Translations under genes and position numbers: made by a program
The notes under the pieces: generated by a model
Told to the model about the DNA's origin: nothing
Seen by the model: only the letters and a program-made list of their open reading frames with translations
The model's database searches: none
Assembly (NCBI GenBank): GCA_002716125.1
Contig: PAZH01000040.1
Span: 1 to 64,000 of the forward strand
Direction of reading: 5' to 3'
Length of the DNA stretch: 64,000 nucleotides
From: Rhodospirillaceae bacterium
GTDB lineage: Bacteria; Pseudomonadota; Alphaproteobacteria; UBA8366
In this document: piece by piece, positions 1-64,000 of the stretch
Layout of the letters: each line of letters opens with the position of its first letter
Numbering within the stretch: the first letter of the stretch is position 1

Positions 1-475
1 CCGCATGCATCCCGGCACAGGCCGCGGCAAGCCCGCCGATAAAGGCGGATTGCTCGCCGACCGCGCGTACCGGCGCTTCCGAAAGATCGTCGACTTGCCC
101 AGTGAGGCAGCGCGCGATGGCGCTGGCGCAGAATAAGGTGAGGTCCGTCGCCGGCTTGTCCGCATCGGGACCGGTCTGGCCATAAGGCGAGAGGGCGACA
201 ATGGCCGCGTCCGGATAGCGCCGCCTCATGGCCGCCACCCCCCAACCATTCTCAGTCAAGGCCGCCGGTCCGCCTTCGAGGACAACAATATCCATACTTT
301 TCGGCAATGCCGTCAGCGACGGTTTTCCATTATTGAGATGTTCGGCGAGCGGTGTGTCCCTTGCGGGCTCAAAGCAGTTTGCATCGGCACCGACATCCGC
401 AAACAAGCGGCCGCAAACCGCCGCGCCCAATCCGGGGCCGACCTGCAAAACCTTCAGTCCTTGCAACACGCTCAT
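1..475 (-). CDS. CoA-transferase family III (CaiB/BaiF), N-terminal part
   Basis: Only the first 158 codons lie in the window; the gene runs off the left edge. The protein starts MSVLQGLKVLQVGPGLGAA, and further in has ALSPYGQTGPDADKPATDL, the usual family III CoA-transferase pattern (LSPFGQTGP). Family members move CoA between carboxylic acids in carnitine, bile acid or aromatic acid breakdown; the substrate here cannot be told. The ATG at 475 is preceded by an AGAGGA ribosome binding site. It follows the di-haem oxidoreductase on the same strand after 63 bases. The catalytic Asp region lies outside or near the edge and could not be checked. Odd point: the N-terminal segment is shorter than in CaiB, with the stretch normally carrying the CoA-binding Arg reduced. 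Confidence 0.75.
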   Translation of the reverse strand, partial: MSVLQGLKVLQVGPGLGAAVCGRLFADVGADANCFEPARDTPLAEHLNNGKPSLTALPKSMDIVVLEGGPAALTENGWGVAAMRRRYPDAAIVALSPYGQTGPDADKPATDLTLFCASAIARCLTGQVDDLSEAPVRAVGEQSAFIGGLAAACAGMHA

Positions 476-538
476 GCCCGATCCTCTTCCGCTTTGGGAG
501 AAGTTGGTCCGCGAAGCCATCAGGTCCAGTTCCGTCGC

Positions 539-1864
539 TCAGAGCGAACGTAAGAACTCGAGGAGCTCAGCGCGCGCCGCCGCCGATAACGACCGGAATT
601 TATCTCGGGCCGCCGCCCCTTCTCCGCCGTGCCACAAAATGGCTTCCGTCAAGCTGCGGGCCCGCCCGTCATGCAGGTAGTAGGTGTTGCCGTTCACCAC
701 TTCGGTCAAGCCAATCCCCCAGAGCGGCGCGGTGCGCCATTCGCGTCCCGTGGCCTCTCCTTCCGCCAGATCGTCCGAGAGGCCTTCCCCCATATCGTGT
801 AGCAGCATATCGGAATAAGGTCGGATCTTCCGACCCCGCAAGGCCGCCAGCGGATGATCGGCGCCGGTCCGCATTTCTGCGCGATGGCAGGCGGCACACC
901 CAATCCTGCGGAAGAGCTGTGCGCCCGCTTCGCGCGCCTCGCGAGCTGCGGGTGCGTCCAACCCTTGCAGATAGAACGTCAGATGCCGTGCGACTTTGGC
1001 GGAGACTTCCAGGCCGCCGTGTCGTTCGCTGCCGCCATGCGGTGCTTGTCGGCAGCCGGTCTGGGCGAAGGTACAATCCCCCCATAAAGCCGGATAGAGC
1101 GGATTGCCAATGCCGATATCGTTCAACAGAGCGACCGCGTTCTGATCGGCAATCGTCGCCTGCTCTGCCTTCCATCCGAACCGTCCAAGTCGGGTGTCGC
1201 CGTGCGCTTCGCTTCGAACCCGGTTTGCACGCCCTGAAATGCCATCGCCATCTTGGTCTTCGGGATCCGCATACGCCAAGATTTCCGCCGCATCGACCGC
1301 CTCCAAGAGACCCAGCCCGAAGACCGGCGGCGCCAATCGCGGGCTCAACCGACCTTTAACCGATATCGGACCGTACGCAAGATCGACGACGCGGTATTCC
1401 GGCTGTCGGAGCCGAACGACCTCGCCGTCCGACAAAACAACTTTCTGCTCGCGATAGGTCACCGCAATCCGCCCTTCGGCCTTTACGCCGGCGACGGCTT
1501 TATCTTGGATTTGCGCGCCATAGACGGGGTCCCGCGCGGGCAATTTGAGGATCAAACCGTTGTCCGGATGCCCGCGACCATCGCCGACATGGCAATCCGC
1601 ACAGGCTCGCGCGTTATAGAGCGGACCCAGACCGTCCGACGCCGTCGTCTCACTCGGCGCGGGACGCCAGCTCTTGCGGAAGAGCGAATTCCCGAGATGC
1701 ACTGTCGCGCGGTCATGGTCGGAGAGGCCGGCGAGCGGTTGCGAAAAGGCGTCCGGGCCAGCCGCCACCGCGCCCTGAATGCCCACCACGACAAGCGCGG
1801 CCAGAACGGCAACGATGCTACGTGTGATCCGCGGCGATCGCCTCACTAACATTGGCGAACCCAT
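539..1864 (-). CDS. Di-haem oxidoreductase (DUF1111 / putative peroxidase), secreted
   Basis: The 441-residue protein has an N-terminal signal sequence (positively charged MLVRRSPRITR followed by a hydrophobic stretch ending in AVAA near residue 35), so it is exported. Two c-type haem sites are visible, CADCH about residue 88 and CAACH about residue 325. This two-haem layout with a conserved middle region is that of the di-haem oxidoreductase family PF06537, related to MauG/cytochrome c peroxidase in general plan. Members often lie with imelysin iron-uptake genes, but none is seen here. The start overlaps the end of pyrD by 47 bases; the ATG at 1852 (MLVRRS) is an alternative start. Physiological substrate unknown. 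Confidence 0.8.
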   Translation of the reverse strand: MGSPMLVRRSPRITRSIVAVLAALVVVGIQGAVAAGPDAFSQPLAGLSDHDRATVHLGNSLFRKSWRPAPSETTASDGLGPLYNARACADCHVGDGRGHPDNGLILKLPARDPVYGAQIQDKAVAGVKAEGRIAVTYREQKVVLSDGEVVRLRQPEYRVVDLAYGPISVKGRLSPRLAPPVFGLGLLEAVDAAEILAYADPEDQDGDGISGRANRVRSEAHGDTRLGRFGWKAEQATIADQNAVALLNDIGIGNPLYPALWGDCTFAQTGCRQAPHGGSERHGGLEVSAKVARHLTFYLQGLDAPAAREAREAGAQLFRRIGCAACHRAEMRTGADHPLAALRGRKIRPYSDMLLHDMGEGLSDDLAEGEATGREWRTAPLWGIGLTEVVNGNTYYLHDGRARSLTEAILWHGGEGAAARDKFRSLSAAARAELLEFLRSL

Positions 1865-2882
1865 CCTGTTTCAACAATGCCGCCAACTCACGCTTGATCC
1901 GCCCAACCAACGCCGGGCCCTGGAAGACCAGCGCGGTGTAAAGCTGCACCAGCGATGCACCGGCCCGAATCTTGGCATAAGCGTCGGCGCCGGAAGCCAC
2001 GCCGCCACAGCCAACCAACGGGACTTTCCCGTCGGTCAGCCGATAAAACTCAGCTAGGCATGCCGTCGACTTCTCCATCAACGGTCGGCCAGAAAGACCG
2101 CCCGCTTGCGATTTTTCGGCGCTTCGCAAATCTGTCGGGCGGTCAACCGTTGTATTGCCGATGACCAACCCGTCGATTTCGGACGCCATCACCACGTCCG
2201 CAATATCCTGCATCTCTGCGAACTCGAGATCGGGTGCGACCTTCACCAAGAGCGGTGGCACTCTACCGCCATCAGGTATCGCGCGTGCGCGGGCTTCCAT
2301 GGATGCGCCGAGCAATTGCGACAGGCTTTCCCGCGCCTGCAAAGCGCGGAGCCCTTCGGTATTCGGCGAAGAAATATTGACGACAATGTAATCGGAAAGC
2401 GGCGTTACCCGCTCGATCCCGACGGCGTAGTCGTTTTCCGCCCGCTCCGTCTCTTTGTTCTTGCCAACATTCGCTCCCACGATCCCGGGCCGTCCGTGCC
2501 GGGCTTCCAGCCGCAATGCATAAGCCTCAAGCCCGCCGCTATTGAAACCAAATCGATTGATCGCCGCTTCATCCTCGGTGAGGCGAAAGAGGCGCGGCTT
2601 AGGATTGCCGGGCTGCGGGCGCGGCGTCACGGTCCCTGCCTCGACGAAACCGAAACCGGTACGCAACATGGCGTCCGGTACTTCCGCGTCCTTATCGAAG
2701 CCTGCGGCCAGTCCAATCGGATTGGGGAAGTCGAGCCCCCAGAGCGATTGCGCCAATATCGGATCGTCCGGCGTGCTGTCGCCACCAACAAGCCCGGCTC
2801 TGAGCGCGCGAATTGCGAGACCATGCGCGGTCTCGGCGTCGAATAAATGCAAAACAGGGCGGGCGAGGGCGTACGGGAACAT
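1818..2882 (-). CDS. pyrD: Dihydroorotate dehydrogenase (quinone), class 2
   Basis: This enzyme oxidises dihydroorotate to orotate in pyrimidine synthesis and passes electrons to membrane quinone through FMN. The sequence shows the class 2 N-terminal helix region (MFPYALARPVLHLFDAETAH), then NPIGLAAGFDKDAE, the NRFGFNSGG loop, VVNISSPNTEGLR, LVKVAPDL, and the FMN phosphate region VGCGGVASGADAYAKI. The ATG at 2882 matches the usual family start; an upstream GTG at 2912 would add ten residues without support. No clear Shine-Dalgarno was seen. It is the first gene of a co-directional group with the di-haem oxidoreductase and CoA-transferase. pyrE lies about 3.7 kb away on the other strand. Confidence 0.95.
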   Translation of the reverse strand: MFPYALARPVLHLFDAETAHGLAIRALRAGLVGGDSTPDDPILAQSLWGLDFPNPIGLAAGFDKDAEVPDAMLRTGFGFVEAGTVTPRPQPGNPKPRLFRLTEDEAAINRFGFNSGGLEAYALRLEARHGRPGIVGANVGKNKETERAENDYAVGIERVTPLSDYIVVNISSPNTEGLRALQARESLSQLLGASMEARARAIPDGGRVPPLLVKVAPDLEFAEMQDIADVVMASEIDGLVIGNTTVDRPTDLRSAEKSQAGGLSGRPLMEKSTACLAEFYRLTDGKVPLVGCGGVASGADAYAKIRAGASLVQLYTALVFQGPALVGRIKRELAALLKQDGFANVSEAIAADHT

Positions 2883-3191
2883 GCGTACCGAGCTATGTAG
2901 TCGCTTCGACACGTATTGTCATGTGTCTCGCGCCGGGTTCATGCTTCGACAGGCACAAGCTTCGACAGATTCAGCATGAGGTATTGGATTAACAAGAACC
3001 ATCCTCATCCTGAGCTTTTCGAAGGTCGCGGATAGGTGGAGATTGTTTTTTTTTCGGAAAACGAGCCCATGCACAGTAATAGAATACCGCTGAATGTGGC
3101 GAAATCGGTCGATAGCGATGTTCTGTCGCCCGGCAAGCCCATTCACAATGTCGAAAAAGGGATGAAACCCTATCCCAAATTAGACAAATTG
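2883..3191. repeat. Intergenic region with degenerate TTCGACAG/TCATCCTGAG repeat
   Basis: No gene is supported in these 309 bases. Positions 2941-2980 hold two TTCGACAG units ending in CAGCATGAG, and 3001-3028 hold CTCATCCTGAGC followed by TTTTCGAAGG. Together they form a decayed copy of the inverted repeat seen intact at 11985-12038. A short A/T-rich run (TTTTTTTTC) lies near 3046. Short open frames here have no family features. Confidence 0.6.
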
Positions 3192-3569
3192 TCACCAATC
3201 AAAGAATTTGGCGATATCCGGTGCCGGCGATTTGATCTCGACCATTTTCGAATCTTCCAAAGCTTCAACCGTGTGCGGCACGTCCGGCGGATGCAGACAG
3301 GTATCGCCGGGCTCTAAGACAAACGTTTCGTCGCCGATGGTCGTCTTGAGTCTGCCGCTGATCACATAGACCAGAGACTCGTGCGAATGCACGTGAAGCG
3401 GCGCCCCTGTGCCTTTCTCATACTGGATTTCCAGGAACGTCATGTGTTCTCCCATGATCAAGGGCTTTGCCTGAAGATTGCCGAAAGTCGGCTGTCCCTC
3501 GATCGATTTGACGTCAATTGTGCGGGCCTCGGCCCCGCGCGAGATATACGGACTAGCCTTGTCGGTCAT
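3192..3569 (-). CDS. Small cupin-domain protein
   Basis: A 125-residue single cupin barrel. Cupin motif 1 is visible as GAPLHVHSHESLVYVISG, with the metal-binding HxH and Glu, and motif 2 as LEPGDTCLHPPDVPHTVEA, with the distal His. The metal site therefore looks complete. The ATG at 3569 is chosen because CAGGGAC precedes it; the longer frame from 3605 adds 12 unsupported residues. Such stand-alone cupins may bind small acids, act as dioxygenases or isomerases, or sense ligands; the sequence does not say which. It is flanked by non-coding DNA on both sides and may be transcribed alone. Confidence 0.8.
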   Translation of the reverse strand: MTDKASPYISRGAEARTIDVKSIEGQPTFGNLQAKPLIMGEHMTFLEIQYEKGTGAPLHVHSHESLVYVISGRLKTTIGDETFVLEPGDTCLHPPDVPHTVEALEDSKMVEIKSPAPDIAKFFDW

Positions 3570-3747
3570 GAAAAGTCCCTGAAAAACGAGAACGGAATGC
3601 GTCACCCTTATCCTAACCTTCCCGCCTCAATGGAGGAAAGGACTCCAAGAAGGTGGCGACCTCATTCCCACGCCGATAGGCGTGACAAATCCGCACGACT
3701 TTCCACTTCACCTTGATTCCCGAACCGAAATTAGTGTCATTTAAACA

Positions 3748-5337
3748 ATGGACTTTGAATGGATTGCCATTGCCCTGGGCGACGTCGTTTGGATCGCGGT
3801 TGCGTTCGTCTTGGGGCTGTTGTCGCGCGCCGCCGGTCTACCGCCATTGGTAGGCTTTCTTGCCGCCGGGTTTTTGATGAACGCGCAGGGCATCGAAGGC
3901 GGCGAGATGCTGGAGAAGCTGTCCGACCTCGGCATTACGCTCCTCTTGTTTATCGTCGGCCTAAAGCTAAACCTTGGCACACTGGGTCGACCGCAGGTCT
4001 GGGGTGTAGCCAGCCTTCACATGTGCATCGTCGTTGCGCTGTTCGGCAGTGCGATCTTCGGATTGGCACTATTGGGTATTCCCTTCGTCGCCGGACTCGG
4101 GCTTGAGCAATCTTTCCTAATCGCATTTGCGATGAGCTTTTCGAGCACGGTCTTCGCCGTGAAGGTCCTGGAAGAACGCGGTGAGATGGTGTCTCTCCAC
4201 GGTCGGATCGCCATCGGCATCTTGATCGTGCAGGATTTAGCCGCTGTTATCTTTCTGGCCATCTCGACCGGCAAGCTGCCGAGCCCGTGGGCAGTTTCCA
4301 TCTTGCTGCTTATTCCGCTACGTCCGGTCCTGCTTAAAATTCTGGAGCGCGTCGGACACGGCGAGTTGTTGGTGCTCTACGGGTTCTTACTGGCGCTCGG
4401 CGGCGCGGAAGCGTTCGAGCTCGTCGGCATGAAGGGTGACCTGGGCGCGCTTATCCTCGGCATTATGATTGCCAATCATGCGAAAGCGGATGAGCTGTCA
4501 AAGAACATGCTCGGTTTCAAGGACCTCTTCCTCTTGGGATTCTTCCTCTCCATCGGCCTCTCCGGTCCGCTCAGTACCGCGACGGTCGTCGCTGCCGTCA
4601 TCATTACACCGCTAATCCTGCTCAAGTCCGCCTTCTTTTTCGCCTTGTTCGCCGCCTTCAAGCTGCGGGCGCGTACGTCGTTCTTTGCATCGCTCAATTT
4701 GACGAATTTCAGCGAGTTCGGGCTCATCGTCGCGGCGATCGGTGTTGCAAACGGCTGGCTCGGCAGCGAATGGCTGATCGTGCTGGCAATCGCCATGTCG
4801 CTCTCTTTCGCCGTGGGGGCCGCTCTGAACGCCGTAACGAATTGGCTCTATACCCAGCGCCGCGGCGTCTGGTCTCGTTTGCAGCGAGCCGAAAGGATGC
4901 CGGACGACCAGCCCTTCGATATACAAGGTGCGAAGATCGCGATTATCGGCATGGGCGGGATCGGCACGGGAACCTACGACCGCCTGCGTGAGATCCATGG
5001 GGACGCCGTCGTCGGTGTGGATATCGACCCCCGTACCGTCCGGAACCAACGCGCGACGGGCCGGGACGTCCTGGTCGGTGACCCGAGTGACGCCGATTTC
5101 TGGGACCGCGTCCAAGCCACCCACTCAATCGAATTGGTGATGCTCGCCCTACCGAACATGAACACGGATCTTGCCGTTTTGGCGCAACTGAAATCAGCCG
5201 GCTTCAGCGGCAAAGTGGCTGCGACGGTAAAATTTCAAGACGAGGCCGAAGTCCTTATGGCGGCCGGTGCCACGACAGTCTTCAACATCTATACCGAGGC
5301 CGGCGCCGGGTTCGCAGACCACATCCTGGAACGGTGA
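3748..5337 (+). CDS. Kef/CPA2-type cation:proton antiporter with TrkA-N domain
   Basis: A 529-residue membrane protein. About a dozen hydrophobic segments fill residues 1-375 (Na+/H+ exchanger fold, with the GITLLLFIVGLKLNLGTL region typical of CPA2 transporters). A Rossmann RCK/TrkA-N domain begins near residue 394 (AKIAIIGMGGIGTG) with an acidic residue after strand 2 (VVGVDIDPRTV), which suggests NAD(H) binding. KefB/KefC and YbaL have the same order. It probably exports K+ or Na+ in exchange for protons and is gated by the nucleotide domain. There is no TrkA-C domain, as in many alphaproteobacterial members. No partner KefF/G gene is adjacent. Confidence 0.85.
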   Translation: MDFEWIAIALGDVVWIAVAFVLGLLSRAAGLPPLVGFLAAGFLMNAQGIEGGEMLEKLSDLGITLLLFIVGLKLNLGTLGRPQVWGVASLHMCIVVALFGSAIFGLALLGIPFVAGLGLEQSFLIAFAMSFSSTVFAVKVLEERGEMVSLHGRIAIGILIVQDLAAVIFLAISTGKLPSPWAVSILLLIPLRPVLLKILERVGHGELLVLYGFLLALGGAEAFELVGMKGDLGALILGIMIANHAKADELSKNMLGFKDLFLLGFFLSIGLSGPLSTATVVAAVIITPLILLKSAFFFALFAAFKLRARTSFFASLNLTNFSEFGLIVAAIGVANGWLGSEWLIVLAIAMSLSFAVGAALNAVTNWLYTQRRGVWSRLQRAERMPDDQPFDIQGAKIAIIGMGGIGTGTYDRLREIHGDAVVGVDIDPRTVRNQRATGRDVLVGDPSDADFWDRVQATHSIELVMLALPNMNTDLAVLAQLKSAGFSGKVAATVKFQDEAEVLMAAGATTVFNIYTEAGAGFADHILER

Positions 5338-5465
5338 ATTCACAGGCGATCCGCTAAGGCATCCCTCGTTTCGGCGAAGGCGGGAAAGACAATACGCTCG
5401 GACCTGTCTTCTCATTGCCCGGCACCTAAGTTCTTCTCCAGCGCCACCACGCCGGAGCACGCGAT

Positions 5466-6455
5466 ATGTCCCGTCTCACGCTCAGTCTGTCCTGTGTCGA
5501 TTACGACCGCACGCGCGCGATCTTCGAAGAGAAAGTGCGGGTGACCGGCTGCGACATCGTACCGACAGCGATGTCGCCGGAGGAGGCATTTCACCGGGCT
5601 TTTAAGTTCCAGGAATTCGATATCTCCGAACTCTCGATGTCGAGTTACATGAACCAGGTGGCCAAGGACGGGAGTCCGTATGTCGGCATCCCGGCCTTTC
5701 TCTCGCGCATGTTCCGTCACTCCTCGATTTATATCCGCACGGACAAGGGTATCGATAAGCCGGAAGATCTGAAGGGTAAGGTCGTTGGCGTCCCGGAATA
5801 CCAGATGACGGCGGCACTTTGGGTCCGTGGCATGTTGGCGGACGAGTATGGTGTACAACCCGCCGATATGAGCTGGCGGGATGGCGGCCTTGAGGAAGGC
5901 GGCAAGATTCCAAACGTCAATCTCAAGCTGCCGGAAGGCGTACACCTCGAAACCATCCCGACGGACCGAACTTTGTCGGAGATGCTGGATACAGGAGAGA
6001 TCGACGCCCTGATGAGTGCCCGAGCGCCCTCCTGTTTCGGCCGAAACGCGAACGTAACACGACTGTTTCAAGACTATCGGGCAGCAGAGGAAGCCTATTA
6101 CAAGAAAACCGGCCTTTTCCCGATCATGCATATCGTCGGCATCCGCAAGAGCCTGGTCGAACAGCACCCGTGGTTGCCGGTGAACGTCTTGAACGCCTTC
6201 ATTGAGGCAAAGCAGATTTGCTACACGAACCTCGCCAAGGTTGGACACTTGTTCACGACATTGCCTTGGCCCGTCGACGAATTCGAAGCGGCGAAGAAAC
6301 TGATGGGCGAAGACTATTGGCCCTACGGCGTCCATCAAAATGCCGCCGTGATTGAGGCCATGTGCCGTTATTCCTTCGACCAGGGCCTGACGGCACGAAA
6401 ATTGACGGCGGAAGATCTATTTGCTCCATCGACGTTCGAACTGGCGAAGGTTTAA
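5466..6455 (+). CDS. Substrate-binding-like protein (4,5-dihydroxyphthalate decarboxylase-like family)
   Basis: The 329-residue protein matches the pattern of proteins annotated as 4,5-dihydroxyphthalate decarboxylase or NMT1/THI5-like binding proteins: an early LSCVDYDRTRAI, then DISELSMSSY, a central GVPEYQMTAALWVRG, and a later TGEIDALMSARAP. No signal peptide is evident, so it may be cytoplasmic, which fits the enzyme-like branch better than a periplasmic receptor. No ABC permease or ATPase gene is next to it. The ATG at 5466 follows a weak purine stretch. The decarboxylase name comes from phthalate catabolism genes and should not be taken as proof of that activity here. Confidence 0.7.
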   Translation: MSRLTLSLSCVDYDRTRAIFEEKVRVTGCDIVPTAMSPEEAFHRAFKFQEFDISELSMSSYMNQVAKDGSPYVGIPAFLSRMFRHSSIYIRTDKGIDKPEDLKGKVVGVPEYQMTAALWVRGMLADEYGVQPADMSWRDGGLEEGGKIPNVNLKLPEGVHLETIPTDRTLSEMLDTGEIDALMSARAPSCFGRNANVTRLFQDYRAAEEAYYKKTGLFPIMHIVGIRKSLVEQHPWLPVNVLNAFIEAKQICYTNLAKVGHLFTTLPWPVDEFEAAKKLMGEDYWPYGVHQNAAVIEAMCRYSFDQGLTARKLTAEDLFAPSTFELAKV

Positions 6456-6544
6456 CAACAGTATCGGCGCCGGGACTTGGCGATTGGACCCGAATCGGCT
6501 TATAGGCTGATGCGCGGATAGACAGAAGATGAGAGGACCCGGCC

Positions 6545-7243
6545 ATGGCCATGCGAGGCGCTTTTCCAGACGAACGGACAATGGCGGATGTGACCGCGAA
6601 AATGCTGGTCGAAGTCGGTGCTGTGAATTTCAACGCCAAAGACCCATTCATCCTGACCTCCGGTTGGGCGAGCCCCGTCTATCTCGATTGCCGACGGCTG
6701 ATCTCATTTCCCCGCGTTCGGGAAACGCTGATGGAATTCGGCGTCTCGAAAATCCTAAAAAACGCAGGGTTTGAACAGTTTGATGCCGTCGCCGGCGGCG
6801 AGACCGCAGGCATCCCTTTCGCCGCCTGGATCGCGGAACGGATGATGCTGCCGATGCAATATGTGCGCAAAAAGCCGAAAGGGTTTGGGCGCAACGCGCA
6901 AATCGAAGGTGTCATTGAGGAAGACCAACGCATCCTGCTGGTCGAGGATATGACGACCGACGGACGATCCAAGGTCAATTTCTGCAACGCCTTACGTGAC
7001 GCCGGCGCCAGCGTCGACCATATCTTCGTCATCTTCTACTACGATATTTTCCCGGACGGCCCCGAGATTTTGAAGGACGCTCAAGTCACCATGCATCACC
7101 TCGCAACTTGGTGGGATGTCTTGAGGGTTGCGAAAGACGAGGGGCTCTTCGACAGCGAAACGCTTGCCGAGGTTGAAAAGTACTTCAACGACCCGAAAGC
7201 CTGGTCGGAGGCCAACGGCGGCGTAGCCGAAGGCACGGGGTAA
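6545..7243 (+). CDS. pyrE: Orotate phosphoribosyltransferase
   Basis: This enzyme couples orotate to PRPP to give OMP in pyrimidine synthesis. The 232-residue protein has the substrate loop region [17 protein letters not shown], the [11 protein letters not shown] segment, the catalytic-loop lysines in [10 protein letters not shown], and the PRPP-binding motif [14 protein letters not shown] (around residue 135). The ATG at 6545 gives a sensible N-terminus; the ATG at 6581 (MADVTAKML) is also possible and closer to typical family length. The gene stands between a binding-like protein and a molybdenum enzyme, so it seems not to be in a pyrimidine operon. Confidence 0.95.
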
Positions 7244-7306
7244 CCGGAGCCATGAATTTGCGCTTGTCATCTCTGCCTTCGCGGGAAAACCACTGAGGGT
7301 CATTGA

Positions 7307-9667
7307 ATGCCTGCGGACCGGCCTCTTTGGACACCGAAGCCCGGCGGCTTAGTCGGCAAACCTATCCGGCGCTTCGAAGACTCACGGTTGCTGCGCGGCG
7401 AGGGGCAATATATCGCGGACCTTCACATCGACGGCATAACCCATATGGCGGTTGTGCGCGCCATCTATCCACACGCGCGAATCCTCGGCATCGACACAGG
7501 CAATGCGGCCGGTTTACCGGGCGTGCTGGGCGTCTGGACCGGCGCGGATACGGCGGCGGATGGGCTCGGCGGGCTACCATGGGAACGGCGGCCCTTTAAC
7601 GTGCCGACCGATTTGCCAAAGGGCGACCCGGCCATCGGCCAACCGCAGCCCGTTTTAGCAAGATATCTCGTGCAATACCTGGGTCAACCGGTCGCCGTGG
7701 TCGTGGCAGAAACACGCGAACAAGCGTTCGATGGCGCCGAAGCGGTCATCGTCGACTATGAACCCCTCGCCCCTCTCATGGATGTGCGCGAAGCTGTACA
7801 ACCGGATGCGCATCAGCTGTGGACCCAGTCGCCGGGCAATTGCTGTTTCGAATTTCAGGTAGGAGACGCCGCAGCGACAGAGGCAGCGATCAGCACAGCA
7901 CCAACTGTCGTTCGCTTGTCCAGCGACAATGGACGCCTCGTCCAAAACCCCTTGGAAACCAGGGGTTATATTGGTTTGTGGGATGCCGTCGAGGAACGTT
8001 ACACGCTTCACGCCGCGGCCGGTAAACCGCAGACCGTCGGGCGCGACCTGGCACATTTCGTCTTTGGACTGCCCGAAGACCGGGTGCGCGCGGTGGTGAA
8101 GGACGTCGGCGGCGGGGTCGGCGCCAAGAACCCGCTATATCCGGAACAGGCGCTGGTGTTGTGGACCGCCAAGAAACTCGGCCGCCCGGTCCGCTGGCAG
8201 GCCAGCCGCAGCGAAACCTTCCTCGCCGACTATCAGGGCCGAGGTCAGGCTGCGGACGCAGAGATGGCTTTCGATGCCGACGGGAAGGTTTTGGCCTTCC
8301 GGGTTCGCGTGCTCGCCGACCTCGGTGCTTTTCTCGGCCCCCGCGGTTCTACGGCGCCCAATATGTGGCGTACCATGGGCGCCAGCGTCTACGACTTTCC
8401 GGCCGTGGATTACGAAGTACGTGCGATCCACACCCACAATATGCCGACATGTCCTTATCGAGGTGCAGGCGCGCCCGAGGCGATTTTTATCATTGAGCGT
8501 CTGTTCGATATGGCCGCGGCCGCGTTAGGCCTAGCGCCCGGGGCGATTCGTCGGCGTAATTTGGTCCCGGCCGCGGCCATGCCATTCAAAACGGCCATCG
8601 GGACGACTTTGGACAGCGGCGATTTTGCCCAAATCATGGATTCCGCCGAAGAAATGGCTGATCTCGGCGGTTTCGATGCCCGCAAGGCCGACAGCGAAGC
8701 CCGCGGCCGGCGGCGCGGCCTTGGCTACGGCAATCTACTCGAGGCCTGCGGGGCCGGGATCGCGGACCGCGCGGTCGTGTCCTGCCTGCCGGACGGCCAG
8801 GTCCATATGCGCCTTGGCAGCATGTCTAACGGGCAGTCGCATGAAACCGTTTATGCTCAGATTCTCAGTGATTGTCTCGATATCGATATAAATAAAATCA
8901 GCTTGATCCAAGGCGATTCGAACGAGACGCCTTGGGGGATGGGAACAGGCGCTTCGCGCTCGATGACGGTCTGCGGGAGCGCTTTGGTCCTGGCCGCGGA
9001 CGAAGTCATCGAGGCAGGTCGAAAACTCGCCAGTCAGATGCTGGAAGCCGCGGAAACCGACATTCATTACGAAAACGCATCGTATTCAGTGGTGGGTACG
9101 GACCGCTCGGTGAGCCTCGGCGAGGTCGCCGCGCAGGCGATTGCGGATGGAGCATCGGCAGAACGCGGCCTTGAAGTGGAACATCGCTACGATCCAACCG
9201 CTGCGACCTATCCCAATGGCTGCCACATCGCTGAGGTTGAGGTCGACCCGGAGACCGGCGTTGTGACCTTGGAGAACTACGTCATGGCGCAGGATGTCGG
9301 CCGGGTCCTGAATCCTATGGTCGTCGAGGGTCAATTGACCGGCGGCGTCGCGCAAGGGATCGGCCAAGCATTGTTAGAATGGAATGTGAAAGACCCGGAT
9401 TCGGGGCAATTGCTGTCCGGCTCCTTCATGGATTGCGCCCTGCCGCGCGCCGACGACCTGCCGGCGTTTTCGACGGAGATCCTGGAAGTTCCCTGCGCCA
9501 ACACACCGACCGGTGTGAAATCCGTCGGTGAAGCGGGGCCGACCGGGGCGCCCGCCGCGGTCGTCAATGCCATCGTCGACGCGTTGCGGCCCTTGGGCGT
9601 GCAGCATATCGAAATGCCGGCAACCCCCCATGCGGTATGGCAGGCGATACAGGCGACGAAGCGATAA
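7307..9667 (+). CDS. Molybdenum hydroxylase large subunit (xanthine dehydrogenase/CoxL family)
   Basis: A 786-residue molybdopterin-binding subunit. The N-terminal hammerhead domain opens with VGKPIRRFEDSRLLRGEGQY. The first cofactor domain contains GGGVGAKNPLYPE (about residue 268). The active-site loop region is PYRGAGAPEA (about 384), lacking the Cys of CO dehydrogenase's AYRCSFR, so this is not a true CO dehydrogenase. The catalytic Glu lies in SVGEAGPTGAP (about 740). Such enzymes hydroxylate purines, aldehydes or N-heterocycles. The usual partner subunits (2Fe-2S and FAD) are not in this window, so it either works with subunits encoded elsewhere or is a stand-alone form. A CoxG-like gene lies just downstream on the opposite strand. 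Confidence 0.9.
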   Translation: MPADRPLWTPKPGGLVGKPIRRFEDSRLLRGEGQYIADLHIDGITHMAVVRAIYPHARILGIDTGNAAGLPGVLGVWTGADTAADGLGGLPWERRPFNVPTDLPKGDPAIGQPQPVLARYLVQYLGQPVAVVVAETREQAFDGAEAVIVDYEPLAPLMDVREAVQPDAHQLWTQSPGNCCFEFQVGDAAATEAAISTAPTVVRLSSDNGRLVQNPLETRGYIGLWDAVEERYTLHAAAGKPQTVGRDLAHFVFGLPEDRVRAVVKDVGGGVGAKNPLYPEQALVLWTAKKLGRPVRWQASRSETFLADYQGRGQAADAEMAFDADGKVLAFRVRVLADLGAFLGPRGSTAPNMWRTMGASVYDFPAVDYEVRAIHTHNMPTCPYRGAGAPEAIFIIERLFDMAAAALGLAPGAIRRRNLVPAAAMPFKTAIGTTLDSGDFAQIMDSAEEMADLGGFDARKADSEARGRRRGLGYGNLLEACGAGIADRAVVSCLPDGQVHMRLGSMSNGQSHETVYAQILSDCLDIDINKISLIQGDSNETPWGMGTGASRSMTVCGSALVLAADEVIEAGRKLASQMLEAAETDIHYENASYSVVGTDRSVSLGEVAAQAIADGASAERGLEVEHRYDPTAATYPNGCHIAEVEVDPETGVVTLENYVMAQDVGRVLNPMVVEGQLTGGVAQGIGQALLEWNVKDPDSGQLLSGSFMDCALPRADDLPAFSTEILEVPCANTPTGVKSVGEAGPTGAPAAVVNAIVDALRPLGVQHIEMPATPHAVWQAIQATKR

Positions 9668-9677
9668 CCAGCCAAAT

Positions 9678-9750
9678 CGTCATTCCCGCGAAGGCGGGAA
9701 TCCAGCGACTCGCACGATCGTTCTCGATCCCCGCCTTTGCGGGAATGACG
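9678..9750. repeat. GTCATTCCCGC...GCGGGAATGAC inverted repeat
   Basis: The arm CGTCATTCCCGCGAAGGCGG (9678-9697) is mirrored by CCCGCCTTTGCGGGAATGACG (ending at 9750), with about 30 bases between. Repeats of this type are scattered through many alphaproteobacterial genomes. It lies between two convergent genes and could act as a bidirectional stem-loop terminator. A related copy is at 26613-26670. Confidence 0.85.
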
Positions 9751-9756
9751 CCGAAC

Positions 9757-10356
9757 CTATTTCCCAAAGAGCCCCTTCAGCCAATTGCCGAGTGCGGCAA
9801 AGAAGAGCGAGAATCCGGAAATCGCTTGTGGCTCTGCAGGCGGCGGCGTAGAGGGAGCCGTCGGCGCCACCGGGCTTTCTTCCGTGGCCGGTTCCGCCGC
9901 CTTATCTTGCGCAATCTCTTCTTCCAACGCTTTGGCGAATTGACCGATCAATTGGGACGCCACCGATTGGATCATCCCGACACCGCGCCCGTACTGTGCG
10001 ACGGAGCCGGACAGCGTTAAATCCGTCTCGATCAACACCTTCGAGCCGGTCTCACTTGGCTCCAAGCGGAAGGTCACGGTCGCATCGGCGCCGCCGCGGC
10101 CTTTTGGATCCTTTCCCTGTGCTTTCACGTTCGCGGTCTGGCCCGCTTCGTCGATATGCTCGAAGCGCGCTTCACCCTCGAAAGTCAGGGCGACCGGACC
10201 GAGACGCACCGATACCGTACCCTTGAAGCTCCTATCGTCAATGACTTCGGTCAGCGTCGCACCCGGCATGCAGGGGGCGATGCGTTCCACGTCCATCAAC
10301 ACGGTCCAGGCTTCTGACGGCGGCAGGGACACTTCGAATGAATTGTCGAATTTCAT
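9757..10356 (-). CDS. CoxG-like SRPBCC protein with C-terminal membrane anchor
   Basis: The 199-residue protein begins MKFDNSFEVSLPPSEAWTVL and continues with RIAPCMPGATL and a GTVSVRLGPV strand, the hallmark pattern of the CoxG branch of the SRPBCC lipid-binding fold. Residues 150-180 are rich in Pro, Ala and Glu, forming a linker to a short hydrophobic end (FSLFFAALGNWLKGLFGK) that could insert into the membrane. CoxG is known to help recruit the molybdenum enzyme CO dehydrogenase to the membrane, and related proteins may deliver quinones. Its place next to the molybdenum hydroxylase large subunit, convergent with it, supports a link. Confidence 0.85.
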   Translation of the reverse strand: MKFDNSFEVSLPPSEAWTVLMDVERIAPCMPGATLTEVIDDRSFKGTVSVRLGPVALTFEGEARFEHIDEAGQTANVKAQGKDPKGRGGADATVTFRLEPSETGSKVLIETDLTLSGSVAQYGRGVGMIQSVASQLIGQFAKALEEEIAQDKAAEPATEESPVAPTAPSTPPPAEPQAISGFSLFFAALGNWLKGLFGK

Positions 10357-10360
10357 GCAA

Positions 10361-11038
10361 CTAGCTCCATGCCCAAACCGGTTGTTCCAAATGCTCGACC
10401 CGCGTGTCCCGCCCGAAAATGCCCACTTCGCGGAATTGATAGATGACGGCGGCGGTCGGCGCGTGCACTTGTGTGTTCACGATGTTGAGGCGGATCAGCG
10501 GCCGGTCGCTCTCGGGGATGGAGGCGAATTCCGGCGTCTCCGGATGCGCCAATTCGCGAAACGGCACCTTATAGATTATCGCGACCTCTCTCGGATTGGC
10601 CTCGGGTTTGATCTCTTCTCCCGCCCAAAACACGAACGGCGTAATGCGGTAGCCGGAGCGCGTCGGATAGTCGTCCAGCATACCCACGAGATGATCCGAC
10701 GTCAAAGAGACGTTAATCTCCTCGCGCATCTCGCGAAGCGCGGCCTCAAGCGCCGTCTCCCCTTCGTCTACACGGCCGCCCGGCAGCGCAAATTGGCCCG
10801 AATGCGCATTGAGACGCGGACTGCGTTTCGTCAACAAGAACGCCGCTTCGTCACCATCGCCAACCACAACAATGGAGACGGCCGCATGCCGCAGGCCGTC
10901 TTCCGACCCGCGGCGGTCCTTGAAACCGTCGATATTTTCCAGCAGTGCCCGGCGCAGCGCATTGTCAAAGGGATATGTCATGTCGGCGAAGAAGATAGCG
11001 TGATTCGCGGCAATCGGTAGCGAAAAGCGGCTCGCCAT
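10361..11038 (-). CDS. Nudix hydrolase, CoA pyrophosphatase-like
   Basis: A 225-residue protein with a near-complete Nudix box, GGRVDEGETALEAALREMRE followed by EINV; the last Gly of the box is Asn. Just before it is LLTKRSPRLNAHSGQFALPG, which resembles the CoA-binding motif of Nudix CoA pyrophosphatases, with the motif's Arg and Phe replaced by Asn and Leu. It probably cleaves a CoA ester or another nucleoside diphosphate derivative. ATG 11038 is chosen because upstream residues overlap the divergent oxidoreductase gene; ATG 10981 (MTYPFDNALR) is the alternative. The stop is 4 bases from the start of the CoxG-like gene, so the two are probably co-transcribed. Confidence 0.85.
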   Translation of the reverse strand: MASRFSLPIAANHAIFFADMTYPFDNALRRALLENIDGFKDRRGSEDGLRHAAVSIVVVGDGDEAAFLLTKRSPRLNAHSGQFALPGGRVDEGETALEAALREMREEINVSLTSDHLVGMLDDYPTRSGYRITPFVFWAGEEIKPEANPREVAIIYKVPFRELAHPETPEFASIPESDRPLIRLNIVNTQVHAPTAAVIYQFREVGIFGRDTRVEHLEQPVWAWS

Positions 11039-11093
11039 CGGAGGTCCTCGACCAATTTTAGTGTTTAATCGAGTGAACATGGGGAGTCCTGGT

Positions 11094-11969
11094 ATGGAAA
11101 TGGGCAAGATCGGCGCGTGGGTCTCGACCAATGCGTTGAACAAGGAACAACTCGCGGAACTGGCGCGCGGCGTTGAAGACCTCGGCTACGACACACTCTG
11201 GTACCCAGAGTCGACGACCTACGAATCGCTCGCAATGGGCAGCTTCCTGCTGGCGAACAGCTCGACCCTGAAGGTCGCGAGCGGTATCGCAAATATTTAT
11301 GCCCGCGATCCTTTCACCGCGATGTCGGGCCACAATTCGCTGAATACGCTTTATGACGACCGCTTCTGCTTGGGGCTTGGCGTCTCACATATCCCACTCG
11401 TCACGGGTCGGCGCGGCCATGCGTTCGGCAAACCGGTCGCAACCATGCGCGCCTATCTGGAAGCGATGGCGGCGGCGGAAGTCGATTTGAAAGCGCCGAC
11501 CCGGAACATTGTCCTGGCCGCACTCGGCCCGCGCATGCTGGAACTCTCCCGCGATATGACCGAAGGATCGCTTCCCTATTGTGTGACGCCCGAACACACC
11601 GCCATGGCGAAGGAGATCATGGGTCCCGACAAATGGCTTTGCGTCGAGCAGAAAATCGTCTTCACCGAGGACGAGAGCGTCGCCCGCGGCGTCGCGGCAA
11701 AAAACATGGCGCGCTATCTCGCCATGCCGAATTATGTCGATAACTGGCTCCGTATCGGCTTTAGCGAACGCGAACTCGAAGGCGGCGGCAATGAGCGGTT
11801 TCTCGATGCAATGGTGCTTTGGGGCAGCGAAGATACGATCCGCTGGGGCCTACAGGCGCATATCGACGCGGGGGCGACGCAATTGGTTATCCAACCGCTC
11901 GATCCGCACGGTAAACCGACCCCCGACTGGAACGCGCTGAAGAGCTTCCGGCCCGAGACGTGGGGTTAA
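11094..11969 (+). CDS. LLM-class (luciferase-like) flavin/F420-type oxidoreductase
   Basis: The 291-residue protein has the bacterial luciferase-like TIM-barrel pattern: GKIGAWVSTNALNKEQLAEL at the start, LGYDTLWYPES, VASGIANIYARDPF, and FCLGLGVSH. These are typical of the LLM TIGR03620-type family. Members use F420 or FMN; whether this host makes F420 cannot be judged here. ATG 11094 is chosen over 11061 and 11079 because GGGGAG lies seven bases upstream. It starts a co-directional run with the SnoaL, rhodanese and quinone reductase genes, but a repeat lies between it and the next gene, so a promoter or processing site may separate them. Confidence 0.85.
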   Translation: MEMGKIGAWVSTNALNKEQLAELARGVEDLGYDTLWYPESTTYESLAMGSFLLANSSTLKVASGIANIYARDPFTAMSGHNSLNTLYDDRFCLGLGVSHIPLVTGRRGHAFGKPVATMRAYLEAMAAAEVDLKAPTRNIVLAALGPRMLELSRDMTEGSLPYCVTPEHTAMAKEIMGPDKWLCVEQKIVFTEDESVARGVAAKNMARYLAMPNYVDNWLRIGFSERELEGGGNERFLDAMVLWGSEDTIRWGLQAHIDAGATQLVIQPLDPHGKPTPDWNALKSFRPETWG

Positions 11970-11984
11970 CACGCATCCGGGCCC

Positions 11985-12038
11985 CATGGTTCGACAGGCT
12001 CACCATGAGGCCCTCATCCTGAGCCTGTCGAAGGATGA
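11985..12038. repeat. TTCGACAGGCTCA/TGAGCCTGTCGAA inverted repeat
   Basis: A perfect 13-base inverted repeat: 11990-12002 pairs with 12020-12032, with CATGAGGCCCTCATCC in the loop. It sits between the LLM oxidoreductase stop and the SnoaL start. The same type of element is found decayed at 2941-3028. The transcript could fold into a strong hairpin that separates expression of the two genes. Confidence 0.85.
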
Positions 12039-12057
12039 TAAAGAGAAGGAACCCGCC

Positions 12058-12489
12058 ATGAACGACATGGACCGTATGCTGATCGAGCACGAATGCCGCA
12101 AGCTGATGCTAAACTATTGCCAACACGTCGATCATCTGGCGCCCGATGCCTTTGCGAACCTGTTTACCGAAGATGCTTTCTATAACCCGGCGGCACATCC
12201 GGAGATGAACGGACGGGCGGAGATCCTCGAATGGATTAAGGCCTATCCCAAGAACCGGCGCGCGCGTCATTGTTCGGTCAATCAAATCGTCGAAGTGATC
12301 GATGCAGATAACGCGACCGGCACCTCTTACGCGATGGTTTTTCGTCAGGAAAATCCGGTCGAAGGCACACCGTCGCCGAACGTGGCACCGCGGGCCGTCG
12401 TCGAGTATCGTGACAAATTCCGCCGCACCACAGAGGGCTGGCGCATCGCGGAACGGCAATATCAATACGACTTTCTACAAGCGGAGTGA
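12058..12489 (+). CDS. SnoaL/NTF2-like small protein
   Basis: A 143-residue protein with the NTF2-like/SnoaL-4 pattern: an N-terminal helix (LMLNYCQHVDHLAPDAFANL) with the LFTEDAFYNP turn, RHCSVNQIVEVIDADNATGT in the middle, and GWRIAERQYQYDF at the end. Family members are small dehydratases, isomerases or hydroxylase partners (for example the small subunit-like fold), so function is open. ATG 12058 follows AGAGAAGGA and matches the family's usual N-terminus. The next gene (rhodanese) starts four bases after this stop, which suggests coupled translation. Confidence 0.85.
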   Translation: MNDMDRMLIEHECRKLMLNYCQHVDHLAPDAFANLFTEDAFYNPAAHPEMNGRAEILEWIKAYPKNRRARHCSVNQIVEVIDADNATGTSYAMVFRQENPVEGTPSPNVAPRAVVEYRDKFRRTTEGWRIAERQYQYDFLQAE

Positions 12490-12493
12490 GACC

Positions 12494-12883
12494 ATGGGAA
12501 TTATGCAACTCGCCGAACAGGCGCTCAGCGAGATCGAATCCATCAGCGCCGAAGACGCAGTGGCGCGCAAGGACAGCGGTGAGCTGGTTTTTGTCGACGT
12601 GCGCGATATCCGCGAGGTCGAGAAGAGCGATACGATCACCGGTTCGCACCATGCGCCGCGCGGCATGATCGAGTTCTGGTTCGACCCGGAGAGCCCCTAT
12701 TACCGCGATATCTACGGCGAGAAGGACAAGACCTACGTCCTGTTCTGCAACGGCAACCCGCGCTCGGCCCTTTCCGCCAAAGCGCTGAAGGACATGGGAA
12801 TCGCGAATGTCGCGCAGCTCGAAGGCGGCATGCCGGCCTGGCGCGACGCCGGTGGCCCGACCGAAGAAAAATCACGGAAATAA
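12494..12883 (+). CDS. Rhodanese-like sulfurtransferase domain protein
   Basis: A single rhodanese domain of 129 residues. It opens with SAEDAVARKDSGELVFVDVR and has the CDC25-like active-site loop LFCNGNPRSALSA with the catalytic Cys present; the loop ends with LEGGMPAWRDAGGP, a common rhodanese finish. It may carry sulfane sulfur (persulfide) between partners. ATG 12494 lies four bases after the SnoaL stop, with GGAGTGAG as a ribosome binding site inside the upstream gene. The quinone reductase gene follows seven bases downstream, so the three form an operon. The substrate is unknown. Confidence 0.9.
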   Translation: MGIMQLAEQALSEIESISAEDAVARKDSGELVFVDVRDIREVEKSDTITGSHHAPRGMIEFWFDPESPYYRDIYGEKDKTYVLFCNGNPRSALSAKALKDMGIANVAQLEGGMPAWRDAGGPTEEKSRK

Positions 12884-12890
12884 CGCGCCC

Positions 12891-13601
12891 ATGCGTGTCT
12901 TCATCGTCCACGCCCATCACGAGCCGAAAAGCTTCAACGGCGCCCTGACCGAGGCGGCGCGGGACGCGCTTCTCGCGAACGGGCATGAAGTCCGCATCTC
13001 CGATCTCTATGCGATGGATTTCGACCCGATCTCCGACCGGCGAAACTTCAAAGGCGTCGGCGACGCGGACTATCTGAAACAGCAGGCCGAGGAAAGTTTC
13101 GCGACCCAGGAAGGCGGTTTCGCCGACGATATCGAGGCGGAGCTGGAAAAGCTGGACTGGTGCGACGTGCTGATCTTTCAATTCCCGCTCTGGTGGTTCG
13201 GCCTACCGGCGATCCTCAAGGGCTGGGTGGACCGCATCTTCGCCATGGATCGGATCTATGGCGGCGGGTATTGGTTCGACGAGGGGTACTTCAAGGGCAA
13301 ACGCGCCATGCTGTCGCTCACAACCGGCGGCGGACCGGGCCCGTTCTCCGAGGGCGGGATCACCGGCGATATCCATACCCACTTAAATTCGATCAATTAC
13401 GGTATCTTCCGCTTCGTCGGTTTCGACGTTCTCCCGCCCTTCATCGCCTGGGCCCCGGCGCGCATCGGCGAGGCGCGCCGGAAAGACAATATCGAGCAAT
13501 ATGTTGAGCGCGTCCTCGCCATCCCCGAAACGGAACCGATCGCCTATCTCCCCTTGAGCGATTACGACCCGAAAACCCTTCGGCTAAAGACGGACGAATA
13601 G
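12891..13601 (+). CDS. NAD(P)H dehydrogenase (quinone), flavodoxin-fold
   Basis: The 236-residue protein starts MRVFIVHAHHEPKSFNGALT, the standard N-terminus of the NQO1/KefF/MdaB-type flavodoxin-like fold, which binds FAD or FMN. Later motifs are ISDLYAMDFDPISDRRNF, FQFPLWWFGLPAILKGWVDR and LSLTTGGGP, all conserved in the family. It likely makes a two-electron reduction of quinones or other electrophiles. It lies in an operon with the SnoaL and rhodanese genes. Its stop is 12 bases from the stop of the convergent aldolase gene. KefF-type proteins are regulators of Kef antiporters, but the Kef-like gene here is 8 kb away, so no link is claimed. Confidence 0.9.
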   Translation: MRVFIVHAHHEPKSFNGALTEAARDALLANGHEVRISDLYAMDFDPISDRRNFKGVGDADYLKQQAEESFATQEGGFADDIEAELEKLDWCDVLIFQFPLWWFGLPAILKGWVDRIFAMDRIYGGGYWFDEGYFKGKRAMLSLTTGGGPGPFSEGGITGDIHTHLNSINYGIFRFVGFDVLPPFIAWAPARIGEARRKDNIEQYVERVLAIPETEPIAYLPLSDYDPKTLRLKTDE

Positions 13602-13613
13602 ATCGTTCTGCCC

Positions 13614-14408
13614 CTACCGCATGTAGTCGTCCATGCCGGCGCGTTCGAGTTGGCGGAGCAGCATCGGCCATTCCTTGCCCGCTTCGAGGAAGCCGCCCTC
13701 GCTGTACATGTTGAGGCCCATGTCGATGGACTTCTGCTGCGTGGCTTCTGAGATCTGCTGAAGCTCCGCCCCGCCGGTCATGGCGTCGATCTGATGGCGG
13801 CAGGCGGTCTCGATCCGATAGATATAGACAAAAGCCTCGCCCACCGTCTTGCCGACCGACAGAAGCCCGTGGTTTCGCAGGATCAGGATCGATTTGCCTT
13901 CGATGTCCTTCACGATCCGGGGCTGTTCACCGGCGTCGACCGCGGGGCCTTCGAAATCGTGATAGCCGACAAATCCCATGATGGTCAGTGCCTTTTGGCT
14001 GACCGGTAGCAGACCGTGCTTCTGCATCGATACGGCCGTGCCGTAGCGGCTGTGGGTATGCAGCACGCAATGGCGCTCGTCGCCCGACATGTGAATGGCG
14101 CCGTGAATGACGAAACCGGCCGGGTTCATCGGGTAATCGCTCTCGCCCAAGAGGTTCCCTTCGCCGTCGACCTTAATGAGGGAGGAGGCCGTAATCTCTT
14201 CGAAGAACATACCGAAGGGGTTCAGCAGGAAATGATCCTTCGTCCCTGGCACACGCAGCGAGAGATGCGTGTTGTTGAGATCGGTCCAGCCGTAGAGGTG
14301 ACACAACCGATAGGCCGCCGCCAACTCGCAGCGCGCTTGCCATTCCTCCGGACTGATATCGGACGGACGACCGTCCTGCGGAAACTCGATAATCGCAGCT
14401 TCGGACAT
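13614..14408 (-). CDS. Class II aldolase/adducin-family protein
   Basis: A 264-residue protein of the zinc-dependent class II aldolase fold. Visible features are the substrate loop GWTDLNNTHLSLRVPG, LLNPFGMFFEEITASSL, the metal-binding HTHSRYG, and the third metal ligand in LRNHGLLSVG. Many members without defined substrate resemble L-fuculose-phosphate aldolase or adducin heads. The ATG at 14408 is preceded by AAAGGAGTTGAGAA, a strong ribosome binding site. It is divergent from the DUF35/thiolase-like pair and convergent with the quinone reductase gene, so it is probably transcribed alone. Confidence 0.9.
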   Translation of the reverse strand: MSEAAIIEFPQDGRPSDISPEEWQARCELAAAYRLCHLYGWTDLNNTHLSLRVPGTKDHFLLNPFGMFFEEITASSLIKVDGEGNLLGESDYPMNPAGFVIHGAIHMSGDERHCVLHTHSRYGTAVSMQKHGLLPVSQKALTIMGFVGYHDFEGPAVDAGEQPRIVKDIEGKSILILRNHGLLSVGKTVGEAFVYIYRIETACRHQIDAMTGGAELQQISEATQQKSIDMGLNMYSEGGFLEAGKEWPMLLRQLERAGMDDYMR

Positions 14409-14554
14409 TTCTCAACTCCTTTCCAAACGCGGTTACGAGAAAAATTAGATCGAATCGGCGAATCCTGAATAGAGCGAAGTTTCGCCTAGTTCTGCGACGC
14501 CGCCGCCCTAATTGAAGAACAGCAATAATTGACCGCGACGGAGGAGCCGTGCCG

Positions 14555-14971
14555 ATGGCCGACTATCAGAAACCGATCCCGCAAGCCTCGCCCGAGACAG
14601 AGCATTTCTGGGCCGGGTGCAAAGAAGGCAAACTGCTGCTGCAGCGCTGTAAGGACACCGGCAAGGCGTATTTCCCGCCGCGCCCGTTCAGCCCCTATAC
14701 GGGCTCGCGCGACGTCGAAGTGTTCGAGGCGTCCGGCAAGGCGAAGCTCTTCAGCTATGTCATCAATCACCGCCCGCCGAAGGGCTTCGAGGACGAAGCG
14801 CCTTACGCGATCGCCGTCGTCGAGCTTGAAGAGGGCCCGCGCATGATGACCAACATCACCGAGTGCGAGCAGACGCCGGAAGCGCTGGAGCTCGATATGG
14901 CGCTCGAGGTCGTCTTTGAAGACATCTCGGACGAAATTTCGCTGCCGAAATTCCGGCCGGCTAAGGGTTGA
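14555..14971 (+). CDS. DUF35 OB-fold protein lacking most zinc-ribbon cysteines
   Basis: The 138-residue protein follows the usual DUF35 pattern (FWAGCKEGKLLLQRCKDTGK, then FPPRPFSPYTG, then an OB-fold with AVVELEEGPRMMTNI). Normal members have a rubredoxin-like zinc ribbon with four Cys; here only the QRC Cys is kept at an equivalent place, the others being Thr, Ser and Tyr. DUF35 proteins pair with thiolase-like enzymes and stabilise the acyl-CoA site, as in the steroid side-chain aldolase Ltp2-ChsH2. The following gene is such a thiolase homologue, 14 bases away. GGAGGAG at 14540-14546 fits ATG 14555 (eight-base spacing) and argues against GTG 14549. Confidence 0.85.
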   Translation: MADYQKPIPQASPETEHFWAGCKEGKLLLQRCKDTGKAYFPPRPFSPYTGSRDVEVFEASGKAKLFSYVINHRPPKGFEDEAPYAIAVVELEEGPRMMTNITECEQTPEALELDMALEVVFEDISDEISLPKFRPAKG

Positions 14972-14985
14972 GGGGAGATCAGACA

Positions 14986-16128
14986 ATGAAACCAGGTTCA
15001 ATTGCCGTTGTCGGCGCGTGCGAGACCACGGAGCTCGGCAAAATCCCTCATATGTCCAACATTCAGCTGCACGCGGACGCGGCGCTTAATGCTATGGCAG
15101 AAACCGGCCTGAAGCCGAGTGACATCGACGGTGTCGCGTGCTGCCGGGAAGAACCGACAGAAATGGCGCACTATCTCGGCATTACGCCGAAATGGGTCGA
15201 CGGTACCGCCGTCGGCGGCACGTCCTTTCTGATCCATCTGCGTCACGCCTGCGCCGCGATCAACGAAGGTCTCTGCGAGACGGTCTTGATCACCCATGGT
15301 GAGTCCGGCCGTTCCAACGTCGTGAAGACCCGCCCGCCGGTCCACCCAGGCAGCCTGAACGGTCAATTCGAGGCTCCCTACGGTGTCGCCGGACCGCCCA
15401 CGATGTTCACTTTACCCGTACTCCGCTATTGCAAGGAGTACGGTGTGCCGATCGAAAAGATCGCCAATGTGGCGGCGATCCAAAGGGAATGGGCCGGTAA
15501 GAACCCGCGCGCCATGTTCCAGGATCCAATTACCGTCGACGACGTGATGAACGCCCGGATGATCGCCTGGCCCTTCACCTTGCTGATGTGCTGCCTCGTC
15601 ACCGACGGCGGCGGCGCCTTGATCGTCACCAAATCGGAACGTGCCAAGGATTTCCCGACCAACCCGGTCTACATCCTCGGCACCGGCGAGAGTGTGGAGA
15701 CCCGCATGGTGAGCCAGCTCGAGAGCTACACCAGCTCCCGCGCATTCCGCGTCTCCTCCACAAAGGCTTTCGAGGAGTCGGGCATCAAACATTCCGATGT
15801 CGATCACCTGATGATCTACGACGCCTTCGCGCATCTCCCGGTCTGGGGTCTTGAGGATCTTGGGTTCTGTGAGCGAGGCGAAGGTCCGGACTTCATCTGG
15901 GAGCGGAACACCGCGCCCGGCGGCAAGCTGCCGATGAACACGTCGGGCGGCGGACTCTCCTATACGCATACGGGCATGTACGGCATGTTCGCGCTGCAGG
16001 AGAGCATCCGTCAAATGCGCGGCACAGCACCGGCGCAAGTCGAAGGTGCGCAGATCGGTGTCTGCCAAGGTGTCGGCGGCATGTTCGCCGCCGCCGGTAC
16101 AATCGTCTTCACAAACCAAGAAGTTTAA
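14986..16128 (+). CDS. Thiolase-superfamily protein (SCP-x/Ltp2-like)
   Basis: A 380-residue thiolase-fold protein. It has IAVVGACETTELGKIPHMSN at the start, CCREEPTEMAHYLG, and late motifs LPMNTSGGGLSYTHTGMYG and VCQGVGGMFAAAG. At the place of the nucleophilic Cys of true thiolases it has AVGGTSF without Cys, whereas the C-terminal His-bearing loop is kept. This matches the SCP2-thiolase-like group that includes retro-aldolases such as Ltp2. The start is set by AGGGGAG eight bases before ATG 14986. Together with the DUF35 gene it probably encodes one heteromeric acyl-CoA enzyme; a lyase or aldolase is more likely than a thiolase. Confidence 0.88.
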   Translation: MKPGSIAVVGACETTELGKIPHMSNIQLHADAALNAMAETGLKPSDIDGVACCREEPTEMAHYLGITPKWVDGTAVGGTSFLIHLRHACAAINEGLCETVLITHGESGRSNVVKTRPPVHPGSLNGQFEAPYGVAGPPTMFTLPVLRYCKEYGVPIEKIANVAAIQREWAGKNPRAMFQDPITVDDVMNARMIAWPFTLLMCCLVTDGGGALIVTKSERAKDFPTNPVYILGTGESVETRMVSQLESYTSSRAFRVSSTKAFEESGIKHSDVDHLMIYDAFAHLPVWGLEDLGFCERGEGPDFIWERNTAPGGKLPMNTSGGGLSYTHTGMYGMFALQESIRQMRGTAPAQVEGAQIGVCQGVGGMFAAAGTIVFTNQEV

Positions 16129-16148
16129 GGGGGGCACCCCTTCCCTTT

Positions 16149-16171
16149 CCCTCCCCCATCTCGGGGGAGGG
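16149..16171. terminator. GC-rich hairpin after the thiolase-like gene
   Basis: CCCTCCCCC at 16149-16157 pairs with GGGGGAGGG at 16163-16171 around a five-base loop. It lies 20 bases after the thiolase-like stop. There is no T-run after it on the plus strand, so it may be a stem-loop that protects or ends the transcript rather than a classic rho-independent terminator. It may also be part of a dispersed repeat. Confidence 0.45.
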
Positions 16172-16246
16172 AACGCATCCTAAAACGTGTCCAGGCTCCT
16201 TCCGACTTGATGAGGGAAGTCAGGATGGGGGTGAGATGTGCCGAAC

Positions 16247-16425
16247 CATCCTTCGAGACGGCGCTTAAGCGCCTCCTCAGGATGAGAAGCAGACTGAAAC
16301 TTTAAAATGAACCTCATCCTGAGGCGCCCGTACGCGCGGGCGTCTCGAAGGATGAAGAGCGGCTTGCGTTTTGAATATCCCTCATCCTGAGGAGCCCGCG
16401 TTCACGCGGGCGTCTCGAAGGATGA
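16247..16425. repeat. Three tandem copies of the TCATCCTGAGG...CTCGAAGGATGA element
   Basis: Copy 1 spans 16247-16286, copy 2 16312-16354 and copy 3 16379-16425. Each has CATCCTTCGAGACG or its complement at one end and CCTCAGGATGAG or its complement at the other, with a GC-rich inverted middle such as GCCCGCGTTCACGCGGGC. Copies 2 and 3 have the same orientation and copy 1 is inverted. This fills the otherwise empty stretch 16172-16432 between the thiolase-like gene and the convergent bicupin gene. No coding sequence is supported in it. Confidence 0.9.
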
Positions 16426-16432
16426 GTCCGTT

Positions 16433-17218
16433 TTATTGAACGGAGCTGTCCGGGCGCATTACGTAAGCGTCCGGGTCGCGCTCGGCGAGTTTGCTCGGAT
16501 CGGAACCGGGCCGTTCGGTCGGGCGCGCCAATTGCAGGATAAGGACTTCCGCCCCTTCCGCACCGGCGCTCAAGGTCGGCGGAGTCTCTCCCGCTTCCAC
16601 ATGGATTAGCGAATGGCGCGGCAAGGGGCCGTCTGGGCCTTCCAGCGCACCTTCGCAAACGAGATAGTATTGTCCCCCTGCATTCGACGGAATGCCGCCC
16701 GATTGCGCATTCGGGCCCAAGCGGATGCCCACCGCATCGACGCCGTCGTCTTGGGGCGCCATCAGGTTTTCCCGTACCGCCTCACCGGCTGCCAGCCGCG
16801 GCCGCGACGTATCGAAATGTCCGGCAATATTGCGGCCGGCCCGGCCCGGCATGTTGTGCTTGTTGCCCGGCATCGCGAAAAAACCGCCGCTCGCGATGGG
16901 CCGCAGCGTGAAGAAGGAGAACCCCTCGTTCTCCCCATAGATCGGACCATAAGGCGTGTACGCATCCGCGTATTGGAACGTGACGGAACGCGCGTCCTTC
17001 TTTCCCATCGTACAGTCGCCGGCGACGACGATCTGGAACTGATCGATATCGTGGAAGTGCGGGCTGATCCGAGCCCCCGGGTAATTGCGCTCGACAAGAA
17101 ACGCCTGCGGGCCGGTATCGATCGTACCGGGGCTGCCGATGTACTCCCGGCGATACCCCATACCCTTTGCTTGCGGCACTTCTTTCCGACCAACATTCTC
17201 ACTTGAGACGATCTGCAT
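16433..17218 (-). CDS. Bicupin-like protein of unknown function
   Basis: The 261-residue protein shows two cupin-like halves: the first with ISPHFHDIDQFQIVVAGDCT (His/Asp/Gln, compatible with a metal-binding barrel) and the second with GGQYYLVCEGALEGPDG. LVERNYPGARISPHFH is typical of cupins that bind small acids. No specific family was recognised. It starts 19 bases after the Gfo/Idh/MocA gene stop, with GGAGGAG in the gap, so the two are one operon and probably act on the same sugar- or acid-like compound. The only neighbour downstream is the repeat cluster at 16247-16425. Confidence 0.7.
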   Translation of the reverse strand: MQIVSSENVGRKEVPQAKGMGYRREYIGSPGTIDTGPQAFLVERNYPGARISPHFHDIDQFQIVVAGDCTMGKKDARSVTFQYADAYTPYGPIYGENEGFSFFTLRPIASGGFFAMPGNKHNMPGRAGRNIAGHFDTSRPRLAAGEAVRENLMAPQDDGVDAVGIRLGPNAQSGGIPSNAGGQYYLVCEGALEGPDGPLPRHSLIHVEAGETPPTLSAGAEGAEVLILQLARPTERPGSDPSKLAERDPDAYVMRPDSSVQ

Positions 17219-17237
17219 GTCTGAACGCTCCTCCGGC

Positions 17238-18302
17238 TCAATTCCCCATCAGCGGCAGTTTAACGACTTCACGATGGCGAAGCGACATGGTGACCGCATC
17301 CGTCCATTCCATGTATTTCACCGCCGTCGCAAAATCCGTATGGGTGATCTCCTCTTTGCCGCGGATGGCATTGATGAACTCTTCCTCGACCCGCCAAACG
17401 CCCTGCTTCGATTTCGGTATCTTCACGTCTTTCAGGCGCTTGTCTCCGCGCTTCCCGGCCGCCAGTGTCGTCTGACCGCCCGGCGCTTGATAAAGGCGAA
17501 GCGTTCCTTCAGAGCCGAAGATGTGAATGTCGATAGGATACGCCGCGAGGCCAGCGACCGTGGTCACATTGAGGCGCATCTGTCCGCCCAGTTCCAACTC
17601 GCCTGTAATATCGACGTGATCCGGGATGGTCGAAGCCTGCCGCCGTCCGCTCTCGTCCCGGCGATGATTGACAACGCTCTGACCGACCGCGTTCACCGTC
17701 TTCATCGGACCGACCCAACGCATCATGCCTTCGTACCAAATACCCATCGACATAATGTTATTCCCGGACAGCGTCCGGTCGTGGCGCCAATGAAACGGCG
17801 CATTCGGATTCGGGAAGTCGCTCCCGGCCGCGATGCGGGCGTCGAGAGCGATCAGCTCGCCGATAAAGCCGCCGCTGATCATGGCAATAATCGTCTGATC
17901 GAACGGCAAGGTCATCGGCGAGGGTACGATCTGCGCCGTCAGCCGCGGATGCCGCCGCGAGGCCGCAAGCATGCGATGTCCTTCGGCTGAATTCATCGCC
18001 ATACGTGCTTCGCACATGACGTGCTTCCCGGCTTCCAAAGACGCGACGGTCAATATCTCATGCATATAAGGCCAAGTACCGATGCAGATCGCATCGATGC
18101 TGTCGTCGTCCAGAATTTCCTGCCAATCCGCGCAGACTTTCTCGATCCCGAACTCGCGGGCGATCTTGCGCCCCGACGCGACGCTGCGGTTCGCCACTGC
18201 CGCCAACTCTACACCTGCCTGCGCTTTTAAGCCGGGTATGTGACGTGAGCGCGTATTGCCGCCAGCGCCGATAAAGCCGACGCGAATTGTATCCTTAGCC
18301 AT
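17238..18302 (-). CDS. Gfo/Idh/MocA-family oxidoreductase
   Basis: A 354-residue NAD(P)-dependent dehydrogenase. The N-terminal Rossmann motif is VGFIGAGGNTRSRHIPGL; then VELAAVANRS follows as the nucleotide-specificity strand, and GTWPYMHEILTVASLEAGKH with CEARMAMNS, where the usual EKP lysine motif (EKPL/CEKP) is replaced by CEARMA. The missing Lys suggests an altered or lost hydride-transfer role. The C-terminal domain has HWRHDRTLSGNNIMSMGIW. The ATG is preceded by GGGAGGAAA. It leads the two-gene operon with the bicupin. A hairpin at 18371-18396 separates it from the upstream metallo-hydrolase gene. Confidence 0.88.
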   Translation of the reverse strand: MAKDTIRVGFIGAGGNTRSRHIPGLKAQAGVELAAVANRSVASGRKIAREFGIEKVCADWQEILDDDSIDAICIGTWPYMHEILTVASLEAGKHVMCEARMAMNSAEGHRMLAASRRHPRLTAQIVPSPMTLPFDQTIIAMISGGFIGELIALDARIAAGSDFPNPNAPFHWRHDRTLSGNNIMSMGIWYEGMMRWVGPMKTVNAVGQSVVNHRRDESGRRQASTIPDHVDITGELELGGQMRLNVTTVAGLAAYPIDIHIFGSEGTLRLYQAPGGQTTLAAGKRGDKRLKDVKIPKSKQGVWRVEEEFINAIRGKEEITHTDFATAVKYMEWTDAVTMSLRHREVVKLPLMGN

Positions 18303-18370
18303 TGATTATTTCCTCCCGGACGAATTGCCGTATGGGTCTGTTTCTTAATGAGATTGATCTTTAAAAGCGA

Positions 18371-18396
18371 ATTGCCACGCGAAATCGCGTGGCAAT
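18371..18396 (-). terminator. Perfect 11-base-pair hairpin with T-run, minus strand
   Basis: ATTGCCACGCG (18371-18381) pairs perfectly with CGCGTGGCAAT (18386-18396) around the loop AAAT. Read on the minus strand it lies about 65 bases after the metallo-hydrolase stop and is followed by TCGCTTTTAAAG, so it fits a weak rho-independent terminator ending that gene. It also falls upstream of the Gfo operon start. Confidence 0.65.
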
Positions 18397-18461
18397 CCCA
18401 TATTCATAACCGAAAAACGGTGAATAGCTCAAATCAAGCCGTTCGGCAGATCGTCCGCTGA

Positions 18462-19430
18462 TCAGCAACCGCCGACGCACTTGCCGCCACTATCGAATTC
18501 CATGGTCCGGCCACTGAGCGGCAGATGAACCGGCGCCTTCGTCGCTTTCATGAATTTTTCGGTTTTGGTACCGGCTTTCAACTTACCGCCTTCGGTCGCC
18601 ACCTCATTCGCATGCGAGACGATAACGCTTTCCGGCTGCGCCAGTTTATTCATGACAAACGCCGCCTGCATCGGCCCCGTGGTGAACACATCGCCGATGT
18701 TGATCACGGCGAGTTTCGCACCGTAATGTCCCCGCACCACACTGTCTTGCTCCGCCGTAATTCCCGTATCGCCCGAGAGATAGATAACAAGACCATTCGT
18801 GAACTCAAGGACATAGCCCGTCGGCGGGCCTGCATACCCTGCCAAACCGGCCGCTTTCAGCATTTTACCAAGGTCGCCGCCGATGAAAGCCGGGTTCACG
18901 CCGTTGGAGTGGACCGCCGGTACGGTCGTAATCATGACCCCGCCGAACTTCCACGAAGAGCCGAAACGCGCCAGCTGCGATTTGTTGAACTCACCGCCGT
19001 TCGCTTTCAGCTTATTGCCGAAGAAGCGGCGCATCTCGCTGCCCGTCACGATCGTCGCCTTTTTGGCAAGCGCGATATTGACGGTATTGATATTCGGCAC
19101 GGCCTTCACCGAGATATCCGGCTTGCCGCAGGTCCCGGCACCCGGCTTCGGCTGATGACGATCGCCCACATGGTCGCCGTGCATATGGCTAACCAACAAG
19201 ACGTCGATCTTGCCGAGACGCGGGTCATCCGCACCGGCAACCGTCCGGCCGGCGTCATAGAGAATCCGTGTTCCGTTCGGGTCTTCGAAGATCATCGCCC
19301 GATCGAACTTACAGAACTCGCCGTCCTTGAGCCCCAAGGGTGTTACTTTGACGTTCGCGGCCGTGCTGGGCTGTGCCGCCATCACCAGGCCGGCAGCTAA
19401 GCCGACCAATGCGAATTTAAGTGTCTTCAT
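18462..19430 (-). CDS. Exported MBL-fold metallo-hydrolase (UlaG-like)
   Basis: The 322-residue protein has a clear signal peptide (MKTLKFALVGLAAGLVMAAQ, likely cut after STA) and the metal motif HMHGDHVGDRH, with later metal or substrate positions in VPAVHSNGV, YLSGDTGI and SHANEVATEG. It belongs to the metallo-beta-lactamase fold, closest in style to UlaG-type metal-dependent hydrolases, and would act in the periplasm. It ends in Cys-rich GGKCVGGC, which might form a disulphide. GGGAGG precedes ATG 19430. No substrate can be assigned from the context. Confidence 0.85.
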   Translation of the reverse strand: MKTLKFALVGLAAGLVMAAQPSTAANVKVTPLGLKDGEFCKFDRAMIFEDPNGTRILYDAGRTVAGADDPRLGKIDVLLVSHMHGDHVGDRHQPKPGAGTCGKPDISVKAVPNINTVNIALAKKATIVTGSEMRRFFGNKLKANGGEFNKSQLARFGSSWKFGGVMITTVPAVHSNGVNPAFIGGDLGKMLKAAGLAGYAGPPTGYVLEFTNGLVIYLSGDTGITAEQDSVVRGHYGAKLAVINIGDVFTTGPMQAAFVMNKLAQPESVIVSHANEVATEGGKLKAGTKTEKFMKATKAPVHLPLSGRTMEFDSGGKCVGGC

Positions 19431-19572
19431 TTGATACCTCCCGTCGCGAAACCGCTGCACTAGACCGACTGGTCAACAATTGAGGGAAGTCTGGAGTTAT
19501 AGCCGCCTGCCCGTCAATCGATTTCTGATGACTTTCCAGTCTTACGGCGGAAATCCAGAGTCGGATCACGTT

Positions 19573-20967
19573 TTAGATCATCAAATGTATCAGGATGGCG
19601 CCGCCACCGCAGAGAGCCAAGGTCCGAAGCACATCCCAATGCAGGCGAAACATCACGATCCCGGCGACAATTGTCAGCCCAATGGCCGTCAGATTCGCCG
19701 ATTCGGCCGCCATCGTCGGCAGGCTCATTCCGGCCACTTCCATCGACCCAACTTCTGCAAAGGCCACGCGTAAGCCGAACCAAACAGCGAGGTTCATGAT
19801 CACACCGACGACCGCAGCCGTAATGCCGGAGAGCGCGGCCGATAAGTGCACGTTGTCGCGCAAGCGCTCGATATAAGGCGCGCCGAGGAAGATCCATAGA
19901 AAACAGGGCGCGAATGTCACCCAGACGGTGACGACCGAGCCGATGACACCCGCCAGAATCGGATCGATGCCGACAGCGTGCCGATAGGCGCCGAGAAAGC
20001 CGACGAACTGCGTCACCATGATCAGCGGCCCCGGTGTGGTTTCCGCAAGCCCGAGACCGTCGAGCATTTCAGCGCCCGTCAGCCACCCATAGGTCTCGAC
20101 GGCTTGCTGGGCCATATAGGCGAGAACCGCATAAGCACCGCCGAAGGTGACGACCGCCAACTTGCTGAAAAAGGCAGCCTCTTGGGCGAAAACGTTGTCA
20201 CCGCCCAAGACAACGAACAAGGCCGCGACCGGGCCGCCCCAAAGCACGCCGAACACGGCGATTAGTAAGACCGACCGCGCCGCGGACGGCTTCGTGTGCG
20301 AAAGCTCGCCACGTGCGGCCATGGCATCGACGACGCTTTCCGCAACGGCCCCGTCGGCCGACTGTCCCTTCATCACCACGAACAGGTCCGGACGCGTCAT
20401 CCCGCCGATCAATCCAATCAAAGCCGCGCCGGCAATAATGATCGGAAACGGAACGGCAAAAAGGAAAATGGCGACAAATCCGGCAACCGCGATGAGATAC
20501 ATCGGCGCGGTCTTGAGCGCTCTCTTTCCGATTCTCAGCACGGCTTCGACGACAACGATCAGTACGGCTGCCTTAACACCAACAAAGGCCGCCGCGACCA
20601 AAGGAATTTGGGCATACAGCGCATAAGCGATGCTTAGTGCCAAAATAACGAAGGCCCCCGGCAAGACGAAAAGAAGACCGGCGACCAGCCCACCAACGGT
20701 GCGATTCAACAGCCAGCCAATATAAGTGGCCAACTGCTGCGCCTCGGGACCCGGCAAGAGCATGCAGTAATTCAAGGCATGCAGAAAACGGGATTCGTCG
20801 ATCCAACGGCGCTCCTCGACCAGAACCCTATGCATCAACGCGATCTGCCCGGCCGGGCCGCCAAAGCTCAGCAGTCCGATCTTAAGCCAGACGCCGAAGG
20901 CTTCGCGGAAGCTTGGCGCCGCCTCCGTGTTCCGATTGTCCGACATCTTGCCCTCCAGACTGGTCAT
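19573..20967 (-). CDS. chrA: Chromate efflux transporter ChrA
   Basis: A 464-residue protein made of two related halves, as in long-chain ChrA. The first half has VWLKIGLLSFGGPAGQIALM and LHALNYCMLLPGPEAQQLAT; the second repeats FGGAYAVLAYMAQQAVETYG and GLAETTPGPLIMVTQFVGFL. It pumps chromate out of the cell. ATG 20967 overlaps the stop of the ChrB-like gene (ATGA), which implies coupled translation; an ATG at 20946, with GGAGGG upstream, is a second candidate. It is therefore the second gene of a two-gene chromate resistance operon. Confidence 0.93.
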   Translation of the reverse strand: MTSLEGKMSDNRNTEAAPSFREAFGVWLKIGLLSFGGPAGQIALMHRVLVEERRWIDESRFLHALNYCMLLPGPEAQQLATYIGWLLNRTVGGLVAGLLFVLPGAFVILALSIAYALYAQIPLVAAAFVGVKAAVLIVVVEAVLRIGKRALKTAPMYLIAVAGFVAIFLFAVPFPIIIAGAALIGLIGGMTRPDLFVVMKGQSADGAVAESVVDAMAARGELSHTKPSAARSVLLIAVFGVLWGGPVAALFVVLGGDNVFAQEAAFFSKLAVVTFGGAYAVLAYMAQQAVETYGWLTGAEMLDGLGLAETTPGPLIMVTQFVGFLGAYRHAVGIDPILAGVIGSVVTVWVTFAPCFLWIFLGAPYIERLRDNVHLSAALSGITAAVVGVIMNLAVWFGLRVAFAEVGSMEVAGMSLPTMAAESANLTAIGLTIVAGIVMFRLHWDVLRTLALCGGGAILIHLMI

Positions 20968-21785
20968 TGGCTTACCGCCGGCGGCCAATTGTGCGTTTCG
21001 TCCGATGCGTGGCGCAGCCAAGAATATAGCGCATCGTACAGGACCATACCCTGCATCAAGGCGGCATGATCATCCTCGTTGGCCGCTGAAATACCGAGAG
21101 ACACTGCGACGAGTCCAGCCGCTTCTGGCGCCAAATCCAATCGTCCCGTGTCAGCACTGCGCACAATTTCAGTCAACCGACGCAGAGCATCGTCCTGGAT
21201 ATCGAAACGGTCAATGAATGCATCGAAGCTGCACTGGTCGGCGTGGTGGCTAAATTCGACATCTGGGACATCGAATGCAACAGCATCGAGTTCGACCGCA
21301 CTCTCAGCGACCCAATCGGCATCTGCATAGAGAATCTCCGCCTCTGGGTCGACGAAACGGCGAATTAACCACGGGCACGCCAATCGGTCGATTTTGGGCC
21401 GCTCACGCGTTATCCATCGACTTGCGGCCTCGTAGGTTTTAGGGAGGCCGTCCGATTTAAGGATCGTTGTGCCGCCCGCGTTCATATAAGCCTCAATACC
21501 GCCTTCCAGCTTTCGCGCGTTAATTCCATGTGCGCGAAGCTGCGACACAGCGCTTTGGCTGACCTGATGCCCATGTACGCAACAGACAACCACCTCGCGC
21601 CCCATCGGAATTCGTGCTGCATATTCATCAACGGCCTGATGATCGTGCCACTTCGCACCGGGAATAAGACGGCTCGCCTCGTCAAAGGCCGCGCGGCGGC
21701 GGGTATCGAAGATGAGCGGCGCGTGCGGTGTCCCGATTAGGGCCATCAATTCTTGCGGGGAAATGGACGGGGAAGCCAAAGACAT
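20964..21785 (-). CDS. Rhodanese-ChrB-like chromate resistance protein
   Basis: A 273-residue fusion. Residues 1-115 form a rhodanese domain (LIFDTRRRAAFDEASRLIPG, active-site loop CCVHGHQVS with Cys). Residues 125-273 match the C-terminal domain of ChrB (ERPKIDRLACPWLIRRFVD, ILYADADWV, FDVPDVEFSHH, FDAFIDRF), which in known systems is needed for chromate resistance or sensing. The order rhodanese then ChrB domain is a known arrangement. AGGAGAATTAGAA precedes the ATG. It is the first gene of the operon and faces the broken LysR gene, so the shared 105-base region upstream would be the control site. Confidence 0.9.
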   Translation of the reverse strand: MSLASPSISPQELMALIGTPHAPLIFDTRRRAAFDEASRLIPGAKWHDHQAVDEYAARIPMGREVVVCCVHGHQVSQSAVSQLRAHGINARKLEGGIEAYMNAGGTTILKSDGLPKTYEAASRWITRERPKIDRLACPWLIRRFVDPEAEILYADADWVAESAVELDAVAFDVPDVEFSHHADQCSFDAFIDRFDIQDDALRRLTEIVRSADTGRLDLAPEAAGLVAVSLGISAANEDDHAALMQGMVLYDALYSWLRHASDETHNWPPAVSQ

Positions 21786-21890
21786 TTCTAATTCTCCTAT
21801 CGGAATTTGATGTCAGGTAAATGACGGAGAACCGGGCTTCTCGGAAGCGAATAATTTTGCTACAGGTATTAAAATAATTAATGGCTTGCG

Positions 21891-22799
21891 ATGACATACT
21901 TACCGTCAACTCAATCCTTGCGAACCTTCGAAACCGCCGCACGCGTGCTGAATTTCGCCCGCACCGCGGCAGAATTGAACCTGACGCAAGGTGCGGTCAG
22001 TCATCAAATCCGCTAATTGGAAAAATTTGTCGGCGCCCCGCTCTTCGAACGGCAAGCGCGAGGTCTTTCGCTCACAGATGCAGGGGCGGAATATTTACCT
22101 TTCGTCCGCGAAGCGCTCGAGCGGCTGCGCGCCGGATCGGAGGCTCTTTCTCGATCCCGCCGCGACAATGTCCTAACGGTTACGATGTCGCCGAACTTCG
22201 CCAATAAATGGCTTGTGCCGCGCCTCGGCGATTTTGCGGAATCCCATCCTGATATCGACCTTCGTATCAGCGCGGCACGGCGCCATGTCGACTTCGCGGT
22301 CGATGGGATCGATCTCGGTATCCGTCATGGTACTGGGGACTGGCCGCACTTACACGTCACCCGGCTTTGCCCCGAATTGTTCTATCCGGTCTGCAGCCCC
22401 GCCTACGCGGCCGAGTTCGCACTCGACAATGTAAAAGCTCTTACACAGGTCCGGTTGCTACACGACCAGGACCAGGCCCGTTGGCGAGAGTGGCTTGCCG
22501 CGTTCGAGGTGGACCCAACGCTCTCTGAGCAAGGACCAATCTTCTCGGACACGAGTCTTGCGATCGACGCTGCAGTCGCGGGTCAAGGTGTCGCCTTGGC
22601 GCGGAGCGCCTTGGCCGCGCTCGACCTCAAGGCCGGTCGGCTGGTCCGTCCGGTCGACAATGCAATACCGGCACCCATCGCCTATTGGATCGTTTGTCCG
22701 CGCGCCACTGCGGACGCACCGAATATCCAAGCCCTCCGGCATTAGTTGCTCGCGCAGGCGGAAGCCGATCAAGCCGCCGCGTTGATGCCCGCGATATAA
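21891..22799 (+). pseudogene. GcvA-type LysR regulator broken by two nonsense codons
   Basis: Reading from ATG 21891 gives a LysR HTH (LRTFETAARVLNFARTAAEL, LTQGAVSHQIR), then TAA at 22014-22016 where the family has Gln in HQIRQLE, and the same frame continues LEKFVGAPLFERQARG with the complete effector-binding domain to a second stop TAG at 22743-22745. After that stop the frame still reads LLAQAEADQAAALMPAI up to 22799, as in the tail of GcvA-like regulators (where a Trp fits the TAG). Both stops can come from single C-to-T or G-to-A changes. It reads away from the chromate operon and was probably its regulator. Intact translation from an internal start cannot supply the DNA-binding part. 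Confidence 0.85.
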
Positions 22800-24376
22800 C
22801 CCCATGTGAGACATGGGCCGAGGGTGGTACCCGCGCCGACACCCTTCGAGCCGAAACAATTCGCCATCACGTTTCCGGCGGCATATAGCCCTTCGATGAC
22901 GGATCCGTCGGCGCGCAGCACCTGTGCCTTCTCGTTCGTTCGCGGACCGCCTTTCGTACCGAGGAAGCTCGCCTTGAACGGCATCGCGTAGAAAGGCGGC
23001 TTCTGAATCGATCCGAGTGTCGGGTTCGGCTTATTGTCGGGATCGCCGCCCCGATTGCGGTCCCAAGCATAACTGCCGCGACCAAAGTCTTCGTCGACAC
23101 CTGCCTCGGCGAAAGCGCTGAATCGCTCGGCCGTTTCCTCAAGTACAGCCGGATCGACATCGATCTGCACCGCCAAATCCGCCAAGGTGTCCGCTTCGAA
23201 ATGATTGCCGTCGAAATTCTTGCTTGGCAGGGCGTGCGGATACTTGGACGCGAACTGCGCGTCGTAGATGCGCCAGGCCGGCAAATGCAATGGCGTACCC
23301 GTTTCGGGATCGCGCTCCGCGAATGCCAGACCAACATTCATCTGCTTTTCATTCACAAACCGTTTGCCATGCCGGTTGACGATCATCGAATGCGGCAGGA
23401 AGTAATCGAGCGCGGGCTGACCTTGGAGCCGCCCCTCGTACATCACGGGCGTTGTACCCATAACAAGCGCCTGGTCCATTCGATCGAGTTGCGCGCCGAT
23501 TTCTTCCGCCATGCGCTGCCCGTCGCCAGTGTTCGTTGACGGGCTCGCCGTCCATTCGACCGGTCCCGGAAAATACGTCGCCATCATTTCCGGGTTCCAC
23601 TCGAAACCGCCGCTCGCAAGGATGGTGCCTTTTGGCGCGGATACGGAGATCGTCTCGCCGTTTCGATCCACTTCGATCCCAGTGACTTTCCCGTTTTTGG
23701 TCACTAGACGGACCGCGGGCGACTCCGTCCATATCTCGATCCCCGCGTCTAAGCATCCTTTCAGCAAACCAATGCTCAGCGCATTTCCGCGAGTCCGAAT
23801 TTTGCGGAGCGAGCGCCAAAACAAGCGGGGCGCATACCGGAGCGCCCATTTCTTCGGATTCGCGAAAAAGAACGTCCCGACGACTTCGTCATAGGTCAGC
23901 CAGACGTTCGAAGTCACCTTTCGCACCCGGTCACTCCAGTCGCCAAGAATCCCAAGCGGCAGCGGGTCGGCCGTCACGTTCCGCCCCCTTTCAAGGCCGC
24001 CGGTCTCTTCCGCGTACGGGTCCGGCTCATTATTCGGCGTGAAACGGAGCGGACTGCGGCTTTCGAGAAAGGAAAGCATCTCCGGTACATAATCGACGAA
24101 GGCCGCCCAAAGCGGTTCTTCGACATTATGCCAGCCGTCCGGCGAGACCGCGCGGATATAATCCATGACCGCTTCCCGGGAATCGTCGATGCCGAGCTGC
24201 TCGGCCTTGTGGTTTCGCGGCGCCCAAATACAGCCGCCCGACATCGCCGTGGTGCCCCCCACGACGTCTGCCTTTTCGATGACGAGAACTTTGGCGCCGT
24301 TTGCATTCGCCGCCAGCGCCGCGCTCAATCCCGCCGCACCGGTTCCGACGACGACAACGTCAAATTCGTTCGACAT
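22769..24376 (-). CDS. FAD-dependent oxidoreductase (3-ketosteroid dehydrogenase / fumarate reductase flavoprotein family)
   Basis: A 535-residue flavoprotein. The dinucleotide-binding motif is FDVVVVGTGAAGLSAALAAN, followed by GGTTAMSGGCIWAP, the region found in KstD-type delta-1-dehydrogenases and fumarate reductase-like enzymes. The C-terminus has TKGGPRTNEKAQVLRADG and GLYAAGNVMAN, then GAGTTLGPCLTWGYIAG. The likely reaction is insertion or reduction of a C=C bond beside a carbonyl. It is the third gene of a minus-strand operon (racemase-like, Rieske oxygenase, this gene), 11 bases after the Rieske stop. The 3' end overlaps the end of the LysR pseudogene by 31 bases, convergently. Confidence 0.88.
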   Translation of the reverse strand: MSNEFDVVVVGTGAAGLSAALAANANGAKVLVIEKADVVGGTTAMSGGCIWAPRNHKAEQLGIDDSREAVMDYIRAVSPDGWHNVEEPLWAAFVDYVPEMLSFLESRSPLRFTPNNEPDPYAEETGGLERGRNVTADPLPLGILGDWSDRVRKVTSNVWLTYDEVVGTFFFANPKKWALRYAPRLFWRSLRKIRTRGNALSIGLLKGCLDAGIEIWTESPAVRLVTKNGKVTGIEVDRNGETISVSAPKGTILASGGFEWNPEMMATYFPGPVEWTASPSTNTGDGQRMAEEIGAQLDRMDQALVMGTTPVMYEGRLQGQPALDYFLPHSMIVNRHGKRFVNEKQMNVGLAFAERDPETGTPLHLPAWRIYDAQFASKYPHALPSKNFDGNHFEADTLADLAVQIDVDPAVLEETAERFSAFAEAGVDEDFGRGSYAWDRNRGGDPDNKPNPTLGSIQKPPFYAMPFKASFLGTKGGPRTNEKAQVLRADGSVIEGLYAAGNVMANCFGSKGVGAGTTLGPCLTWGYIAGINAAA

Positions 24377-24387
24377 AGAAAATTTCC

Positions 24388-25689
24388 TTAACCGGTCACC
24401 AATCCGCGCTCGTGACCGAACCGCTCGGTTAGCACTTCGTCCAGCTCTTTGTCGCTGGAAGCGACCCAAGCGCCGGGCCGCGTCCGATAGGCTGTATGTT
24501 TCCTCGGCGCCTCAGGCTCGACCCCCTCTTGCGAAAGCGCGCGGGCGCCGGCGATCAAACTGCGGCGGAACTTGACGATGGCGGAATCCGTCGCCGTTAG
24601 CGCTTCCCGCGTCCGATCCGCGATTAGCCCTTGGCTTTGCTGAATCATGATATCCTGCTCGGCCGTCCCTTGGACTCCGGTATAGGTCGTACTCTTCTGT
24701 GTGCCACGATCGATCTGATAGTCGTTCGATCGATTGCGGACGGGCATGTAGTCCGGGCCGATTTTGGCGATAATGCCGTGCCCTTCGACGAACTTTTCGA
24801 GTTCGGCCTCATGAAGGTCGCGTTCTGGATTCCATGCATAGCAATACATCCAGCACGAGTGATCGTCGATCGGCACCAAGGTAAAGCCGTAATAGGTCTC
24901 ACCCGGCACCGTCGCCGGTCCCGTACCGTGGGACGGCAGCATGAACTGCGTCATACGCCAGTAGAGCTCACCCTCTTCGTCCGTCGCGCGGGCGCCGCCG
25001 ACCACGAACCCGACATCGTGATCGAGGATATCGAATTTCGGACGCCCGTCCCGACGCATCCATTCGAGGTGGCGATTCGGGGAATTGGCATCCCGATTTT
25101 CAGTCGTCTGGATATGGGGTGCCGGCATATGCAGAAACGAAAAATGCGATGTGTCGAGATCGCCTTCCATCGCCTGCGCCCAATTGCACTCCAGCATCTG
25201 CTTCATGACGTAGCATTTGCGCTCCGGCATCAAGCCGAATTCCATTTGGGGGACTTCCGGCATATTTTCGGCCTTGGGCCCCATATAGGCCCAGACGATC
25301 TGGCCGAACTCTTTGGTCGGGTAGGTCTTGATACGGACCGTCTCATGATGGCGCACACCCGGCGGCACGTTGGGTAGATCCACTGCCTTGCCGTCCACGT
25401 CGAACTTCCAACCATGGTAGACGCACCGCAAACCGCATTCCTCATTTCGCCCGAAGAACATATCCGCGCCCCGGTGCGGGCAAACTCGGTCCATCAGACC
25501 GACGCGACCTTCGGTGTCACGGAACGCCACCAAGTTCTCTCCCATGACAGTCACGCGCAGTGGCGCGCCGTCCGGCTCGGGCAGTTCCTCGGAGAGCGCG
25601 ACCGGCTGCCAGAAGCGGCGGAAATATTCGCCCATAGGCGTTTCCGCATCCGTTTGCGTCAGGATGTCATTCTCTTCCGCTGTCAGCAT
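24388..25689 (-). CDS. Rieske aromatic ring-hydroxylating oxygenase, alpha subunit
   Basis: A 433-residue protein. The Rieske 2Fe-2S cluster ligands are in CPHRGADMFFG and CVYHGWKFD. The catalytic mononuclear iron ligands are in EGDLDTSHFSFLH, and a further acidic ligand is expected near the C-terminal part. The architecture resembles phthalate 4,5-dioxygenase and other Rieske oxygenases that act as homotrimers with separate reductases. No reductase or ferredoxin gene lies nearby. It is in an operon with the FAD oxidoreductase and the racemase-superfamily gene, so a catabolic route for an aromatic or steroid-like compound is likely. GGAGCGGAAGAAG precedes the ATG. Confidence 0.9.
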   Translation of the reverse strand: MLTAEENDILTQTDAETPMGEYFRRFWQPVALSEELPEPDGAPLRVTVMGENLVAFRDTEGRVGLMDRVCPHRGADMFFGRNEECGLRCVYHGWKFDVDGKAVDLPNVPPGVRHHETVRIKTYPTKEFGQIVWAYMGPKAENMPEVPQMEFGLMPERKCYVMKQMLECNWAQAMEGDLDTSHFSFLHMPAPHIQTTENRDANSPNRHLEWMRRDGRPKFDILDHDVGFVVGGARATDEEGELYWRMTQFMLPSHGTGPATVPGETYYGFTLVPIDDHSCWMYCYAWNPERDLHEAELEKFVEGHGIIAKIGPDYMPVRNRSNDYQIDRGTQKSTTYTGVQGTAEQDIMIQQSQGLIADRTREALTATDSAIVKFRRSLIAGARALSQEGVEPEAPRKHTAYRTRPGAWVASSDKELDEVLTERFGHERGLVTG

Positions 25690-25733
25690 CTTCTTCCGCT
25701 CCGCTTTATTGTCTCGCGCAAATCCGCTGGAAA

Positions 25734-26492
25734 CTAAAACTCTTCGAGCAACCGCCCCTTGCCGTAGAATTTGTCGTCGATTCCCGCCGCACGCAATGCG
25801 TGCCAGATCAAAGCGATGTTAATGGCGATCATCGGTTTGCCAAGCTGCTGCTCCAAAGTCGGGAATAGATCGACCGTACTCAGGTTGGTGCCGACCTGCA
25901 CGATCGCGTCGACATCGTCTCCGTCGAGTTCGTTGACGACCACATCCAGGACCTGCGAACGCGGTGTATTCGCAATCCCGTGCGCACTGTCGCATTTCAG
26001 GCCGTGGAGGCGCTTAATCTCGTAGCCACTCTCGCCGAAGAACTGACGCACCTGTTCGTCGGCGACCGGTTGATAGGGCGTCAGCACGGCGATGTTCTTA
26101 ATGTCGAAGGCTTTCAATGCGGCGTCAGCCGCATTCGCACCCGTTGTTAGCCCCATATCGGGACCGATGATCTCGCGAATTCGCTGCTGAAAGGCATCGT
26201 TACCGGCCTTGCCGCCCCAAAAAGTCTCCGCCGACATCCCCATCATCGCATAGGTAATTTCCGCCGTGACCAAGTCCCGCATCGACAAGGGTATGGTGTC
26301 CTGAATAGCCTCAACGAATTTCAGGAACGTCTCGTTATCGGACAGATCGCGGACCTCAATATAGAAACGCCCGAAATGCCATGTGACGCCTTCTGGAATG
26401 ATTCGCTGGCAATCGTACTCGACCGCGATGTTCGTCGACGGGATCGCAATACCGATCCGCGCCCGTTCTCCAATCCAACGTTCTTCCTGCAT
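25734..26492 (-). CDS. Maleate isomerase/arylmalonate decarboxylase-like protein without catalytic Cys
   Basis: The 252-residue protein has the pattern of the Asp/Glu racemase superfamily branch containing maleate isomerase and arylmalonate decarboxylase: GIAIPSTNIAVEYDCQRIIP at the start, YAMMGMSAETFWGG, IAVLTPYQPVADEQVRQFF, and VGTNLSTVDLFPTLEQQLGK with AINIALIWHALRAAG. At the two places of the catalytic Cys pair it has Met/Ser (MMGMS) and Gly (VGTNLS), so normal isomerase chemistry looks unlikely. ATG 26492 is set by GGGAAGGGAG. It is the first gene of the operon with the Rieske and FAD genes and may act on their product or be a decarboxylase variant. Confidence 0.75.
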   Translation of the reverse strand: MQEERWIGERARIGIAIPSTNIAVEYDCQRIIPEGVTWHFGRFYIEVRDLSDNETFLKFVEAIQDTIPLSMRDLVTAEITYAMMGMSAETFWGGKAGNDAFQQRIREIIGPDMGLTTGANAADAALKAFDIKNIAVLTPYQPVADEQVRQFFGESGYEIKRLHGLKCDSAHGIANTPRSQVLDVVVNELDGDDVDAIVQVGTNLSTVDLFPTLEQQLGKPMIAINIALIWHALRAAGIDDKFYGKGRLLEEF

Positions 26493-26612
26493 CCTAGCTC
26501 CCTTCCCGAACGAAGCTGGATCGCTTCCAGCCGGGGTGTATTCTCTATCGCTAGAGGGAGCATGCCAATGGACAAGACCATTCGCATGAATTGCTTCGTC
26601 ATTCGAACAGCT

Positions 26613-26670
26613 GTCATTCCCGCGCCAGCGGAAAGCCAGTATGACTATTTCGGCCCCCGCTTTCGCGGGA
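26613..26670. repeat. Second GTCATTCCCGC-type inverted repeat
   Basis: GTCATTCCCGCG at 26613-26624 and CCCGCTTTCGCGGGA near 26656-26670 resemble the element at 9678-9750 but with decayed arms. It lies in the divergent region between the racemase-like gene and the Ldh-type dehydrogenase gene. Confidence 0.65.
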
Positions 26671-26695
26671 CTAGCAAGCATTAGGTGCCCGCATA

Positions 26696-27709
26696 ATGTC
26701 TGACCCGTCTCTATCGCTCGACGAACTTCGGCAACTCGCACGTAACATTCTGATCGCGCACAACACGAGCGATACCAACGCCACACAGGTGGCGGAAGCG
26801 ATCACGCGGGCGGAAGCGGACGGCCAAAAAGGACATGGCGCTTCCCGAATTCCCTCATACGCCGCCCAATCCCGGACCGGCAAAGTCGACGGACATGCGG
26901 AGCCGGCCGTTGAGCGAATTTCAGACGCCGCCCTCCGTATCGATGCCCGCAGCGGCTTCGCCTACCCGGCTCTCAACGCCGCCATCGAAGCCCTTGGCGA
27001 TTTGGCGCCCCGATCCGGCATTGCCGCCGCGGCGATCGCCAACTCGCACCATTCAGGCGTCGCCGGGCATCAGGTGGAAGCGTTGGCAACCAAAGGACTG
27101 GTCGGGCTGAGCTTCGGCAACAGCCCGGCCGCCATTGCACCCTGGGGCGGCAAGACAGGCGTCTTCGGCACAAGCCCGCTCGCATTTGCGGCTCCGCGCC
27201 AAGGCAAGCCGCCGCTTGTTATCGACATGAGCCTTTCGAAGGTTGCCCGCGGTAAGGTCAATGTCGCGGCGCAAAAAGGGGAAGCCATCCCGGAAGGCTG
27301 GGCGGTCGACAAGGACGGCAAGCCGACGACAGATCCACAGGCAGCTCTCGATGGTACAATGCTCCCGATGGGCGACGCGAAGGGCGCGCAGCTTGTCCTG
27401 ATGGTCGAAATTCTTGCTGCGGCCCTCTCTGCCTCTCAGTTTGGCTACGAGGCGAGTTCCTTCTTCACGGGCGACGGCGTGCCGCCGCATATCGGACAAT
27501 TTCTCATCGCGATCGATCCCGGTCCCTTTTCGGCAAATGGCTTTGGCGGACGGCTCGACGACCTGTTGGCGACCATTTTGGATCAACCGGGTACGCGATT
27601 GCCAGGCGAGCGCCGGATCGGTTTGCGGGAAGCGGCCGAACGTGACGGTGTCACGCTGCCGGCGGGCCTCGCAAAGGAACTACGGGAAATGCCGGGTGGT
27701 TCGACCTAA
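26696..27709 (+). CDS. Ldh-family (malate/L-lactate dehydrogenase-like) oxidoreductase
   Basis: A 337-residue protein of the PF02615 family, NAD(P)-dependent dehydrogenases of 2-hydroxy acids unrelated to classical LDH. Characteristic motifs are GHGASRIPSYAAQSRTGKV, AAAAIANSHHSGVAGHQVEA, GNSPAAIAPWGGKTGVFGTSP, VDKDGKPTTDPQAAL and a late LPGERRIGLREAAERDGV. Substrates in the family include malate, lactate, ureidoglycolate and 2,3-diketogulonate, so the exact one is unknown. It is divergent from the Rieske operon and is followed 35 bases later by the BNR-repeat gene on the same strand. Confidence 0.88.
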   Translation: MSDPSLSLDELRQLARNILIAHNTSDTNATQVAEAITRAEADGQKGHGASRIPSYAAQSRTGKVDGHAEPAVERISDAALRIDARSGFAYPALNAAIEALGDLAPRSGIAAAAIANSHHSGVAGHQVEALATKGLVGLSFGNSPAAIAPWGGKTGVFGTSPLAFAAPRQGKPPLVIDMSLSKVARGKVNVAAQKGEAIPEGWAVDKDGKPTTDPQAALDGTMLPMGDAKGAQLVLMVEILAAALSASQFGYEASSFFTGDGVPPHIGQFLIAIDPGPFSANGFGGRLDDLLATILDQPGTRLPGERRIGLREAAERDGVTLPAGLAKELREMPGGST

Positions 27710-27744
27710 GTTAATTACAAAGAGAACTTATTAGGGAGGCGACC

Positions 27745-28806
27745 ATGAAATCGACCGTTTACGCGGGGGCCGCAAACTGGGCGGCGGCGGATAGCCGAGA
27801 CCACCGCTTTGGCCTTTTCCGACTGAAGTCCGGCAGCGAGGATTGGGAGAACATTACGAATGGCGGCCTTCCGGAGAAGTGTGAAATTCGTGCGATCGTG
27901 GTCGACCCCAAAAACACGGACCGTGTCTATGTAGGTACACAAGTCGGCCCCTATGTGAGCGAGGACGGCGGTGATAATTGGACCGCCCTCACCCTGCCCA
28001 GCGACAACGCCGTCACGTGGTCGATCCTACTGCATCCGAACGATCCAAACGTTCTCTACGCAGGCACGCAGGACCAGGGTGTCTTTCGCACATCAAACGG
28101 CGGCAAGAGTTGGGATGAACTCAACGTGCCGGAGCCCGCGGGCCTCTGCCGCATGGGCTTCCCAAGCCGCACCGTCCGGATGTGCCTCGACCCAAGCAAT
28201 CCAGATGAAGTTTATGCTGGTGTCGAGGTCGGCGGCCTCGTCCGCAGTCTCGACGCCGGTGAGACTTGGGAGGACATTGGCGGCGGGCTTTTAGACTTGG
28301 CGCAGCAAGAACATCTCAAGAGTCAGATCGGCAGCGACACCAAGACTGAAGGTATGATGGATACCCACGCGACGACCATCAGCGCATCTCGCCCCGGTAC
28401 GCTCATTCACGCGACCCGAATGGGCCTGTTCCGCAGCGACGACAAGGGCGAGACGTGGGCGGAGATGGGGATTGGCAAGCATTCCCCGCTTACCTACGCA
28501 CGCGACGTCCAAGTCTCCGTCCACGATCCGGACACGATTTACGCGGCACTTAGTGTCGCCGCGGTCAGTGATGCAGGCTCAGTCTATAAGAGTACGGATT
28601 TCGGGGAGAGCTGGAGCCGCTTCGATAGTGATGTCTCTGTCGACAGCACGATGATGCATATTGGCCAGAGTGCGGCGAGCCCGGACTGTGTCTTCGCCGG
28701 CGCCCGGCGCGGCCAAGTCTTCGGCACCGAAGACGGCGGAAACAGCTGGACTCAGATGGAACTCCCCGGCGGGGTGCAGGGCGTCTACGCCGTCGCCTGC
28801 GCTTAA
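27745..28806 (+). CDS. BNR/VPS10-type beta-propeller protein
   Basis: The 353-residue protein consists of repeated blades with Asp-box signatures: SEDGGDNWTAL, TSNGGKSWDEL, SLDAGETWEDI, SDDKGETWAEM, STDFGESWSRF and TEDGGNSWTQM, spaced about 45-55 residues. This gives a six- or seven-bladed propeller of the sialidase/WD40/YVTN-like class. No signal peptide and no active-site residues of sialidase were recognised, so it may bind or hold partners rather than hydrolyse sugars. AGGGAGG precedes the ATG. It is probably co-transcribed with the Ldh-type gene and is convergent with the SDR gene. Confidence 0.8.
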   Translation: MKSTVYAGAANWAAADSRDHRFGLFRLKSGSEDWENITNGGLPEKCEIRAIVVDPKNTDRVYVGTQVGPYVSEDGGDNWTALTLPSDNAVTWSILLHPNDPNVLYAGTQDQGVFRTSNGGKSWDELNVPEPAGLCRMGFPSRTVRMCLDPSNPDEVYAGVEVGGLVRSLDAGETWEDIGGGLLDLAQQEHLKSQIGSDTKTEGMMDTHATTISASRPGTLIHATRMGLFRSDDKGETWAEMGIGKHSPLTYARDVQVSVHDPDTIYAALSVAAVSDAGSVYKSTDFGESWSRFDSDVSVDSTMMHIGQSAASPDCVFAGARRGQVFGTEDGGNSWTQMELPGGVQGVYAVACA

Positions 28807-28808
28807 AG

Positions 28809-29597
28809 CTACCGGGGCCAGGTCCGAAGGCCGATCAGACCACCGTCGACCGGCAGGTTCACGGCGGTTACCCAACGCGCCTCGTCCGACAATAGATAGA
28901 CGGCGGCATGGCCGATGTCCCAGCCGGTGCCTTTCGTTTGCATCGGAACCATATCGACCCGGCGCTGCAACGCCTCTTCGCCGAGATGGGCAACCATGGG
29001 CGTCTCCACCGTACCGACGATGATGCAATTGCAGCGAATATTCTGGGTGACGTAGTTGGCTGCCGTCGAATGGGTCAAACCATGCAAAGCGGCTTTTGCC
29101 GTGGCATAGGCGGCGGATCCGGTATCGGCAATCATGCCGGCCCAACCGACGATCGAGGAAATATTGATGATCGAGCCGCCCCCGGCTAGCAGCATGGCGG
29201 GGATCGCTGCCTTCGTCCCCTGCATTGCCGTCTTCAAATTGATCTGCACGACGCGATCCCAGTCGTCCTCGGCGATCTCCACCACTGTCCCCGGGTGACC
29301 GCCACCGACATTGTTTACGAGGCCCGTCACTTTGCCGTAGCGTTCTTCCGCGGCGGCAACCATGGCCTGCGCGTCTTCTTCCTTCGACACATCCCCCGTG
29401 AAGACCATCGCATCGCCGCCTTCCGCGGTTATTTCCTCACGTAGTGCCTCGGCTCGGTCCGCCGTACGATTCACCAGTACGACCTTGGCCCCTTCTCGTG
29501 CCGACAGCACTGCCATCGCGTGGCCAGTGCCAACACCTTCGCCGCGCGACGCCGCACCCGCGATGATGACGACCTTGCCGTCCAAGCGTCCGGTCAT
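28809..29597 (-). CDS. Short-chain dehydrogenase/reductase (SDR)
   Basis: A 262-residue classical SDR. Cofactor motif is IAGAASRGEGVGTGHAMAVL (a longer Gly loop than the usual TGxxxGxG), then VVLVNRTADRAEAL for the adenosine part. NVGGG stands in place of NNAG, the catalytic Ser is in INISSIVGWAGM and the YxxxK pair in AAYATAKAAL. It ends with VNLPVDGGL. The reaction is NAD(P)-dependent alcohol/ketone interconversion with unknown substrate. The stop is two bases from that of the BNR gene, convergent. A good ribosome binding site (GGAGAGGGGT) precedes the ATG. The PhyH dioxygenase gene lies upstream on the same strand. Confidence 0.92.
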   Translation of the reverse strand: MTGRLDGKVVIIAGAASRGEGVGTGHAMAVLSAREGAKVVLVNRTADRAEALREEITAEGGDAMVFTGDVSKEEDAQAMVAAAEERYGKVTGLVNNVGGGHPGTVVEIAEDDWDRVVQINLKTAMQGTKAAIPAMLLAGGGSIINISSIVGWAGMIADTGSAAYATAKAALHGLTHSTAANYVTQNIRCNCIIVGTVETPMVAHLGEEALQRRVDMVPMQTKGTGWDIGHAAVYLLSDEARWVTAVNLPVDGGLIGLRTWPR

Positions 29598-29639
29598 ACC
29601 CCTCTCCTATCGATTTTCCCGCAATCGCACCTGAATGCG

Positions 29640-30803
29640 TTAGATATACATATCCCGGAGATTGTAGTTCTTCACCACGTTCAGCCGGGTTTCCTCGTTC
29701 CAGCGGTTCGCCTCAACCTCGCCCGCCAATGGTGCGTAATGGTAAGACGCTTCATCGGGAAACCGTTGGCGACGCGCGTCGATGCCGATGGGAATCATGC
29801 GGCTCCGTTCGCGAATATGATCATCGTCAAAGGTGACAACACGCCCGTCGAGATGCTCCACGGTCATGTCCTGCACCCGGTGGCGTGGGAAGAACCCGGC
29901 GTTCAAGGTGACGCGCCGTTCCTTCGAGGTATTGGCGAATGAACCGTGTACGACCTGTCGATTTAGCATGAACGTATCGCCCGCTTCGCAAAGCAGCGGT
30001 ATCGCACCTTCAATGCGGTCGGAACCCGCTTCTTTCATCATCTGGCGAATATCGACCTTCCCGAGTTTGTGGCTCCCCGGCAGAATCCAAACGCAATTTG
30101 CGGCCGTACTCGGATATAGCTGCGTCATGAAATTGAAGCCATGTGCGCCATGGTCCCAATCTTCCGAATCCCAATGAGTCGTCCCGTCTTGATGCCAAGC
30201 GACCGAGGGCCCAAGACCGGGTTCCTTAATAAAGGTAACTTCGTTGTAGGGGACGAAATCCGCGCCCAATACAGCTTCGGCAACGGCCAACAGACCGGGG
30301 TGCCCATAGAGGCAGAGCGTCGAATCCATTAATTGGAGATTGCCGTGCAGGTTCTGCACCGTCCACTTCGGCGCGTCCTTCGCCGGAATCGCTTCATGCA
30401 TCGCTGCGGGGTGCCGGCCTTTGTTCTTATCCGTGCCGCCCAATGGATCACTGAGCGGTCGGGCATATCGGTAGGGCGGCCGCGTAAATTCTTGTCCCAT
30501 CGCGGGGCGACCCTGGGCGTCGACATCGCTTTTCGGATCGATGGGCGCGCCGGAGAGCATGTGTTCGACATCCGAACGGAGCTCTTTTAGTTCCTCGTCC
30601 GATACGACACCCTCGAAAACATAAAATCCATGCTCCGAATAGGCGTCCAAGATCGATTGATCCAACCTGCCGTTCGCATCGCGCCTAATCGGTCCGCGAT
30701 TGCCGATTTCATAGGCGCGCCGGGTCCCTTCGGCAATGTAGTCGGCCATCGCGCGCGCGTGTTCATCGGCGGATACGGTGACGTGTGGATTTATGTCGTT
30801 CAT
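29640..30803 (-). CDS. Phytanoyl-CoA dioxygenase (PhyH) family protein
   Basis: A 387-residue Fe(II)/2-oxoglutarate-dependent oxygenase. The HxD iron ligands are in VAWHQDGTTHW and the distal His in RQVVHGSFANTSKERRVTLN, where the Arg would bind 2-oxoglutarate. The N-terminal part has LDAYSEHGFYVFEGVVSDEE, typical of PhyH proteins (entry to the double-stranded beta-helix). It would hydroxylate a small substrate, possibly an acyl-CoA or ectoine-like compound. ATG 30803 (MNDINPHVTVSADEHA) is chosen because the 39 upstream residues have no family similarity. It is divergent from a histidine kinase gene. Confidence 0.88.
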   Translation of the reverse strand: MNDINPHVTVSADEHARAMADYIAEGTRRAYEIGNRGPIRRDANGRLDQSILDAYSEHGFYVFEGVVSDEELKELRSDVEHMLSGAPIDPKSDVDAQGRPAMGQEFTRPPYRYARPLSDPLGGTDKNKGRHPAAMHEAIPAKDAPKWTVQNLHGNLQLMDSTLCLYGHPGLLAVAEAVLGADFVPYNEVTFIKEPGLGPSVAWHQDGTTHWDSEDWDHGAHGFNFMTQLYPSTAANCVWILPGSHKLGKVDIRQMMKEAGSDRIEGAIPLLCEAGDTFMLNRQVVHGSFANTSKERRVTLNAGFFPRHRVQDMTVEHLDGRVVTFDDDHIRERSRMIPIGIDARRQRFPDEASYHYAPLAGEVEANRWNEETRLNVVKNYNLRDMYI

Positions 30804-31006
30804 GCCCAGCCTCGGCAAACTATCTTGAGATCTTAGATAATTTTGGCGAATGCCGCCCGATTGGCAAGGTACAGGGGCAGAAATACGAAATATTTCGGCT
30901 CGGTTCATGATTCCGGTCACGTCTCGGCAAGAATTCGCATATAGTGTCGCCGCTTTCGGGATTCCGATCCCGATTTATCAACCTGATCGGGGTGAATTTT
31001 TCGCCG

Positions 31007-32137
31007 ATGCCCGCCGACTCTTCAAACAACGATGCCGCCGAAGCAGCGATACTGCTAGATGCAATCGGCAGTATGGAGGAAGCATTCGTCGCATATGACG
31101 CCAAAGGCCGGCTTATCGTCTGCAATCAAGCTTTTCGCGACATGTACAATTACACTGAAGCGCAAACACAACCGGGCGTGCATTTCAGTGAACTCGGCGA
31201 GATCGACGTGCAGCAAGGGAACGTCGCAATCGGCGACGATATCGGTGCCGACTATTTGGAACGTAAAAGAGCCTACAGGGAGAACCTTAAAGGGTCGTTT
31301 ACCGTTCGTCTGAAGGAGGGCCGCTGGATTCGAACCAACGACCGGCGCATGAAAAACGGCGGCTTCGTCTCGGTGCAAGTCGACATCACAGAGATCAAGG
31401 CATACGAAGCCCAAATGGAAGATGCGCGCCGCCAAGCGGAGACTGCGAGCCAAGCGAAGACAGAATTCCTGGCGACGATGAGCCATGAATTGCGCACGCC
31501 ATTGACATCGATCCACGGGTCGCTGGGTTTGATTGCAGGGGGCGCCGTCGGAGAACTGAGCCCGCATGCACAGGAATTGGCGGAGAACGCACTGCGCAAC
31601 AGCGAGCGGCTCGGTATCTTGGTCAACGATATTCTGGACATGGATCGGATCGAGTCGGGGACGTTGAATTATTCGTTCATGCACCATGACCTTGCGCAGA
31701 TTCTACGCCAATCCGTCCGTTCCACTTCGAGCTATGCCGAAAGGTTCAATGTCCGTTACGTTTGGACGGACATCCTCGATGAAGCTCCGGCAGTCTTGGA
31801 CGAAAGGCGCATCGCGCAAGTGATGGTGAACCTGTTGTCGAACGCGGCCAAGTTCTCTCAATCAGGCGGCCAAGTCGATCTCGCCCTCACGCTACAGGAC
31901 GAGCGCTACCGCATTTCCGTACGCGACTACGGCCAAGGCATCCTGCCGGAGATGAAGGAAAAAGTCTTCGAAACCTTCACGCAAGGTGACAACTCCGATA
32001 CACGTACGCCCGGCGGCGCTGGGCTCAGTCTGAGTATTTCCAAATCGATTGTGGAGCGGCACGGTGGCAAGCTCGATTTCGAGTCGACCTATGGCGAGGG
32101 AGCACTCTTCTTCTTCGAACTGCCGGTGGACGGCTAA
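31007..32137 (+). CDS. PAS-domain histidine kinase
   Basis: A 376-residue cytosolic kinase. Residues 20-140 form a PAS domain (LDAIGSMEEAFVAYDAKGRL, then FVSVQVDITEIKAYEAQM as the usual PAS-to-coil link). The dimerisation/phosphoacceptor box is TEFLATMSHELRTPLTSIHG with the His near residue 165. The ATPase domain has N box VMVNLLSNAAKFSQ, G1 VRDYGQGI, F box FETFTQ and G2 AGLSLSISKSI. No membrane segments or receiver domain are seen. No response regulator is adjacent; the nearest is at 49950-50375, so it is an orphan. The stop overlaps that of the convergent SRPBCC gene. Confidence 0.92.
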   Translation: MPADSSNNDAAEAAILLDAIGSMEEAFVAYDAKGRLIVCNQAFRDMYNYTEAQTQPGVHFSELGEIDVQQGNVAIGDDIGADYLERKRAYRENLKGSFTVRLKEGRWIRTNDRRMKNGGFVSVQVDITEIKAYEAQMEDARRQAETASQAKTEFLATMSHELRTPLTSIHGSLGLIAGGAVGELSPHAQELAENALRNSERLGILVNDILDMDRIESGTLNYSFMHHDLAQILRQSVRSTSSYAERFNVRYVWTDILDEAPAVLDERRIAQVMVNLLSNAAKFSQSGGQVDLALTLQDERYRISVRDYGQGILPEMKEKVFETFTQGDNSDTRTPGGAGLSLSISKSIVERHGGKLDFESTYGEGALFFFELPVDG

Positions 32138-32580
32138 GCTGCGTTCTCGACATTTCGTTTGATATTTTCCAAAGATTCGGCGGCTTCCGTATCGATCGCC
32201 TGGACAATCTTTTCTGTCACCGGTTTTGGGCGCGCCGGATTGATAAGCGTACGCGTGAACTTCGTTCGACCTTCGATAGACTCGACGTCGTAGCGTACGA
32301 TGATCGTACCAGTGAACGGTGTATGCGTTTCGCCGATCCACAAGCGCGCTTCTTGAAATTCCGTCACGGTCCAATTCAACTCCGCTTCGCCGGACTTGGT
32401 GTGCCATAGTTCTCGAAACGTATCGCCAAGCTTCAGCGGGCGATCTTCACTTTCGATATGATGAGATGCATAAATCCATTCCGGCCAGGAATTCGGATTT
32501 GAAACGTAGTCGAGAACAACACCGGGTGCCGCATCGATGAAAATTTCGTGGCTCCGTTCGAATTCGTACGTTTCGGTCAT
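32134..32580 (-). CDS. SRPBCC-superfamily (polyketide cyclase/dehydrase-like) protein
   Basis: A 148-residue protein with the START-like helix-grip pattern: EIFIDAAPGVVLDYVSNPNS, WPEWIYASHHIESEDRPLKL, DTFRELWH and IIVRYDVESIEGRTKFTRTL, with a C-terminal helix. Members bind hydrophobic ligands such as lipids, polyketides or aromatic rings, and a few are cyclases. It shares its last bases with the histidine kinase stop and faces the monooxygenase gene divergently. The substrate is unknown; a link with the neighbouring monooxygenase is possible but not shown. Confidence 0.8.
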   Translation of the reverse strand: MTETYEFERSHEIFIDAAPGVVLDYVSNPNSWPEWIYASHHIESEDRPLKLGDTFRELWHTKSGEAELNWTVTEFQEARLWIGETHTPFTGTIIVRYDVESIEGRTKFTRTLINPARPKPVTEKIVQAIDTEAAESLENIKRNVENAA

Positions 32581-32737
32581 CGTTTCGATCGCTCGCTAAT
32601 TTTATCTGCAGGCGCGTACTTTGGCCGTATTGGGCAAAAGCGGCAACAAACTATGTTCCCTATTGGCACTGTTTGAATTAATCCGGCACAACCAACCCAA
32701 ACGAGCGAAAACCAGTAAGAATGAGAGACGGCAAACG

Positions 32738-34330
32738 ATGAGCGAACGGGAATACGATGTCGTAATTGTGGGGGCGGGATTCGCCGGAATGTATTTGCTG
32801 CACCGGGTGCGCAAGCTTGGCATGCGTGCACGGGTGCTCGAAGCGGGTTCAGACGTCGGCGGGACATGGTATTGGAATCGCTATCCGGGTGCCCGCTGCG
32901 ACGTCGAAAGCATGCAGTACTCCTATCAGTTCGACGACGACCTGCAACAGGAATGGTCTTGGTCGGAGCGTTACTCGCCGCAACCGGAAATCTTAAAATA
33001 CGCGCAGCACGTCTCTGAACGCTACGACCTAAGGCGCGATATCGATTTCAACACCCGCGTTACGTCCGCCGCCTACGACGAAGACAGCGCGCGCTGGACA
33101 CTGACATCCGAGGACGGCGAAAAAACGGTAGGACACTACTTCGTTATGGCCACGGGATGTCTCTCCGCACCTAACTGGCCGAAGATCGACGGCTTAGACA
33201 GTTTTGGCGGGCCGACCTATCACACAGCGCTGTGGCCGCACGAGAAGGTCGATTTTACCGGACAACGGGTCGGCGTCATCGGAACCGGTTCCTCCGCGAT
33301 TCAATCGATCCCCCATATCGCCCGTGAAGCCAAGCATCTTACGGTCTTTCAACGTACCGCCAATTACGCCATTCCGGCCCATAACGCACCACTCGATCCC
33401 GAGCGCGAGAGGGAAATTAAGGCGCATTATTCGGAAATGCGGGCCCGCGCGAAAACGACACCGGGCGGCCTGGATGTCGTGTACAACCAAGACTCGGTCC
33501 ACGACGCATCTTCGAAAGAACAGTTCGCCGCCTTCGAGCACAATTGGCAGCGTGGCGGTCTCGGTTTCATGAGCGCTTTCGGCGATTTGATGATGGAGCA
33601 AAGCGCCAATGACATTGCCGCCAATTTCGTACGCGACAAGATCCGCGCCACCGTCAACGATCCGGCGACGGCGGAGACGCTGTGCCCGAAGAATATCATC
33701 GGCGCGAAAAGGCTCTGCGTCGATATCGACTACTTCCAAACCTACAACCGGGAAAATGTCGAACTGATCGATGTCAGCGAGAAACCCATCGAAGCAATTA
33801 CACCGAGCGGTATACGGGCGCACGGTATTGAGCATCAAATCGATGCCTTGGTCATCGCGACTGGCTTTGACGCTATGACAGGCGCACTGACACGGGTCGA
33901 TATCCGGGGCCGGGGTACGGTGCCCCTCGCCGAACGTTGGAAGGACGGCCCGTCCTCCTATCTCGGTCTGGCAATGCACGATTTCCCGAACCTCTTCACC
34001 GTCACAGGTCCCGGTAGCCCGAGCGTCTTCTCGAATATGCTGCCGACGATCGAACAGCACGTGGACTGGATTGCAGATTGCCTCGGCCATGCCCAGAAAA
34101 ACGGCTACAAGACCATTGAGGCCGACGCCGAGGCGGAGCGCGTATGGTGGGCACATTGCCAGGATCTCGGCAAGATCGGCCTCAAGACGGTCACGGACAG
34201 CTGGTACGTCGGCGCGAACGTCGCCGGGAAAGCGCGGGTATTTCTGCCCTATTTCGGCGGCATTCCGGCTTACTTTAAGAAGTGCGAAGAAGTTGTCGAA
34301 AACGGTTACGAAGGATTCTCTTTCGGATAG
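32738..34330 (+). CDS. Flavin-dependent (Baeyer-Villiger-type) monooxygenase, copy 1
   Basis: The 530-residue protein has two Rossmann motifs (VVIVGAGFAGMYLLHRVR and VGVIGTGSSAIQ) and the Baeyer-Villiger fingerprint FGGPTYHTALWPHE (FxGxxxHxxxWP). The region GTWYWNRYPGARCDVESMQY is diagnostic of cyclohexanone/steroid-type BVMOs. The late motif NLFTVTGPGSPSVFSNM is also conserved. It would oxidise a ketone to an ester or lactone using NADPH and O2. A paralogue lies at 39733-41370. Two methyltransferase genes follow on the same strand with gaps of 8 and 5 bases, so the three form an operon. ATG 32738 matches the family start. Confidence 0.92.
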   Translation: MSEREYDVVIVGAGFAGMYLLHRVRKLGMRARVLEAGSDVGGTWYWNRYPGARCDVESMQYSYQFDDDLQQEWSWSERYSPQPEILKYAQHVSERYDLRRDIDFNTRVTSAAYDEDSARWTLTSEDGEKTVGHYFVMATGCLSAPNWPKIDGLDSFGGPTYHTALWPHEKVDFTGQRVGVIGTGSSAIQSIPHIAREAKHLTVFQRTANYAIPAHNAPLDPEREREIKAHYSEMRARAKTTPGGLDVVYNQDSVHDASSKEQFAAFEHNWQRGGLGFMSAFGDLMMEQSANDIAANFVRDKIRATVNDPATAETLCPKNIIGAKRLCVDIDYFQTYNRENVELIDVSEKPIEAITPSGIRAHGIEHQIDALVIATGFDAMTGALTRVDIRGRGTVPLAERWKDGPSSYLGLAMHDFPNLFTVTGPGSPSVFSNMLPTIEQHVDWIADCLGHAQKNGYKTIEADAEAERVWWAHCQDLGKIGLKTVTDSWYVGANVAGKARVFLPYFGGIPAYFKKCEEVVENGYEGFSFG

Positions 34331-34338
34331 GAGCGAAC

Positions 34339-35115
34339 ATGGACCATCTGGACCGCGTCAAAGAAGAGTTTACACGCCAGGCCGATACGTTTGCGGTTCA
34401 TGCCGTCAAAGCGGACGAGAAAGTCGAATCGCGGTTTCAAGGTGCCATCGGCGACGCCGGCAAAGGCGTCCTGTTGGATGTCGCCTGCGGACCCGGCGTC
34501 GTGACCGCGGCCCTGGCAAAGAACGCCGCGCGGATCACCGCCTTCGATGCGACGCCCGCCATGTTGGAGAAAGCCCGTGCGCGCTGCGAAGAGGCCGGAC
34601 TAGTGAATGTCGAGTTTCGGGAAGGCGACGCGCAAGCGATGCCGTTTGCCGATGCGACGTTCGACGGTATTGTCACCCGCCTTGCGATCCATCACTTCGC
34701 CGAACCGGCGAAAGTCATGTCCGAGATGTATCGAGTGCTCAAACCCGGCGGACGTGCCGTCATCGTCGATGTCATCGTCTCCGACAATGCAGAAGAAGCT
34801 GCCTTGCAGAACGCGATCGAAATCATTCGCGATCCTTCGCACATCCGCATGCTGCCCGAAGCCGAACTTTTCGGCGGAATCAAAGACGCAGGTTTTACAA
34901 TTCAAGACATCTCAGGGTGGGACAAGGACCGGGAGTTCGAGGAGTGGTGCGGAATCGCGAACGACCCGCAGCGTATCGGACCGCTGCGCACCATCGCCCG
35001 CACTCTCGCGAAAGACGGCCGGCACGCCGGGTTCGGACTTTCCGTGAACGACCAAGACGAATTGGTTTTCTTTCACCGTTGGCGCTTGATCGTTGCCGAT
35101 AAACCGGCGGCTTAA
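34339..35115 (+). CDS. Class I SAM-dependent methyltransferase (UbiE/COQ5-like)
   Basis: A 258-residue methyltransferase. SAM motif I is VLLDVACGPGVVTAALAKNA, motif II VEFREGDAQAMPFADATFDG, then IHHFAEPAKVMSEMYRVLKP and GGRAVIVDVI. This order (MEMYRVLKPGG) is that of the methyltransferase 11 group, used for quinones and many small molecules. The start ATG 34339 lies 8 bases after the monooxygenase stop with TAGGAGCG as ribosome binding site. It is the middle gene of the BVMO operon; substrate unknown. Confidence 0.9.
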   Translation: MDHLDRVKEEFTRQADTFAVHAVKADEKVESRFQGAIGDAGKGVLLDVACGPGVVTAALAKNAARITAFDATPAMLEKARARCEEAGLVNVEFREGDAQAMPFADATFDGIVTRLAIHHFAEPAKVMSEMYRVLKPGGRAVIVDVIVSDNAEEAALQNAIEIIRDPSHIRMLPEAELFGGIKDAGFTIQDISGWDKDREFEEWCGIANDPQRIGPLRTIARTLAKDGRHAGFGLSVNDQDELVFFHRWRLIVADKPAA

Positions 35116-35120
35116 GTGAA

Positions 35121-35897
35121 ATGCTCGTCGAAGAAATCGAAAAGAACTACAACAAGCTCGGTATCGAGATTATCGAGACGATCTATACCGACGATTACCT
35201 ATCTATCGGCGGTACCGCCTCGACGGAAGATCTGGCGGTGCTCGCCGGCGTTACACAGCAAAGCCGGGTGTTGGAAATCGGCAGCGGTGTCGGGGGACCC
35301 TCTCTGCACCTCGCCGCGACATACGGCTGTTCCGTTGTCGGCCTCGATCTCGTCGAAACAAATGTCGCGGAAGCCAACGAACGCGCGAAGGCGCGGCAAC
35401 TCGATCATCTGGTCTCTTTTCGACAGGGCGATGCGCTTGATTTGCCTTTCGCTGGCGGCGCCTTCGATGTGATTTGGGGGCAGGACGCGTGGTGCCACGT
35501 CCCCGACAAGGCGAAACTCATTGCAGAAATCGGCACTGTTCTTGCGCCGGGCGGAACCGTTGCGTTTACGGATTGGATCGAAACCGGCCCGATCGAAGGA
35601 AAAGCCCGCGAAGACATGCTCGCCGCCATGGCCGCCCCCAATATCGCCACCTTAGACGATTACAAACGATATCTAGAGAGCAACGGCTGCACCGTCGTGC
35701 ATCAAGAAAACGTGAGCGATTTATTCGTCTCTCAGTATCGCGCGATCATGTCTCGCCTCGCCGAAATGCGAGAAACGCTTTCGAAACGGTTTAGCCCTCG
35801 AATTTTCGAGATCGTGGTTGAGCGAAACAACTGTATTCTTGAGGCTTTTCAATGCGGTGCGCTTGGTGGCGGCCGCGTCGTCGCGCGAAAACGCTAG
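35121..35897 (+). CDS. SAM-dependent methyltransferase (sarcosine/dimethylglycine-type)
   Basis: A 258-residue methyltransferase with motif I RVLEIGSGVGGPSLHLAATY, post-I SVVGLDLVETNVAEANERA, and the motif QGDALDLPFAGGAFDVIWGQ with DAWCHVPDK and VLAPGGTVAFTDWIE. The WGQDAWCH pattern resembles sarcosine/dimethylglycine N-methyltransferases and related natural-product enzymes, but not strongly enough to name the substrate. It starts 5 bases after the preceding methyltransferase, so it is the last gene of the BVMO/methyltransferase operon. Two methyltransferases in tandem may act on the same molecule. Confidence 0.85.
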   Translation: MLVEEIEKNYNKLGIEIIETIYTDDYLSIGGTASTEDLAVLAGVTQQSRVLEIGSGVGGPSLHLAATYGCSVVGLDLVETNVAEANERAKARQLDHLVSFRQGDALDLPFAGGAFDVIWGQDAWCHVPDKAKLIAEIGTVLAPGGTVAFTDWIETGPIEGKAREDMLAAMAAPNIATLDDYKRYLESNGCTVVHQENVSDLFVSQYRAIMSRLAEMRETLSKRFSPRIFEIVVERNNCILEAFQCGALGGGRVVARKR

Positions 35898-36207
35898 ACC
35901 GGTCAACTGGCGAATTTCGGCACGCCGGACTCCCAAAAATACCCGGATTCGTTTACATTCGTTAACGATATCATCGAAAGGTTACTGTCAGACTCTTCTC
36001 GTACGCTCCCACGCAATTCGTTATGACGGGAGTGGTATATTGCAGTTTGATACGTTCGACCTGCAGAGGGGAAGTTTTCGTGCCGCAGAGGTCGCGCCGG
36101 GCGGGCGCCTTCTGAAGACGAGCCAGGCACGGAAATACGCAACGTCTTTGTCACGAGCGGCAAGACCGCCGCGATTGTGGCCGCCCGTAACGTGGAGTCA
36201 CCTTTAA
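35898..36207. other. Non-coding spacer before the metallo-hydrolase sensor gene
   Basis: No gene, repeat or RNA is supported in these 310 bases. A weak GGAG lies near 36191, some 13 bases before the ATG at 36208. A promoter for the large downstream gene is expected here, but no convincing -35/-10 or operator pair was seen. Confidence 0.5.
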
Positions 36208-38502
36208 ATGGCGAAGATCAAGCGAATGGAAGTGATCCGGGGTGTTTACTGGGTCGAAGTTCCCGAAGCGGACCTCTACATGCTTTGCGGGTGCCCGGAA
36301 GATGCCGTCAAACATCTGATGCAGCGGCGCCTCATCGTGCCGACGGAGAGAGACGGCGCGCGCTTCGAGACAGGCCCCAATGCGATATTGTTGTCGGACG
36401 TCGCGCTTCAGAACGGCAAGTTCTGCAATCTGGCTGAATTCCCTGTCCTTCAAATGCTCTACCGCCAAGGGATGATCATCCCGGGACACCCGAACAATAA
36501 AGGCGAGAAGCCGCTGCTTTTGGGATCGCGCGAACAGGTGAAGTCGCAGATGGAGTATATCTATCGCGGCAATTACGGCCTGATCTCGAAGGATGAAATG
36601 CTCGAGGCCGGCGTGAAGCCCGAATGGGCGGACGAGTTGATGCGGATGAAATTGAAGTTCGCGTTCGGTAAAATTCTGGAGACGGAAGAGCTTCTCGACC
36701 ATCTCTTCGTCGAAGAAGCCGAAGTCGAGATCAAGAACGGCGTCACCATCAAACGGACCCGGACAAATGTTTTCCAAGTGTCCTATCAAGGCGAAGTCGT
36801 CACAATCGACCTAACGGTCATCCGCGGCCGCAACGATCGGTCCGCCTACCCGCTCGGATTCAAAAGCATCAACCGCGATTATTTCTCGGTGATCCATTCT
36901 GGACAAGGCGACGGCTGGGACGTCAACCGCCCTTGCATGGCGAGTGTGATCGTCTTTCAAGGTAAGATTTACCTGATCGATGCCGGCCCGAATATCTCCT
37001 ATACGCTGACCGCACTCGGTATCGGTGTGAACGAGATCGAAGGCATTTTCCATACCCATTGCCACGACGATCATTTCGCCGGCATGACAAGCCTGATGCG
37101 GACCGACCATCGCATTAAGTATTTCGCGACACCTTTGGTGCGGGCCTCCGTCTTTAAGAAATTGTCAGCCCTTCTATCGACCGACGAAGACGTCATCCCG
37201 AGTTATTTTGACGTCGTCAATCTCAATTTCGACGAATGGAATGATATCGACGGGCTGGAAGTCCGCCCGATCATGTCGCCGCACCCGGTCGAAACCAGTT
37301 CCTTCTTCTTCCGGACCTTCTGGGAAGGCAAGCATCTAACCTATGCACATTTGGCGGATATTGCCTCTATCGATGTACTCAAGGGAATGATAACGGACGA
37401 CGACACCGCGCCTGGAATTTCGCAAGCCACGTTCGACAACACCTGCAAGGAATACCTCACCGAGGCGGACCTCAAGAAAGTCGATATCGGCGGCGGTATG
37501 ATCCACGGCGAAGCCCTCGATTTTGAGAGCGATATGTCCGGCAAGATCGTTTTGGCGCACCGCGCGGACCCGTTGACCAACAAGCAAAAAGAAATCGGCT
37601 CCAGCGCCATGTTCGGCGTGGTCGATGCGCTGGTGCCGGACGAGACAGACAACCTGCGCCGGTTCTCCTTTGAGTTCTTGCGCGACTATTTCCCCAATAT
37701 GGAACCGCGCTATCTGCGAACGCTGTTGAACCATCCGATCGTCGAGTTTACGCCAGGTTCGATCATCCTTCGAAAGGGCCGCTCGATAGAGGACGTTTAC
37801 TTGGTTATCACCGGCACGGTCGAAAAGATACGTTCCGAAGACGACGTTTATAACGTTATTCCCGCCGGCGGAATGATCGGCGAATATTCGGGCCTTCATG
37901 GCAAGCCTTCGGCGTCCACATATCGCACGGTCAGCTATGTTCGCGCGCTGAAACTGACGCAAGATTCGTATCTCGGCTTCATCCGTCAAAATGGCTTGGA
38001 AGACGAAATTAAGCGTTTGCTCGAATATCGCGAAGCTTTGGAGCAGACTTGGCTCTTTGGCGAGACAATTTCGCCGCCGGTACAGAACAAGATCGCGAAA
38101 TCGATGAAAATGCGCGAATACGATCAGGCCGGCATCCTCTTGGAAGATGTACCCGCAGACTCGATTTTCATCGTGAATTCCGGCGAGATCGAACGCGTCT
38201 TCGACGGCGAGGTTATCGAAACACTCGGCCGAAAGTCGGTATTTGGCGAGGAGCAGGTCCTTTTGGGCCGCCCGACGGAATTCGAATTCCGCACCGCCGG
38301 ACCTTGCCGGATTTACGAAGTCCCGGGTGACGCGCTGGTCGGTATTCCGATCGTCATGTGGAAGCTTCTGGAAACATTCGAGCTACGCTCGGCTGCGCAT
38401 TCCGGACCGTTTATCAAAGCGGCGCTTCCCGCGCAGTGGGACCCAGACGCCGCAGCGCGCCACGCCAGTCCGCCCGCCGACCGGGCAACCGCTTCCCTCT
38501 AA
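36208..38502 (+). CDS. Metallo-beta-lactamase-fold protein with two cyclic-nucleotide-binding domains
   Basis: A 764-residue cytosolic protein. Residues 1-210 have an unrecognised N-terminal region. Residues 230-470 contain a metallo-hydrolase core with metal motif HTHCHDDHFAGM (about residue 287), a distal MSPHPVETSSFFF and LAHRADP. Residues 505-600 form a first cNMP-binding domain (VEFTPGSIILRKG, YLVITGTVEKI, GGMIGEYSGLHG), and residues 620-735 a second (IFIVNSGEIERVF, KSVFGEEQVLLGRPTEFEFR). Both lack the classic phosphate-binding RAAS/RAAT signature; the first has a partial GKPSASTYRTVSYV. The protein could be a cyclic-nucleotide phosphodiesterase or another hydrolase switched by cyclic nucleotides. 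No partner gene is adjacent. Confidence 0.85.
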   Translation: MAKIKRMEVIRGVYWVEVPEADLYMLCGCPEDAVKHLMQRRLIVPTERDGARFETGPNAILLSDVALQNGKFCNLAEFPVLQMLYRQGMIIPGHPNNKGEKPLLLGSREQVKSQMEYIYRGNYGLISKDEMLEAGVKPEWADELMRMKLKFAFGKILETEELLDHLFVEEAEVEIKNGVTIKRTRTNVFQVSYQGEVVTIDLTVIRGRNDRSAYPLGFKSINRDYFSVIHSGQGDGWDVNRPCMASVIVFQGKIYLIDAGPNISYTLTALGIGVNEIEGIFHTHCHDDHFAGMTSLMRTDHRIKYFATPLVRASVFKKLSALLSTDEDVIPSYFDVVNLNFDEWNDIDGLEVRPIMSPHPVETSSFFFRTFWEGKHLTYAHLADIASIDVLKGMITDDDTAPGISQATFDNTCKEYLTEADLKKVDIGGGMIHGEALDFESDMSGKIVLAHRADPLTNKQKEIGSSAMFGVVDALVPDETDNLRRFSFEFLRDYFPNMEPRYLRTLLNHPIVEFTPGSIILRKGRSIEDVYLVITGTVEKIRSEDDVYNVIPAGGMIGEYSGLHGKPSASTYRTVSYVRALKLTQDSYLGFIRQNGLEDEIKRLLEYREALEQTWLFGETISPPVQNKIAKSMKMREYDQAGILLEDVPADSIFIVNSGEIERVFDGEVIETLGRKSVFGEEQVLLGRPTEFEFRTAGPCRIYEVPGDALVGIPIVMWKLLETFELRSAAHSGPFIKAALPAQWDPDAAARHASPPADRATASL

Positions 38503-38515
38503 GCGTTACCGCGTT

Positions 38516-39601
38516 TTAGTCCGTATAAGGGTGGTCCCGGAACAATTCCGGCCGGAAATCCATGCCATGACCGGGCCGATCGGGCGGAATCATCATTCCT
38601 TCTTTCGGATTATTCGGCTCGACCCAGAGATGGTCGTACCAGCCCATATATTCCAACCATGACGGATTCTCGATCGACGCGGTCATATGAACGCTGAGTT
38701 CGGGGAACATGTGCCAGGCCATCGTAAGGCCGGCCTTGTGCGCATGCTCGGCTATGATGCGAAGTTCGGTATAACCGCCACGCATAATATCCGGCTGCAG
38801 AATGGGAATCTTCCGGCTTTCGAAGAACGGCTTGAAATCATGATGCGTGAAATTGTTTTCGCCCCCGACGACCGGCGTTTCAATGGCGTCCGCGATTGCA
38901 TGGTACCCGTCAAAGTCATCCGCCATGACCGGCTCTTCCAACCATGACAGGTTATAGGGGTCGATCCGCTTTCCGACGGCAATCGCCTCCTCAACCGTCC
39001 AGCCCTGATTGACGTCGACCATGATCTCGATGTCGTCGCCGAGCGCTTCGCGCATATCGCGTACGTTGATGACATCTTCGTCATGCGTGAAGAGATGCGC
39101 GACTTGCATCTTGATCGCCTTGAAACCTTCGCCGACGAAGCGCTCGGCTTTTTCGATCATCCCGTCATGCCCGAGCCCTCGAAAACAGCCAGAGCCATAG
39201 ACCGGCAGAGGATCCGCGCGACCGCCCCAAACCTGCCATAGCGGCTTGCCTTGCTGTCGGCCAAGCGCATCCCAAAGTGCGATGTCCAACGCGGACATCG
39301 CCATGACTGTGATACCCATGCGTCCTTGAATAAAGGTCGCCTGCCACATTTTCCGCCACAACGCCTCGACGTCATCCGCGACTTCACCGATAAGCAGCGG
39401 CTTTAACATCTCATGGATGCACATCTCCAGCGTCCGCATTCCACCCGCCAGCGGATGCAAGTGGCCGGTTCCGACCACACCGGCATCGGTTTCCACTTCG
39501 ACCACGAGCAGATCGATGTTGGGCAAGGTTAGAAACCCTGTCTTCGGCGGGTCGCTGAAGGGCACAGACAAGAGATGCGTGCGGATTTCCGTGATTTTCA
39601 T
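38516..39601 (-). CDS. Enolase-superfamily dehydratase/isomerase (mandelate racemase-like)
   Basis: A 361-residue protein. Features are ALWDALGRQQGKPLWQVWGG in the capping region, the general-base lysine strand FKAIKMQVAH, metal ligands in MVDVNQGWTVEEA and LEEPVMADDFDG, VVGGENNFTHHDFKPF (third metal ligand) and a His in MAWHMFPELSVHM on the barrel. These match the mandelate racemase subgroup, whose members remove a proton next to a carboxylate of sugar acids or similar compounds. GGGAGGGCGC precedes the ATG. It is divergent from the second monooxygenase gene with 131 bases between starts and does not share its operon. Confidence 0.92.
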   Translation of the reverse strand: MKITEIRTHLLSVPFSDPPKTGFLTLPNIDLLVVEVETDAGVVGTGHLHPLAGGMRTLEMCIHEMLKPLLIGEVADDVEALWRKMWQATFIQGRMGITVMAMSALDIALWDALGRQQGKPLWQVWGGRADPLPVYGSGCFRGLGHDGMIEKAERFVGEGFKAIKMQVAHLFTHDEDVINVRDMREALGDDIEIMVDVNQGWTVEEAIAVGKRIDPYNLSWLEEPVMADDFDGYHAIADAIETPVVGGENNFTHHDFKPFFESRKIPILQPDIMRGGYTELRIIAEHAHKAGLTMAWHMFPELSVHMTASIENPSWLEYMGWYDHLWVEPNNPKEGMMIPPDRPGHGMDFRPELFRDHPYTD

Positions 39602-39732
39602 AGCGCCCTCCCAGAGCGATTCTTATATGATCGTGACGCGTTCAGACTGGGTCGACAAACACATCCGGCACCAGGCTTCCCAATTGCGTGAAATTATATA
39701 GTTTATCTAGCGAAACGCGTGGAAGGAAAAGT

Positions 39733-41370
39733 ATGTCTGCAAAACAACAACGAGAGACAACGGTGGATGCCGTCATTGTCGGCGCAGGGTTCTCCGGTCT
39801 CTATCTCTTGCATCGTTTCCGCAAACTCGGTCTAACGACCCGCGTCTTAGAACGCGGCGGCGGAGTCGGCGGCACCTGGTACTGGAACCGCTATCCCGGC
39901 GCGCGGTGTGATGTCGAAAGCATGCAGTATTCCTATTCCTTCGACGAAGAGCTCCAACAAGAATGGCATTGGCCGGAAAAGTTCTCGGCGCAGCCCGACA
40001 TCTTGGCCTACGCAAATCACGTGGCCGACCGTTTTGATCTTCGTAAAGACATCGACTTCGATGTCGAAGTGAAAGCCGCACATTTCAATGAAGCAACGCG
40101 CCGCTGGCGGATCGAAACTGACAAGGGCGAGAAGATAACGGCGCAGTTCTTCGTGATGGCGACCGGATGTATTTCAACCGCCCAAACGCCAAACATCGAA
40201 GGTTTAGACAACTACCAAGGCAATACCTATCACACCGGCAGCTGGCCGCATGAGAAAGTCGATTTCACGGGGCAGCGGATCGCCGTCATCGGCACAGGAT
40301 CGTCCGGCATACAAGCAATCCCCGTATTGGCGGAGGAAGCCGCCCATGTGACGGTCTTTCAGCGGACGCCAAATTATTCGATCCCGTCCCAAAATGAACC
40401 GATGACATCGGACTACGAAGCGTCCTGGAAGGAGAAATACCCCGCATTGCGCGAAGAGATGCGCTATACCGGGCACGGCAGCATGAAGGACCTCAACGAT
40501 AAACCGGCGATGTCGGTCGACGAAGAGGAACGTCAAGACACGTACGAGAAACGTTGGGAGATCGGCGGCGCCGGGTTCCTGGCATCCTTTAACGATCTTC
40601 TGTTTAGCCAAGAGTCCAACGATACGGCTTCGGAATTCGTGCGTAACCAAATCCGGCGAATTGTAAAGGACCCGGAGACCGCTGAGCTTCTGGCGCCAAA
40701 GACCTATCCCATCGGCACAAAGCGGATTTGCATCGATAGCGGCTACTTCCAGACCTACAACCGAGAAAACGTTGATCTGGTGGACATTAGCGAAAAGCCG
40801 ATCGAACGTATCACGCGGGAAGGGCTTGTCGCCAACGGACGTGAATTCGAATTCGACAGTATTGTGTTCGCAACGGGTTTCGACGCCATGACCGGCACCC
40901 TCTTCAACGTCGATATCCGCGGACGTAACGACTTGGCCCTTAAAGAGAAATGGTATGCGGGACCGCGGACCTATCTCGGCCTTATGTCGGAAGCCTTTCC
41001 CAACCTATTCATGATCACCGGCCCCGGAAGTCCATCGGTGAAAAGCAACATGCTCGTGTCAATCGAGCAGCATGTCGATTTCGTTACGGAAAGCATAATT
41101 CATATGCGGGAGCACGGCCTGGAATTGATGGAACCCGATGTCGCGGCCGAAGACGATTGGGTCGATCATGTCCAGGAAGCAGCGAACAAGACGCTCTTTC
41201 CCCGCGCGAACTCCTGGTATATGGGCGCCAATATTCCCGGCAAGCCTCGCCTCTTCATGCCTTATATCGGCGGGGTCGGCACGTATCGCCGCATCTGCGA
41301 AGAAGTGGTCGCAGATAATTACAAGGGCTTCCGCTTCGAGGCGGAGGCGGCCGCCGCAGCAGCCGAATGA
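39733..41370 (+). CDS. Flavin-dependent (Baeyer-Villiger-type) monooxygenase, copy 2
   Basis: The 545-residue protein is a clear paralogue of the product of 32738-34330: it shares GTWYWNRYPGARCDVESMQY, the fingerprint region YHTGSWPHEKVDFTGQR and the end NLFMITGPGSPSVKSNM. The fingerprint begins YQGNTYHTGSWP, with Tyr in place of the first Phe. GGAAGGAAAA precedes ATG 39733. The stop overlaps the start of the enoyl-CoA hydratase gene (ATGA), so the two are translationally coupled. This pairing suggests a route in which a ketone is cleaved to an ester and the acid half enters beta-oxidation-like steps. Confidence 0.92.
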   Translation: MSAKQQRETTVDAVIVGAGFSGLYLLHRFRKLGLTTRVLERGGGVGGTWYWNRYPGARCDVESMQYSYSFDEELQQEWHWPEKFSAQPDILAYANHVADRFDLRKDIDFDVEVKAAHFNEATRRWRIETDKGEKITAQFFVMATGCISTAQTPNIEGLDNYQGNTYHTGSWPHEKVDFTGQRIAVIGTGSSGIQAIPVLAEEAAHVTVFQRTPNYSIPSQNEPMTSDYEASWKEKYPALREEMRYTGHGSMKDLNDKPAMSVDEEERQDTYEKRWEIGGAGFLASFNDLLFSQESNDTASEFVRNQIRRIVKDPETAELLAPKTYPIGTKRICIDSGYFQTYNRENVDLVDISEKPIERITREGLVANGREFEFDSIVFATGFDAMTGTLFNVDIRGRNDLALKEKWYAGPRTYLGLMSEAFPNLFMITGPGSPSVKSNMLVSIEQHVDFVTESIIHMREHGLELMEPDVAAEDDWVDHVQEAANKTLFPRANSWYMGANIPGKPRLFMPYIGGVGTYRRICEEVVADNYKGFRFEAEAAAAAAE

Positions 41371-42152
41371 CGAGCGACTACAAATTTTTGCATTACGACG
41401 TTTCTGAAGGCATCGCGTCGATCAAGCTCGACCGCCCCCCGGTCAATGCCATTCATGAGGCGATGACAGACGAATATTTCGACGCGTTGGACCACGCCGA
41501 CAGGGACGACGCCGTAAAGGTCATTGTTCTGTCCGGTGAAGGGAAAGGCCTTTCCGCCGGTGCCGATCTTAAATATCTCGCAGGTTTCGGTACGGACGAA
41601 ATGGCACGGTTCCTTGAGAAATTTTACGTCGAACAGGTCGAACGGGTGCGCGGCCTTTCGAAACCGATCATCGCCGCGGTGCATGGATACGCGCGGGAAG
41701 GTGCATGCACGATGGCCTTCACATGCGACATGGTCGTCGCCTCGGACGATTCCAGCTTCGGGTATCCCGGCGTGCCCAACCTGGCAGCACCACCTGGTAT
41801 GCATGTCTGGCACCTACAGAAACTCATCGGGCGAATGCGTGCGGCCGAATTGATTCTAACCGGGGACCCGATCGACGCCGCAGAGGCCGGACGTTTAGGC
41901 TTGGTCACGAAAGTCGTCCCGCGGGCGGAATTAGAGAGCGAAGCCAGAAAGCTCGCAAAACGATTGGCCGCGATGTCACCTCTCGCGCTGAAAGTGACGC
42001 GAGACCTGATTTACGAAATGGAAAATATGGACTTCAAAGACGTTCCGCGTCGTGCCCTCAAGGCCACGTCGGGCGCTTTTGACTCCGAAGACAGTAAAGA
42101 AGCCAGACGCGCCTTCAACGAGAAACGAGCACCCGTTTGGAAAGGTCGCTGA
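41367..42152 (+). CDS. Enoyl-CoA hydratase/isomerase family protein
   Basis: A 261-residue crotonase-fold protein. VIVLSGEGKGLSAGADLKYL holds the first oxyanion-hole region (GKGLSAGADL), and AAVHGYAREGACTMAFTCD holds the second; the ACTMAFTCDMVVAS stretch is typical. The position used by hydratase Glu residues is not conserved in an obvious way, so an isomerase, hydrolase or other crotonase reaction is possible. It overlaps the monooxygenase stop by four bases and therefore is expected in the same pathway. A basic C-terminus (ARRAFNEKRAPVWKGR) is standard in the family. Confidence 0.92.
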   Translation: MTSDYKFLHYDVSEGIASIKLDRPPVNAIHEAMTDEYFDALDHADRDDAVKVIVLSGEGKGLSAGADLKYLAGFGTDEMARFLEKFYVEQVERVRGLSKPIIAAVHGYAREGACTMAFTCDMVVASDDSSFGYPGVPNLAAPPGMHVWHLQKLIGRMRAAELILTGDPIDAAEAGRLGLVTKVVPRAELESEARKLAKRLAAMSPLALKVTRDLIYEMENMDFKDVPRRALKATSGAFDSEDSKEARRAFNEKRAPVWKGR

Positions 42153-42234
42153 CGAAAATTTCACTTGTGCCCATAGGACAGATCGCGGTACCCACCTACC
42201 TTAAAATCAAACAGATCATCACCGAATATTCATT

Positions 42235-43010
42235 ATGTCTGAAATTGACATTCAAGATGCCTTAGAGCGGCTGAAACGCGAGTTCATCGATACCAGCGCG
42301 GAGAAGCTCGACAAGATCGATGCGATCATCGACCGTCTTTATCGAGGCGAAGAAGATGATCGCGGCGCTGATTTTGTCGAGTTTCAGCGGGACATCCATT
42401 CGCTCAAGGGTTCTGCCGGAACATACGGGTTCGATTCGGTGAGCCTGATTGCGCATCGGCTGGAAGATTACATCGAAACGACACGACGTTTGAGCAGCGA
42501 GAACCTTCTTGATGTGCAGGTATTCGTCGATCGAATTCGCGAGATATTTGAAGGCGGCGATGAAGTTCCGAATGACCGCCTGATACCAATCCTAGATAGC
42601 CTGCCATCCAGCGAAATCGCTCAGACAACGGAATCCGAACAGGAAGCCGAAAGTAAAGTGGCGCTGTTGGTAATGTCTAAGGGTGTGCAGCGAAAATTGG
42701 TGAGTGCCGACCTCACCGGTAACGGGTTCGAGTTGGCCTATGCGGACCACCCGCTCGATGCCTTTCGGTTGGCGGTCTCCCTGAAACCCAACCTGGTCGT
42801 CACGTCCCTTGAGTTCGACAACCTCAACGGTCTTGAATTGACACGCGCCCTACGCGGCGTCGATGCGACATCGACCACGCCCATCGTTCTATTGACCAGC
42901 CACTCGATAGACCAGATGGGGAAGCGCTCCCCGAGCACACAAGAGCGATTCACAAAGACGCCGGATTCGCCACAAAATTAACGGAAGCCATCGAGACTTT
43001 CGGCATTTGA
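42235..43010 (+). pseudogene. Hpt-pseudoreceiver protein with a frameshift at the G-run 42918-42921
   Basis: The open frame from ATG 42235 stops at 42981 (248 residues). Residues 1-110 are an Hpt domain with the phospho-His in FQRDIHSLKGSAGTYGF. Residues 140-225 form a receiver-like fold without the acidic pair (ALLVMSKG) and without the phospho-Asp (VVTSLEFDNLNG has Ser), so it is a pseudoreceiver. After SIDQMG the frame becomes random (KRSPSTQERF); one base less in the G run explains this, because the -1 frame reads EALPEHTRAIHKDAGFATKL and ends at a stop at 43008-43010, a normal receiver end. This is a frameshift, a sequencing error, or possibly slippage. Confidence 0.75.
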
Positions 43011-43061
43011 GGTGAGGTCTCCTTCGTCTTATCGTCGCCATATGCACATTAAGAGGCGGCG

Positions 43062-43802
43062 ATGAAAATCTTATTGGCAAATCCGAATATTACCGAGGCA
43101 GTTACCGACGTTATGGCGGCGGAAGCACGACGCAGCGCTTCGCCGGATGTCGAGATCACGGCGGCGACGGCACAGTTTGGCGCTCAGTTCATCGAAACCC
43201 GTGTCGAAGCGGCAATCGCATCTCATGCTTTGCTGGATATTTTGGCGGCGGAGGCAGACGGCTACGATGCAGCGATCGTAAGCGCCTTTGGCGATCCCGG
43301 TCTCGCTGCCGCGAAAGAAATGCTGGATATCCCAGTTGTCGGCCTCTCCGAGGCCGCTTTACACACGGCATATACGTTGGGACGACGCATCGTGATCATC
43401 TGCCTGACACCACGTCACCGCGACTGGTACGGCGAAAGCGCGGAGGCCGCGGGTCTCCGTGACCGTATCGTGAATTTGCGGGTCTTACCTGTCGCCGTGC
43501 GGAATATTTCGACTGTGGTCGAGGATTTGGCGGATCCGCTTTTCGAAGAATGCAAACGCGCCGTGGAGGAAGACCGAGCGGAGGTCGTTATCCTCGGCGG
43601 CGGACCGACCGCGGGACTGGCTCGGAAGATATCCGATCAAGTGCCTGTGCCGTTGCTTGACGGTGTTTCTTGTGCGGTTCAAATGGCAGAATCTCTTGCG
43701 CGCTTGCCAATCGAGCCACCGCGCCGAGGCGGATTTTCGCGTCCGGACCCGAAGCCGACGAAAGGACTCTCCCCCGCGCTCGCAACCTATTTCGAAGGTT
43801 GA
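43062..43802 (+). CDS. Hydantoin/aspartate-racemase-like protein lacking both catalytic Cys
   Basis: The 246-residue protein has the two-domain pattern of Asp/Glu/hydantoin racemases: MKILLANPNITEAVTDVMA, then AIVSAFGDPGLAAAKEML, VVGLSEAALHTAYTLGRR and VVILGGGPTAGLARKI. In hydantoin racemase the two catalytic Cys sit in ACFGDPGL- and LGCAGM-like motifs; here they are Ala and Gly. Other fold elements are intact, so it is likely not a racemase but a lyase, hydrolase or binding protein of this fold. It is followed 65 bases later by a TauD-type gene, possibly in one unit. Confidence 0.8.
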   Translation: MKILLANPNITEAVTDVMAAEARRSASPDVEITAATAQFGAQFIETRVEAAIASHALLDILAAEADGYDAAIVSAFGDPGLAAAKEMLDIPVVGLSEAALHTAYTLGRRIVIICLTPRHRDWYGESAEAAGLRDRIVNLRVLPVAVRNISTVVEDLADPLFEECKRAVEEDRAEVVILGGGPTAGLARKISDQVPVPLLDGVSCAVQMAESLARLPIEPPRRGGFSRPDPKPTKGLSPALATYFEG

Positions 43803-43867
43803 GCACTCCGTATTTGACGTCGCACAAGCCGCCGCCATATTACCGTTAAGCAATCGAGAGATTTGGG

Positions 43868-44704
43868 ATGTCCTATCAGCATATAGATGTAAAACCGATC
43901 TCAGGTGCCTTGGGCGCCGAAATTTATGGCGCCGACCTCGCAACCTTGGCCGACGACGTCTTTACCGAGATTCACGACGCGTTTCTCGAACATCAGGTGA
44001 TTTTCTTTCGCGATCAAAACATCACGCCGCAGCAACAAGTTGAATTCTCGGCCCGTTTTGCCCCGATCGGCTACTATCCTTTTCTGAACGGCCTACCGGA
44101 ATGTCCGGAGGTCATCGAAGTGCGCAAGGAGCCGGAGGACGAACTCAATTTCGGCGGCGTCTGGCATACGGACACGGCTTACCTCGCCGAACCGCCCATG
44201 GGCTCCGTGTTATACGCCAAAGAAATTCCAGAGACGGGCGGCGACACCATGTTCGCAAATTTATACCTGGCCTATGAGACACTTTCCGATGCCATGAAAG
44301 CCATACTCGACGGACGCCGCGGTGTGAATTCCTCACGCAAAGGCGACGCAGCTGCCGGCCGTCAGAAGAGTGTGGACGAAAATCCGAAAGACGCGTCGGA
44401 TGTGCAGACAGAATCTATTCATCCGGTCGTCCGAATTCACCCTGAGACCGGGCGCAAGGCGCTCTATGTCAACCGGGGGCACACCGTTTGTTTCGAAGGG
44501 ACCTCGCCAGAGGAAAGCGCCCCTATTCTCGAGTTTCTTTTCGAACACCAAATCCGCCCGGAGTTTACCTGTCGTTTTCAATGGGCGCCGGGATCGATCG
44601 CTGTTTGGGACAATCGATGTGCGTTGCACTACCCATTGAACGACTATCACGGTCAACGCCGCGTAATGCATCGCGTGACGATGCAGGGCACGGTACCGGT
44701 CTAA
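43868..44704 (+). CDS. TauD/TfdA-family 2-oxoglutarate-dependent dioxygenase
   Basis: A 278-residue oxygenase. The iron ligands are in GVWHTDTAYLAEPPMG (HxD) and the distal His in DNRCALHYPLNDYHGQRR, with Arg for 2-oxoglutarate in RRVMHRVTMQG. The start YQHIDVKPISGALGAEIYG is the usual family N-terminus, and HPETGRKALYVNRGHT follows the standard pattern. Members split taurine, 2,4-D, alkylsulfates or similar molecules by hydroxylating the carbon next to the leaving group. No ABC transporter for such substrates lies here. The stop faces that of the MFS gene with 17 bases between. Confidence 0.92.
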   Translation: MSYQHIDVKPISGALGAEIYGADLATLADDVFTEIHDAFLEHQVIFFRDQNITPQQQVEFSARFAPIGYYPFLNGLPECPEVIEVRKEPEDELNFGGVWHTDTAYLAEPPMGSVLYAKEIPETGGDTMFANLYLAYETLSDAMKAILDGRRGVNSSRKGDAAAGRQKSVDENPKDASDVQTESIHPVVRIHPETGRKALYVNRGHTVCFEGTSPEESAPILEFLFEHQIRPEFTCRFQWAPGSIAVWDNRCALHYPLNDYHGQRRVMHRVTMQGTVPV

Positions 44705-44721
44705 CGGCAAGAGATAGGCGG

Positions 44722-46278
44722 TTAGCCGGGCCGTTCTTTGAAACGCGCCAATATCCAGACCGGCACGATTCCCGCGGCGGCGATGATACCCAAAGAGGCG
44801 AAGGCGTCTTGGTATCCCATCGTGCTTGCCTGCGCATAGACGATTTCGCCAAAATAATGGAGTGCACCGGCACTGCGATCGGCTGCGGAGACCCCCGCCT
44901 CCGATAGAAGCCGCTGGGTCGTGTCCAACATTTCCGTGCTGGCCGAACTGCCTTTCGACTGCATGGCGGAGAACGCATCGCCATGGAATGGAATCCGGGT
45001 CTCCATGAATGCGACAACGCAATTCATGCCGAAGGCCGCTCCCAGTTGCCGGATCAGATTGATCGTACCGCTCGCTTGATTGACCATTTCGCCCGGCACC
45101 GCTTTCAAGGCCGTCGCATTCACCACCGGCGTCGTGCAGGCCAACCCGAAGCGGATAAAGAAGGTCCAAAAGACGAAAGTCCAAAACGGCGTATTCACGT
45201 CGACGCCGTTGAGAAGTGTGAAAGCAACCATATAGGACAGCAATCCGGTGCCGATCACGATATGGGCCGGAACCGAATCCGCGATACGCCCCGCCAACGG
45301 GAAAAACAATAAGAGCGACAAGCCGCCCGGCATCAAAAGATATCCCGCCCGTAACGGCGTGTAGCCCTGAATTTCTTGGACGAACACCGGTATGAGAAAC
45401 GTCGAGGTCAGGAAGATACAGCCGCTAAAGAAGGCCACCACAGCCGCGGAAGAAAATCGCGCAAACCGGAAGACCCGCATATTCATCAACGGGACCTCCG
45501 CGTAGTGCTCCCAGACAACGAAGGCGGTACCGGATGTCAGTCCGATGGCAAATAGTATCAGGATATAGTCCGACCCCCACCCTTCACGCTGACCACTGGA
45601 CAACGCCAACATCAAGCTGAAGAGCGAGAGACACATGAGAACAAAACCGACGAAGTCGAACTTCGGAATTTTCCGATCTACTTTCTTGGACGGCATGAAC
45701 AGAAAACTCAGCAATACGGCAAGCGCCGACGTCGGCAACGTCAGGAAGAAGACGTAGCGCCAATTAAATAGTTCGATGGCAATACCGCCGAGCGTCGGAC
45801 CAACGGCGGGCGCCAGGACAATACCCATAGAATACAGGCCCATTGCCGTGCTTCGGCGATTGGGCGGGAAGACCTTGAAGGTGATCGCCATTGTCAGCGG
45901 TTGGATGACGCCCGCCGCCATCCCTTGCATCAATCGCCCGAAGTTGAGCGCTTCCTCCGTCTCCGAAATACCGCTCATCATCGAGCCAACGATGAAGATC
46001 GTCATCATGATCGCGCTTGTCAGACGTTCACCAAAGATAGAGATGAACCAGGCGGCCGAAACCATTCCCGCCGTCATCGCCGCCAAGTACCCCGACGACA
46101 ATAGCTGCGCTTTATCGCGGCCGATCCCGAAGGCACCCATGATGTCCGGGAAGGCGACATTAACGGTCGTCATCGAAAGCACGACCGTCATGGCACCCAC
46201 CATACAAGTGACCGTCGCCAACCATCGATATGCGGGACCGTACCTCCGAAAGAGGTCGTCTATTGTTTCTGTACCCAA
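44722..46278 (-). CDS. DHA2-family MFS multidrug exporter (EmrB/QacA-like)
   Basis: A 518-residue transporter with about 14 hydrophobic segments. Early motif VALSMTTVNVAFPDIMGAFG-like sequence is seen as VLSMTTVNVAFPDIMGAFGI, then AQLLSSGYLAAM and the loop ISIFGERLTSAIMM; the motif C region reads GLYSMGIVLAPAVGPTLGGI. This pattern is typical of 14-TMS drug:proton antiporters. The reading frame begins with TTG at 46278; no better upstream start is seen and the next ATG lies inside the first membrane helix, so the TTG is likely real. No EmrA-type membrane-fusion gene is adjacent, so it may export across the inner membrane only. Confidence 0.9.
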   Translation of the reverse strand: MGTETIDDLFRRYGPAYRWLATVTCMVGAMTVVLSMTTVNVAFPDIMGAFGIGRDKAQLLSSGYLAAMTAGMVSAAWFISIFGERLTSAIMMTIFIVGSMMSGISETEEALNFGRLMQGMAAGVIQPLTMAITFKVFPPNRRSTAMGLYSMGIVLAPAVGPTLGGIAIELFNWRYVFFLTLPTSALAVLLSFLFMPSKKVDRKIPKFDFVGFVLMCLSLFSLMLALSSGQREGWGSDYILILFAIGLTSGTAFVVWEHYAEVPLMNMRVFRFARFSSAAVVAFFSGCIFLTSTFLIPVFVQEIQGYTPLRAGYLLMPGGLSLLLFFPLAGRIADSVPAHIVIGTGLLSYMVAFTLLNGVDVNTPFWTFVFWTFFIRFGLACTTPVVNATALKAVPGEMVNQASGTINLIRQLGAAFGMNCVVAFMETRIPFHGDAFSAMQSKGSSASTEMLDTTQRLLSEAGVSAADRSAGALHYFGEIVYAQASTMGYQDAFASLGIIAAAGIVPVWILARFKERPG

Positions 46279-46316
46279 AGCCTAAGCAGTGCGGTTATGA
46301 ATCCTCGGTGCCGGCA

Positions 46317-48332
46317 TTAGAGACGTACGTCATGCAACGGACGTCCCCAATCCTTCGACAGTGCCTCTACTCTTTCGACATCTTCTTCCAGCATCAGACG
46401 ATCGGCCACGAGTTGTTTTGCCGCAGCCACGACCGCCTTTGTATAGCCACCGTTGTCGCCATAACGCTCAACGATCGAGCGCCGTGGGTCGGCGGTCGAT
46501 CTGCGGACGCTGTCGGTCTCGGGCAACGGCACGTAACTGCCTGTAAACTCGTGCATATAGCCCTCGCCCTGGCCGCGATCGCGGAGGTTCCATCCTGTAT
46601 ATGTCCCGAGCGGCGCTTGGACCATCGGCGCGCGGACGCCTGCGATATCGTTGCCGTCCGCGTCGACCGCCGGCACCAAGACCGTATAACTGCCATTCCC
46701 AATCTCCGGCGGTTGTTTGGTGAGAAAACCTCTATCCGCATCGGGACCGAAATCATAAGCCGGCAAACCATTTGGCCCGCTCGGACGATTGACACCTGGC
46801 AGTGCCGGAAACTGCTTGTGCCATTCTTCGGCCGTCACAAGCGTGCCGTCCGACCGCTTCGGAATTCGGCTGTCCGGCGGCGGCGTGCCGTCCGTCGCCC
46901 ACGCGTCCATCGCATCCAGCATACCGCGGAAAAACATGGACGTTTTCACGATATTGTTGTTCTGCTGGCACACCCCGCGGGATGGCGTCATTTGGTTCGG
47001 ATCCGCGAAGTGCTGCGAACTCGACCATAGAAAGACCCGAACGGTGTCCGGCTGATCGAGATCGTTGCCTTCCGTGTCCGTATGCACGAGTGAACCGTGG
47101 CGTTGCCAGTACTCGGTACCTGTCTGTGTATGCAACACGAGCGGATCGCTCTCCGGGCGTTTCAGGATCGCATCTCTTTTACCGGTAATGTGATCGGTGG
47201 ATTCCGCGTAGGAAAAGGGGAAACGGTCAGCGATATTCTCATGGTCCTCATACTGCTGTCCGGCTGCACTCACCCCGCACGCAAAGCGATGATTGAGCCA
47301 CATTAGACCACCGCCGGAGACATGCGGCAGCACGCCGTCAAAGACACGCTTGCCCTCGATATCCGCATTGAAGCCCTGATGGATCATGTCGCGAATACAG
47401 CGCCCCGTTTGCGAGCGCCCCCAGGCATAAGCCTTCTCCATGCCGCCACCCAAGGGGTTCGGCGTACCGGCCGCGTCTTTTTCTCCGTTCTTGAGAAAAC
47501 TCACAAAATCGCGGACTGCGGCGTGACCCAAATTCATCACCAGCGGGTCCCGGCCTGTATAGACGATCTCATAGATCCAGCCGGTCTCGAAACCTTCGGG
47601 CAACAGGATGTGACAATCGGACGGCACGATCGCCGTTTCCGCCCCCTGGTTGTCCAGCCCGACCCCGCCTTCAATCCGCGCGAACGACCAACGGTCGGGT
47701 GAAATTTCTTCGCGCTCGTCCTCTGGATAGCGCCGGCGCGTTAGTCGCGCTGTCGCAGTATCGAGCGAAACCGTCGGATGGCAGCGCGTCGATGCGCGCC
47801 CGCTGAGCGGCATGCAGGCCTGGCCCGGTGCGGCGACGATAAACTCGCTGCGAACAAGCCCGGAAATCGGCGTGTCGTCGTCAGTGGCTACCGGCAAATT
47901 CATTGTCATGCGTCCGTCGCCGGGCCAAAGATCGCCCTGCCAAGCGCAATTCGCCACGACATACCCGCGTCGCATAAGATAACCATTGCCTGCATGCGCC
48001 GCTGCAATCGGATCGTTCGATGCGGGTGCGTCGTTAAAAAATTGGATCGCGCGCATATTTCCGCGATTGCCGTAGTCGAAAAAGATACGACCGTTCGCCT
48101 TGCTCATTTCCACAGGCTTTATGATCGAGAAGTCGGCAGAGTACTCGACCAATCCGTCGGCGTTCTGAGGGGCCTTGTCCAAATCGACAATATGAACATC
48201 GCCCGGTGCATGCGGATCGATTGTAAAACGTGCGACGCCATCGAGACGTTCGAAAGCACCGATCTCTCCAAAAGCGATCCCGTCGGCAAACGGCCGGCGG
48301 CGCGAAACGTCCAAGGTTACGCTCGTTGACAT
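46317..48332 (-). CDS. Alpha/beta-hydrolase domain-containing protein (Abhydrolase_10 type)
   Basis: A 671-residue protein. The nucleophile elbow is seen in YAWGRSQTGRCIRDMIHQGF (GxSQxG), and the N-terminal beta-rich part has RIFFDYGNRGNMRAIQFFND and YVVANCAWQGDL. This pattern belongs to the large, poorly studied hydrolase group now called Abhydrolase_10 (PF20091). The C-terminal HDVRL tail ends the gene. No signal peptide is seen, so it is likely cytoplasmic, although many relatives are exported. AGGGGAGAAA precedes the ATG. An esterase or amidase function is possible; its substrate is unknown. Confidence 0.8.
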   Translation of the reverse strand: MSTSVTLDVSRRRPFADGIAFGEIGAFERLDGVARFTIDPHAPGDVHIVDLDKAPQNADGLVEYSADFSIIKPVEMSKANGRIFFDYGNRGNMRAIQFFNDAPASNDPIAAAHAGNGYLMRRGYVVANCAWQGDLWPGDGRMTMNLPVATDDDTPISGLVRSEFIVAAPGQACMPLSGRASTRCHPTVSLDTATARLTRRRYPEDEREEISPDRWSFARIEGGVGLDNQGAETAIVPSDCHILLPEGFETGWIYEIVYTGRDPLVMNLGHAAVRDFVSFLKNGEKDAAGTPNPLGGGMEKAYAWGRSQTGRCIRDMIHQGFNADIEGKRVFDGVLPHVSGGGLMWLNHRFACGVSAAGQQYEDHENIADRFPFSYAESTDHITGKRDAILKRPESDPLVLHTQTGTEYWQRHGSLVHTDTEGNDLDQPDTVRVFLWSSSQHFADPNQMTPSRGVCQQNNNIVKTSMFFRGMLDAMDAWATDGTPPPDSRIPKRSDGTLVTAEEWHKQFPALPGVNRPSGPNGLPAYDFGPDADRGFLTKQPPEIGNGSYTVLVPAVDADGNDIAGVRAPMVQAPLGTYTGWNLRDRGQGEGYMHEFTGSYVPLPETDSVRRSTADPRRSIVERYGDNGGYTKAVVAAAKQLVADRLMLEEDVERVEALSKDWGRPLHDVRL

Positions 48333-48485
48333 TGATTTCTCCCCTAGGCACCTCGGTCCGGAATTCCTGAAGTTAGGCTTTAAATTCCTATACCCGGCGT
48401 CATATCATCGTTTGTGCCGCATTTCTTAGCGGGATAATACCATTCTAGAGACCGTACGTTTCGGCTCAAGTCTAAGGAGCGTGAG

Positions 48486-49946
48486 ATGGGAGCGCGGCGG
48501 GCGAAATTTGCCTCCAATCTGATAAATGCGCAGCAAGTCGAACGCGTTGCCGAGTCCTATGCTTGTCAATTTGAAAGCGAAGACCTGAAGCTTTGGTGGC
48601 GGCGTAACTTTCGCCGTTATCTCAGCAACCAGGAAACGCTGATATCGGAAATTACCGATTTTCAACATCTTGCCGAATTGTATTCGCGCGGCACTTTATC
48701 GCCCCCCGTCAGCGCATGGGCGGTCCGGGATATCCGGGACGGCCGCGCCGTCCATCTTTTCGATGCGGAGGGTGTCGATGCTGGCCGCCTCAATGCCGGG
48801 CCAATCGCTACACTCATATCCTGGATGCGCGCTCAAAAGCCCGCAGACCGCCATCGGCAACGGCTAAATCGTATCTCTGTACCGGAGGCTCTCAAACTCG
48901 CACGAACCTGGCAGCTAACGGAAAACCGGCGCAATGAACGCCAGATTGTGGAACGCCCGGATGATACGCATTGCGTTTGGTCGTTCGACGACGGTTATCG
49001 TATCGTGCACCTCGATACAGTGACGGCATTTTTGCGTGAATCGAAGCTTTTGCGAAATTGCCTGCACGATGTCGATCGGTTTCTCGGATCCGAAGTCTTG
49101 TCGCTCCGCGATCCGGACAATCATCCGCACGCGGCAATCGAGTTCCGAAACGACCTATTGATCCAAGTGCGGGGGTTCGCAAACAGCGCATTAAGGCAAA
49201 AGTATCATCCCTATCTCCTCGCTTATCTCACGGATCGCGGCGTGCCGGAATCCGAAATCATCGCACGGCTTGGTCTGATCGACTTCAACGGCGAAGCGCA
49301 TCTCGATATCGATCATTGTGTCCAGGCTTTCTCAAACTGGGTGGTGACGCTGCAATATCCAGACGAAGTTCCGTTTATGCATCACAAAACGATTCGCGAG
49401 TTTCTCAACATCTACGCGCGGTACGGAAAGTCGGCCCGGGCGAAAACCCGAGAAGTTGTCATTTCACACTTCAAACCAAGACGCCGGTTTCTCCGGAACA
49501 GGTTGGCAAGCGAGAAACGTGTTCCGGGCGACGTTCAGGTTTTCCATCCCAAACTGCCCGGCGCTCTTTATCATCTAGCGCGCTATGACGCGGTCCCCCA
49601 GGAAACCATCGAATACGTTTATCGAAAAGCAATCCGCCAATTGCTCGACCGCGCGGCTTCGGATGCCAATGCGGTCTACGATGTCGGCGCACAAAACAAG
49701 ATCTTCTCGAACGAGAGTTTCGGCGACCTACTAGCCACAACCGGCATGTTTGAAACATATCACGAGACCCGGGAACGGATTCGCGATGCGAAACTCGCGG
49801 CAATCCGCGCTTCGACGAAAAAGCTTGTTCGAGAGCGGCGCCGCCGCGACTTGAACGACGTTCGCCGCGACCGGATCACGCGCGTATTGAATGAAGTTTA
49901 TCCGCGTCTGAAGGGGCAGCTCTTGAGCGACGAGCTCGTGTTATAG
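48486..49946 (+). CDS. PcfJ-like domain protein
   Basis: The 486-residue protein has a central segment (about residues 190-260) with LRNCLHDVDRFL, VLSLRDPDNHPHAAIEFRND and LIQVRGFANSALRQKYHPYL, which resembles the PcfJ-like domain. PcfJ proteins are known from conjugative plasmids and phages but their function is undetermined. The last 70 residues are basic (KKLVRERRRRDLNDVRRDR), suggesting nucleic acid binding. The N-terminus has SWMRAQKPADRHRQRLNRIS. No conjugation or phage gene is next to it. Its stop is three bases from the stop of a convergent response regulator gene. Function unknown. Confidence 0.6.
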   Translation: MGARRAKFASNLINAQQVERVAESYACQFESEDLKLWWRRNFRRYLSNQETLISEITDFQHLAELYSRGTLSPPVSAWAVRDIRDGRAVHLFDAEGVDAGRLNAGPIATLISWMRAQKPADRHRQRLNRISVPEALKLARTWQLTENRRNERQIVERPDDTHCVWSFDDGYRIVHLDTVTAFLRESKLLRNCLHDVDRFLGSEVLSLRDPDNHPHAAIEFRNDLLIQVRGFANSALRQKYHPYLLAYLTDRGVPESEIIARLGLIDFNGEAHLDIDHCVQAFSNWVVTLQYPDEVPFMHHKTIREFLNIYARYGKSARAKTREVVISHFKPRRRFLRNRLASEKRVPGDVQVFHPKLPGALYHLARYDAVPQETIEYVYRKAIRQLLDRAASDANAVYDVGAQNKIFSNESFGDLLATTGMFETYHETRERIRDAKLAAIRASTKKLVRERRRRDLNDVRRDRITRVLNEVYPRLKGQLLSDELVL

Positions 49947-49949
49947 AAT

Positions 49950-50375
49950 CTAGGCGGCTGCCTTGTTCTCGATAATTTGCTTAGCGAGCGCGGAAATCTT
50001 TTTCGAGAAGTCACCGTACGTAAAGGGTTTCGCGACATAAAGCGTCACACCGGCTTCTTTGGCGGCCGCAACGGCCTCTCCGGTTACCTTCACCGTTAAC
50101 ATCATGAACGGCGTTTCCGATCCCCATTGCCGCATCTTTTGAAGCAGCTGAAGACCGTCCATCCGAGGCATCAGCCAATCGCTGATAACAAGATCGTAAT
50201 CGAGCTCGCTACGGCTAAGACGTTGCCAAGCCATTTCGCCGTTTTCCGCCAGATGGACACGTACAATTCCGATGTCTCGCAGGATTTCCTGCAACAAATC
50301 GCGAATCTCCTCTTCGTCGTCGACAACGAGGATGCGCAATTTCTCCATTTCTGCGAGAAGTTCGGGATCGGACAT
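49950..50375 (-). CDS. Single-domain response regulator (CheY-like)
   Basis: A 141-residue receiver domain. The acidic pair is in ILVVDDEEEIRDLL, the phospho-Asp in LVISDWLMPRMDGLQLL, the Thr in MMLTVK and the Lys in LYVAKPF, so all catalytic positions are present. There is no output domain, so it probably acts by protein contact. No kinase is adjacent; the orphan histidine kinase is about 18 kb away on the other strand, and a link is not shown. The transporter gene upstream on the same strand ends 48 bases before its start. Confidence 0.92.
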   Translation of the reverse strand: MSDPELLAEMEKLRILVVDDEEEIRDLLQEILRDIGIVRVHLAENGEMAWQRLSRSELDYDLVISDWLMPRMDGLQLLQKMRQWGSETPFMMLTVKVTGEAVAAAKEAGVTLYVAKPFTYGDFSKKISALAKQIIENKAAA

Positions 50376-50423
50376 GCGCCAAAATACTGATTGGACCCGA
50401 GACGAGTCAACGCCAAGCCCGGT

Positions 50424-51308
50424 TCAATCCGCCTTTTGTTGCCGGGCTTCCAGCCGAATGTTGTAGTAGTTGCCGCTGAAGATAAGGATGGCGCCCAAGA
50501 AGACCGCCAGTTCCAAAGACTCATCGTAAAGCAAGAATCCGACGATCGCGATGAGGGGCAAGCGCAGGAATTGCAACGGAATAACGACCGTTGCGTCGGC
50601 ATGGCGAAACGCATGGGCCTCGCAATAATGCGCCGAGAGTCCCATCAAACCGATTATTACCAGATAGAGCCACTCGATACCTTGCGGTGTCACCCACACG
50701 AATAATGCCGGGATCAGTCCCATTGGCAGCTGAATGAGGCACATAAAGAACAATACCGCGAGCGGTGAATCCGTTGAGACCAGTTTCTTGGTACAGGTAA
50801 TCGCCGTGCCAAAGCACATGGCGCTGCCCAAAACGACGAAGGCACCGAGCTGAATGATCTCAATGCCCGGCTGCAAGATGACCAAAATACCCAAGAACCC
50901 GCCGCCGATCGCGATAAAGCGACCTTTGGTCATACGCTCACCCAAAAAAATGACCGCGAGCAAAGCGACCCATATCGGAATCGTGAATTCGATGGCAAAG
51001 ACTTCGGCGAGCGGTAATAGCGAAAGACCGTAAATCCAGGTCGATTGACCGCCGAAATGCACGATATTACGGCCCACTTGAAGCTTTGGCTGATATGTCC
51101 GAATGAGGTGCCAGCCAAAACGCCAGGCGATACACGTCACAACGATGAGTCCGACGAGGCTCCGCATCGCCAACATCTCGAACGTGTGAATCTCCGCCGC
51201 GTGAAGCTCGCGGACCGCGATAGCCATGAAAGTGAACGACAGCAATGTGCCGGTCATCCAAGCAGCGGCTTTGAAGATGGAGGGCTCGGTGGCACTACCG
51301 TGAGACAT
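50424..51308 (-). CDS. EamA-family (DMT superfamily) transporter
   Basis: A 294-residue protein with about ten hydrophobic segments in two EamA halves. The first half contains FGGQSTWIYGLSLLPLAEVF with AIEFTIPIWVALLAVIFLGE, and the second LIQLPMGLIPALFVWVTP with ALRHADATVVIP-type FRHADATVVIPLQFLRLPL. This two-fold DMT pattern is typical of metabolite exporters of the RhaT/YdcZ/EamA kind. The substrate is unknown. The last 10 residues are charged (RLEARQQKAD). The gene is divergent from the dehydrogenase gene at 51426 with about 117 bases between them. Confidence 0.9.
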   Translation of the reverse strand: MSHGSATEPSIFKAAAWMTGTLLSFTFMAIAVRELHAAEIHTFEMLAMRSLVGLIVVTCIAWRFGWHLIRTYQPKLQVGRNIVHFGGQSTWIYGLSLLPLAEVFAIEFTIPIWVALLAVIFLGERMTKGRFIAIGGGFLGILVILQPGIEIIQLGAFVVLGSAMCFGTAITCTKKLVSTDSPLAVLFFMCLIQLPMGLIPALFVWVTPQGIEWLYLVIIGLMGLSAHYCEAHAFRHADATVVIPLQFLRLPLIAIVGFLLYDESLELAVFLGAILIFSGNYYNIRLEARQQKAD

Positions 51309-51425
51309 CCGGTCTTTTAGACAAGCACCGGCGATGTGTCACGCATCGCCTTCGGCGTGCGATTGGCAAATGGGCACGATAGACTAACCTCCATCACGTG
51401 CATCGATCCGTCGAAGGGAACCGCA

Positions 51426-52361
51426 TTGTCCGCCCTGCTCTTCTATTCCGAACAAGACCCAGCCGAACTCTGGTCGGCGGAATTACAAAGCGCTTTGCCG
51501 TCGGACATTCGCGTTCGAATCTATCCCGATTTGGGCGATCCCACGGACGTCGAGTATGTCCTCTGTTGGCAACCAAAAGCAGGTCTTTTGGCAAGTTTCC
51601 CGAACTTGAAGCTGATCTTGTCGCTTGCTGCCGGATTCGATCATGTGCTCCAGGATCCGGATCGGCCGGTACATGTGCCCATCGTGCGTATTATCGACGA
51701 CACCTTGTCCACCATGATGTCGGAATACGCGGTCTACGCCGTGCTGGGTTTCCATCGGTTTATGCCGCAATTCCAATCAGACCAGAGCAACAAGATTTGG
51801 AAAAAACGATGGCCGAACTTCACGCCCGACACGCATATCGGCGTTCTAGGGATAGGTGCCATAGGCTCGGACGTTGCGTATAAGCTGCGCGGACTCGGCT
51901 TTCAGGTTCACGGTTGGAGCCGCAATCCGAAACAACTCGAAGGCATTTCATGCCACGCGGGCAAAGACGGTCTTTTCGAAATGCTACCGCAATGCCAACA
52001 GATCGTCGTGGTTTTACCGCTCACCTCGGAGACCCGCGGAATCGTCAACAAAGAGACATTGGCGGCCTTACCTGAAGGAGCCTTCATTACGAATATTGGC
52101 CGTGGCGGGCATGTCGTCGACGAAGACCTTCTCGCAGCGCTGGACTCGGGCCATATCGGCGGCGCCTTTCTCGATGTTTTCAACCAAGAGCCTTTACCGG
52201 CCGATCATTCTTATTGGGACCACCCCAAGGTCATCATGACACCCCATGTCGCGGGCGAGATCGTGCCGCGCTCCTGCGCCCGGTCTATCGCGGCCAACAT
52301 CGAACGCTATCGCCGCGGCGAACCGCTTGACGGAATCGCCGACATCGAACGAGGGTACTAA
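51426..52361 (+). CDS. ghrA: Glyoxylate/hydroxypyruvate reductase A (D-2-hydroxyacid dehydrogenase)
   Basis: A 311-residue member of the GhrA branch. The start is TTG 51426 (MSALLFYSEQD) because AAGGGA lies 6 bases upstream and the length matches GhrA; an earlier in-frame GTG at 51336 would add 30 unsupported residues. The NAD(P) motif is GVLGIGAIGSDVAYKLRGLG, and the catalytic Arg, Glu and His regions are NIGRGGHVVDEDLL, FNQEPLPADHSYWDH and MTPHVAGE. It reduces glyoxylate or hydroxypyruvate, or similar 2-keto acids. Three bases after its stop the DUF4392 gene starts, so they form an operon. Confidence 0.85.
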   Translation: MSALLFYSEQDPAELWSAELQSALPSDIRVRIYPDLGDPTDVEYVLCWQPKAGLLASFPNLKLILSLAAGFDHVLQDPDRPVHVPIVRIIDDTLSTMMSEYAVYAVLGFHRFMPQFQSDQSNKIWKKRWPNFTPDTHIGVLGIGAIGSDVAYKLRGLGFQVHGWSRNPKQLEGISCHAGKDGLFEMLPQCQQIVVVLPLTSETRGIVNKETLAALPEGAFITNIGRGGHVVDEDLLAALDSGHIGGAFLDVFNQEPLPADHSYWDHPKVIMTPHVAGEIVPRSCARSIAANIERYRRGEPLDGIADIERGY

Positions 52362-52364
52362 GCC

Positions 52365-53351
52365 ATGCCGGACGACAACGTCTTCTTCGACCTTATCGAT
52401 CGAATTGTGTGCCTGGATGTGGGGGGCCGCGGCGTTGCGGGGCTTTTCGAACCGGCACGCGCCCTCGTTGACGGGCCGCTATCACTGGCGGCTGCAAATC
52501 ATCTTGCCGATGTAAAGAGCGGCGACGCGGTTTTCATCATTACGGGCTCGCTCACCCGTGCGAGCGTGTCGCCGGATATTGCCGAGAACGACGGTCCGAT
52601 CGGGGCGGCGGTACTCGCACGGGCTCTCAGCCTCGGATGCAATGCCATTCCCGTCATCATTGTGGATGCTTCGATTCGCGACCGTGTCGCCAAGATGGTC
52701 GCTTTCGCGGGTTTGAACGTCGTTTCGTACGAACAAGCAAAAACCGCGACCGCCTTGCCGCGCTTCACCGGTGTCGCGGTGTTGGAGAACGGTGCGATTG
52801 AAGAGGCCGCCGCCCGACAGGCCGCCATGCGCCTCCTGGACACCTATGCGCCGAAGACCGTCATCGCCTGTGAACGGGCCGGTATGTCCGCGGACGGAAC
52901 GTATCGGAATGCGTTGGGCCAGGATTACAGCGAAGGGCGCGAAAAGCTCGATTATGTCGTCGAACTCGCATCGGAACGCGGTTTGCCAACCATTGGTATC
53001 GGCGACGGCGGTAATGAGATCGGGATGGGCGCTGTTAAGGAAGCTGTCGCAGCCCACATTCCGCACGGCGATGTCCTCTGCGCCGAAATGGCGACCGACG
53101 TGCTCGTCCCCGCCGGTGTCTCGAACTGGGGCTGTTACGCTGTCGCGGCGGCGCTCGCCATCCTAAAGAACAATCCGAAACTCGCGCACACGTCAGCGGC
53201 TGAACGGCGGTTGCTGGATTTCTCGCCGTCCGCCGGCCTCGTCGACGGGATGTCCGGCATGTTGGATGCGACGGGCGACGGCATGCATCCAGATGTGCAT
53301 GCAAGCGTCGTCGCGCTCTTATCACAAACCGTTCAGCGCGCGCTCTCTTAA
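52365..53351 (+). CDS. DUF4392 (D-glutamate cyclase-like C-terminal domain) protein
   Basis: The 328-residue protein has the pattern of the DUF4392 family (PF14336): AVFIITGSLTRASVSPDIAE, NDGPIGAAVLARAL, TVIACERAGMSADGTYRNAL, TIGIGDGGNEIGMGAVKEAV and FSPSAGLVDGMSGMLDATGD. In vertebrate D-glutamate cyclase this domain removes D-glutamate, and bacterial relatives are largely uncharacterised; some may act on 2-hydroxy or D-amino acids. It follows ghrA by three bases, so a shared role in 2-keto/hydroxy or D-amino acid metabolism is inferred. It is not certain to be a cyclase. Confidence 0.82.
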   Translation: MPDDNVFFDLIDRIVCLDVGGRGVAGLFEPARALVDGPLSLAAANHLADVKSGDAVFIITGSLTRASVSPDIAENDGPIGAAVLARALSLGCNAIPVIIVDASIRDRVAKMVAFAGLNVVSYEQAKTATALPRFTGVAVLENGAIEEAAARQAAMRLLDTYAPKTVIACERAGMSADGTYRNALGQDYSEGREKLDYVVELASERGLPTIGIGDGGNEIGMGAVKEAVAAHIPHGDVLCAEMATDVLVPAGVSNWGCYAVAAALAILKNNPKLAHTSAAERRLLDFSPSAGLVDGMSGMLDATGDGMHPDVHASVVALLSQTVQRALS

Positions 53352-53441
53352 GGTTTACTGGCGCTTTCGATATAGGCTTTTAGAATATCGCTCACCTAAT
53401 CGACGCCGATTGCTGGCGTCATGACCAATATGAGGAAACAA

Positions 53442-53915
53442 ATGGGTGAAAAACTCGACGCGGGAGATATCTTTCCCGATCTAGAGGTGAATGTCGTCGG
53501 CGGCGGCACCTTCAACCTCAAAGACAATCTGGACGCTAGGTACAACATCGTTCTCCTTTACAGAGGACACTGGTGACCTTACTGCCGCCGGCAGTTGGCC
53601 GGCTATGAAGCGTTAAAGGACGAGCTTGCGGCAACAGATGCGAAAGTGGTGCTCGCAGGCAGCGTCGACGGCGAAGACAAATACCCAGAGCTTGGTGCGG
53701 ACCTCACTTTCCCCGTCGCGGTCAACATGACGCGCGAGCAGGGCGATTCCGTGGGATCGTGGTGGGAAGACCGCCGCAGCATCATCCAACCGTCCGAATT
53801 CATTATCCGTAAGGACGACAGCGTCGCTTCTTCAACCTACAGCTCCGGGCCGATCGGCCGTATGGAGCCGGAAGATGCGGTGAAGCTGATCAAACTCTAC
53901 GCGTCGCGCGAATAG
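53442..53915 (+). CDS. Peroxiredoxin-like selenoprotein (AhpC/TSA family) with in-frame UGA as Sec45
   Basis: From ATG 53442 the frame reads MGEKLDAGDIFPDLEVNV, then LLYRGHW, UGA at 53574-53576, PYCRRQLAGYEALKDELAAT and on to a normal stop at 53915. Relatives have RGHWCPYCRRQLAGYE, so UGA replaces exactly the first Cys of the WCPYC redox motif. Only a 106-residue fragment would be called without recoding. A hairpin fitting a bacterial SECIS follows the UGA (see 53574-53603), and SelD is encoded 5 kb away. The protein (157 residues counting Sec) should be a thiol/selenol-dependent peroxidase or disulfide reductase. TGAGGAAAC gives the ribosome binding site. A strong terminator follows at 53962. 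selA, selB and selC are not in the window. Confidence 0.88.
53574..53603 (+). promoter_or_regulatory. Predicted bacterial SECIS element after UGA codon 45
   Basis: The UGA is at 53574-53576. GCCGGC at 53587-53592 pairs perfectly with GCCGGC at 53598-53603 around the five-base loop AGUUG, whose second base is G. The loop begins 16 bases after the UGA. Bacterial SECIS hairpins are known to lie just after the UGA, with a small loop having G in its first two positions, so this is a good fit. It would bind SelB to place selenocysteine. The evidence is sequence and context only; folding energy was not computed. Confidence 0.7.
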
Positions 53916-53961
53916 TCGCACCGCCCGCCGCTTGGCAGCGGACGGGAATCGCACTAAATAC

Positions 53962-53998
53962 CGGGGGCTCGTCTAACGCCGAGCCCCCGTTTGTTTTT
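53962..53998 (+). terminator. Strong rho-independent terminator after the selenoprotein gene
   Basis: CGGGGGCTCG (53962-53971) pairs with CGAGCCCCCG (53980-53989) around an eight-base loop, followed by TTTGTTTTT. It ends the selenoprotein transcript and lies just before the hydrolase gene, which therefore needs its own promoter or readthrough. It is the clearest terminator in the window. Confidence 0.92.
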
Positions 53999-54020
53999 GC
54001 TGCACGAGCCAGGAGGCCGC

Positions 54021-54902
54021 ATGGCCATCGACATCCCCGGACCGACTTCGCATTCCTATTTCTCGCAACGCCTACGTCTTCACTACGTCGACTGGGGCAA
54101 TGCGGACGCGCCGCCACTTCTTCTCGTTCATGGTGGTCGAGACCATTGCCGGAATTGGGATTGGGTCGCGGAAGCCTTGCGCGAAGACTGGCATATCATT
54201 GCGCCGGACCTGCGCGGTCACGGTGATTCGCAGTGGATGATCGGGGGCAGCTATGGTCTCTCCGACTATGTTTACGACATCGCCCAATTGCTGCATCAAA
54301 CCAAACATCAACCCATTACGATAATTGGCCACTCGCTCGGCGGGGCAATCAGCCTGCAATACACCGCCCTCTATCCAGAGACCGTACGCAAACTCGTGGC
54401 CATCGAAGGGCTCGGTTGGCCACCGGACCAAGTGAAGGAACGCGAAAACAAACAGCCTGAAGAGCGGATCACCGAATGGGTCGACTTTACGCGCGGCATA
54501 TCCGGCCGCGTGGCGCGACGCTACCCTTCGATCGAAGAGGCCTTCCAGCGTATGCAAGAGGCGAACCCGCACCTCACACCGGATCAAGCTCGTCATCTGA
54601 CGGTCCACGGCGTCAACCAAAACGAAGACGGCACGTATAGCTGGAAGTACGACAACTACACGCGCATTCGCGCACCCTTCGGCTTTCCAGAGTCTGAGCG
54701 TCAAAAACTCTGGCAGCGCATCACCTGTCCAACATTACTGGTGCGCGGCACGGAAAGTTGGGCCAGCGATCCGGAAGTCGACGGACGAGCCCAGCATTTT
54801 CAAAATGCACAGTTCGCAAATTTCGAAGGTGCCGGACACTGGGTCCACCACGATAAACTCAACGAGTTTATGGCGACCGTTAAGGAATTCCTGGCCGATT
54901 AA
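54021..54902 (+). CDS. Alpha/beta-fold hydrolase
   Basis: A 293-residue alpha/beta hydrolase. The oxyanion region is LLLVHGGRDHCRNWDWVAEA, the nucleophile elbow is IGHSLGGAISLQYTALYPE (GHSLGG with Ser), the acid is expected near GTESWASDPEVDG and the His in GAGHWVHHDKLNEF. These make a complete Ser-Asp-His triad. It probably hydrolyses an ester or a similar bond of unknown substrate. AGGAGG precedes ATG 54021. A strong terminator separates it from the selenoprotein gene. Its stop is 8 bases from the end of egtD, convergent. A role in selenoneine metabolism is possible by position only. Confidence 0.88.
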   Translation: MAIDIPGPTSHSYFSQRLRLHYVDWGNADAPPLLLVHGGRDHCRNWDWVAEALREDWHIIAPDLRGHGDSQWMIGGSYGLSDYVYDIAQLLHQTKHQPITIIGHSLGGAISLQYTALYPETVRKLVAIEGLGWPPDQVKERENKQPEERITEWVDFTRGISGRVARRYPSIEEAFQRMQEANPHLTPDQARHLTVHGVNQNEDGTYSWKYDNYTRIRAPFGFPESERQKLWQRITCPTLLVRGTESWASDPEVDGRAQHFQNAQFANFEGAGHWVHHDKLNEFMATVKEFLAD

Positions 54903-54910
54903 GGCCGAGT

Positions 54911-55876
54911 TTATTCGACTTCGAAGTAGTGCACACTAAAGAGTGCTGCCGCATCGCTCCAAACTTGTTTTGGCGCAAAACCCGCATTGCGCGCCAAGTC
55001 TTGGAACTCTTCGATCTCGTATTTGTGTGAGTTCTCGGTATGGATCCTCTCGCCTGCGGCAAACTCGAACATGCGATTGCCAAGCTTCACCACTTGATCA
55101 CGCGAACTGATCAGGAACATCTCGATGCGACCATCTTCGACATTGTAGGGTGCATCGTGCGTAAAGGCCGAGAGATCGAAATCACCGCCGAGCTCGTTGT
55201 TGATACGCGTCAGTAGATTGAGATTGAAATCGGCGGTGACACCGGCACTGTCATTATAGGCATCATAAAGAACCGCTTCGTCTTTTTTCCGGTCGGCGCC
55301 AATCAACAGTCCGCCACCCTTACCGACATGCGCCGCGATCCGCTTTAAAAATGCGGCGGCGGCTTGCGTCTCGAAATTGCCGATGGTCGAACCCGGAAAG
55401 AATGCGACACGGCGCTCGCCCGGAATACCTTCTGGAATATCGAAATCCTGCGAAAAATCCGTACAGAGCGCATGGACCTGGAGCGCCGGATAGTCATGCG
55501 CCAAATTTTCCGCCGCCGCGCGAAGATGCTCGCGGGAGATATCAACCGCGATGTAGGACGCCGGTTCTTCAAGCGCGTCCAGCAAGACGCGGACTTTCTC
55601 GATCGAGCCGCAACCATATTCCAGGACCTGCACACCCGGCCCGATCACGGCTGCCATCTCCCCCGCTTTCTCGCGCATCAGAGCCGTTTCCGTGCGCGTT
55701 GGATAATACTCCGGCAATTCGCAAATCTGGTCGAAGAGTTTGGAGCCGTGCGCGTCGTAGAAGTACTTACACGGCAAGGATTTGGGAGAGGCGGATAGCC
55801 CTGCGATCACGTCACCGAGAAAATCGTCTTCGGCGGGCGAAAGGTCGCTGAAGGAAGCAAGTTTAGGTTCTGGCAT
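54911..55876 (-). CDS. egtD: L-histidine N-alpha-methyltransferase (EgtD)
   Basis: The 321-residue protein is the exact usual length of EgtD. Key motifs are VLEYGCGSIEKVRVLLDAL (SAM binding), YIAVDISREHLRAAAENLA, VAFFPGSTIGNFE and AYNDSAGVTADFNLNLLTRI, with the tail FSVHYFEVE. It adds three methyl groups to histidine to make hercynine, the acceptor for ergothioneine and selenoneine. ATG 55876 is chosen since the 11 upstream residues are not part of the family. It is 54 bases after the SenA-like gene stop and is the last gene of that minus-strand pair. Confidence 0.95.
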   Translation of the reverse strand: MPEPKLASFSDLSPAEDDFLGDVIAGLSASPKSLPCKYFYDAHGSKLFDQICELPEYYPTRTETALMREKAGEMAAVIGPGVQVLEYGCGSIEKVRVLLDALEEPASYIAVDISREHLRAAAENLAHDYPALQVHALCTDFSQDFDIPEGIPGERRVAFFPGSTIGNFETQAAAAFLKRIAAHVGKGGGLLIGADRKKDEAVLYDAYNDSAGVTADFNLNLLTRINNELGGDFDLSAFTHDAPYNVEDGRIEMFLISSRDQVVKLGNRMFEFAAGERIHTENSHKYEIEEFQDLARNAGFAPKQVWSDAAALFSVHYFEVE

Positions 55877-55930
55877 GACCGGGATGCAATTTGAGGTGCC
55901 CGGCACCATAGCGACCCCTGCAGCTCGACG

Positions 55931-57232
55931 TCAAATCGCGCAGGTACGGAAACCGCCTATCGTATCGCGACGGTCGGGTGTGAAGAAATTTCGATAGGTA
56001 TTGCTCACCATCCGGCTCCGGGTCGCCCAAGCGCCACCCCTTAGAACCTTTCGCGTGCCAAACCACGGTTTCGAATAATCCTCGTACGGATCGACGCTGA
56101 AACCGGGGAAAGGCAAAAAGTCGCTCGAGGTCCATTCCCACACATTGCCGATCATCTGACGACACCCGACGGCGCTGTCACCTGCCGGATAGGCCCCAAC
56201 ATCGACAACTCCCAGATGCCGTCCGTCGAGATTTGCCGGGCATCCATCTATGGAATCCCCCCAAGCATACCGGCGTTTCGGCATATCGCTTTTAAGTTGC
56301 CCGGTTGGGCGATAAGCCGCCGCCGCTTCCCATTCGGCTTCGCTCGGCAAACGACGACCGGCCCATCGGCACCAAGCTTCAGCCTCGAACCAGCTCACGT
56401 GACTAACCGGATGATTTGGCGGCAGCGGAATTTCCGTGTCGAAAGTACGCACCCACCAGTTGCCGTCATCGCCGCGTCGCCAATAGATGGGATGCACCGC
56501 CTTAACTTCTTCACGCCAGCGCCAGCCCGCGTCGCTCCAGTAACGCTTGTCGGAATAGCCGCCCGCTTCGACGAAGTCGCGGAACGCCGCGTTCGTCACC
56601 GGGGTTCTTGCAATCTGAAACGGCGCAATTTCGACCACATGCCCGAACTTCTCGTTATCGAAGATGAACGGTCCGCCCGCGCGCGAACCAAGCTCGATCT
56701 GACCGCCCGCTACATCGGCATCCCCCGGTAAGGCGCCAACATCGGGCGCAACTTGGTCCTTGGCTGCGCGAAACTCAGGCGCCGGATATGAGAGCGTTTG
56801 GCGCGTGTAGGTGAAGGCCTCGTCGTGCATATCCTCATGGAAGGTCGTCAGCTGGTAGAGATAGGATTCCTCTTCATTCGCTTCGCCGTCTTTCAGGCGG
56901 TCGATCATCGCGTCTTCGACCGCGCGCATATACTGAAACGTCCCGTGCAAATCCGGCAGGTCGAGATCCCATCGTGTATCGTGATGAACTTTCATCGAGT
57001 CGTAGAGTTTATCGGTCTGGGGCATAATCGGATCCGCTTTGTCGATACGCCGAAGAACGAAATGTTCGTGAAACCAGGCCAAATGCCCGATCTCCCAGAG
57101 CAATGGATTGACGATGTCGATCCGAGGCCCCATCAATTGATCATCGTCCAGACCGTGAACCAACTCAATCGTGCGCCCCCTGGCATCCTGGAGATTGGAA
57201 ACCAAAGTTTCTTTCGTCAGTCTTTCACTCAT
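55931..57232 (-). CDS. senA: Selenoneine synthase SenA-like / EgtB-family non-haem iron enzyme
   Basis: A 433-residue protein of the EgtB-family plan: an N-terminal DinB-like domain and a C-terminal FGE/sulfatase-modifying-factor domain. Iron ligands are visible: GHLAWFHEH (His 50) and FHEDMH (His 132 and His 136), the positions of EgtB's iron-binding His residues. The C-terminal domain has RLPSEAEWEAAAAYRP, the FGE core, and ends NFFTPDRRDTIGGFRTC. EgtB-like enzymes join sulfur donors to hercynine with O2; SenA joins a selenosugar. The neighbouring SenB and SelD genes make SenA likely, but a plain EgtB cannot be excluded from sequence alone. ATG 57232 is 24 bases from senB's start. Confidence 0.82.
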   Translation of the reverse strand: MSERLTKETLVSNLQDARGRTIELVHGLDDDQLMGPRIDIVNPLLWEIGHLAWFHEHFVLRRIDKADPIMPQTDKLYDSMKVHHDTRWDLDLPDLHGTFQYMRAVEDAMIDRLKDGEANEEESYLYQLTTFHEDMHDEAFTYTRQTLSYPAPEFRAAKDQVAPDVGALPGDADVAGGQIELGSRAGGPFIFDNEKFGHVVEIAPFQIARTPVTNAAFRDFVEAGGYSDKRYWSDAGWRWREEVKAVHPIYWRRGDDGNWWVRTFDTEIPLPPNHPVSHVSWFEAEAWCRWAGRRLPSEAEWEAAAAYRPTGQLKSDMPKRRYAWGDSIDGCPANLDGRHLGVVDVGAYPAGDSAVGCRQMIGNVWEWTSSDFLPFPGFSVDPYEDYSKPWFGTRKVLRGGAWATRSRMVSNTYRNFFTPDRRDTIGGFRTCAI

Positions 57233-57256
57233 CTCGCAGCAATCAATCGGTCGTTC

Positions 57257-58216
57257 ATGAAAATCACCATCGTCACCCCCGCCAAGAAAGGCGACCGGTC
57301 CGGAAACCGTGCGACGGCCAATCGATGGTCCGCTATTCTCAAGAAGCTCGGTCATCGGCCGCGCACACTCACGGAATACGACGGCGCGCCGAGCGATGCA
57401 ATGCTGGCAATTCACGCCTGGCGGAGCGCGTCCTCCATTCGCCGATTCCGGGAAGATCACCCGCATATTCCGTTGATTCTCTGTCTTGCCGGGACCGACA
57501 TCAATAGCTTCCAGACCACCCACCCCGAGGAGACGCATGGTTCCATGGCACTGGCCGATCACTTGGTCTGTCTCCACAATCGCGTCGCACGCGCGATTCC
57601 ACGTCGATTTCACAGGAAGCTCCACGTCATTCGACAATCGGCCCCGCCGATCCGGCGCAAGCACCCGCTAAAACGCAAGTTCGAGATTATGGTTGCCGGC
57701 CATCTTCGCGATGAAAAAGACCCGATGCGCGCGGCTAAAGCGGCTCGAAGATTGCCTGATACATCGCTGATTCAAGTCGTCCATATGGGTAAAGCGATCG
57801 ACAATGCATATCGCGACGTAGCCGTCGAAGAAATGAGCCAGAACGCGCGATACCATTGGGTTGGCGAGGTTCCCAGGTGGCAAGTCCGACAGAAAATGGC
57901 CCGCGCCCGCGCCATGGTCATTTCATCTTGCCAAGAGGGTGGCGCCAATGTGGTCTCCGAAGCGATCATGGCCGGCCTTCCTGTTATCGCCTCCAAAATA
58001 GACGGCAATGTCGGACTGCTCGGCGCAGACTATCAAGGCTACTACCCCACCGAAGACACGCTTGCGCTCGCCAAATTGCTGATGCGCCTGGAAACGGACA
58101 AAGGGTTCTTTAAGGCTCTTTCAGCTCAAGTTCGCGCCCTAAGACCCGAATTTACGGAAAAGCGTGAACTCGCCGCGTGGAAATCTCTCTTGGCTGGCCT
58201 TAACCAAGGAGCGTGA
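57257..58216 (+). CDS. senB: Selenosugar synthase SenB-like GT-B glycosyltransferase
   Basis: The 319-residue protein opens MKITIVTPAKKGDRSGNRAT, the conserved start of the SenB-type family, and continues LHAWRSASSIRRF-like AIHAWRSASSIRRFREDHPH and LILCLAGTDINSFQ. The C-terminal half has IMVAGHLRDEKDPMRAAKA, WVGEVPRWQ and SCQEGGANVVSEAIMAGLPV, the nucleotide-sugar site of GT-B enzymes. SenB links selenophosphate to a UDP-sugar to give a selenosugar, which SenA then joins to hercynine. It is divergent from senA, with starts 24 bases apart, and its end overlaps the convergent selD gene by 17 bases. Confidence 0.85.
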   Translation: MKITIVTPAKKGDRSGNRATANRWSAILKKLGHRPRTLTEYDGAPSDAMLAIHAWRSASSIRRFREDHPHIPLILCLAGTDINSFQTTHPEETHGSMALADHLVCLHNRVARAIPRRFHRKLHVIRQSAPPIRRKHPLKRKFEIMVAGHLRDEKDPMRAAKAARRLPDTSLIQVVHMGKAIDNAYRDVAVEEMSQNARYHWVGEVPRWQVRQKMARARAMVISSCQEGGANVVSEAIMAGLPVIASKIDGNVGLLGADYQGYYPTEDTLALAKLLMRLETDKGFFKALSAQVRALRPEFTEKRELAAWKSLLAGLNQGA

Positions 58217-60467
58217 TCGGCTCCAAATGGTTGCTCTGCGGCAGAATTCGGCCGACGACCGTCGCTGTTGAATAGCCGGCTTCACGCAGCGCATCGACAC
58301 AACCTTCGGCCTCAGCTTCCGGCACAGTCGCCAAAAGACCGCCCGCGGTCTGCGGGTCGAAGATTAGCGGCAGCAGCTCCGACTCTCGTCCGCCGTTGGA
58401 ATCCGCCCGGATGGCCCGCCGCAACCGGACGTTCTGTGGCTGCAAGGATGAGAAAATACCATTCCGCACGCAGTCCAATGCGCCATCCAAGAGCGGCAAC
58501 GCATTGAGATCCAGTTCGACATCGACTTCCGAGGGGCGGGCCATTTCAACCAGGTGTCCAAGCAGACCGAAACCCGTCACGTCCGTGCAAGCGGTAGCAC
58601 CACGTGCAAACAGAACTTCGGATCCTATGCGGTTCGACTGCACCATCGATGCCAACGCATCATCGATCCATCGGCCCTTGGCGTCGCCTCGCATATCGGC
58701 CGCGAACAAGGTGCCGGTGCCGAGCGGCTTCGTGAGGATCAAGCGGTCGCCCGCCTGCATGCCGCCTTTGCGAAGAATTTTATCCCGGTCGGCAAGACCG
58801 TTGATCGAGAAGCCAAGCGCCAGCTCCGAGGCTTCGCTCGTATGGCCGCCGACAAGCGACGCGCCGGCATCCGCCAATACATCCATCGCGCCCGACATCA
58901 TATGGAACAGTGCTTCTTCGACCTTCGCTTCCGGTCCGAACGGCACGGATGCAACGGCAAGCGCGGATTGCGGCTCCGCCCCCATCGCAAATACGTCACC
59001 GAGCGCATGATTGGCCGCCACCTGGCCGAAAATATATGGGTCGTCGACAAACGCGCGGAAGAAATCGACCGTGTGTACCATAACCTTGCCGGGCGGCACT
59101 TCGACGACCGCCGCGTCATCCGGTTCATTCAGTCCAATCAGAACGTCCGGTCGTTTGACCGGCTCCAACATCTGCAAGGCACGGCCGAGAACATCCGTCC
59201 CAACTTTGGCGCCGCAACCGCCGCAGCGCATTGCAATGGCGGAAATCTCCTTCATCGCCTCGGCATCTGCGAGTCCAGCGGCGATTTCGACCTCGTTGTC
59301 CTCTTCCATTTTCGGCAGGTCTTGGTATTTCCGCATCCAACGAAGGTCGATCCAATTCTTGAGCTGCCACACCCATTCGCCTTCGACGGCCCAACCGTTT
59401 CGCGAGCCAACCGCGTATTTGTCGCCCGTGGAGACCAAACTTAGGAAATCGCTTTGCGGACGGAACGACTTGAGCGGACGTCCTGTCAATGCGCGTCGCA
59501 AGTTCTCCGCCAGCGGCGGGCCCTGCCGCACCGCAAATACGCCGGCTTTAGGCCGCGGATGACTGGCGACGCCGGCGATATCGCCAGCTGCAAAGATACC
59601 GGGATGCGATTCCGTCTCGAGCGTATCGTGCACGGCGATGAAACCGCGATCGTCGAGCCCCAATTTGGTCTCCTGGCGCAGCCAAGGCGCAGCACCAGCG
59701 GGTGTCACCCAGAGGATCTCATCGAGCGCGATACGCGCGCCGTTTTCACAGGTCACCGCGCCGTCTTCGACCCCGACGACTTTATGGTTGGTGTGAACCT
59801 GAACACCACGCTCTTTCAGGACACGATTGAACTTTCGGCGGACGGACGGGTTGTGGGAGACGAGGACATCGTTCGCGTCCGTGATCAGATGAAATTTGAT
59901 GTGATCCGATGCGCGGCCGGCCTCTTTGAAATCCCGGCGTAACCGGTGCTCGATGGCGAGTAGAACTTCAACTCCACCGGCACCCGCACCCACGCCGCCA
60001 ATGTGAATCTCGTCCGAACGTTCCCGCACACGATCAAACAGCCCCTGCCAGCGATCCACAAAATTGTTAATGGGTTTAACCGGCGTTACATGCGCTTTCG
60101 CGCCCGGCGTTTCCATATGCGGCGTTGAGCCGATATTGACCGACAATACGTCGAATGCAACGGGCGGTCGGTTTCGGCAAACCACCTTCTTGTTGACGTG
60201 GTCGATGCCGACAGCTTCGTCGTGATAAATGCGCGCACCCGCAAACTGCGCGAGCGGCCGAAGGTCTATGTGCGTTTCATCGAATTCGTAGTGCCCGGCG
60301 ATATATCCGGGCAGCATGCCGGAGTACGGTGTGTCCACATCCCGCGTTATCAACGTGATTCGAACACCCGGCATAGGCTTCATACCGAACATCTTCAGCA
60401 CGGCGACATGTGAATGGCCGCCGCCAATAAGGACGAGATCTTTTACGATTGGCGTATCGGATTTCAT
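58200..60467 (-). CDS. selD: FAD/NAD oxidoreductase-SelD fusion (selenide, water dikinase; SenC role)
   Basis: A 755-residue fusion. Residues 1-385 are a FAD-binding NADH-dehydrogenase-like domain (LVLIGGGHSHVAVLKMFGM, GVGAGAGGVEVLLAIEHRL, FAAGDIAGV). Residues 405-755 are SelD: MRCGGCGAKVGTDVLGRALQ carries the catalytic Cys (Cys, not Sec) and Lys, then LNEPDDAAVVEVPPGKVMV, TVDFFRAFVDDPYIFGQVAA, NHALGDVFAMGA, VGGHTSEASELALGFSINGL, TDVTGFGLLGHL and IFDPQTAGGLLATVPE. SelD makes selenophosphate from selenide and ATP; it supplies both selenocysteine and selenoneine. SenC is a SelD-type protein, so this gene fits that role. The fused oxidoreductase may deliver reduced selenium. Confidence 0.93.
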   Translation of the reverse strand: MKSDTPIVKDLVLIGGGHSHVAVLKMFGMKPMPGVRITLITRDVDTPYSGMLPGYIAGHYEFDETHIDLRPLAQFAGARIYHDEAVGIDHVNKKVVCRNRPPVAFDVLSVNIGSTPHMETPGAKAHVTPVKPINNFVDRWQGLFDRVRERSDEIHIGGVGAGAGGVEVLLAIEHRLRRDFKEAGRASDHIKFHLITDANDVLVSHNPSVRRKFNRVLKERGVQVHTNHKVVGVEDGAVTCENGARIALDEILWVTPAGAAPWLRQETKLGLDDRGFIAVHDTLETESHPGIFAAGDIAGVASHPRPKAGVFAVRQGPPLAENLRRALTGRPLKSFRPQSDFLSLVSTGDKYAVGSRNGWAVEGEWVWQLKNWIDLRWMRKYQDLPKMEEDNEVEIAAGLADAEAMKEISAIAMRCGGCGAKVGTDVLGRALQMLEPVKRPDVLIGLNEPDDAAVVEVPPGKVMVHTVDFFRAFVDDPYIFGQVAANHALGDVFAMGAEPQSALAVASVPFGPEAKVEEALFHMMSGAMDVLADAGASLVGGHTSEASELALGFSINGLADRDKILRKGGMQAGDRLILTKPLGTGTLFAADMRGDAKGRWIDDALASMVQSNRIGSEVLFARGATACTDVTGFGLLGHLVEMARPSEVDVELDLNALPLLDGALDCVRNGIFSSLQPQNVRLRRAIRADSNGGRESELLPLIFDPQTAGGLLATVPEAEAEGCVDALREAGYSTATVVGRILPQSNHLEPITLLG

Positions 60468-60634
60468 GATCCCATACCTAGCAAAGTCCTTCTCTCTCGA
60501 CCATCAAAAGAAAATTACGTGTGTGTCACACCAACCAGATTGGTTTTTCCGTTCACAAATTTAAGGCGGATCGTGGCAAAAACATCTATTTGCCTTAGAG
60601 TTCTTCGTTGATGGAACCGAAAGGGTCACAAGTC

Positions 60635-61834
60635 ATGCCTATCGATTTGGGTCGAATTGCAGAAGAATTCCCGGGTGCAAAGGATCAAATCTATCTGAAC
60701 TGCGCCGCACGCGGCCTGACACCGAAATGCGCACGCTCCGCGGTGGACGCGCTCTTGGACGCTGGCACCTTCGGCTCAGGCGACAAGGACGAAATGTTCG
60801 AGACGGTCGAGCGCGTACGCGGTGGGTTCGCGCAGATGATCAATGCACAAACGGATGAAATCGCGATTACCAAGAACGTGTCGGAAGGTTTGAATGCCAT
60901 TGTCGCTGCCTTGGATTTAAAAGCCGGCGACAATGTCGTCTTATGCCCTGATTTAGAGCATCCGAATAACGTCTATCCTTGGCTGCATCTGCGGGAGCGG
61001 CTGGGTGTGGAAATACGCACGGTCCCAGGCAACAACGGACATATGCCGATAGAAGACATGATTGCGGCAATGGATGAGAAAACCCGTTGCGTCACGGTTG
61101 CGTCGGTCAGCTTCTCACCGGGATTTCGGACAGATATCGCACCGCTTGGCGCTGCTTGCCGAGACCGTGGCGCATTTTTCCTGGTCGATGGAGTGCAATC
61201 CGTCGGCATTATCGAGACCGATATCGAAGCACTAAAGATAGACGGCCTCGCAGTCTCGACCCAAAAGGGCCTTCTTGGGCTTTACGGTATGGGCCTGCTC
61301 TATTGTCGACGCGAATGGGCGGACCGGATCACCCCTGTGTATTTGGCGCGCTTCGGTGTCGACCTCGGGAGCGGCGTTCATGAAGCGGCACTTGAATCCG
61401 ACAACTACCGTTTAATGCCGGGCGCCAGGCGGTTCGATCTCGGCAATCACAATTACGTCGGCGCCTATGCCGCCGCGGAATCAATTGATCTACTCAACGA
61501 TATCGGCACAAAGAACATCGAGGCCCATGTTGGCGCACTCACCCGGCAATTGGCCGACGGACTGCTCGCGCTCGATTTACCTGTGGTCGGCGGCCCGGCG
61601 GGCGCTCATCTAACAAGTTTATTGTGTGTCGGGCGTCTTGGCGGTGGCGGTCATGATTCGACGGACGACGAAGAGATGTCTTCGCTTTCGCAGCATCTAA
61701 GTGCCAACAAGGTACAACATTCCATTCGCAAAGGCCTCATTCGCCTGTCCCTACATCTGTACAATACGGAAGAAGACGTCGCCGACGTAATCGCACTTGC
61801 CCGGACATGGCGGGACACCAAAGCGGCCGCGTAA
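60635..61834 (+). CDS. Class V aminotransferase-fold PLP enzyme
   Basis: A 399-residue PLP enzyme of the cysteine desulfurase / isopenicillin N epimerase fold. The start MPIDLGRIAEEFPGAKDQIY is followed by YLNCAARGLTPK, ITKNVSEGLNAIVAAL, DVEHPNN-like LCPDLEHPNNVYPWLHL, FFLVDGVQSVG and the PLP lysine in VSTQKGLLGLYGMG. Known functions in this fold include EgtE (C-S lyase for ergothioneine), desulfurases and kynureninase-like enzymes. It is divergent from selD with 167 bases between starts, so it may belong to the selenium island. ATG 60635 follows AAAGGG; an ATG at 60611 is an alternative. Confidence 0.85.
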   Translation: MPIDLGRIAEEFPGAKDQIYLNCAARGLTPKCARSAVDALLDAGTFGSGDKDEMFETVERVRGGFAQMINAQTDEIAITKNVSEGLNAIVAALDLKAGDNVVLCPDLEHPNNVYPWLHLRERLGVEIRTVPGNNGHMPIEDMIAAMDEKTRCVTVASVSFSPGFRTDIAPLGAACRDRGAFFLVDGVQSVGIIETDIEALKIDGLAVSTQKGLLGLYGMGLLYCRREWADRITPVYLARFGVDLGSGVHEAALESDNYRLMPGARRFDLGNHNYVGAYAAAESIDLLNDIGTKNIEAHVGALTRQLADGLLALDLPVVGGPAGAHLTSLLCVGRLGGGGHDSTDDEEMSSLSQHLSANKVQHSIRKGLIRLSLHLYNTEEDVADVIALARTWRDTKAAA

Positions 61835-61843
61835 CGCGGGCGG

Positions 61844-62719
61844 TTAGAGCGTCGAATACCAATCGGCAATCGCTCGGCCGATCTCCTCTGGCGAATCTTC
61901 TTGGATGAAGTGATGGCCTTTGACGGTGACAGTCGTTTGATTGGGCCAAGCGCGGCAAAACTCCCGCTGTTTGCCGACAAGGATGGCACCTGGATCGGCA
62001 TCAACAAAAAGCTTCGGCACGTCGCCCTTTGCGAGCCAGTCCGCGTAATCGCCAACGATCTTGACGACATCGGCCGGCTCTCCGTCGATCGGAATTTCCC
62101 GCGGCCACGTCAAGGTCGGGCGACGACTCTCACCCGGCTCCAAAAATGGACGTCTGTATTCCGCCATCTCCGCTTCGTCCAATGTCCGCAGGATCGCATG
62201 GGGCAATAGCTTTTCGACGAAGAAATTCTTCTCCAGAACCATTTCTTCGCCACCTTCGGACCGCAAACCTTTGAAAGCATTACGGCTTTGATCCGGCCAG
62301 TCGTCCCACGGGAGCGGTCGGACAATCGCCTCCATATAGGCAATCCCTTTTACAACCTGCGGATGACGGTGAGCCCAATGAAATCCTAATGCCGATCCCC
62401 AATCGTGGATGACCAACGTGACCTTTTCTCGAACACCGATTTGCTCAAACAGGGCATCCAGATACGCGCGGTGCTGGACGAACCGGTATTCGCCGGGGCC
62501 ACTATTCGGCAGGCGGTCGGAATCCCCCATCCCGATCAGGTCGGGTGCGATCAGGCGTCCCTTACCCTCCAGATGCGGCAGGATGTTCCGCCAGAGATAG
62601 GAGGAAACCGGATTGCCGTGCAGAAAGACAATCGGATCGCCTTCGCCTTCATCGACATAAGCCATTTCGAGGCCGTTTACGCCCGCCCGTTTTTTCGGGT
62701 ACCGCATCTCTGCCGTCAT
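61844..62719 (-). CDS. Haloalkane dehalogenase (HLD-II type)
   Basis: A 291-residue alpha/beta hydrolase with features of haloalkane dehalogenases: halide/oxyanion loop FLHGNPVSSYLWRN (Asn), the nucleophile Asp and halide-binding Trp in LVIHDWGSALGFHWAHRH, the catalytic Glu in YMEAIVRPLPW, and the His in KGHHFIQEDSPEEIG. This Asp-His-Glu triad with Asn and Trp marks the DhaA/LinB group. It replaces halogen by hydroxyl in haloalkanes. The gene ends convergently with the PLP gene 9 bases away and starts 9 bases after purC's stop, so purC and this gene may be co-transcribed. The start is an ATG without a strong ribosome binding site. Confidence 0.9.
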   Translation of the reverse strand: MTAEMRYPKKRAGVNGLEMAYVDEGEGDPIVFLHGNPVSSYLWRNILPHLEGKGRLIAPDLIGMGDSDRLPNSGPGEYRFVQHRAYLDALFEQIGVREKVTLVIHDWGSALGFHWAHRHPQVVKGIAYMEAIVRPLPWDDWPDQSRNAFKGLRSEGGEEMVLEKNFFVEKLLPHAILRTLDEAEMAEYRRPFLEPGESRRPTLTWPREIPIDGEPADVVKIVGDYADWLAKGDVPKLFVDADPGAILVGKQREFCRAWPNQTTVTVKGHHFIQEDSPEEIGRAIADWYSTL

Positions 62720-62728
62720 GGTTCGGTC

Positions 62729-63721
62729 CTAATTGAAATAGTCCGGAAAGGCCTTTTCTAAGCTTTCTCGAACCCGGTCGCGGATAGACTGGTCACCCGA
62801 GGGCTTCTCGAAAGTGCGCCCCGTCACCTGTTCAAAGAGCTTCACGTATTTTCCGCTAAACGCCATCAACGTATCCACAGGGATTTCTGGGACATCCTCT
62901 TTGTACGGATCGCAGCGTTCGCTGATCCACAGGCGAAGAAATTCCTTATCCAAGCTTTCCGGATTCTCACCGGCACGCATCTTCGCTTCGTAGCTGTCCG
63001 CCATCCAATAGCGACTGGAGTCCGGCGTGTGGATTTCGTCGGCAATCGTGATCCGACCATTTTCGTCCACACCGAATTCGTACTTCGTGTCGACCAGTAC
63101 GAGGCCGTTCGCGGTTGCGATTTCGTGCCCTCGCGCAAAGAGGGCCAAGCTCTTTTCCGCAAGCTCGTCCCAGACTTTCTGCGACAAAAGCCCTTGCTTA
63201 ACAATCTCAGTTGCAGTGATGGGCGCGTCGTGTCCACCGACTTCGGCCTTCGTCGTGGGTGTTAAAATCGTACCCGGCAGCTTCTGGTTCTTTACCAATC
63301 CGTCCGGGAACGTGTGCCCATACATATGACGCTCGCCCCGTTCATACATCGGCCAGATGCTTGTTTCGGTCGAACCCGTCAAATAGTCACGGACGACCAT
63401 CTCCACCGGTAGCATATCGAGACGCCTGGCAACGGCGACGTTCGGGTCCGGATAATTAATCACATGATTGGGACAAATATCGCGCGTCTCCTCGAACCAA
63501 AAACGCGCCGTCTCGTTCAGCACTTGCCCCTTATACGGCACCGCGGCCAAGACGATATCAAAAGCCGATTGCCGATCGGTTGCCACCATAACGCGGCGGC
63601 CGTCCGGCAGATCATAGGAGTCCCGAACTTTACCTCTTTGGAAATTCGGCAACTCCGGGAACTCGGCGTCGGTCAAACAGTTTGCCAGTGCGGCGCTGGG
63701 ATCTTCAGTCGTGTTCGGCAT
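62729..63721 (-). CDS. purC: Phosphoribosylaminoimidazole-succinocarboxamide synthase
   Basis: This enzyme joins aspartate to CAIR with ATP in purine synthesis. The 330-residue protein begins ELPNFQRGKVRDSYDLPDG, continues MVATDRQSAFDIVLAAVPYK, GQVLNETARFWFEETRDIC, VVRDYLTGSTETSIWPMY and LTPTTKAEVGGHDAPITAT, then LVDTKYEFGVDENGRITIAD and EIHTPDSSRYWMADSY. The length (330) is that of the long PurC type rather than the 240-residue enterobacterial type, which occurs in some alphaproteobacteria as a second copy. It is possibly co-transcribed with the dehalogenase downstream. Confidence is high on function. Confidence 0.95.
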   Translation of the reverse strand: MPNTTEDPSAALANCLTDAEFPELPNFQRGKVRDSYDLPDGRRVMVATDRQSAFDIVLAAVPYKGQVLNETARFWFEETRDICPNHVINYPDPNVAVARRLDMLPVEMVVRDYLTGSTETSIWPMYERGERHMYGHTFPDGLVKNQKLPGTILTPTTKAEVGGHDAPITATEIVKQGLLSQKVWDELAEKSLALFARGHEIATANGLVLVDTKYEFGVDENGRITIADEIHTPDSSRYWMADSYEAKMRAGENPESLDKEFLRLWISERCDPYKEDVPEIPVDTLMAFSGKYVKLFEQVTGRTFEKPSGDQSIRDRVRESLEKAFPDYFN

Positions 63722-63746
63722 ATTTCCTAATCTACTTGCGCGGCTC

Positions 63747-64000
63747 TTATTCCGCGGCGTCGGCGCGGCCGTATCGAGATTTGACCTCTGCGATCACGTC
63801 AGCGACAGGTTCGACATCGCCGCTCTTCATATCGATATCGAAGAGGTTCGCCCGGTGTTGTGTCGCGCTTCGGTCGCCGACGGCTTCCTCCGGCACAATC
63901 ACCCGGAAGTTATGGCAAAACGCATCGACGACACCGGCGCGAATGCAACCGCTCGTGGAGACGCCGATGATCACCAAAGTGTCAATCTCATCATAGCGGA
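63747..64000 (-). CDS. Isochorismatase-family cysteine hydrolase, C-terminal part
   Basis: Only the last 84 codons lie in the window; the frame is open to the right edge and the gene begins beyond it. The visible sequence RYDEIDTLVIIGVSTSGCI followed by RAGVVDAFCHNFRVIVPEE has the catalytic Cys in the TSGCIRA motif and the family's C-terminal region GDRSATQHRANLFDIDMK. Such enzymes hydrolyse amides or vinyl ethers, such as nicotinamide, ureidoacrylate or N-carbamoylsarcosine. It stops 25 bases upstream of the purC start on the same strand, so the two may be co-transcribed. Confidence 0.88.
   Translation of the reverse strand, partial: RYDEIDTLVIIGVSTSGCIRAGVVDAFCHNFRVIVPEEAVGDRSATQHRANLFDIDMKSGDVEPVADVIAEVKSRYGRADAAE

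Follow-up and report, generated by a model that had tools for sequence, protein, structure and literature searches.

The pathway to selenoneine was published in 2022, is widespread, and has curated models that already name its genes; its steps are outlined in PMC9814287 (for Kayrouz et al. 2022) and PMC10903977. In Variovorax paradoxus, three selenium enzymes are encoded by senABC (Kayrouz et al. 2022, via PMC9814287). Ovoselenol clusters, represented by OvsA (PDB 8u41, 8u42 and 8ux5) and by loci of Vreelandella utahensis (L082) and Halomonas (L137), combine an EgtB-superfamily enzyme with SenB and a nearby Ndh-SelD, a selenophosphate synthetase fused to an NADH-dehydrogenase-like FAD/NAD(P)H oxidoreductase domain. 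A report of 2008 on marine bacteria (PMC2398784) described Ndh-SelD together with the CxxC motif that it carries, and a survey of the fusion followed in 2015 (PMC4561486). Ergothioneine synthesis has an EgtD of the same family as the one described here, and its EgtB shares the iron-enzyme superfamily and the iron ligands.

We describe a new example of the selenoneine pathway in the window, the 64,000-nucleotide stretch of Rhodospirillaceae DNA that was analysed. Four intact open reading frames at 54911-60467, which encode EgtD, SenA, SenB and an Ndh-SelD fusion, all pass curated cut-offs, and in agreement with the original prediction we conclude, with a probability of roughly 0.93, that they form a complete selenoneine biosynthesis cluster. 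The four genes were assigned by family membership and residue conservation, and each catalytic step would follow that of its characterised relatives. EgtD would methylate histidine to hercynine, Ndh-SelD would convert selenide and ATP to selenophosphate, and SenB would combine selenophosphate with a UDP-sugar (probably UDP-GlcNAc or UDP-Glc) to give a selenosugar. SenA, with Fe(II) and O2, would then attach the selenium of this sugar to the imidazole of hercynine, and the resulting selenoxide would collapse to selenoneine. The additions made here are modest: a residue test that separates SenA from OvsA, an all-in-one cluster that includes EgtD, and a single fused SelD that probably serves several selenium uses. 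The full route, including hercynine supply, is thereby placed in an uncultured, apparently marine alphaproteobacterial family, whose members may contribute to the selenoneine of marine animals.

Organisation of the cluster

The gene egtD (54911..55909, minus strand) encodes a 332-residue L-histidine N-alpha-methyltransferase for hercynine supply (TIGR03438, PF10017) and is followed by senA (55931..57232, minus strand), which encodes a 433-residue EgtB-superfamily non-heme iron enzyme assigned as selenoneine synthase (NF041186). A gap of 24 bp (57233..57256) separates the senA start codon, which ends at 57232, from that of the divergent senB (57257..58216, plus strand), whose 319-residue product is assigned as the Se-glycosyltransferase (selenosugar synthase) by TIGR04348 and by its residues. 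The role of senC falls to selD (58200..60467, minus strand; TIGR03169 and TIGR00476), which encodes the 755-residue fusion, converges on senB and overlaps it by 17 bp. We set the senA start at 57232, as the NF041186 profile begins at residue 6 of this shorter form, and regard the longer reading frame (to 57664) as an upstream extension; the TIGR04348 profile begins at residue 3 of SenB. Pfam domains agree with the NCBIfam assignments. The window shares its three selenium enzymes with Variovorax senABC; it differs in having egtD inside the cluster, and the SelD of the window is an Ndh fusion.

In each of the four genes, the differences from the copy in another member of the genus (L051) lie mainly at the third position of codons, which indicates selection at the protein level. 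A recent foreign island was considered and rejected, as the GC content of the cluster (57.8%) is that of the window (57.9%) and L051 keeps the gene order. Divergent from selD on the plus strand lies a gene for a class-V PLP enzyme that resembles cysteine desulfurases (60608-61834). Its candidacy as a conserved selenium donor is unsupported, since it is kept beside selD within the same genus only.

The glycosyltransferase SenB

The glycosyltransferase had been predicted to be of the SenB type, and this is borne out both by its score (390.4 bits against TIGR04348, cut-off 300) and by its catalytic residues. We compared 16 positions with the crystallised Variovorax enzyme, taking the functional positions from PMC10891094, among them the catalytic Lys158 and the donor residues N20, T23 and E231; the window SenB keeps residues whose importance in the Variovorax enzyme was shown by mutagenesis. 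Eleven of the 16 are identical (window N17, T20, H53, R56, T80, D81, Q127, R151, K154, E227 and E235), and they include Variovorax N20, T23, H58, R61, T85, K158, E231 and E239. The set concerned with donor binding and Se-P cleavage is thus kept entire, as N17, T20, K154 and E227 (Variovorax: N20, T23, K158 and E231). Five positions are not kept: in Variovorax numbering T83, V157 and H235, together with L209 and T214, which contact uracil. Most of the five are changed alike in five relatives, and 83, 157 and 235 differ in the near relatives too, so the donor preferred by this clade may be a different one. SenB had no match in a search against defence-system profiles.

Among the matches listed, the nearest named records are Rhodospirillaceae bacterium UBA3470 (L077; its SenB is 66% identical) and Alphaproteobacteria bacterium Arabian12_MAG_54 (L078). 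The titles of such records are the basis on which we call the host family apparently marine.

The iron enzyme SenA

The window protein scores 517.6 bits against the SenA model NF041186 (curated cut-off 420) and 345.6 bits against the EgtB model TIGR03440 (cut-off 360), the latter 14 bits short. The profile check thus favours SenA, but the SenA score alone is insufficient to tell SenA from OvsA, since the OvsA of L082 also passes NF041186 (427 against 420). The closest solved structure is in fact OvsA (353 bits), with M. thermoresistibile EgtB at 258 bits and Variovorax SenA at about 252 bits. Because OvsA is the best PDB match, we compared the active sites of SenA, OvsA and EgtB directly, using 74 SenA, 4 OvsA and 4 EgtB sequences.

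The original prediction described an EgtB-family iron enzyme with intact histidine ligands, and H50, H132 and H136 do align with the EgtB ligands; these histidines are kept in every SenA, OvsA and EgtB row that covers them. In place of the corresponding EgtB residues, the window protein has the half-site H84-R87-W88 (H-x-x-R-W), which is common to SenA and OvsA and absent from EgtB. Its histidine occupies the position of EgtB R87 and is present in 72 of the 74 SenAs, including that of the window, and in all four OvsAs; the arginine and tryptophan at +3 and +4 are invariant in SenA and OvsA, and the tryptophan is absent from EgtB. In M. thermoresistibile EgtB, R87 contacts the carboxylate of the donor. 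On the hercynine side, the window protein has Y386, N415 and F416. These positions correspond to EgtB Y380, N414 and W415 (literature numbering; the alignment numbering runs one higher) and are occupied by Tyr, Asn and Phe/Tyr in almost every SenA. OvsA has Met, Gln and Ala in four of four rows. The natural Vreelandella protein of L082 has M/QA and PDB 8ux5 has Y/NF, so 8ux5 is presumably an engineered OvsA variant.

These residues bear on the possibility that the cluster is of the ovoselenol type, in which an OvsA would join selenium to histidine, not hercynine, and yield ovoselenol or a relative. Such a reading would account for OvsA being the closest solved structure, and in both L082 and L137 OvsA and SenB likewise adjoin near an Ndh-SelD; neither the SenA profile nor the tree (AU p 0.077 for a grouping with OvsA) excludes it. 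Against it stand the Tyr, Asn and Phe of the hercynine side, the position of OvsA as a clade of its own, and the neighbouring methyltransferase, which in the tested OvsA locus (L137) belongs to the ovothiol-type family TIGR04345 where the window has EgtD; the scanned neighbours of the window cluster gave no TIGR04345 match. The gene layout also differs: L082 and L137 have senB and ovsA on one strand, and in the window senA diverges from senB. The SenA/OvsA half-site, the Tyr/Asn/Phe set and the EgtD context together identify the window protein as SenA and lead us to reject OvsA, on active-site residues and context and not on tree or profile; an ovoselenol product is in our judgement very improbable. 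The presence of SenB beside EgtB and SelD had been offered as what sets selenoneine synthesis apart from plain ergothioneine synthesis. The reading itself was right, but since ovoselenol clusters carry OvsA together with SenB, the pairing is no proof of selenoneine: both kinds of cluster have SenB with a member of the EgtB family, and a few active-site residues are needed to distinguish them.

The phylogeny (35 rows, mixture model, with placements compared by the AU test) splits EgtB from SenA plus OvsA with support of 99/97 and recovers OvsA as a separate clade (100/100), which may have originated inside SenA. Placing the window clade inside EgtB with the EgtB of its own type is rejected (p 0.005), and placing it with the M. 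thermoresistibile type is rejected marginally (p 0.038). Grouping with OvsA is not rejected by the tree alone, nor is a single SenA clade (p 0.112). With the window clade as the deepest SenA branch, beside EgtB, p is 0.51, and the basal order within SenA is not fixed by the tree. Variovorax SenA is distant from the window protein and forms a long branch. The iron enzyme does not fall within true EgtB and the glycosyltransferase does not fall outside SenB, the two placements that the original prediction had named as counting against it.

It might still be argued that the cluster serves ordinary ergothioneine synthesis through a divergent EgtB with a thiol donor, with SenB and SelD as neighbours by chance or in another role. 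The shared superfamily, the adjacent EgtD and an EgtB score so little under the cut-off are what one would then expect. However, the SenA-model score exceeds the EgtB-model score by 172 bits, the assembly has a separate true EgtB (528 bits), the R87 position is the histidine of SenAs, and the linkage of senA, senB and selD recurs across Proteobacteria. On score, residues and AU tests we reject a plain EgtB and consider this explanation barely credible.

EgtD and the question of ergothioneine

EgtD scores 416.8 bits against TIGR03438 (cut-off 290.9), matches PF10017, and is the only EgtD found in the genome assembly. The separate true EgtB lies on another contig of the same genome (C9; L054:5996-7348) and scores 527.7 bits against TIGR03440. 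A single EgtD alongside two such enzymes raises the possibility of two products, with EgtD supplying hercynine both to SenA for selenoneine and to the distant EgtB for ergothioneine, which would add to the selenoneine reading. The last 25 or so residues of the contig C9 EgtB are in another reading frame, by a real frameshift or an assembly error, so the gene may be broken or misassembled; the contig itself may be foreign, given an assembly completeness of 87.6% and a contamination of 5.5%; and several family genomes that have SenA lack a second EgtB-like match. We hold the two-product proposal as tentative and somewhat doubtful. The scanned neighbours of the cluster gave no EgtC or EgtE family match above cut-off.

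Returning to selenoneine, SenA, SenB and EgtD occur together in nine of the 11 family genomes, and none of the three was found in the remaining two (64% and 84% complete). In the window genus and one further genus, egtD is next to senA; in the others it has another place in the genome. Three genomes that are 94, 100 and 100% complete (G001, G002 and G009) have EgtD and SenA and no second EgtB-like match at E<=1e-60, which makes selenoneine the most likely purpose of EgtD in these three. One contig (C55 of G010; L068) ends in a second, partial SenA-like gene and also carries selU.

The Ndh-SelD fusion

The fusion, which the original prediction did not mention, is evident from both halves of the protein. 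Residues 10-381 match the N-terminal-to-SelD family TIGR03169 (492.2 bits, cut-off 310) and residues 413-719 match SelD itself (TIGR00476: 309.3 bits, cut-off 125). The score against TIGR04369, an oxidoreductase/SelD-related fusion that is not SelD, is 467.9 bits, below its cut-off of 700. The active-site motif CGGCGAK aligns with GCGCK of 3u0o, with the catalytic Cys/Lys kept. The protein is like the marine fusion of 2008 (PMC2398784) in joining a COG1252-type flavoprotein to a Cys-SelD with a CxxC motif (CGGC in the window) and differs in sitting within a selenoneine cluster. Since that report Ndh-SelD has been known to be abundant at sea, with no clear role, and selenoneine clusters are one setting for it.

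The fused protein is the sole SelD found in six genomes, that of the window included (G000, G001, G002, G006, G009 and G010), all of which have SelA; G009 has SelA, SelU, SenA and SenB with the single fused SelD. It therefore probably serves selenoprotein synthesis as well, by supplying SelA for selenocysteine. Overall, SelA is present in 10 of the 11 family genomes and SelU is above cut-off in four; a tRNA search of 17 kb around selA did not find tRNA-Sec. In two genomes (G003 and G004; L036 and L037) the fused Cys-SelD is accompanied by another SelD, which is not fused, contains a single in-frame TGA and is probably a selenoprotein.

Among 387 class-mates, SenB occurs in 16, the Ndh N-terminal domain in 75 and both in 14 (Fisher p 3e-9, a value that overstates independence because the genomes share ancestry). 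The fusion is thus strongly associated with SenB (14 of 16) but not dedicated to it (14 of 75), and we reject a dedicated role in selenoneine synthesis on this count and because it is the sole SelD in several SelA-bearing genomes. Perhaps the Ndh domain supplies SelD with selenium in reduced form at its CxxC motif. A fuller proposal, which we think rather unlikely, is that Ndh reduces selenium and hands the selenide to SelD by way of CxxC. The fusion would then be a self-contained entry point for selenium, with its selenophosphate shared out among selenoneine, selenocysteine and, in sister genera, selenouridine.

Distribution of the locus

A SenB scan of species genomes found at least 565 relatives, of which we read the best 80. 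Most of the 80 have the gene layout of the window cluster. In 67 loci senA and senB are divergent, tightly so in most, and their alignment starts usually lie 20-50 bp from each other. Convergent senB and selD often share about 17 bp. The Ndh domain stands beside SelD in 47 of the 51 loci that show SelD, and divergent senA and senB converging on Ndh-SelD recur across Proteobacteria.

A PhnD-type transporter gene is present in 26 of the loci read, and the copy in L049 belongs to TIGR04553, a putative selenate binding protein family; the window genome has no TIGR04553 match above cut-off. In six loci (L046, L047, L049, L050, L052 and L053), PhnD/PhnE-like ABC transporter genes lie directly upstream of Ndh-SelD. 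Eight further loci (L100, L112, L135 and L149, from Marinobacter, with L127, L086, L094 and L097) have senB by Ndh-SelD and by a transporter of the selenate type, and their flanks, read for up to 6 kb, contain neither senA nor ovsA; their senA may lie elsewhere, or another partner may use the selenosugar. The divergent senA/senB pair also occurs on plasmid records of Hydrogenophaga and Methylorubrum.
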